Below are positions 1 through 24,480 of a DNA stretch of 24,480 nucleotides, piece after piece; the stretch's first letter is position 1; each line of letters begins with the position of its first letter. Made by a program: the position numbers and the translations under genes. This DNA comes from a bacterium (lineage in GTDB: Bacteria > UBA9089 > CG2-30-40-21 > SBAY01), in the NCBI GenBank assembly GCA_040757115.1, contig JBFLYA010000038.1, forward strand, positions 1 to 24,480. The letters run 5' to 3'. The notes under the pieces were generated by a model. The model was not told where the DNA came from and searched no databases. It saw nothing but the letters and a program-made list of their open reading frames with translations.

Positions 1-28
1 CGCGTATTGATTTCTCGCTCATTTGTAC

Positions 29-160
29 TCCTAACGATAAAGTTCAGGTGCGGCGGGGAGAATTACCACAAAAGTTTGATAGCAAGATAAAACTTTGAGA
101 GACCACAAAACTCTGACCACGGCACAGCCCCCCGCCGTCAACTGCAACACAGGGTTAGAC
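29..160 (-). repeat. attC-like imperfect palindrome, copy 1
   Basis: A 132-bp imperfect palindrome. Read on the minus strand it begins GTCTAAC, a perfect RYYYAAC box, and ends GTTAGGA, one base off GTTRRRY. The arms pair through GTT-CAG-TG-CGGCGGGG, separated from the ends by an unpaired spacer of 5-6 bases. The minus-strand 5' arm carries two bases with no partner, like the extrahelical bases of integron attC sites, which sets the orientation. It is about 95% identical to copy 2, and the similarity runs on to about position 236. The rest of 161-416 holds no gene I can support. Calling it attC is inference: no integrase is present, and a generic dispersed palindrome remains possible. Confidence 0.6.
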
Positions 161-416
161 AAAAGCTTTGACTCGCTGTCTTTTCCTTTTCCTCTGCCTC
201 ACCGAATTATTGTGCATTCCACATTCACGGCCAGAATAGTTCCTTTGAGGAAAATTACTTGGAAAGGACCTCTTGGCTCTCGTTTTAATTTTATCAATAA
301 TTAGCTATTATGTCAAGACTTTTATCCGAACATATGAATGAGTAACTAACCCCTTGAAATTGCTATATGTTTGGGGAAAGGGGAAGTCGTATCCAATTTT
401 ACTCTAAAGAAAAAAT

Positions 417-1712
417 TTAAAAAAGTGCTTGACTTTTATATGGTAGTCTGACCCTAACTCTCCTTTTCCCGTTTTTAAGGTGCGATCCCTCAACTCCATC
501 TTGCCCCTTTAGTCGCGGGATATCCTCCTGCTCTATGCTCTGTACCATCTCCTCAACGGTCGAAGATATAGCTCTCACGATGTGACTGAAAAGATCTTGT
601 CTGAAAGTACACCAGGGATTTCTTCCGTTGGAGTGACTCTGTGCAAACCAATTTTCAAACCGGCAACCGCCACCGCAAAGAAAGAACCATCTGCACGAGG
701 TGCATTTTGAGGATGGAAGAGAGAGATTTTTCCTGGTCGCCACAACCTTCGGTTGCATCAGTATTGTGTCGATCCCTTGTGACTTCACTTTACCCAGAGC
801 GAAATCAGGCACACCCAAGAAGCGAGCACAAGGATAGACAGTGCCATCGCGGTCAATACCTGTAATGATTCCGCAACCATGTTGAGCAAATGTACAGTCC
901 GAAGGACTACCCCCTAATAATCTCTCGATGATACCAACGAAAGTCCTCACAGGGATCCGTCCATCAAACTCGCCGTACCAAAGGTCAAATGCTCTTTTGA
1001 AGAAGTGCAGAAGTTGCCTGGAAGATGGAATGAAAGTGGAGGAGCCAAGTCGGTCACTACATATGCTAAAGTCAAACCCATACGGCGCCGCTTCGGTCAG
1101 AAAAGAGTAAACGGTCTCAGGATAATCAGCATTAATTTGAGATACAACACAGATAACTCCATATGGCAATCCAACATCTTGGCACAAGCGAAGCTTGTCC
1201 ATCACCACATCAAATGTCCCACGCCCGTTTGGGAATCTGCGGAGACGGTCATGAAATTCCCTTGGCCCGTCAAGGCTTGTGCTTAGTTGGAAGTCATAAT
1301 GCTTGAGCCATTTCGCCATTTTCTTGCTCAATAGCGTCAGATTTGTCTGGATGTGGTTGATTACTTTGGTCCCCTCCGTCGACGCAAAACGCTCTTGGAA
1401 CTTCGCCACTCTTGAGAAGAAATCCTGTCCAGCGAGCAAAGGTTCTCCGCCGTGCCATGTATACTGAACGACTCTGGCTGAGTTCACTGTGGTAGCGATT
1501 ACATTCGTCAAGATTTCCTCACTCATCACGTCAAAAGCGCGTGTACGATGACGGATATCTGCATGATAACAATAAGAGCACGCGAGATTGCAACACGCAC
1601 CAACAGGAGCTATAGTGAAAATGGCCTTCTCCGGCCTTTCATCCATATGACTTCTGTCAATAGGTTGCGAGCCTATCACGTGATGCATCATATTATTGGC
1701 TCTTGATTTCAT
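417..1712 (-). CDS. radical SAM/SPASM peptide maturase
   Basis: A 431-residue radical SAM enzyme. The N-terminal cluster motif is Cys41-x3-Cys45-x2-Cys48 (CNLACSYCY), followed by the GGEP SAM-binding motif at residues 88-91 in the context TWHGGEPLLAG. That context is typical of the anaerobic sulfatase-maturase/FxsB/GrrM branch. The C-terminal third has a SPASM-type cysteine set: Cys in CTFAQHGCG, YPCARFLG, CTSCRWFFLCGGGC and NPWCTF, expected to bind auxiliary Fe-S clusters. Such enzymes modify Cys, Ser or aromatic residues in peptides or proteins. The start overlaps the end of the small upstream ORF by 20 nt, implying translational coupling and making that product the likely substrate. No sulfatase gene is nearby. 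Base composition looks richer in GC than hisS and hisG, consistent with transfer (visual impression). Family assignment is firm; the exact reaction is unknown. Confidence 0.85.
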   Translation of the reverse strand: MKSRANNMMHHVIGSQPIDRSHMDERPEKAIFTIAPVGACCNLACSYCYHADIRHRTRAFDVMSEEILTNVIATTVNSARVVQYTWHGGEPLLAGQDFFSRVAKFQERFASTEGTKVINHIQTNLTLLSKKMAKWLKHYDFQLSTSLDGPREFHDRLRRFPNGRGTFDVVMDKLRLCQDVGLPYGVICVVSQINADYPETVYSFLTEAAPYGFDFSICSDRLGSSTFIPSSRQLLHFFKRAFDLWYGEFDGRIPVRTFVGIIERLLGGSPSDCTFAQHGCGIITGIDRDGTVYPCARFLGVPDFALGKVKSQGIDTILMQPKVVATRKNLSLPSSKCTSCRWFFLCGGGCRFENWFAQSHSNGRNPWCTFRQDLFSHIVRAISSTVEEMVQSIEQEDIPRLKGQDGVEGSHLKNGKRRVRVRLPYKSQALF

Positions 1713-1896
1713 TCAGTTTTCGGACAAGCACCTTCAAGTCGTCCACAAGAGATACATTACCTTGCTTCACTGGCGTTGATTGAAAAGCGATATCTGTGCA
1801 TTTGACGTCACAGTGGTACGAGATCCGAGATTCCCTTTGATCTTTTACACGGCTAAGGATGAACTCAACTGCTACTTGGCCAGTAACTTTGCTCAT
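1693..1896 (-). CDS. small protein, candidate substrate/precursor of the radical SAM maturase
   Basis: A 67-residue ORF. The start at 1896 is chosen because AAAGGAGGTGAAC lies directly before it; a longer reading adds 22 residues that fall in a repeated leader. The protein begins MSKVTGQVAVEFILSRVK, has a central YHCDVKC segment with two cysteines, and ends in a charged, probably helical tail (LVRKLNEIKSQ). It overlaps the radical SAM gene by 20 nt and precedes it, the usual arrangement of a RiPP precursor and its maturase. I do not recognise the family and see no canonical core motif (no FxSxx end, no Gly-rich repeat, no SCIFF pattern), so precursor status is inferred from context. It could instead be a small partner or recognition protein. 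Confidence 0.55.
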   Translation of the reverse strand: MSKVTGQVAVEFILSRVKDQRESRISYHCDVKCTDIAFQSTPVKQGNVSLVDDLKVLVRKLNEIKSQ

Positions 1897-1990
1897 GTTC
1901 ACCTCCTTTTCTGTTTTGAATGCTCGCGGATAAAATTGAGTATTGATTTTATTGGTGTTCACACACCTCGAACCTTCTCTTCACCCCAAG
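1890..1990 (-). promoter_or_regulatory. conserved leader with hairpin and Shine-Dalgarno (copy B)
   Basis: On the minus strand this 5' leader reads GGGGTGAAG, then GGTGTGTGAACACC, then ATAAAATCAATACTCA ATTTTAT, then CCGCGAGCATTC and AAAAGGAGGTGAACAT. It aligns almost without gaps to the leader of rtcB (about 13430-13515), although the genes that follow are unrelated. An ATAAAAT/ATTTTAT stem is kept in both, as is the whole ribosome-binding site. It could be a dispersed element that carries a ribosome-binding site, or a cis-regulatory RNA. The sequence alone does not decide. Confidence 0.5.
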
Positions 1991-2075
1991 ACCTCCCCAA
2001 AATTCACTCCTTTTCTATAACCAATCCTTATTCCTATCATTGCTCATGATTTTCTAATCGGATAGGTCGAAAAGT

Positions 2076-2635
2076 TTAAATCATTTCTCGTTTTCTCTGT
2101 TCGACTAATGCTCTTGCTTTTTCAGGGTTTGTGCTATTTGATGACTCAGAGACTACTACGCCCTTTGGGCTGATATATCTTATCCACCAAATACCATCAC
2201 GCTCAAACACACATTCAAATTTTATCTGCATAATTAGAGATACACCAGCTTCTTTAAGTTTATGCACTAAATTTACAATCAGCGATTTTTCAACCACATC
2301 AACTTCAAGTGATTCAATTAAATTTGCTGATATGTTTACAATATCGCTTTTGTCATCAGATTTAATTACTTCATGCATTTTTGATGTTAAAACAATACCA
2401 TACTCATCTTCTATTATCATTTCAATGGCATATATAAGCTTGTCTTCTTTAATTCGGATCCCTTTAGTTGCGGGCTTAAGTAGAAGACGGAACAGATTTT
2501 AGTGGGGTATATCAGATATAATATGTCCAGTACCTCCTTATACTTTCTTCCCCCAGAAACTTCTATATATAACCCAATCATTTTTTTAGCATCTAATCCA
2601 TCAATATTGTCAAATAGGCTTCTCATCTTTACCAA
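2076..2635 (-). pseudogene. unknown gene, probably one reading frame split by a -1 frameshift
   Basis: Two minus-strand ORFs, 2635-2417 (72 aa) and 2420-2076 (114 aa), overlap as ATGA. The first opens 6 nt after the hisS stop and is probably in its operon. Its last 26 residues look unnatural. The frame of the second ORF continues upstream through NLFRLLLKPATKGIRIKEDK up to a TAA that falls exactly in an AAAA run (2497-2500). Adding one A there fuses the two into a protein of about 190 residues reading PTK-NLFRLLLKP. I infer one gene with a 1-base deletion or sequencing error; programmed slippage or two real overlapping genes are less likely. I do not recognise the family. The C-terminal part has GIWWIRYISPKGVVV and a basic tail. 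Confidence 0.45.
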
Positions 2636-2641
2636 ACACTC

Positions 2642-4063
2642 CTAACTCTTTTGGTCTAGCAATTGTTTGATTTCTTCTATAAGTTTTTCACTGTTAACTG
2701 TTTTCTGTCCTATCTGAGCTTTTAGCCATTCCTCCCGTTTTTCAATCTTTTCTGTTTCTTTTTTAAGCACTCTTAAGTCCTTGATTGTAACTTCGTTGTT
2801 TGAAAACTCCTCAGGACCAATAATAACAGCTATCGGAATTGAACATTTATCGGCATATTCAAGTTGTTTACCTATCTTTTGTTCTTTTCCAATATAAACC
2901 TCTGTATTTATGCCTTCTTCTCTGAGACGATGCCCAATTTTCATATATTCAACCATCTTTTCCTTTACCATAACCGTGATAAAAACGTTAGCCACAGAGG
3001 GTCTGCTTTCAGATGGAGCACATTTCTTCATCGCATCAAAAATACGGTCAACCCCTATAGACGCACCTGTGGCTGGAATTTCTTTACCGAGAAATTGTCC
3101 AATTAACTGGTCAAAACGCCCACCACCCATTACACTGCCAAACTCTCTTGCATCAAGAAGAATTGCTTCATAGACAGGTCCAGTATAATAGTCAAGCCCT
3201 CGTGCTATGCTCAAATCAATAGTAACTTTATCATCAGGAATTTCCAGAGCAGATAGATATTTATTAATTTCTTCTAACTCTCTTATTCCTTTATCTGCAG
3301 TAGAAACTCCTTTGAAAAACTCTGTCACTGAAGTTATAGCTTCATTTCGGGTATTCTGAGGAAGTAAAAGGAATTCTTCAATTTTCAATATCTGGTTCAC
3401 CTCAAGGTTAAGACCTTTTATCTCATCCCCTGAACTATCAATTCTCCCTGCCCCTAATTCTTGCTTTACTGCTTCGAGTCCTTGTTTTTCCAATTTATCA
3501 ATGACTTTAAATACAGAATGGCTCGGTTCTACAGGAATGTCTGCATATTTAATTAAACTATCTATAATCTTTCTATTGTTACATCTTATCCGAAAATCAG
3601 TTAATCCCAGAGCATTGAGGGAATCATACATAGCTAATATTATTTCTACATCAGCTATCATCTCACTCGTGCCAACAATATCAATATCAAATTGGATAAA
3701 TTCCCGAAATCGGCCAGGATCAGGTTTATCACATCTCCACACAGGTTGAACCTGATATCTTTTAAATGGCTTAGGAAGTTGTGGATATTGAGCAATAACT
3801 CGTGAAAGAGGAACTGTTAAATCAAATCTTAGACCGACCTCATTTCCATCTTTATCAGTAAAGGTATACATTTGCTTATTAATTTCTTCTCCTCCAAGAC
3901 CTAGTAAAGTTTCTTTGTATTCAAGAGCAGGAGTTGCAAGTGGAACAAAGCCATATAATTCATATACTTTTTTAATAGTGGAGAGTATTTGGTCCCGCAC
4001 ACGCATTTCTTCAGGCATATAATCACGAAAACCCCGTAACGTTTTAATAACTCTACTACTCAT
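2642..4063 (-). CDS. hisS: histidyl-tRNA synthetase
   Basis: A 473-residue class II aminoacyl-tRNA synthetase that charges tRNA-His with histidine in the cytosol. Visible signatures are motif 2 around residues 100-125 (FKRYQVQPVWR, then DPGRFREFIQFD), the histidine-specific RGLDYYTGPVYE, and motif 3 PATGASIGVDR, followed by an anticodon-binding domain. Motif 2 does not have the usual bacterial form (RxERPQxGRxRQFHQ). It resembles alphaproteobacterial HisRS (VWRxEKPGPGRFRQF) and, more loosely, eukaryotic HisRS. That fits the adjacent tRNA-His, which lacks G-1:C73. The gene sits 19 nt downstream of the encoded CCA of that tRNA and probably shares the hisG promoter. Length is slightly above the usual 420-430 residues. 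Confidence 0.97.
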   Translation of the reverse strand: MSSRVIKTLRGFRDYMPEEMRVRDQILSTIKKVYELYGFVPLATPALEYKETLLGLGGEEINKQMYTFTDKDGNEVGLRFDLTVPLSRVIAQYPQLPKPFKRYQVQPVWRCDKPDPGRFREFIQFDIDIVGTSEMIADVEIILAMYDSLNALGLTDFRIRCNNRKIIDSLIKYADIPVEPSHSVFKVIDKLEKQGLEAVKQELGAGRIDSSGDEIKGLNLEVNQILKIEEFLLLPQNTRNEAITSVTEFFKGVSTADKGIRELEEINKYLSALEIPDDKVTIDLSIARGLDYYTGPVYEAILLDAREFGSVMGGGRFDQLIGQFLGKEIPATGASIGVDRIFDAMKKCAPSESRPSVANVFITVMVKEKMVEYMKIGHRLREEGINTEVYIGKEQKIGKQLEYADKCSIPIAVIIGPEEFSNNEVTIKDLRVLKKETEKIEKREEWLKAQIGQKTVNSEKLIEEIKQLLDQKS

Positions 4064-4082
4064 TTTTTTACCTCCAAAAATT

Positions 4083-4159
4083 TGGTACCGGCGATGGGAT
4101 TCGAACCCATACCTTCTGATCCACAGTCAGACACTCTAACCAGTTGGAGCTACGCCGGC
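4083..4159 (-). tRNA. tRNA-His (GTG), CCA encoded
   Basis: A complete cloverleaf on the minus strand: 7-bp acceptor GCCGGCG/CGCCGGT, TA at positions 8-9, D arm GCTC...GAGT, anticodon arm TCTGA-CTGTGGA-TCAGA (anticodon GTG), T arm ATGGG-TTCGAAT-CCCAT, then A73 and an encoded CCA. Nearly all bacterial tRNA-His encode G at -1 pairing with C73; here -1 is T and 73 is A, and the first acceptor pair is G-T. This matches the exceptional type described in alphaproteobacteria, and A73 is also eukaryote-like. It lies between hisG and hisS and is probably cotranscribed with both. Confidence 0.95.
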
Positions 4160-4214
4160 ATTTACTGCCAACTCACCATATTACATTCTATTTTGTATCA
4201 CTTTAAGTACTTTT

Positions 4215-5102
4215 TTAAGGTACGAACTTGTTCAGTGAATACTCAATAAAGTTAAAAGCCCAACCTCTTGTTTTTAGACTCGAAATTAAATTAGAAACAT
4301 CTTTACCATTAACAACGACATCAACTATATACCACCCTTTTTCTGTAATAAATGGTAAAATAACTTGTGGATATTCTTGGGGAAGTATCCTTCGAACTTT
4401 CTCTATATTTTCATTTTTAACAACCATTTTTAGTCCCACCATTTCCTCAGCACGAAGAGCGGCATTAAGAAAAAGAATTATATTATCTATTTTTTTCTTT
4501 TTCCATTCATTCCTCCATGAATCTTTGTTTACAATAACCTGTACATTTGATTCAAGAATTGTTTCAATTTCAATGAGATTATTAGCTCTTAATGATGCAC
4601 CTGTCTCTGTAACCTCCACAATGGCATCTGCAAGATAAGGTGGTTTTACTTCCGTTGCACCCCATGAGAAATCTACCGTTGCCTCAACGCCTTTAGTCTT
4701 AAGGTATCGTTTTGTGAACTCAACAAGTTCAGTAGCAATACGTTTGCCTTGGATGTCCTTTATTGACTTTATATCTGAACTCGATGGAACTGCAATAACC
4801 CATCTCACGGACTTGAAACCTTCCTTTGCATATTTCAAATCTGCAACTGTTTCTACATCTACATTTTGTTCAAGAACCCAGTCATAACCTGTAAGTCCAC
4901 AATCAAGATGGCCATCCTCAACGTATTTTGGCATCTCCTGTGCTCTAACAAGCATTGATTCTATCTCAGGATCATCAAAAGTAGGGTAATAGGAACGATT
5001 AGATATATTTATATGATAACCTGCCTTTTTGAATAGCCTTAATGTCGACTCCTGAAGACTTCCCTTAGGAAGACCAATCTTAAGTACATTGTTACTCTCC
5101 AT
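4215..5102 (-). CDS. hisG: ATP phosphoribosyltransferase, long form
   Basis: Catalyses the first step of histidine biosynthesis, condensing ATP and PRPP to phosphoribosyl-ATP. The 295 residues match the long form, which carries a C-terminal ACT-like regulatory domain (about 215-290) and needs no HisZ. Evidence includes the N-terminal [14 protein letters not shown], the DCGLTGYDW segment near residue 67, and the phosphate/PRPP-binding stretch [19 protein letters not shown] followed by TGASLRAN (148-174). Start chosen at 5102, with GGAG 11 nt upstream; a second ATG at 5106 is out of frame. A good sigma70-type promoter lies just upstream. The gene heads hisG-tRNA-His-hisS, linking histidine supply to its charging. 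Confidence 0.96.
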
Positions 5103-5141
5103 ACATATTCACTCTCCACAAAGATAATTTTAATTTCAAAT

Positions 5142-5171
5142 ATAATAGCATATAGAATATCTAAAAGTCAA
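5142..5171 (-). promoter_or_regulatory. sigma70-type promoter of the hisG-tRNA-His-hisS unit
   Basis: On the minus strand TTGACT (5171-5166) and TATTAT (5147-5142) are separated by 18 bases, predicting a start near 5135 and a leader of about 30 nt. The leader is too short for a T-box or an attenuator. The promoter lies directly after the truncated ammonia-lyase gene, so the his unit is probably independent of it. Confidence 0.65.
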
Positions 5172-5204
5172 GAACTTTTTTCAGAAATTTCCCTACAACG
5201 ACAC

Positions 5205-6344
5205 TTAGCAACTTCTCATACAATATATTGTAGCCCATTCATATTTATAGTGCTGTATTCCTATAGCTTGAATAAGGTTATACAATTTAACCGCAACAGG
5301 CATGCCATGAAAATGTCCTACACTGATAATATTGATAAATTTATTATCTTCGGTATTTGGGAAAATTAAAGGATTATCCGTAACACTGTTTGTCTCAACT
5401 TCAAGAGCTCTACGGGTTTCCTCTATTAAATCATAACATGTACCCAATATTTGAGCGGCACATCGAATGTTATAAGGATCCTGAACCTCACCATCAATAT
5501 CAAAATCAGAATGAGCTTTGCGAATCGGAGAATCTTTCATCAGTTCCCAAACCCATTTGGAAACTTTCAATGCCCCTCGATGAGGTCTCAATTCATGAAA
5601 CTCAGGATTAAAACAGGTATCAGCCCCAAGCATAACCTGTGTAGAAATGGCTGTTATAACCGTTGCACTTTTCAGGATGTCTATCATCTTAAAATAAGCT
5701 AATATACCAAAGGCGGTGGAATATTGTACACCGTTATTTAATGCTAATCCTTCTTTCATTTCTAAAGAAATTGGAGTGAATACATTATTTGCTTTTTTTC
5801 GGTCTTTGTCTGATCCAACAAAAACATCGCCTTCGCCTATCATTGCCAGTGCAATATGAGACATGGGAGCAAGATCGCCACTGGCACCTACAGAACCGAA
5901 TTTAGGAACTACTGGAGTAATTTTTTTGTTCAGCATCTCAATAAGTTTTTTTATAACTTCGGGACGGACTCCGCTGTACCCTTGTGATAAGGATATGACA
6001 CGTAAAAACATCGCAGCTCTAACAACTTCTATAGGTGTAACATCTCCAACGCCACATGAATGGGAACGAATAAGATTATTCTGAAGTTCAGAATACCTTT
6101 GTTGAGGAACCGGAATATCAACATTATGCCCGAATCCGCGATTAAATCCATAGGCAGGTTTTGGATTCTTTATTATTTCATCTATTACATCTTTTCGTCT
6201 TTTTTCAATAATATCAAGTGCTTTGGAATCTATCTCAATTTCACTTCCATACGCTACTCGCCAAACATCATCTAATGAAACCTTTTCTAATATCCTCTTA
6301 TCTCTTACTTCTTCCGCTATAGCTTTAATATATACTTTATCCAT
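5205..6344 (-). pseudogene. aromatic amino acid ammonia-lyase (HAL/PAL family), C-terminally truncated
   Basis: Family members eliminate ammonia from histidine, phenylalanine or tyrosine using an MIO group formed from Ala-Ser-Gly. Here ASG is at 154-156 (GSVGASGDLAPMSH). Other active-site residues are kept: Tyr65 in AYGFNRGFG, His95 in RSHSCGVG, Asn204, Gln288/Tyr291/Arg294 in VQDPYNIR, and Phe345 in GHFHG. The ORF stops at 379 residues against about 500 in the family. The last 15 (from HYKYEW) look non-homologous, so the helical C-terminal region with the catalytic Glu (Glu414 in Pseudomonas HAL) is missing. The truncation ends just before the hisG promoter. A strong AGGAGG precedes the start. 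The Ser-His pair at 94-95 is more like histidine than tyrosine or phenylalanine lyases. Probably a broken gene, though a stable short protein cannot be excluded. Confidence 0.75.
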
Positions 6345-6495
6345 AATTATCCTCCTCTCGTAGTTGGGTAGGATTCTGGTGCGGTTTGGTTTTATGCCCT
6401 CGTTTCCAGAGTCCCCCTAAAATTCCGTGCATTAGGTTTTCTCCAACACGGCTTTAAGTAATAGGCATTTATCTATTCAATCAATGTCTTTCTCA

Positions 6496-6627
6496 TCCTA
6501 ACGATAGAGTTCAGGTGCGGCGGGGAGAATTACCACAAAAGTTTGATAGCAAGATAAAACTTTGAGAGACTACAAAACTCTGTCCACGGTACAGTCCCCC
6601 GCCGTCAACTGCAACGCAGGGTTAGAC
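6496..6627 (-). repeat. attC-like imperfect palindrome, copy 2
   Basis: Same 132-bp length and arm structure as copy 1: minus-strand R'' box GTCTAAC and R' box GTTAGGA. Near-identity to copy 1 extends past the palindrome on the side upstream in the minus reading, to about 6702, where the IS110-type element begins. The rest of the gap 6345-6495 contains the ammonia-lyase ribosome-binding site and nothing else I recognise. Confidence 0.6.
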
Positions 6628-6753
6628 AAAAGCTTTGATTCGCTGTCTTTTCCTTTTCCTCTGCCTTACCGAATTATTGTGCATTCCACATTTACGGTTT
6701 GGTATAATACTTTTATATTTCAAAGATATTAAAAAAGATTTATAAAAAGTCAT

Positions 6754-6838
6754 CCAGACTACCTGATATATGATATAATAGAAAAGGGTTGTCTTTTTAG
6801 ACATTGCCCCAAACATTTATCTAAAGGAGGTAGTCCGG
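6754..6838 (+). promoter_or_regulatory. transposase promoter -10 and Shine-Dalgarno-sequestering inverted repeat
   Basis: CCAGACTACCT (6754-6764) is complementary, with one mismatch, to AGGTAGTCCGG (6828-6838), which abuts the transposase ATG and overlaps the AGGAGG ribosome-binding site. A TATAAT box (6775-6780) lies between the arms. A transcript from this promoter would lack the left arm and be translatable. Read-through transcripts from outside would form the hairpin and hide the ribosome-binding site, a known way for insertion sequences to avoid activation by neighbouring promoters (inference). Confidence 0.45.
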
Positions 6839-7996
6839 ATGAAAAAGATTCATAACAAACAAAAAAGGAAAAAAGTCAAAACCCACATTCAGAAACCTAA
6901 AGGCAGCAGGTTTACTGAAGAGGTCAAACAACTTGAACCTCAAAATGTGGGCGTTATTCCCATCGATGTCCATAAGGATAAACATCAGATTCTTATTTGT
7001 GATTACTACGGTAAAATCCTTAAGGACGAGTTCTCTATACCTAACACCTTAACCGGTGTTCAGGTTCTCTTAACTCATATCTGTGAGGTAATAGACAAAT
7101 TTAATCTCAAAAAGGTCTATGCGGTTATGGAATATACCGGCAAATATCATCAGAATTTGGCTAATAAATTACGACAACACAAAATCTCTGTTGTTTTTGT
7201 TCTCCCCAATAGCACTTACCATCTCCGTCAAGGACAGATGAATTGGGCTAAAACAGACTCTATTGATTTGTGTGCCATTGGCCAAGCATTTGTTAATGGT
7301 TGGGTATCCTCTTGCCCTCCTCTTGATGATTTCTATCAAAACTGGCAAACACTAACCCGAGCCAGACGCGATGAGGTTAATCTTCAAACTCAAGCCAAAA
7401 ACAGAATTACTGACCTCTTACACGACTTAATGCCAGGATGCCAAGAATTGTTTGCTAACTTCTGGGAACATAATGCTCCACCTGTCCTTCTATCCCTTGC
7501 TCATTCTCCAGAACAACTCCTTAACCTCAATCGCATCACCTTAATTCAACAACTCTCAAAAGCAAAAGTCCAAAAACCAGCAGAGCTCGTTGACAAACTC
7601 CATATCTGGGCTAAAAACTCTCTTGGTACATCCTCAAATCCCTCAGCCAAAATCCAGCAGCTCAAAATCCTTTGGCAACACTTCCTTAACTATCAGAACA
7701 ATATTCGTTCCTATAATATCTCCATTGCCCAATATCTGTCTCAAAATCCAGCTCTCCTCTTCCTCTCCATCCCCTGGGTAAATGTCCCCAGTGCCAGTGA
7801 ATATGCCTCTGAAATAGGACCATTTGACAACTTTACCTCTCCTAAACAAATTACCGCTTATCTTGGTCTGGCTCCTAAAAAGTTTCAGACAGGTAAGATT
7901 TCCTTTGAAAATGGCCCTATTACCAGAAAGGGTAAAAATCGTGGTCGAGCTGACCCCTACTCCCCTCCTACTCCTCACACAGATTTCAAGGTTTAA
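6839..7996 (+). pseudogene. IS110-family transposase, C-terminus frameshifted and truncated
   Basis: The N-terminal RuvC-like DEDD domain is recognisable: Asp43 (PIDVHKDKHQ), Glu98 (AVMEYTGKYH), Asp140 and Asp143 (KTDSIDLCAIG). The C-terminal transposase domain contains SIPWVNVPSASEYASEIG and ITAYLGLAPKKFQTG. The position usually holding the catalytic Ser (Q/D-S-G) reads QTG, near residue 351. After ITRKGKNRG the frame becomes implausible (RADPYSPPTPH), while the +1 frame gives LLLLTQISRFNSYYA, which fits the family better; even that ends at once. So the gene has a frameshift near 7945 and has lost its last 30-50 codons. The start is set by AGGAGG before ATG. Probably inactive. Confidence 0.8.
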
Positions 7997-8002
7997 TTCC
8001 TA

Positions 8003-8311
8003 TTATGCTCCAGATTGAACACGGCGAGCAGATAACCAGCTATTAAGTGACTTTTGGCTCTCGCCACTGTGCCGTCCCGCTATCAATCCATCAATACCAA
8101 TATGTTCGTCAAGGTCAGGCCACTCAATTGCATATCCATCTCCCAATAATTGCCAGTTTTGCCGCTCACTTGGTGAAGCATAGAATAATCGTGGATACCA
8201 GGCAAGTGGGACAACAATACGCCGTCCATCTGTCAGGTCCACTACCAATTCCTCATCTGTTACTGTGACTCCTATCGCTATAGGTTCTACTTCAAGCACC
8301 AAAGTATTCAT
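8003..8311 (-). CDS. DUF2442 family protein
   Basis: About 102 residues. The start at 8311 is preferred over 8338 because TTGGAGG lies 7 nt upstream. The body contains DLTDGRRIVVPLAWYPRL and LDEHIGIDGLIAGRHSGES, characteristic of DUF2442, a small family commonly paired with DUF4160 and suspected, not proven, to be half of a toxin-antitoxin-like module. It overlaps the upstream DUF4160 gene by 20 nt, implying coupled translation. Its last residues abut the truncated end of the IS110 element, so the extreme C-terminus may be altered. On the minus strand, cassette-like order would be DUF4160, DUF2442, then attC-like copy 2, with the IS in between. Confidence 0.85.
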   Translation of the reverse strand: MNTLVLEVEPIAIGVTVTDEELVVDLTDGRRIVVPLAWYPRLFYASPSERQNWQLLGDGYAIEWPDLDEHIGIDGLIAGRHSGESQKSLNSWLSARRVQSGA

Positions 8312-8528
8312 ACCACGCCTCCAAAAGAGTTGATTCATGCTCTACTACAAGACGAGCAATCTGATTTAGTTCGTGTCCAGGAAAACCCCGGTTTTTCACC
8401 AAGGAAACAGGAGTTATCCAAAACTTGGCGATTCGACGGTCCCGCTTTACATGAATATGGGGTGGTTCACCCTTATCGGAACTAAAGAAAACAAATCTAT
8501 ATGGGCCATCTTCGAGAACAGTTGGCAT
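8292..8528 (-). CDS. DUF4160 family protein
   Basis: A 78-residue protein with the full DUF4160 pattern: MPTVLEDGPYRFVFFSSD, then EPPHIHVKRD, then AKFWI and the NQIARLVVEHESTLLEAWYEYF tail (quoted in parts). The family's function is unestablished. Genes of this type travel in pairs with DUF2442 and are frequent in integron cassettes and genomic islands. An AGGAGA-like ribosome-binding site (8534-8539 on the minus strand) precedes the ATG. The gene starts about 80 nt after the R' end of attC-like copy 3, typical cassette spacing. Confidence 0.85.
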   Translation of the reverse strand: MPTVLEDGPYRFVFFSSDKGEPPHIHVKRDRRIAKFWITPVSLVKNRGFPGHELNQIARLVVEHESTLLEAWYEYFGA

Positions 8529-8606
8529 AATCGCCTCTCCTTATATCTCTTGTATAATAAGTTTTACTGGTTAATTTCCAAGTGATAACAGGTTGTCACT
8601 ACTATG

Positions 8607-8738
8607 GGCTAACGATAAAGTTCAGGTGCGGCGGGGAGGATTGCCACTAAACTTTGTAAGCAAGACAAAACTTTGATAAACCACAAACTTTTGAAAAACA
8701 GTTAGCCCCCCGCCGTCCACTGCAACGCCTGGTTAGGT
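8607..8738 (-). repeat. attC-like imperfect palindrome, copy 3
   Basis: Again 132 bp. On the minus strand it begins ACCTAAC (perfect RYYYAAC) and ends GTTAGCC. The outer arms are nearly identical to copies 1 and 2 while the central loop has diverged, and looser similarity runs on to about 8805. It lies just downstream, in minus reading, of the restriction-modification genes, where an attC would close their cassette. Positions 8739-8848 hold only the tail of this repeat. Confidence 0.6.
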
Positions 8739-8848
8739 ATAATACTTCTCACTGCAATTCTCTTTTCTTCCCTTGCCGGAGAACTATTGTCCATTCCATA
8801 ATCAAGTTTAACCCTAAATCTCTCTCATTTATTCTAACAACTCTTGCT

Positions 8849-10102
8849 TCAGTCGCAGTGAACGAAACGAACAGTTGTCTGCAAGTGTTTGCTATCTGAT
8901 TTTGTAGATTCCTTGTTGGTTTCATATTTTATTAATTTACTTAATCTATCTTTAGTTGCTTTTTCTATCTTAGAAGCATCAGTGTCATTAAATTTAATTT
9001 TATAATGTTCAGCAATTTTCTTTAGAATAGAGTTATCCATTTCTTTAAAAACCTTATTTGTTTTAATAGCATATAAGACATAAAGTTTTTTGTTTTGCTG
9101 GACATCTTCTATGTTGATAAGGGGGGATAAGTTCCCATACAACCACGCATTTTCAGGATTGAACAGATTTTTCAGTGCATAAAGATAGGAATATTTATAA
9201 AGATTCTCCAATGTCACCACAATTCCGTTGGGATGCTCTCTTGTCATAAAAGAGGCATTTTTCTTTAAAGAATTAATATCTCTAAATGAGTAATAATACA
9301 AACCAATAGGAGATTTCTGAACATCATTTTTGCGCGGAGGATATTTATTGATATATCCGTCAGTAGTTTTAAAATCGGATAAAACAAATGTGTTGGGACT
9401 GCCTAATATATTAAATCTGAAATTCCTGATATAATCAAATGTCATTCCATCTGAACATTTTTCATAAAGAGATACTAATATCGGAAATTTTCCTATTCCT
9501 GTTCCATGGAACAATGCGCTGGAAAATATTTCGCCTTTTATTAGTTTGTAGTTATCCTTAAAATCTCGCAATCTCTTAAAATTAGTCTCTTTTATTAAAT
9601 ATGATAGCGGATGCAGCACACAAACAATATCAGCATTGAGTTTATGATATGATTTTAAGAATGAAACCCCTATATCTCTATCGTATAAGTCTTCATCGCA
9701 TATATTTTGCCCCTTCTCGCCGTTTCTGAATTCTGATGTTGTATCGTTGTAAGGAGGATTGCCTACCATTATTAAAAATGCAGAGGAAGAAATTAAATAT
9801 TTATCTCTATTAACTCCCTTTAACGAATTTGTCTGAAAAATATTATGTTGATTAAAATGTTGCTTGAGAAACTGGCAGGCTTTTAAATCACAATCCGCTA
9901 TCCGATAATTATAATTTTTGAGACCAAATATAAAAGCCCCACACCCCCCGGCACTATCAAAAACAATACACTTTTTTCCTATGTCCCTTAAGTAAGGGAT
10001 TATAAATTCATGAACCTGTTTGACAAGGACATCAGGAGTATAGTAACTGCCTAATTGAATTCTTTCATTTTTTGTTAGGTGTTCTGCTAAATGTGCTTGC
10101 AT
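8849..10102 (-). CDS. N6-adenine DNA methyltransferase (NPPY type)
   Basis: About 417 residues from ATG 10102, preferred over GTG 10111 because AGCAGGTGA is then correctly spaced. Motif order is that of gamma/alpha-type adenine methyltransferases: a SAM-binding motif I FDSAGGCGAF near residue 50 (a degenerate form of DPACGSGAF) and catalytic NPPYND near residue 117. GSYYTPDVLVKQV before motif I is the usual region X. The C-terminal half (HPLSYLIKETNFKRLRDF and beyond) probably recognises the DNA target. It follows the PabI-like gene with a 5-nt gap and should protect host sites. A palindromic site would need only one methyltransferase, so a second one beside the DPPY enzyme is notable. Confidence 0.85.
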   Translation of the reverse strand: MQAHLAEHLTKNERIQLGSYYTPDVLVKQVHEFIIPYLRDIGKKCIVFDSAGGCGAFIFGLKNYNYRIADCDLKACQFLKQHFNQHNIFQTNSLKGVNRDKYLISSSAFLIMVGNPPYNDTTSEFRNGEKGQNICDEDLYDRDIGVSFLKSYHKLNADIVCVLHPLSYLIKETNFKRLRDFKDNYKLIKGEIFSSALFHGTGIGKFPILVSLYEKCSDGMTFDYIRNFRFNILGSPNTFVLSDFKTTDGYINKYPPRKNDVQKSPIGLYYYSFRDINSLKKNASFMTREHPNGIVVTLENLYKYSYLYALKNLFNPENAWLYGNLSPLINIEDVQQNKKLYVLYAIKTNKVFKEMDNSILKKIAEHYKIKFNDTDASKIEKATKDRLSKLIKYETNKESTKSDSKHLQTTVRFVHCD

Positions 10103-10107
10103 AATTA

Positions 10108-10857
10108 TCACCTGCTGATAATCTCAAGAAGTATTTTAAGGATTTCAACAACATCATGATTGTGCCGTTTGGATGCCATTCCAAAAACCTTCATCATACA
10201 TATAAGATTTGAGATATTGGCATTGCTGATTACATATTCAAGTTTATCAGTAGGAACAGATGATTTACCAAGGAGGATTGAATAATTCCTAAATGATTTT
10301 AATGGTATGCAAAAATAAACCATTGGTTGAACACCAGTAGCATATTGTTGTTTTTGAATAGATATTTCTACTTGTGTTCCATCTAAAGTTTCAATCATAA
10401 ACAGTGTCGGCAAATTAATACTCGTTTCTTCAAAATTTATTCCATTTATAGTTAACTGTGAATGGTGTTCAACGGTTATGGCTTTTTCATCTATAAAACT
10501 TTTGTAATTACTTATTTCCTTAAGCAGGTTTTGGATTTCTTCTATAGAGACAAATTTTAATTCCATAGCCTTATAAAATATTTCCGATAATTCATAAGGA
10601 TATTTTGTTTTTCCGTTACTTCCAATAAAATGCTTGTTTGTTAATTTTGTTCCTTTTTTGCCTGCTTCAACATCGTTAATAGGGACATCATAACCTATTT
10701 GCCATTCCAAGTATGTTTGGTCATCAAAAGTCCCTTCTCTTGTCGAAAAGGTTTCACCAAAATCTAATCTATTTTGTCTTTTCTTAAATCTGAATTTGCC
10801 GGCATTAGTAGCGGGGATAGTTAATAAAATATTGTTTTCTTTAATTGCATAATCCAT
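10108..10857 (-). CDS. R.PabI-like restriction DNA glycosylase
   Basis: A 249-residue protein between two DNA methyltransferases, hence the presumed restriction enzyme. It lacks PD-(D/E)xK and HNH motifs. Its charged residues match the R.PabI layout as I recall it: Lys21-x-Arg23 (Lys30/Arg32 in PabI), Glu51 and Tyr56 in YLEWQIGYD (Glu63/Tyr68, same spacing), and His232-x2-Asp235 in RHNHDVVE (His211/Asp214, same spacing and similar distance to the C-terminus). R.PabI excises adenine from 5'-GTAC and the abasic site is then cleaved, so it is a glycosylase rather than a hydrolytic nuclease. Target specificity here is unknown. The start is supported by GGGAGAT 6 nt upstream. Family assignment is by motif memory, not by a search. 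Confidence 0.7.
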   Translation of the reverse strand: MDYAIKENNILLTIPATNAGKFRFKKRQNRLDFGETFSTREGTFDDQTYLEWQIGYDVPINDVEAGKKGTKLTNKHFIGSNGKTKYPYELSEIFYKAMELKFVSIEEIQNLLKEISNYKSFIDEKAITVEHHSQLTINGINFEETSINLPTLFMIETLDGTQVEISIQKQQYATGVQPMVYFCIPLKSFRNYSILLGKSSVPTDKLEYVISNANISNLICMMKVFGMASKRHNHDVVEILKILLEIISR

Positions 10858-10868
10858 TTTTTATCTCC

Positions 10869-11591
10869 CTATTTTATGGTATTTCTTGATTCTTTTATAG
10901 CTGTTCTCAATGCCCATTGGATTCTTTCAAGAGCAATTTTATAATATTTTTCTTCAATTTCAAAACCAATAAATCTTCTATTAAGCTGAAGACAGGCTAC
11001 GGCAGTGCTACCGCTTCCTATGAAAGGATCCAAAATTAAGTCATTCTCTTTTGTGAACATTTTTAATATCTCTTTTATAAAGTGTTTGGGTTTCGGTGTC
11101 GGATGGTCTATATATCCTTCATCAGGTTCAACCATTTTTCCTGGGGTGTCAACAAATATATCTTTATTCCAGCGAATAATTTTAGGTTTTCCTTTTTTAA
11201 AGATAAAACAAGACATAAATTTAGTCAGGCCGATTGGAGATTTAACCCTTCCTTCAGGACAATACAAGATAATCTGCCAGAAATAATTAAATGGATTGTT
11301 CTCAAATAGTCGTGGCAAAAACTTTGTGCTAAAGAATGTAATAAAAAAACTATTGTCTTTTAGAATCCTGTTGCATTCTGAAAGGACATTATAAAAAAGA
11401 CTTAAATCAGCATCGCCTCTGATAGCATCTTTTCTTAATCCATATGGTGGGTCAGTAAGCACGACATCTATCGAATTGTTTGGAATTAATCTTATCAGTT
11501 CCAAACAATTTCCACAAATTATGTTATCAATAAAATCTTCGGGATATTTAAGGTCAAATTTAATTATATTGCTGTTTTTTACCATTTTCAT
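10869..11591 (-). CDS. DNA adenine methyltransferase, beta-class (DPPY)
   Basis: A 240-residue methyltransferase with catalytic TDPPYGL (DPPY at 47-50) ahead of the SAM-binding motif DPFIGSGST (188-196), the circular order of the beta class. HPTPKP before motif I and FIGFEIEEKYYKIA after it are typical. It transfers a methyl group to adenine N6 in the recognition site. It is the first gene of the three-gene set, 11 nt before the PabI-like gene, and early expression would protect DNA before the restriction enzyme appears. The alternative start Met3 would shorten it by two residues. Confidence 0.9.
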   Translation of the reverse strand: MKMVKNSNIIKFDLKYPEDFIDNIICGNCLELIRLIPNNSIDVVLTDPPYGLRKDAIRGDADLSLFYNVLSECNRILKDNSFFITFFSTKFLPRLFENNPFNYFWQIILYCPEGRVKSPIGLTKFMSCFIFKKGKPKIIRWNKDIFVDTPGKMVEPDEGYIDHPTPKPKHFIKEILKMFTKENDLILDPFIGSGSTAVACLQLNRRFIGFEIEEKYYKIALERIQWALRTAIKESRNTIK

Positions 11592-11844
11592 TTTAGTTCT
11601 TAATCCTTCACATTTGTAGCCTAACCATGGATTACATTCGACCCTTTCAGGGTCGAGTTTTGCGGGCGTTTATTTCCGTAGATTGCATCTACGGTTATTT
11701 AAAATTCGACGCTTTCAGCGTCAATAACCTAAAACCTAACCGCACAGGTCGCAATTTTTCTAATCTTCTAATCTCTAATTCACTAATTCACTAATTCGCT
11801 CATAAATCAATCGGCTCTATGTCAAATTTCGGTTAATAAGTGCT
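11592..11844. repeat. intergenic cluster of REP-like palindromes
   Basis: No gene seen. Three compact hairpins occur in series: TCGACCCTTTCAGGGTCGA (11638-11656), CCGTAGATTGCATCTACGG (11676-11694) and GACGCTTTCAGCGTC (11708-11722), the last nested in a wider GGTTATT/AATAACC pair. The first and third share the CTTTCAG loop. After them comes low-complexity CTAATTCACTAATTC sequence. A GTTAGGC on the minus strand at 11617-11623 fits an attC R' box, but no matching R'' arm is found. Confidence 0.55.
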
Positions 11845-11947
11845 ATAAGCGTTCAAGTAGTGTAAGAAAAGGAGAGTGAAAAATGAGGGGTGAAGAATGA
11901 GCAGTAACCATCTGAGTGTTGACACCTGATGGCTGAACGCTTACAAC
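11845..11947. repeat. miniature inverted-repeat element, GTAAsCGTTCAGG family (E1)
   Basis: About 100 bp, bounded by ATAAGCGTTCAAG on the left and CTGAACGCTTACAAC on the right. Inside the left end it has AGTGTAAGAAAAGGAGAG, the same subterminal module as the elements at 19789 and 24353. It ends 6 nt before the rtcB stop. Confidence 0.5.
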
Positions 11948-11953
11948 AATTTA

Positions 11954-13420
11954 TTATCCTTTAACCACACCAAGTGGTCTTAATTTAGCTACTCGTCTGG
12001 CGATGCCGGCATTATGAAGGACACTAACTACCTGTGTAACATCCTTATATGCCTCAGGCATTTCTTCGGCTAATGTTTCTCTTCCAGCGGACCGAACCAA
12101 TATTCCTTTAATTTTTAATTCTTCATCGATTGCCCTGCCGCGAGCCTGGTTTATGGCGGCGGTTCTTGAAAGCACTCTGCCGGCACCATGACAGGCAGTG
12201 CCAAATGCCTCTTCCATACCCAGTGCAGTCCCAATTAAAACATAAGAAGCTGTCCCCATATCCCCGGGCACAATCACTGGTTGACCTACACATTTGTAAT
12301 CTTCAGGTAAGACAGGATGATTAGCCGGAAATGCCCGTGTTGCACCTTTGCGGTGGACACAAAGTTTAATCTTTTTGCCAGCAACATTATGTTCCTCAAT
12401 TTTACCAATATTATGTGCAACATCATAGACTAATTCCATGCCTAATTCGGATAGTTTCATCCCCAATACCTGCTTAAATACTTCTCTGGTTAAGTGCATC
12501 AAGCATTGTCTATTTGCCCAGGCGTAATTTGCGGCCGCGGACATTGCTCCAAAATAAGCTTTACCTTCCGGCGAATTAAATGGAGCACATGCCAGCTGCC
12601 TATCGGGTAAAAATATCCCATATTTTCTTACCGCGTCACCCATTGAGTGTAAATAATCTTCACAGACCTGGTAACCCAGTCCTCTTGACCCGGAATGAAT
12701 CATAGTGGTAATTTGTCCTTCTTGTAGTCCAAATACCTTTGCCACTGCCGAGTCATAAATTTTCTCTACTACCTGAACCTCTAAAAAATGATTGCCAGAA
12801 CCTAATGTGCCCAGTTGTGCCAGCCCTCGTTCCATTGCTTTATGACTAATCCTATCCGGAGCCGCCATTGCCAGACATCCTTCTTCTTCGGTATGAGATA
12901 AATCCTCATTTATCCCATATCCTTTTGAAACAGCCCATTTTGACCCATTAATTAAAACATCTACCTCTTCTTTAGGTGAGAGTTTAATCATTCCTTTTGA
13001 GCCTAATCCGGATGGTATGTTATGAAATAAACTATTAATTAATATTGAAAGTTTAGCCTGAATATCTATCAGAGAGAGATTAGTTCGGACCAATCTTACC
13101 CCACAATTAATATCCGAGCCAACTCCACCTGGTGAGATAACACCGCCCTGCTCAATATCTGTTGCGGCAACACCGCCAATTGGCAAGCCATAACCCCAAT
13201 GAATATCAGGCATAGCTAATGAGTATTTAACTATACCTGGCAAACAGGCAACATTTGCAACCTGCACTGGCGTATTATCTTTTTTAATATGGCTAATCAT
13301 CGAGTCATCTGCATATATTAATCCTGGAACTTGCATCTCTCGCCGATAACTTTTCGGGATTCGATAACGATAATCATCAATTTTTTCTAAGGGTCCTTGA
13401 TAACCAACTCCTTGTGACAT
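11954..13420 (-). CDS. rtcB: RNA-splicing ligase RtcB
   Basis: A 488-residue GTP- and Mn2+-dependent RNA ligase joining 2',3'-cyclic phosphate (or 3'-phosphate) and 5'-OH ends, used in RNA repair or tRNA healing. All hallmark segments are present: GGVGSDINCGVR with metal-binding Cys106, LGSGNHFLEVQ, HSGSRGLGYQV, DVAHNIGKIEEH, CVHRKGATRAFP, PGDMGTASYVL and the C-terminal CHGAGRVLSR with the guanylylated His. The N-terminus (YRIPKSYRREMQVPGLIYA) is that of the bacterial/archaeal long form. No archease gene or rtcA lies beside it. AGGAGG sits 11 nt before the ATG, inside the repeated leader also found before the radical SAM system. Confidence 0.97.
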   Translation of the reverse strand: MSQGVGYQGPLEKIDDYRYRIPKSYRREMQVPGLIYADDSMISHIKKDNTPVQVANVACLPGIVKYSLAMPDIHWGYGLPIGGVAATDIEQGGVISPGGVGSDINCGVRLVRTNLSLIDIQAKLSILINSLFHNIPSGLGSKGMIKLSPKEEVDVLINGSKWAVSKGYGINEDLSHTEEEGCLAMAAPDRISHKAMERGLAQLGTLGSGNHFLEVQVVEKIYDSAVAKVFGLQEGQITTMIHSGSRGLGYQVCEDYLHSMGDAVRKYGIFLPDRQLACAPFNSPEGKAYFGAMSAAANYAWANRQCLMHLTREVFKQVLGMKLSELGMELVYDVAHNIGKIEEHNVAGKKIKLCVHRKGATRAFPANHPVLPEDYKCVGQPVIVPGDMGTASYVLIGTALGMEEAFGTACHGAGRVLSRTAAINQARGRAIDEELKIKGILVRSAGRETLAEEMPEAYKDVTQVVSVLHNAGIARRVAKLRPLGVVKG

Positions 13421-13427
13421 CTTTATG

Positions 13428-13522
13428 TTTACCTCCTTTTATCAGAAGAACGCTCTCGGATAAAATTAAGCGGTAATTTTATTAGCCTTCGCACACCGCA
13501 AATTTTTCCTTCACCCCCACTT
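13428..13522 (-). promoter_or_regulatory. conserved leader with hairpin and Shine-Dalgarno (copy A)
   Basis: Minus-strand leader of rtcB: GGGGGTGAAGG, GCGGTGTGCGAAGGCT, the stem ATAAAATTA-CCGC-TTAATTTTAT, CCGAGAGCGTTC and AAAAGGAGGTAAACAT. It is about 70% identical over 90 nt, nearly gap-free, to the leader at 1890-1990. TTATCCGAGAGG recurs at 13609-13620, so the unit may itself be flanked by inverted copies. Positions 13523-13600 are simple AGTAGAGAGT-type and TTACTTCCT repeats. Confidence 0.5.
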
Positions 13523-13645
13523 TTTAAGTAGAGAGTAGAAAGTAGAGAGTAGAGAGTAGGAATTTTGTTTTATTTACTTCCTATTTCCCGTTTCTTACTT
13601 CCTATTTTTATCCGAGAGGCTTCCAGAATAACTGCCTTCTATCTT

Positions 13646-14713
13646 CTACCATGTTTGCTGATTAGATTTAATATAATTTAACCATCGACCTGTCAATTCT
13701 GGCAGGCTTTTAATCTCTGGTGAATAGGCATTTTCTAATGCCTTATTTAACTCCATACCTTCCTTTAAATTCTTGCAAAAGGCATAAAGTTTTCCTCTTC
13801 CATGCACATCTATCAGGTAAGTTACGATACTTAAAGATTCGGTGTACCACAGATGGATAATCTCAATTTTATTCTGTTGTGAGATGTCAATCGCGGTAAG
13901 TTGGTCAGCAGTGAAATATTTTCCTCCTCTTATCTGGTCAAGTATCTCTTGATAATTATTTATGTATGTTTTGCAAAACTTATTCTCTTCATACACGGCT
14001 AATCCCTCGGCAAGCCATTTAGGGAAATTGGGGCTAAATTCCATAAAGTCAGCGAAGATTAAATGAGTTAATTCATGAGGAATAACGGCATCAATTAGGT
14101 TTTCGGCATCTTTATGGGAGTAAATTGAGCGGGTTTTAAATTCACTGTATCCAGATGACCAGGTAGCTTTACCTGTCGCCTTAAAATAATCCTCCGGGGT
14201 ATCAAAAACATAAATAGTAACCTTATCCTTTAACCAGAATCCAGCATCACCAAATCCTAAATCTGTTGGTATATCGTAATAGATTTCTACTTTAGCTACA
14301 ATATCATCCGCTAAAATTGCATCACTGGTATAAATGATAAAGTGGGATGTCTCTCTTTTAACAGCTAATTGATATGCTGGTTGTGTAGTAGCAGTACTAA
14401 ATTCAGAATTTATTTCCGCAGAAGATAACCTGTCAACTGGCACTTTAGTTCTTCTATACATTTCTTCTCGTTTCGTAACGCTATTAATTGCCCAGCAGGC
14501 GACGACAATAATCACGATTAAAGATAACCAGACATCTAATCCTATCCATCTTTTCCATCCTCTTCCCTCACGATGCCTATGCATAATCATATATCTTTCT
14601 TCTTCAGGACTTACATCAGCCTTTTTAGATGATTCCTTTCGAAATACCGCATGGCATAGATTACAAAATAATGCTTCATCTGGATTGTTATAACCACATT
14701 TTGGACATTGCAT
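13646..14713 (-). CDS. zinc-ribbon, membrane-anchored gluzincin (peptidase MA-like)
   Basis: 355 residues in three parts. Residues 3-20 form a zinc ribbon (CPKCGYNNPDEALFCNLC). A single membrane helix at about 61-78 (VWLSLIVIIVVACWAI) follows a basic stretch, suggesting the ribbon is cytoplasmic and the rest outside. Residues 115-350 are a peptidase MA-like metalloprotease domain with zinc motif HELTH at 213-217 and third-ligand region WLAEGLA (Glu236). SWLxP-type substrate information is absent, so the target is unknown. AGAGGAAT precedes the ATG. It is separated from rtcB by repeats and is probably a transcription unit of its own. Confidence 0.8.
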   Translation of the reverse strand: MQCPKCGYNNPDEALFCNLCHAVFRKESSKKADVSPEEERYMIMHRHREGRGWKRWIGLDVWLSLIVIIVVACWAINSVTKREEMYRRTKVPVDRLSSAEINSEFSTATTQPAYQLAVKRETSHFIIYTSDAILADDIVAKVEIYYDIPTDLGFGDAGFWLKDKVTIYVFDTPEDYFKATGKATWSSGYSEFKTRSIYSHKDAENLIDAVIPHELTHLIFADFMEFSPNFPKWLAEGLAVYEENKFCKTYINNYQEILDQIRGGKYFTADQLTAIDISQQNKIEIIHLWYTESLSIVTYLIDVHGRGKLYAFCKNLKEGMELNKALENAYSPEIKSLPELTGRWLNYIKSNQQTW

Positions 14714-14785
14714 TTCATTATTCCTCTTTATACTTCATCATCCAGGACTTTTAAAGATTTGTCAAGTGGATGACCCAGAATTTTC

Positions 14786-14985
14786 GGTGGTGTCTGAAAA
14801 TAACGCTAATAGTGAAATCTATGCAGATTTGGTGTCCAAAAGGGGATAAGGAAATAAAGGGAGATATGGAGATTATTCATTGTAATTTGCAAAATTTTAG
14901 AATGAATTTATCTCCTTATCTCCATAATCCCCATATCTCCTTTTCTTACACTATTTCAACCTTTATGCTAGATTAAGACACCACC
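14786..14985. mobile_element. 200-bp MITE with GGTGGTGTCT termini and 8-bp target duplication (M1)
   Basis: Perfect 10-bp terminal inverted repeats GGTGGTGTCT/AGACACCACC, flanked on both sides by GAATTTTC (14778-14785 and 14986-14993), an exact 8-bp direct repeat. The interior is itself an imperfect palindrome of GGGATAAGGAAATAAAGGG- and CCTTATCTCC-type motifs and encodes no protein. The right end supplies the stop codon of the neighbouring glycosyltransferase gene. It is non-autonomous; the transposase family is not visible here. Confidence 0.85.
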
Positions 14986-16739
14986 GAATTTTCTAAAATC
15001 TTATATATTCTATATCCAACTTTTTCTGCCAAAAATTTATATTCTTTTTCAACCCTATTAATATCAATATTTCTTAGCCTTAGATCTGGCTCGCCAATAA
15101 TGAAGTAATCAATATCCCATTTTTTGATACAATCTAATATAGTTTCCATATTTTCATTAGGAGTAAAGAATCCTTTTCTACCAGTCCAATAAGCAATGGC
15201 ATGGGCATCGCAAATCATAATCTTTTCATCTGACCCTGTATTATCTTTAATCCAGGAATATAATTTTTGTTCTGGAATCTCCTTTTGGCTGTATCTGTCA
15301 TAAACAACATATATAGACTGCAAGATTAAAATAATACCGATAAGAGAAATAAGTATTTTTCTATTTATGATTATATTTATTCCAAATATCCCTAATAATA
15401 CACAATGTGATATTAAAAAGCCTGTATATCCTGCCCGGGGTCCCGATACACATAAACAGATTATCAATCCTAAATAAAATAAAGATGGAATTAGTTTTGT
15501 TGACCATTTGATTATACCATAGAGGACTACTATCAATAAAGGGTATGATAGAAATCCTGCAAGTGCCGCATTTAGTCTTACAGGATTCCAGAGAGCCTGC
15601 ATATCCCAGGTTGAAAATGTAATTGAATATGGTCTGGGCAAAAAGGTCAGGTAGAGACTCCCTATTTTAGTCTGAAGAAAGGTGATGGGATTCAATATAA
15701 ATTCAAGATAGGATTTAAGTGTTGGAGGATTGAGGGTCAGGAATTCTTGCCATGTTCTCGTGATTGAGATATATTTACCAGATGTATGGACAGGATTCCC
15801 AAAGATTAAATAATTCCTTATGAGCCACGGAGATATGAGCAATAAAAAGATAAATATTGGATAGAAATATGACGCCTTTATTTGTATCTTCCTATTTTTT
15901 ATAACCTCAAATATTACCTTCCTATCCCTAATTAATTCAATTAAAATTAATGATAAAATCAGGAATAAAGAAGCTGGATGTAAAAGATAAGAGCCAGCTC
16001 CTATAATTGCAACATAATTCCAGTCTCTTTTTAAATAAAGATAAAAAAGGCACAGGGAAAAATATACACAAGAAGAAGGACCAGTTATCTCAAAGGGACC
16101 AGATAGGAAACAAGGATTTATGGTTATTAAAAGTATAGTTGAGTAAATGGCGCAGTTTTCACTATATAATTTTTTAGCAATAAGGTAAATTGGTAAAAGT
16201 ATTGAAACAATAAATAATACTAGAACCAATTTTGCCACTTCAAAAGATTGACCAAATATAGAGAAAACAAAACCTAAAATTAAATTAAATAGTGGCGGTC
16301 TATATTGGGCATAAAATGCCTTATCAATTCCTTGCCAATAACTCTCCGTAAACGGTAATACTACCCAGGCTTTATCGGTTAAGAAACTTTTTGCAAGCGA
16401 GATATGCCAATATGAATCCCCGCTTATGGGAAATTTTGATATCGTTGACACACTTGCGTAGAGGATTAAAGTTATCCCAAAGATAAGTAATAATTTTCCC
16501 GGGATATTAAAATCTGGTCTTCTAAAAAATAAGGTAATAAGAGACAAAGGGAAAACGGCTAATGACCACAGGATTGGAATTTTAAAGAGATGAAGAACAA
16601 CAGCCAGTCCTGCATACATCAGGATAGAAAAGCCAAATGAAAAGCAAAATCTTTCTTCACCTTGAAATTTCTTGCTTGAAATCAAATAACCTGGTAGATA
16701 AAACAAAATAAATAGAATAAGTATCTGGATAATAAACAT
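14973..16739 (-). CDS. GT39-like membrane glycosyltransferase (ArnT/PMT-type)
   Basis: About 588 residues from Met at 16739, preceded by GGGAG. The longer reading from 16790 adds 17 residues encoded by a GGTAACTGG repeat and is unlikely. It is a polytopic protein with around a dozen hydrophobic helices. The first extracytoplasmic loop has GDSYWHISLAKS, and YRPPLFNLILG follows, matching the dolichyl/undecaprenyl-phosphate-sugar transferase layout with an Asp in loop 1. A soluble C-terminal part (about 510-585) follows the last helix. It probably moves a sugar from a lipid carrier to a lipid or protein at the outer face of the inner membrane. The last three codons (Val-Val-Ser) and stop come from MITE M1. 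Removing the element and one duplication copy gives ...KILENSGSST, so the insertion changed only the extreme tail. Confidence 0.75.
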   Translation of the reverse strand: MFIIQILILFILFYLPGYLISSKKFQGEERFCFSFGFSILMYAGLAVVLHLFKIPILWSLAVFPLSLITLFFRRPDFNIPGKLLLIFGITLILYASVSTISKFPISGDSYWHISLAKSFLTDKAWVVLPFTESYWQGIDKAFYAQYRPPLFNLILGFVFSIFGQSFEVAKLVLVLFIVSILLPIYLIAKKLYSENCAIYSTILLITINPCFLSGPFEITGPSSCVYFSLCLFYLYLKRDWNYVAIIGAGSYLLHPASLFLILSLILIELIRDRKVIFEVIKNRKIQIKASYFYPIFIFLLLISPWLIRNYLIFGNPVHTSGKYISITRTWQEFLTLNPPTLKSYLEFILNPITFLQTKIGSLYLTFLPRPYSITFSTWDMQALWNPVRLNAALAGFLSYPLLIVVLYGIIKWSTKLIPSLFYLGLIICLCVSGPRAGYTGFLISHCVLLGIFGINIIINRKILISLIGIILILQSIYVVYDRYSQKEIPEQKLYSWIKDNTGSDEKIMICDAHAIAYWTGRKGFFTPNENMETILDCIKKWDIDYFIIGEPDLRLRNIDINRVEKEYKFLAEKVGYRIYKILENSVVS

Positions 16740-16751
16740 TTTAATATCTCC

Positions 16752-16810
16752 CTTATGTTTGGTAACTGGTAACTGGTAATTAGTTACCAATCACCAGTTA
16801 CTAATTACCC
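16752..16810. repeat. GGTAACTGGTAAC short-repeat palindrome
   Basis: TTTGGTAACTGGTAACTGG faces CCAGTTACTAATTACC, forming a palindrome of GGTAACTGG units in the gap between two genes. A shorter relative occurs at 18237-18272. Confidence 0.5.
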
Positions 16811-16821
16811 CATTAACTCTT

Positions 16822-17763
16822 CTAATCAAAAATCCCTTTTCTCGTTAATGCCTGGATAAATCTATTAATTATAGGCAATCTTGACACTTTAATTGATTTT
16901 ATCGCCTCTTCTTCCTTTATCATTACTTCCATCTCTATTTCTTGTAATTTATGAATATAGTTAGTCAAATACTCATCTTCCTTACCTTCACCTCTCTCCA
17001 CAAAGACCTGTAACTTTTCTAATTCATCTTTATCGAGCCAGATACCGTGATTTTTTCTACAGTGGTCAATTATCACTCCTGAGGTATAGCTATAATTTAC
17101 CCGTTCCATTAGATGTCCACAAATGGGACAGAGAAGAGTATCAACTAATTCATGGGGACGTGAGATTTTAGCGTCTTCTTTGTTTGCGGTTATTTCGGGA
17201 AAATGCTCTTGAGTGAACTTTTTCTCTCTGATTTTGAGTATTTGATAGAGTTCATCGCTATCACACCAGATACCACCGCAAATTTTACATATATCAGTTT
17301 TTACGCCTTCGTAATCTATCTCCATTAATTGCTTATGACATCGAGGGCAATCTTTTGTTCCTAATAAAACATCCTTCTCATGAGTCTGCTCTATTCTTTC
17401 TAATGAATTATCATGTTCTTCCATAACTATCTGAATCTTTTCTAACTCACCTTGATTAAACCATAATCCATCTTTTTGAGGACATCGGTCGAGTATAACC
17501 CCAGTATTAATGGCGTAATTAAACTTTTGCATCTGTGAACCACATTTAGGGCAGTTATGGATTTTACCTTTTCCTGCATCTACTCCAATAGACTGAAAGG
17601 TAGTAATTCTTTCTTCTTCACTAAAAGGTGTTTGTCTTCTATCTATTATGGGGCTTAATTCTCCATAATCTAACCAATTCCCGCCGCAGTTATTACAGGA
17701 ATCAATCACTATCCCTTCATACTCCCTTTCTACTAATTCTGAATGACACTCTGGACAAATCAT
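16822..17763 (-). CDS. protein with four TFIIB-type zinc ribbons
   Basis: A 313-residue cytosolic protein made of four zf-TFIIB-like repeats at about 1-40, 69-113, 137-177 and 210-255. They alternate in type. Repeats 1 and 3 have the pattern CPxC...CxxCGGxW (CNNCGGNWLDYGEL; CKICGGIWCDSDEL). Repeats 2 and 4 have CPxC...DxC and lack the fourth Cys (DRCPQKDGLWF; DHCRKNHGIWL), though a His could substitute in repeat 4. The ABAB order indicates duplication of a two-ribbon ancestor. A charged helical linker and tail follow. No function is known for the family; nucleic-acid or protein binding is likely. AGGAGG precedes the start. Confidence 0.8.
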   Translation of the reverse strand: MICPECHSELVEREYEGIVIDSCNNCGGNWLDYGELSPIIDRRQTPFSEEERITTFQSIGVDAGKGKIHNCPKCGSQMQKFNYAINTGVILDRCPQKDGLWFNQGELEKIQIVMEEHDNSLERIEQTHEKDVLLGTKDCPRCHKQLMEIDYEGVKTDICKICGGIWCDSDELYQILKIREKKFTQEHFPEITANKEDAKISRPHELVDTLLCPICGHLMERVNYSYTSGVIIDHCRKNHGIWLDKDELEKLQVFVERGEGKEDEYLTNYIHKLQEIEMEVMIKEEEAIKSIKVSRLPIINRFIQALTRKGIFD

Positions 17764-17787
17764 TTTTTATGCCTCCTTTTTTGCTAT

Positions 17788-18229
17788 AGTTTCGTGATTT
17801 TTAGAAGATTGAAATCCCCTGAAAACACAAGGAAGAGGAATTATTGCAAAGTTATGGCTAAACCATGAGTTGCAAAAAATAGTGAGTGAATTACAAAATT
17901 CCAAATCACAAATTCCAAATTACAAATAAATTCCAATGACCAAAAATCAAAATTCCAAACAAAAGAAGGAGAAGTGCTTTTCAATGAGGCAATAGAATTA
18001 AAGAAAAGTTATATTCCCCTCTTGAGAGGGGTTAGAGGTGTGTCCTTCAATTATTGAAAAACCTAAATCTGACATTATTGAGCAAAATATTCAACTCCCT
18101 TTAACAAAATTGATAAAGCAATAGGTTTTGGAATTTGGTGCTTGGAATTTATTTGGAATTTGTTATTTGAAATTTGGAATTTATATTGCAAGGTTATGGT
18201 TAAACCATGATGAATAAATTCACGAAACT
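17788..18229. mobile_element. 442-bp inverted-repeat element with AGTTTCGTGA termini (M3)
   Basis: Perfect ends AGTTTCGTGA (17788-17797) and TCACGAAACT (18220-18229). Inside both ends is a TTGCAA(A/G)GTTATGG(C/T)TAAACCATGA block, itself palindromic around ATGGTTTAACCAT. Then arms of AATTCCAAATCACAAATTCC-type units face TTGGAATTT-type units. The centre has CCCCTCTTGAGAGGGG and no convincing ORF. It fills most of the 607-bp gap before tyrS. A lone copy of its end lies at 19557-19573. No clear target duplication was found. Confidence 0.55.
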
Positions 18230-18370
18230 CCAGTTTTTGGTAATTTGGTAACTAAATTACCAGTGACTAATTATCATTCACCAATGTCCTTATCTCTTAT
18301 AATCTTCTGCTATACGCAGGTTAATACAATTTTGGATTTTCGATTGGATAACTCCAAAATCAAAAGTGAC

Positions 18371-19516
18371 TTAAGTGGATACTAACTTAATAAATCCTTT
18401 TTTCCCAACCTGAAGGATTTTCGGCAAACTTAAATCTATTTCAAAATCTACCTGTGCTATTCTTTTTTGGTCTATTTTAACGCCTCCTTGCATAATTAAT
18501 CTTCGTGCCTCACTTTTGCTTGGAGCTAATTTAGTCATAACAATAACCTCTATCAATCCAATAAAAGGCTTATTCACCTTGAATTCAGGTATTTCTTCAG
18601 GCAATTCCTTATCACGAAATATCCGTTCAAATTCTTCGTCCTGGCTTTTTGCTTCAGATTCATCATAATAGCACTTGACTATTTCCTTAGCTAATAGTTT
18701 TTTTGCCTCTTTTGGATGGAGTGATTTTATCTCATCTAAAGAAATATTTGTAAGCAATTCAAAGTATTTGGGCATAATGGCATCGGGGATAGACATCAAT
18801 TTACCAAACATTTCTTTTGGAGAATCGAGGATGCCGATATAATTGCCGTAACTTTTACTCATTTTCCGCACGCCGTCAGTTCCTTCTAACAACGGCATCG
18901 TCATAACAACTTGCGGTTGTTGACCATAATTTTTTTGCAGTTGTCTTGCGACTAAAAGATTGAACTTTTGGTCTGAGCCACCTAATTCTACATCTGCCTT
19001 GACGATAACCGAGTCATATCCTTGAAGTAAAGGATATAGAAATTCAACAATGGTAATTTCCCTTCCTGCGGCATAGCGTTTCTCAAAATCATCCCGTTCT
19101 AACATTCGAGCAACCGTGTAGCAACCTGCAAGTTTCATTATTTGGGCACAATCAAGTTTTTCTAACCAGCGGCTATTGAAAACTACCTCTGTTTTATCTT
19201 TATCCAATATCTTAAATACTTGTTGTTGATAAGTTTTAGCATTTTGTTCAATTTCCTGAGAGGATAATGGTTTTCGGGTTTCATTTCTCCCGGATGGGTC
19301 TCCGATTCTTGCTGTAAAATCACCGATAATGAATATAATTTTATGTCCTAATTCCTGGAATTGGCGTAATTTTCGCAGGATAACCGTATGCCCCAGGTGA
19401 ATATCAGGGGCAGTTGGGTCTGCTCCAAATTTTATACGGAGAGGTGCATTGAGCTTTTTAATAAATTCCTCTTCTGATATTATTTCTTCTACACCGCGTT
19501 TAATTTCGTCTAACAA
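18371..19516 (-). CDS. tyrS: tyrosyl-tRNA synthetase, TTG start
   Basis: A 381-residue class I synthetase that charges tRNA-Tyr. Class signatures are HLGH at 40-43 ([18 protein letters not shown]) and KMSKS near residue 220 ([10 protein letters not shown]), with a C-terminal S4-type RNA-binding segment ([17 protein letters not shown]). The sequence follows the TyrZ-like branch. TTG at 19516 is the only plausible start: an in-frame TAG lies six codons upstream and no ATG fits the conserved N-terminus ([16 protein letters not shown]). No Shine-Dalgarno is seen, and the promoter puts the transcript start almost at the codon, so the mRNA may be leaderless. Confidence 0.95.
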
Positions 19517-19525
19517 TTTATTATA

Positions 19526-19554
19526 ACTATACTAAATTTTTTGCTTTTTGTCAA
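19526..19554 (-). promoter_or_regulatory. consensus-like sigma70 promoter of tyrS
   Basis: TTGACA (19554-19549), a 17-base spacer and TATAGT (19531-19526) on the minus strand. The predicted start, about 7 nt after the -10 box, falls near 19519, three bases before the TTG codon. That leaves no room for a T-box leader. Confidence 0.7.
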
Positions 19555-19556
19555 GT

Positions 19557-19770
19557 ATAGTTTCGTGAATTTTTCCACCTGTGCAGTCGTAGGCTGTTAA
19601 ATTAAGTTAAACATTTCGCTCCTACGGAGCTGAATTCTTTAAGGATTATCATAATCTACAAATATATCACTCCTAACGGAGTTTAAAAATATATTCAGCC
19701 CTGTAAGGGCGAGATGTTTATAGATTTATCGTCTCAACATCAAATTAGCTCCGTAGGAGCGATATGTTTA
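19557..19770. repeat. REP-like palindrome cluster plus lone AGTTTCGTGA end
   Basis: Four short hairpins: GCTCCTACGGAGC (19618-19630), CTCCTAACGGAG (19670-19681), GCCCTGTAAGGGC (19698-19710) and GCTCCGTAGGAGC (19748-19760). The first reads AAACATTTCGCTCC...GGAGCTGAAT; the third and fourth are the same unit inverted (AAACATCTCGCCC and AAACATATCGCTCC on the minus strand). This is the paired-REP/REPIN arrangement. The cluster begins with a copy of the M3 terminus. No gene is seen. Confidence 0.6.
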
Positions 19771-19788
19771 TTGAGAAAGTTATAAATA

Positions 19789-20029
19789 TTGTAACCGTTC
19801 AGGCTATATATCAAAAGTGTAAGAAAGGGGATAAGGAGATAAGAGTGATATGGAGATAAGATAATAGAAATAGATTGAAATTTATAGAAATAGGTAGAAA
19901 TTGATTGTGGAAAACAACAAATTTCCATAAATTTCTATTAGTTTCTATTAATTTCAATTTTTTTAATAATATCTCCCTATCTCCTTAATCTCCACATCTC
20001 CTTTTGTTACACCACCTGAACGCTTACAA
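19789..20029. mobile_element. MITE, GTAAsCGTTCAGG family (E2)
   Basis: A 240-bp imperfect palindrome with ends TTGTAACCGTTCAGG and CCTGAACGCTTACAA. Inside are AGTGTAAGAAAGGGGATAAG and AAATAGATTGAAATTTATAG modules, facing inverted partners on the other side (CTCCTTTTGTTACACC). Its first 126 bp are identical to the element entering the window's right edge (24354-24480). It encodes nothing. Confidence 0.75.
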
Positions 20030-20044
20030 GTTCACATTAGTATT

Positions 20045-20097
20045 GTTGATAGTTGATGGTTGATAGTCTATGAAACTATCAACTATAAACTATCAAC
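20045..20097. repeat. GTTGATAGT hairpin
   Basis: Two 23-nt arms made of GTTGATAGT-like units (20045-20067 and 20075-20097), complementary with two mismatches and separated by 7 nt. It stands between MITE E2 and the ccdA-like gene. Apart from this and a possible gene remnant to about 20293, the gap to 20379 holds nothing recognised. Confidence 0.6.
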
Positions 20098-20159
20098 CCT
20101 GTTGCTATATCTGTTCTATGAGAAATTTTCGTTAATAACTTACTATTATGTATTTAGAG

Positions 20160-20293
20160 AACGCTATACTAAATACCTTGTCCACCAGGCAATAAAATGG
20201 ATAACCTGGCGGATGAGGGATGCCCAGCAGGAAGGATACAGAGAGCATATCGCCGCTGTCATGGAAGCCAATAGTTGGGGTAGGCGTTTTTAA
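20160..20293 (+). pseudogene. possible plus-strand gene remnant
   Basis: The 3' half of a 77-codon ORF reads like real protein (YLVHQAIKWITWRMRDAQQ, then EGYREHIAAVMEANSWGRRF), in DNA richer in GC than its surroundings. The 5' half is repeat-derived (it starts in the GTTGATAGT hairpin). It is probably the tail of a lost gene; I do not recognise the family. Confidence 0.2.
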
Positions 20294-20379
20294 ATAGGTA
20301 AAAAAACGATAAAGAATATAACGGAGGCAATTAGCATCACCTTAGATTGTTTGAACGAACAATTTTCTTTAGTCATTGT

Positions 20380-21096
20380 TTAGCCACCAGTAATCATTCC
20401 CGTAACCATTCCCAGCTTGTCGGCGAATATCATTATCCCGATGAGGATAAGCAGGATACCGCTGAAGATAGAAATTGGTCTTAAATAGCGTTTCATCCAG
20501 TTAAAATGGGTCAAAAAGGCAGACAGCCCTAATGAAACAATGAGAAAGGGGAGTCCAAGCCCTAAGGAATAAGATGAGAGGAGAATAATCCCTGAATAAA
20601 CATTATCTGAAGTAGCGGCATAGATAAGAATAGCGCCAAGTATAGGACCTATACAGGGAGTCCAGCCAGAAGCAAAGGCTAATCCGACTAAGAAAGAGCC
20701 CAGATAGCCAAAGGGTTTGTTTTTAAGGTGGACACGCTTTTCTTTTTGGAGTAAGTTGAGTGGGACAAGGCCGGTTATATGGATGCCAAAAAGGATAATT
20801 AAGATTCCGCCTACCTTTTGAATAATAAGCTTATAAGTGATTAAAAACTTGCCGATTAAGGTTGCCCCTGCCCCTAAGAAGATAAAAATCAAGGAAAAGC
20901 CAAGAATAAATATAAGGGAATTAAAAAAAAGCCGCCTTTTAATCACGGTTTGATTTTCGTTCATTTCTTCAAAAGACAAACCGGTAATAAAAGCCAGATA
21001 TGAAGGGATGACCGGTAAGACACACGGAGAAAAAAATGATAATAATCCGGCGATAAAGGCAATAATTATGTTTACATCTTGTGCTGTGCTGTTCAT
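20380..21096 (-). CDS. ccdA: CcdA/DsbD-like transmembrane thiol-disulfide transporter
   Basis: A 238-residue membrane protein with six predicted helices. It moves reducing equivalents from cytoplasmic thioredoxin across the membrane to extracytoplasmic thioredoxin-like proteins, for example in cytochrome c maturation. The two functional cysteines sit in the expected motifs: Cys25 in FFSPCVLPVIPSYLAF and Cys147 in ASGWTPCIGPILGA. Gly- and Pro-rich helix 1 and the second repeat (GFLxG-type) match the LysE/DsbD superfamily. Length is that of stand-alone CcdA, with no fused thioredoxin domain. AAAGGAA precedes the ATG. No cytochrome c genes are adjacent, so the partner is unknown. Confidence 0.92.
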   Translation of the reverse strand: MNSTAQDVNIIIAFIAGLLSFFSPCVLPVIPSYLAFITGLSFEEMNENQTVIKRRLFFNSLIFILGFSLIFIFLGAGATLIGKFLITYKLIIQKVGGILIILFGIHITGLVPLNLLQKEKRVHLKNKPFGYLGSFLVGLAFASGWTPCIGPILGAILIYAATSDNVYSGIILLSSYSLGLGLPFLIVSLGLSAFLTHFNWMKRYLRPISIFSGILLILIGIMIFADKLGMVTGMITGG

Positions 21097-21177
21097 CTTG
21101 ATTCCTTTCTAAGCCGCTTTGGCATCTCTATCCGATAAAGGTAATAATTCGGAGGCTAATTTAACCACAAAGGGCAC

Positions 21178-21467
21178 AAGTAACCGTTCAGCCACAGAGG
21201 CACAGAGTTCACAGAGAATTAAGGGAATTAGTCACAAATGGACACGAATTAACCTGTGACATTCGATAAATGTAGTGCGAACCTTTAGGTTTGCCTTCCG
21301 GTTTGCCAGAAGCGAGGCTAAAACCTCGCACTACAAATCTTTTTGTTGTTCAAGGAGATTCGGGTTCATTCTCGTTAGATAGTAAAACATCTAACGGGAT
21401 TCATTCGTGATTATATATTCCCTCTGTGTTCTCTGTGACTCTGTGGCTATATCCTGAACGGTTACGG
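21178..21467. mobile_element. composite MITE, GTAACCGTTCAG termini (E4)
   Basis: Ends AAGTAACCGTTCAG and CCTGAACGGTTAC; next come GCCACAGAGGCACAGAG and its inverse CTGTGACTCTGTGGC. Two further hairpins are nested inside: TGTAGTGCGA/TCGCACTACA (21271-21335) and CGTTAGAT/ATCTAACG (21373-21398). It fills most of the 480-bp gap between the ccdA-like gene and hisH; nothing coding is seen there. Confidence 0.65.
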
Positions 21468-21580
21468 GCACAAATGATTTTCACAAAGTCCACAAAGTGA
21501 AAAACTATCATTCTTTCTCCCACTATGGGGTGGTATATCGTATTTCTCGCACCGATTACCCCCTGTTCCACTTCATAGGG

Positions 21581-22201
21581 TTAAATAGTTACCTGATTTA
21601 AAAAGTTTTTTAGCAGGTTTAATCCGAGTGTCTGGCTCTTTTCAGGATGAAATTGGGTGCCAAAAACATTCTCTTTACAAACCATCGAGGTAAATTTTAT
21701 CCCATAATCAGTTGTCGTCGCAATAATTGCTTCATCTTCAGGGTTGACATAATAAGAATGCACAAAATAAAAGTAAGAATTATCTGGAATGCCATCTAAT
21801 AAAGATACTTTTGCCTCCTGTGCCTTCTGGATAGTATTCCAGCCAATATGTGGGACCTTTAGAGTTTCTGGAAATTTAAGGACATCTCCATAAAGGATAT
21901 TTAATCCTTCGCACTCGCCATATTCATAACTTTTATTAAATAGCAGTTGCATTCCCAGACAAATACCTAAAAATGGCTTACCTGATTCTATGACCCTATG
22001 AATGATAGTATCAAGTTGTAAGTTTTTTAATTGAGTCATTGCATCTTTAAATGCACCTACGCCGGGTAAAATCACGGCTGAGGCAGTAACAATTTTAAGT
22101 GGAGAATTGGTAACTATCACCCTGCCACCCATCTTCTCAATCGCCTTTTGCACACTCCGTAAATTACCCATTCCGTAGTCAATGATTGCAATTGGTGTCA
22201 T
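21581..22201 (-). CDS. hisH: imidazole glycerol phosphate synthase, glutaminase subunit
   Basis: A 206-residue class I glutamine amidotransferase that releases ammonia from glutamine for HisF in step five of histidine synthesis. The catalytic triad is visible: Cys81 in FLGICLGMQLLF and His185/Glu187 in GTQFHPEKS. The N-terminal IAIIDYGMGNLRSVQ and the LPGVGAF oxyanion loop are diagnostic. ATG 22201 is chosen because AAAGGGGTG precedes it; an in-frame TTG at 22219 overlaps that site. hisF, its obligate partner, is not in the window, and hisH is flanked by MITEs on both sides, so the his genes are scattered (hisG lies 17 kb away). Confidence 0.95.
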   Translation of the reverse strand: MTPIAIIDYGMGNLRSVQKAIEKMGGRVIVTNSPLKIVTASAVILPGVGAFKDAMTQLKNLQLDTIIHRVIESGKPFLGICLGMQLLFNKSYEYGECEGLNILYGDVLKFPETLKVPHIGWNTIQKAQEAKVSLLDGIPDNSYFYFVHSYYVNPEDEAIIATTTDYGIKFTSMVCKENVFGTQFHPEKSQTLGLNLLKNFLNQVTI

Positions 22202-22278
22202 TTTTTCACCCCTTTCCAATATTGAGCTCTCTCAACATCTCCAGAGCTCGGATTTGACTGAAGTTTAAAAGCATTTTT

Positions 22279-22634
22279 GGTGGTGTCTGAAAATAACTCT
22301 AATAGTGAAATCTATTCAGATTTGGTGTCCAAAAGGAATTTCCTCCAAAGAGCAAAATGCAAAAAGCAAATATAAAAATTACATATCAAAATGTAAAATT
22401 ATCTCTTTCCTTTCAGCGTTAAAATACTTGAAGCAAAGATATTACCAAATTCCTCCAACTCTTTGAGAAACCCTGTTACTTCCTCTTTGAAATTTGATTT
22501 GTAATTTTGCATTTTGATATTTATATTTGATATTTAATATTTGATATTTAATATTTATTTGTTGTCTCTCCCAAATCCTATTTTGCAGAACCCTATACAC
22601 TATTTTAACCTTTATGCTAGATTAAGACACCACC
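22279..22634. mobile_element. 356-bp MITE with GGTGGTGTCT termini (M2)
   Basis: Shares its outer 58 bp on the left (two mismatches) and 39 bp on the right (one mismatch) with M1 at 14786, but has an unrelated core of AAATGCAAAAAGCAAAT- and TTGATATTTAATATTTG-type repeats. Flanks GCATTTTT and AAATTTCC are not a duplication, so the insertion is old or rearranged. It starts about 80 nt upstream of the hisH start and ends 22 nt after the stop of the FHA gene. Confidence 0.75.
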
Positions 22635-22655
22635 AAATTTCCTACAAAAGTGTGG

Positions 22656-24344
22656 TTACAGAAATAACTCAAATCTTTCTTGAGGAGACAAATCCTTTGA
22701 AATCTCATTCCAGAGCCTGCTTAGATTATCCCTTAACCGCTCCCCGTTTTTATTAAGCACCTTCTTGATATATTCAGTTTCTTTATCTGGCAAATCTCTT
22801 TCTACATATTCTCTAAGGGTTTTATCACTCAGTATCTTGAGGGTATCATTATAGAGTTCCACAATATTCTTTATTATCCCGATACTCGCAGATTGCAATT
22901 CATCTGGCATATTATTTATGCTGTAGAGGAATCGAATAATTGGAGGCATATCAAGGATAGAAAGCTGGTTTTTGAAAACATCCTCAGTCCCTTGAATAAG
23001 AGTTGTCCCGAAGGCAATCAAGAGGGAATTGCAAGTGAATCTACGCAAACATTCTGCTTTTACTCTGAATAGAGAACCGACATTTGGTCTTATGTCTGGG
23101 GCAATCTGAACTGATGAATGCCATCCCCTAAACTCTTCTAAAAATATTTTAGGCAGTTGATTTATTGCAGGAGCTAAATGCGAAAGATATTTCTTAGAAA
23201 GACTTTCTTTTACTTCATTAAAGAGTTGCGGATTATAGAGAGGGACAGATTCAGTTAAAAAGGTTATTCGGCGTGTTTTCCACTCATCTGAATCATCTCT
23301 ACTTCCAATCTTACTCAGGAGTTCATCCTTTGGGAATAGGGTTGGAAATCTTCCTTTCCCAAACCCTTCTTGACAGTCTTTTCTAAGTTTTTCAGACAAC
23401 CCCTCAAGATGAACATCAATCCCTTCTTTATCAAACCAATTTGCCGTGTATATCATTGCCTTGATAGCCTCAGAAGATTGCTCTTTATCCTCAAAGATGG
23501 CAAAGAAGTCAGCATCAGAGGTTCTGCTTGCTTCAAGTCGGGAGAATGACCCACAAAGAATAACAGATATGTCTTTGTCTTTAAATTCAGTTAGAATTTT
23601 AGGAAGTTCAGATTGTGCCTTTGAGATTATCTCTTGCGAGAAAGCCATATTTGAAATAAGAGTCTCTGCTCTTCTTATCTTTGTTACTTTCACAAATTCT
23701 TTAAATCCTTGCAGTGATAGTTCAAATTGGTGAGACGCTTTTCCCCCTCCTTCTTGGGTTGCTTCTTCAAAGACAAGGATGGTTTCGTTTCCCATAGAGA
23801 TTTTATCGCCAGAGGTTAATTTAGTCTTCTTTCCTTTGGTGCTCCTTTTCTCATTTATCTTTGTTCCATACCTACTCTTGTCCCTTATCCACCAGGAGTT
23901 ATCCTCAAACCAGACTTGCGCATGCTCTCGAGTTACAGAATTGTCAAAAGACAAATCAATATCCACTTCGGATTCATCCGGTCTTCCAATAGTATAAGTA
24001 TTACCTGGCGTTAATATCCACTCTCCTGGTAACCCCTCAGGAATCTCTTTCTTAGAAGATGATAATGAAATCTTTGCCGTTATATCCTCATCAGGTGGCT
24101 GAGTCGTCTTACCTTTATCTCCTGTTGATTCTTTACCTGGCACATCCTCCTGATGGTTTTTAAGTCTTTTAAGCCTTTCTTCAATCTCCTTAATCCGTAC
24201 CTTTTCTTCCTTAATCCCATTCGTGATATGGACAGGGCAATATAAAGGACCAAACTTAGCCGCCTGTAGTTCTAACTCCCTGAGGTTCTCTTTATGGGTA
24301 TTAAGCAGTTCATTCAAATGGATTATCTCGTCTTGCGTAGCCAT
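22656..24344 (-). CDS. helical N-domain/FHA/nucleotidyltransferase protein
   Basis: 562 residues. Residues 5-62 form a helical hairpin (LLNTHKENLRELELQAAKFG, then a KEEKVRIKEIEERLKRL coiled segment). Similar hairpins recur at the N-termini of bacterial STAND, TIR and other signalling or conflict proteins. A linker leads to an FHA domain (about 105-195) with the phosphothreonine-binding GR at 120-121, S136-x2-R-x-H141 and GTKIN at 160-164. A Pol-beta-type nucleotidyltransferase core follows, with GSFSRLEASRTSDADFF (Gly265-Ser266, Asp277, Asp279), and then a long helical C-terminal region. It probably binds a phosphorylated partner and transfers a nucleotide; neither substrate nor partner is known. 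No good Shine-Dalgarno is seen, because a MITE end lies 9 nt upstream of the ATG. Confidence 0.75.
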   Translation of the reverse strand: MATQDEIIHLNELLNTHKENLRELELQAAKFGPLYCPVHITNGIKEEKVRIKEIEERLKRLKNHQEDVPGKESTGDKGKTTQPPDEDITAKISLSSSKKEIPEGLPGEWILTPGNTYTIGRPDESEVDIDLSFDNSVTREHAQVWFEDNSWWIRDKSRYGTKINEKRSTKGKKTKLTSGDKISMGNETILVFEEATQEGGGKASHQFELSLQGFKEFVKVTKIRRAETLISNMAFSQEIISKAQSELPKILTEFKDKDISVILCGSFSRLEASRTSDADFFAIFEDKEQSSEAIKAMIYTANWFDKEGIDVHLEGLSEKLRKDCQEGFGKGRFPTLFPKDELLSKIGSRDDSDEWKTRRITFLTESVPLYNPQLFNEVKESLSKKYLSHLAPAINQLPKIFLEEFRGWHSSVQIAPDIRPNVGSLFRVKAECLRRFTCNSLLIAFGTTLIQGTEDVFKNQLSILDMPPIIRFLYSINNMPDELQSASIGIIKNIVELYNDTLKILSDKTLREYVERDLPDKETEYIKKVLNKNGERLRDNLSRLWNEISKDLSPQERFELFL

Positions 24345-24352
24345 AGTATTTT

Positions 24353-24480
24353 CTTGTAACCGTTCAGGCTATATATCAAAAGTGTAAGAAAGGGGATAAG
24401 GAGATAAGAGTGATATGGAGATAAGATAATAGAAATAGATTGAAATTTATAGAAATAGGTAGAAATTGATTGTGGAAAAC
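24353..24480. mobile_element. MITE, GTAAsCGTTCAGG family (E3), cut by window edge
   Basis: Identical to positions 19788-19914 (E2) through the window end. Its terminus CTTGTAACCGTTCAGG lies 9 nt upstream of the FHA gene start, so it has replaced the native ribosome-binding and promoter region or inserted next to it. The far end is outside the window. Confidence 0.75.

What the first reader, a model, noticed from the sequence alone, without database searches (positions are those of the whole stretch)
8849..11591. PabI-type restriction glycosylase flanked by two adenine methyltransferases
The middle protein has no PD-(D/E)xK or HNH motif but reproduces the R.PabI residue spacing (Lys-x-Arg, Glu-x4-Tyr, His-x2-Asp near the C-terminus). 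R.PabI restricts by adenine excision rather than phosphodiester hydrolysis. Two different adenine methyltransferases (DPPY and NPPY) in the same operon are unusual for a palindromic target and could mean an asymmetric site or an enzyme of changed specificity.
Basis: partly seen in the sequence, partly recalled or inferred. Interest (0 to 1): 0.75.

Follow-up and report, generated by a model that had tools for sequence, protein, structure and literature searches.

The report
Three-gene PabI-type base-cutting defence cassette
This is a mobile bacterial anti-virus cassette whose middle gene very probably defends by cutting the adenine base out of GTAC sites instead of cutting the DNA chain; it is a known kind of enzyme, but in this branch it travels with a second, different methylase gene that one phage also carries on its own.

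Summary
The 249-aa middle protein is a true R.PabI-family restriction glycosylase: Pfam RE_R_Pab1 E 1.3e-21; model pLDDT 91 matching R.CcoLI/R.PabI as the only confident PDB hits; and all 16 catalytic, AP-lyase and GTAC-reading residues listed for R.CcoLI identical. The 420-aa NPPY enzyme is the usual bacterial M.PabI partner (39% identity to the partner on a Campylobacter plasmid). So GTAC is the predicted target, and the 'asymmetric site or changed specificity' reading is not supported.

New here: a small beta-class DPPY methylase (M1) sits before R in all ten related loci found (R identity 71-87%), under MAG titles naming 'Deltaproteobacteria', Elusimicrobia, Atribacteria and Omnitrophota, always M1-R-M2 where the contig reaches that far, while eight other PabI systems lack M1. 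M1 is under strong purifying selection (dN/dS about 0.1) but broken in three loci, one with R and M2 intact, and one phage contig carries M1 without R or M2. I infer that M1 is an accessory methylase, probably also for GTAC, that protects incoming or newly invaded DNA, much as DpnA does in the DpnII system. That step is untested.

New variant of a known kind. In passing: a family of secreted, methylase-free PabI enzymes in Verrucomicrobia.

The parts
10869..11591 (-). M1: beta-class DNA methyltransferase, 240 aa, DPPY (47-50), first gene of the cassette; accessory methylase
   Evidence: Pfam N6_N4_Mtase E 7.4e-33; conserved in position upstream of R in ten loci; dN/dS 0.09-0.13
10108..10857 (-). 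R: R.PabI/R.CcoLI-family restriction DNA glycosylase (HALFPIPE), 249 aa; triad Y56 H232 D235; predicted AP-lyase K85; GTAC-reading K21 R23 E51 Q53 I54 Q171 Q177 M179 Y181 F225
   Evidence: Pfam 1.3e-21; phmmer 7cfa 1.6e-26; residue table; model pLDDT 91.3 and Foldseek
8849..10111 (-). M2: bacterial M.PabI homologue, NPPY adenine methyltransferase, 420 aa from GTG (417 aa from the ATG at 10102); predicted GTm6AC cognate methylase
   Evidence: 39% identity over 328 aa, E 3e-62, to the M partner of R.Pab1 on a C. coli plasmid; PADLOC type II MTase E 1.6e-50; hits the partner methylase in H. cetorum and other PabI systems
10108..10111 (-). 4-bp stop/start overlap (GTGA) between R and M2, if M2 starts at GTG; same in L002, L005, L007, L008, L010, L011
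   Evidence: coordinates

Best explanation
A mobile type II restriction-modification operon of the PabI (restriction glycosylase) kind. R, as a homodimer, binds GTAC, flips out the adenine, hydrolyses its N-glycosidic bond (Y56, H232, D235) and then breaks the backbone through AP-lyase chemistry using K85, so unmethylated foreign DNA receives ends that are hard to repair. M2 makes GTm6AC and is the methylase that protects the host. M1 is an accessory beta-class methylase inside the same mobile unit; the best guess is that it also methylates GTAC (perhaps as single-stranded or newly entered DNA) and so protects DNA before M2 has finished, as DpnA does in the DpnII system. A phage has the same gene alone, presumably to protect its own genome. 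Shown by computation: family, predicted fold, active-site residues, operon, recurrence, selection, loss of M1 in some copies, phage copy. Inferred: activity, GTAC target, roles of M2 and M1. The restriction-glycosylase core (R plus M2 on GTAC) I hold at about 0.9; the GTAC role of M1 at about 0.5.
For: R identity and fold. All 16 functional positions of R.CcoLI identical in the window protein and in the seven full-length cassette relatives tabulated (positions from PMC7806768). M2 is the bacterial M.PabI and appears as sole partner in Campylobacter, Helicobacter, Massiliimalia, Spirochaetaceae and Verrucomicrobia loci. M1-R-M2 recurs under record titles of several phyla, flanking DNA not shared, so the mobile unit is M1 to M2. 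M1 dN/dS 0.09-0.13, as low as R and M2. M1 is broken in L010 (R, M2 intact), L012 and L013. A phage contig with portal, major head and terminase genes has M1 at 80% identity; no R was found on its 32.5 kb and no M2 in the 8.6 kb examined around M1. In L103 a PabI homologue overlaps a beta-class methylase and no M.PabI is found in 10 kb, so a beta enzyme may serve as sole partner.
Against: No activity was measured. M1's specificity and substrate cannot be read from sequence: NCBIfam scores for PRK13699, YhdJ (PRK11524) and CcrM models lie within about 10 bits of each other and far under their cut-offs, and the M1 model is poor (pLDDT 50). GTAC is scarce in the host (O/E 0.31) but equally scarce in relatives without PabI, so genome composition gives no support. 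The phage still has GTAC at O/E 0.59, which fits protection but proves nothing.
Confidence: 0.6

Rival explanations
1. The R and M2 genes are an ordinary PabI system and M1 is a passenger methylase with another target sequence, kept for its own anti-restriction or regulatory use, for example against other restriction enzymes met when the cassette or a phage enters a cell.
For: M1 belongs to a large beta-class group common on conjugative plasmids and phages; M.EcoGIX, a beta-class orphan common on conjugative plasmids, is promiscuous and single-strand specific (PMC7736820); phage copy without R; L087 has M1 without R or M2 in the stretch held, next to a transposase.
Against: M1 lies immediately before R in all ten cassette loci, and in 779 genomes sampled from two phyla close M1 copies were found almost only in PabI cassette loci (exception L087).
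Confidence: 0.3
2. The two methylases modify the two strands of an asymmetric target, or R has changed specificity.
For: Two methylases of different class in one operon is a feature of some type IIS systems (general knowledge).
Against: All ten base-reading residues for the palindrome GTAC unchanged; M2 alone suffices in two-gene relatives; L010 lacks a working M1 but keeps intact R and M2.
Confidence: 0.04
3. M1 is needed only while the cassette enters a new host: here R precedes its own M2 in the operon, so an upstream methylase made first would keep R from killing a naive cell. (A sub-case of the best explanation that differs in when M1 matters.)
For: In the bacterial systems described earlier M precedes R (PMC4615327); here M2 follows R and M1 takes the upstream place.
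Against: L014 has R before M.PabI with no beta-class hit, so the order does not require M1; timing of expression is unknown.
Confidence: 0.25

Closest known systems
R.CcoLI / M partner and HpyAXII (Campylobacter and Helicobacter PabI-family systems, GTAC)
   Same: Same R family, predicted fold, triad, AP-lyase lysine and base-reading residues; homologous M partner (M2)
   Different: Those systems have one methylase upstream of R; here M2 is downstream of R and a second, beta-class methylase is upstream
R.PabI / M.PabI of Pyrococcus abyssi
   Same: Same HALFPIPE fold and triad (Y68, H211, D214 equivalents)
   Different: Archaeal genes are tail to tail with one methylase; R.PabI lacks the inserted sheet that orients the lyase lysine
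DpnII system (DpnM, DpnA, DpnII)
   Same: Restriction enzyme plus two methylases in one operon; in the proposed reading the second one protects incoming DNA
   Different: Target GATC, ordinary phosphodiester cleavage; isospecificity and ssDNA action shown for DpnA but not for M1
M.EcoGIX / M.BceJIII (single-strand-specific beta-class plasmid methylases)
   Same: Small beta-class DPPY enzyme on mobile DNA
   Different: M.EcoGIX methylates SAY, which does not fit GTAC; relation to M1 is only at the level of the class

Membership tests
R.PabI (HALFPIPE) restriction glycosylases | Sequence family RE_R_Pab1 | tested here: met
   Pfam 77.4 bits against cut-off 25
R.PabI (HALFPIPE) restriction glycosylases | Half-pipe fold | tested here: met
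   Model pLDDT 91.3; Foldseek top 16 chains all PabI/CcoLI, TM 0.76-0.83 by target length
R.PabI (HALFPIPE) restriction glycosylases | Catalytic triad Tyr, His, Asp | tested here: met
   Y56, H232, D235
R.PabI (HALFPIPE) restriction glycosylases | AP-lyase lysine (K71 of R.CcoLI) with the mesophile insertion | tested here: met
   K85 aligned, insertion present; role untested
R.PabI (HALFPIPE) restriction glycosylases | GTAC-reading residues | tested here: met
   10 of 10 identical to R.CcoLI
R.PabI (HALFPIPE) restriction glycosylases | Neighbouring M.PabI-type methylase | tested here: met
   P0001, E 3e-62 to a C. coli partner
R.PabI (HALFPIPE) restriction glycosylases | Adenine excision from GTAC without Mg2+ | not testable with these tools
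   needs purified enzyme
DpnII-like three-gene system with an ssDNA methylase | R plus two methylases in one operon | tested here: met
DpnII-like three-gene system with an ssDNA methylase | Both methylases act on the R target | not testable with these tools
   M1 specificity unknown
DpnII-like three-gene system with an ssDNA methylase | Second methylase acts on single-stranded DNA | not testable with these tools
   nearest models are not decisive
Type IIS / asymmetric-site system with two methylases | Two methylases both required, asymmetric target | tested here: not met
   base-reading residues for palindromic GTAC kept; L010 keeps R and M2 with M1 broken

The most novel reading that the evidence does not exclude
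A branch of restriction glycosylases has recruited a second, evolutionarily unrelated GTAC methylase that marks single-stranded or newly entered DNA, and phages have taken (or given) that methylase as an anti-restriction gene against base-excision restriction; this would be the first two-methylase PabI system and the first phage counter to a restriction glycosylase in the literature I could search.
Probability: 0.35. Interest if true: 0.6.

Novelty: new variant of a known kind. Interest (0 to 1): 0.45.

Why it matters
PabI enzymes are described as the restriction enzymes that work by base excision rather than chain cleavage, and the papers read here describe them mainly from Helicobacter, Campylobacter and a few archaea with one methylase each. 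A three-gene form in uncultured bacteria of several phyla, with a matching phage gene, widens the family and gives a simple test of how a host and a phage tolerate a restriction glycosylase.

Tried and rejected
GTAC avoidance as evidence for the system: under-represented in the host (O/E 0.31), but just as much in PabI-free relatives (0.27-0.49), so dropped. Ku-PabI exclusion: the host has no Ku match, consistent with the published pattern but weak. AlphaFold of M1 (pLDDT 50) too poor for a fold search. Scans of viral contigs with R and with M2, and of phage records with R, gave no relative. Flanks of the cassettes showed no shared ends or repeats apart from a 22-bp match next to M1 in L005/L006. 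The host species could not be named; its phylum is small in the set (19 genomes). Asymmetric-site reading rejected (see rivals).

Full report
What is there. Three genes lie head to tail on the minus strand of the window: M1 (11591-10869, 240 aa), R (10857-10108, 249 aa) and M2 (10111-8849, 420 aa). M1 and R are 11 bp apart; R and M2 overlap by 4 bp if M2 starts at the GTG, while an ATG three codons further on is where the relatives L006 and L009 appear to start. G+C is 31-34% over the cassette, at the low end of the window.

R is a PabI-type enzyme. Pfam RE_R_Pab1 matches at E 1.3e-21, three times over its cut-off in bits; phmmer finds R.CcoLI (7cfa) at 1.6e-26 and R.PabI at about 1e-13. Functional positions listed in the R.CcoLI structure paper (PMC7806768) were mapped by alignment: the triad Y52/H222/D225 is Y56/H232/D235, the lyase lysine K71 is K85 with the surrounding insertion, D53 and N67 are D57 and N81, and the ten base-reading residues are K21, R23, E51, Q53, I54, Q171, Q177, M179, Y181 and F225, all identical. 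The AlphaFold model (14 sequences, pLDDT 91.3) has only PabI and CcoLI chains as confident matches. The target is therefore predicted to be GTAC.

M2 is the normal partner. It shares 39% identity over 328 aa (E 3e-62) with the methylase beside R.Pab1 on a C. coli plasmid and also matches the partner in H. cetorum, Massiliimalia, Campylobacter, Spirochaetaceae and Verrucomicrobia PabI loci. The literature describes almost all R.PabI homologues as next to one adenine methylase, upstream of R in bacteria (PMC4615327).

M1 is the unusual part. A scan of 84,980 species genomes with an R alignment and a search of the window's phylum gave ten close relatives, L002 and L005 to L013, L002 and L008 apparently being the same organism. 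In each an M1 gene precedes R, and M2 follows wherever the contig reaches that far (in L011 it is cut by the contig end, and L012 and L013 end inside R). Record titles name 'Deltaproteobacteria', Elusimicrobia, Atribacteria and Omnitrophota. Eight other PabI systems with an M.PabI partner (L004, L014-L016, L020, L061, L062, L064) have no M1 in the stretches held. M1 dN/dS against the relatives is 0.09-0.13, as low as for R and M2, so M1 is a working gene. Yet it is disrupted in L010 (out-of-frame deletion, R and M2 intact), L012 (in-frame loss of 49 residues) and L013 (5-bp deletion); alignment. These are MAG contigs, so an assembly error cannot be excluded for the smallest lesion. A remnant of the whole cassette lies in another Omnitrophota genome (L068). 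Thus M1 is useful but dispensable, and M2 is likely enough to protect the host.

A phage copy. IMG/VR contig IMGVR_UViG_3300021503_000005 (32.5 kb, read as L076 and L080) carries M1 at 80% identity; a search of the record found no R and the 8.6 kb around the gene holds no M2 hit. It encodes portal, major head and terminase proteins, so it is a phage. Its M1 falls among the cassette copies in a small tree with moderate support (0.81 and 0.85). CTAG and CGCG are almost absent from it while GTAC is present at O/E 0.59, which fits, but does not prove, GTAC protection.

How it probably works. R excises adenine from unmethylated GTAC and breaks the strand by AP-lyase action; M2 methylates the adenine; M1 most likely adds early protection of the same site. 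The closest working analogy is DpnA of the DpnII system (PMC3573125), which methylates incoming single-stranded DNA; M.EcoGIX shows that small beta-class methylases on mobile DNA can be single-strand specific (PMC7736820). A beta-class enzyme paired alone with a PabI homologue in L103 suggests that the class can partner this enzyme. The role of M1 is inference, probability about 0.5 for GTAC specificity.

Uninformative tests. GTAC scarcity is shared with PabI-free relatives. No Ku match in the genome agrees with the published PabI-Ku exclusion but is weak.

A side family. L017-L019 and relatives are PabI homologues with signal peptides; see the list of things noticed.

Noticed in passing
L017:4908-5720, L018:4860-5747, L019:4863-5714, L088-L101: Secreted PabI-type proteins in Verrucomicrobia MAGs: 14 of 196 genomes sampled in the order of G032 (48-72% identical to L019 apart from L019 itself) have an N-terminal signal peptide by eye, keep every triad, lyase-lysine and GTAC-reading residue of R.CcoLI (only the N67 position varies), and have no M.PabI or M1-like methylase in the flanks held. 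A periplasmic or exported GTAC adenine glycosylase that needs no self-methylation is not in the papers I could search.
   Followed up: partly
L072:3989-4654 (IMGVR_UViG_3300021503_000005): Phage contig with an M1-type methylase 80% identical to the cassette gene; no R found in the record and no M2 near the gene.
   Followed up: partly
L103:3862-5444 (minus strand): PabI homologue with Arg at the lyase-lysine position, overlapping a 286-aa beta-class methylase (DPPW) and no M.PabI in 10 kb: a different two-gene form.
   Followed up: partly
L087:1384-3201: M1-type methylase (66-68% identical) with no R or M2 in the stretch held, followed by a transposase with HTH_38 and rve domains.
   Followed up: no
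window 5205-6344 and 6839-7996: Aromatic amino acid lyase (hutH-like) gene ending early at 379 aa, matching only positions 2-334 of the 466-position Pfam model; an IS110-family transposase lies beyond its 5' end on the other strand.
   Followed up: no
window 8003-8528: DUF2442 gene with a small upstream ORF (MPTVLEDGPYRFVFFSSDKG...) that looks like DUF4160, a common small gene pair, downstream of the cassette on the same strand.
   Followed up: no
G000 (20 contigs sampled): CTAG, ACGT, GATC, GGCC and GTAC are all strongly under-represented (O/E 0.10-0.31) in the host, and mostly in its relatives too.
   Followed up: partly
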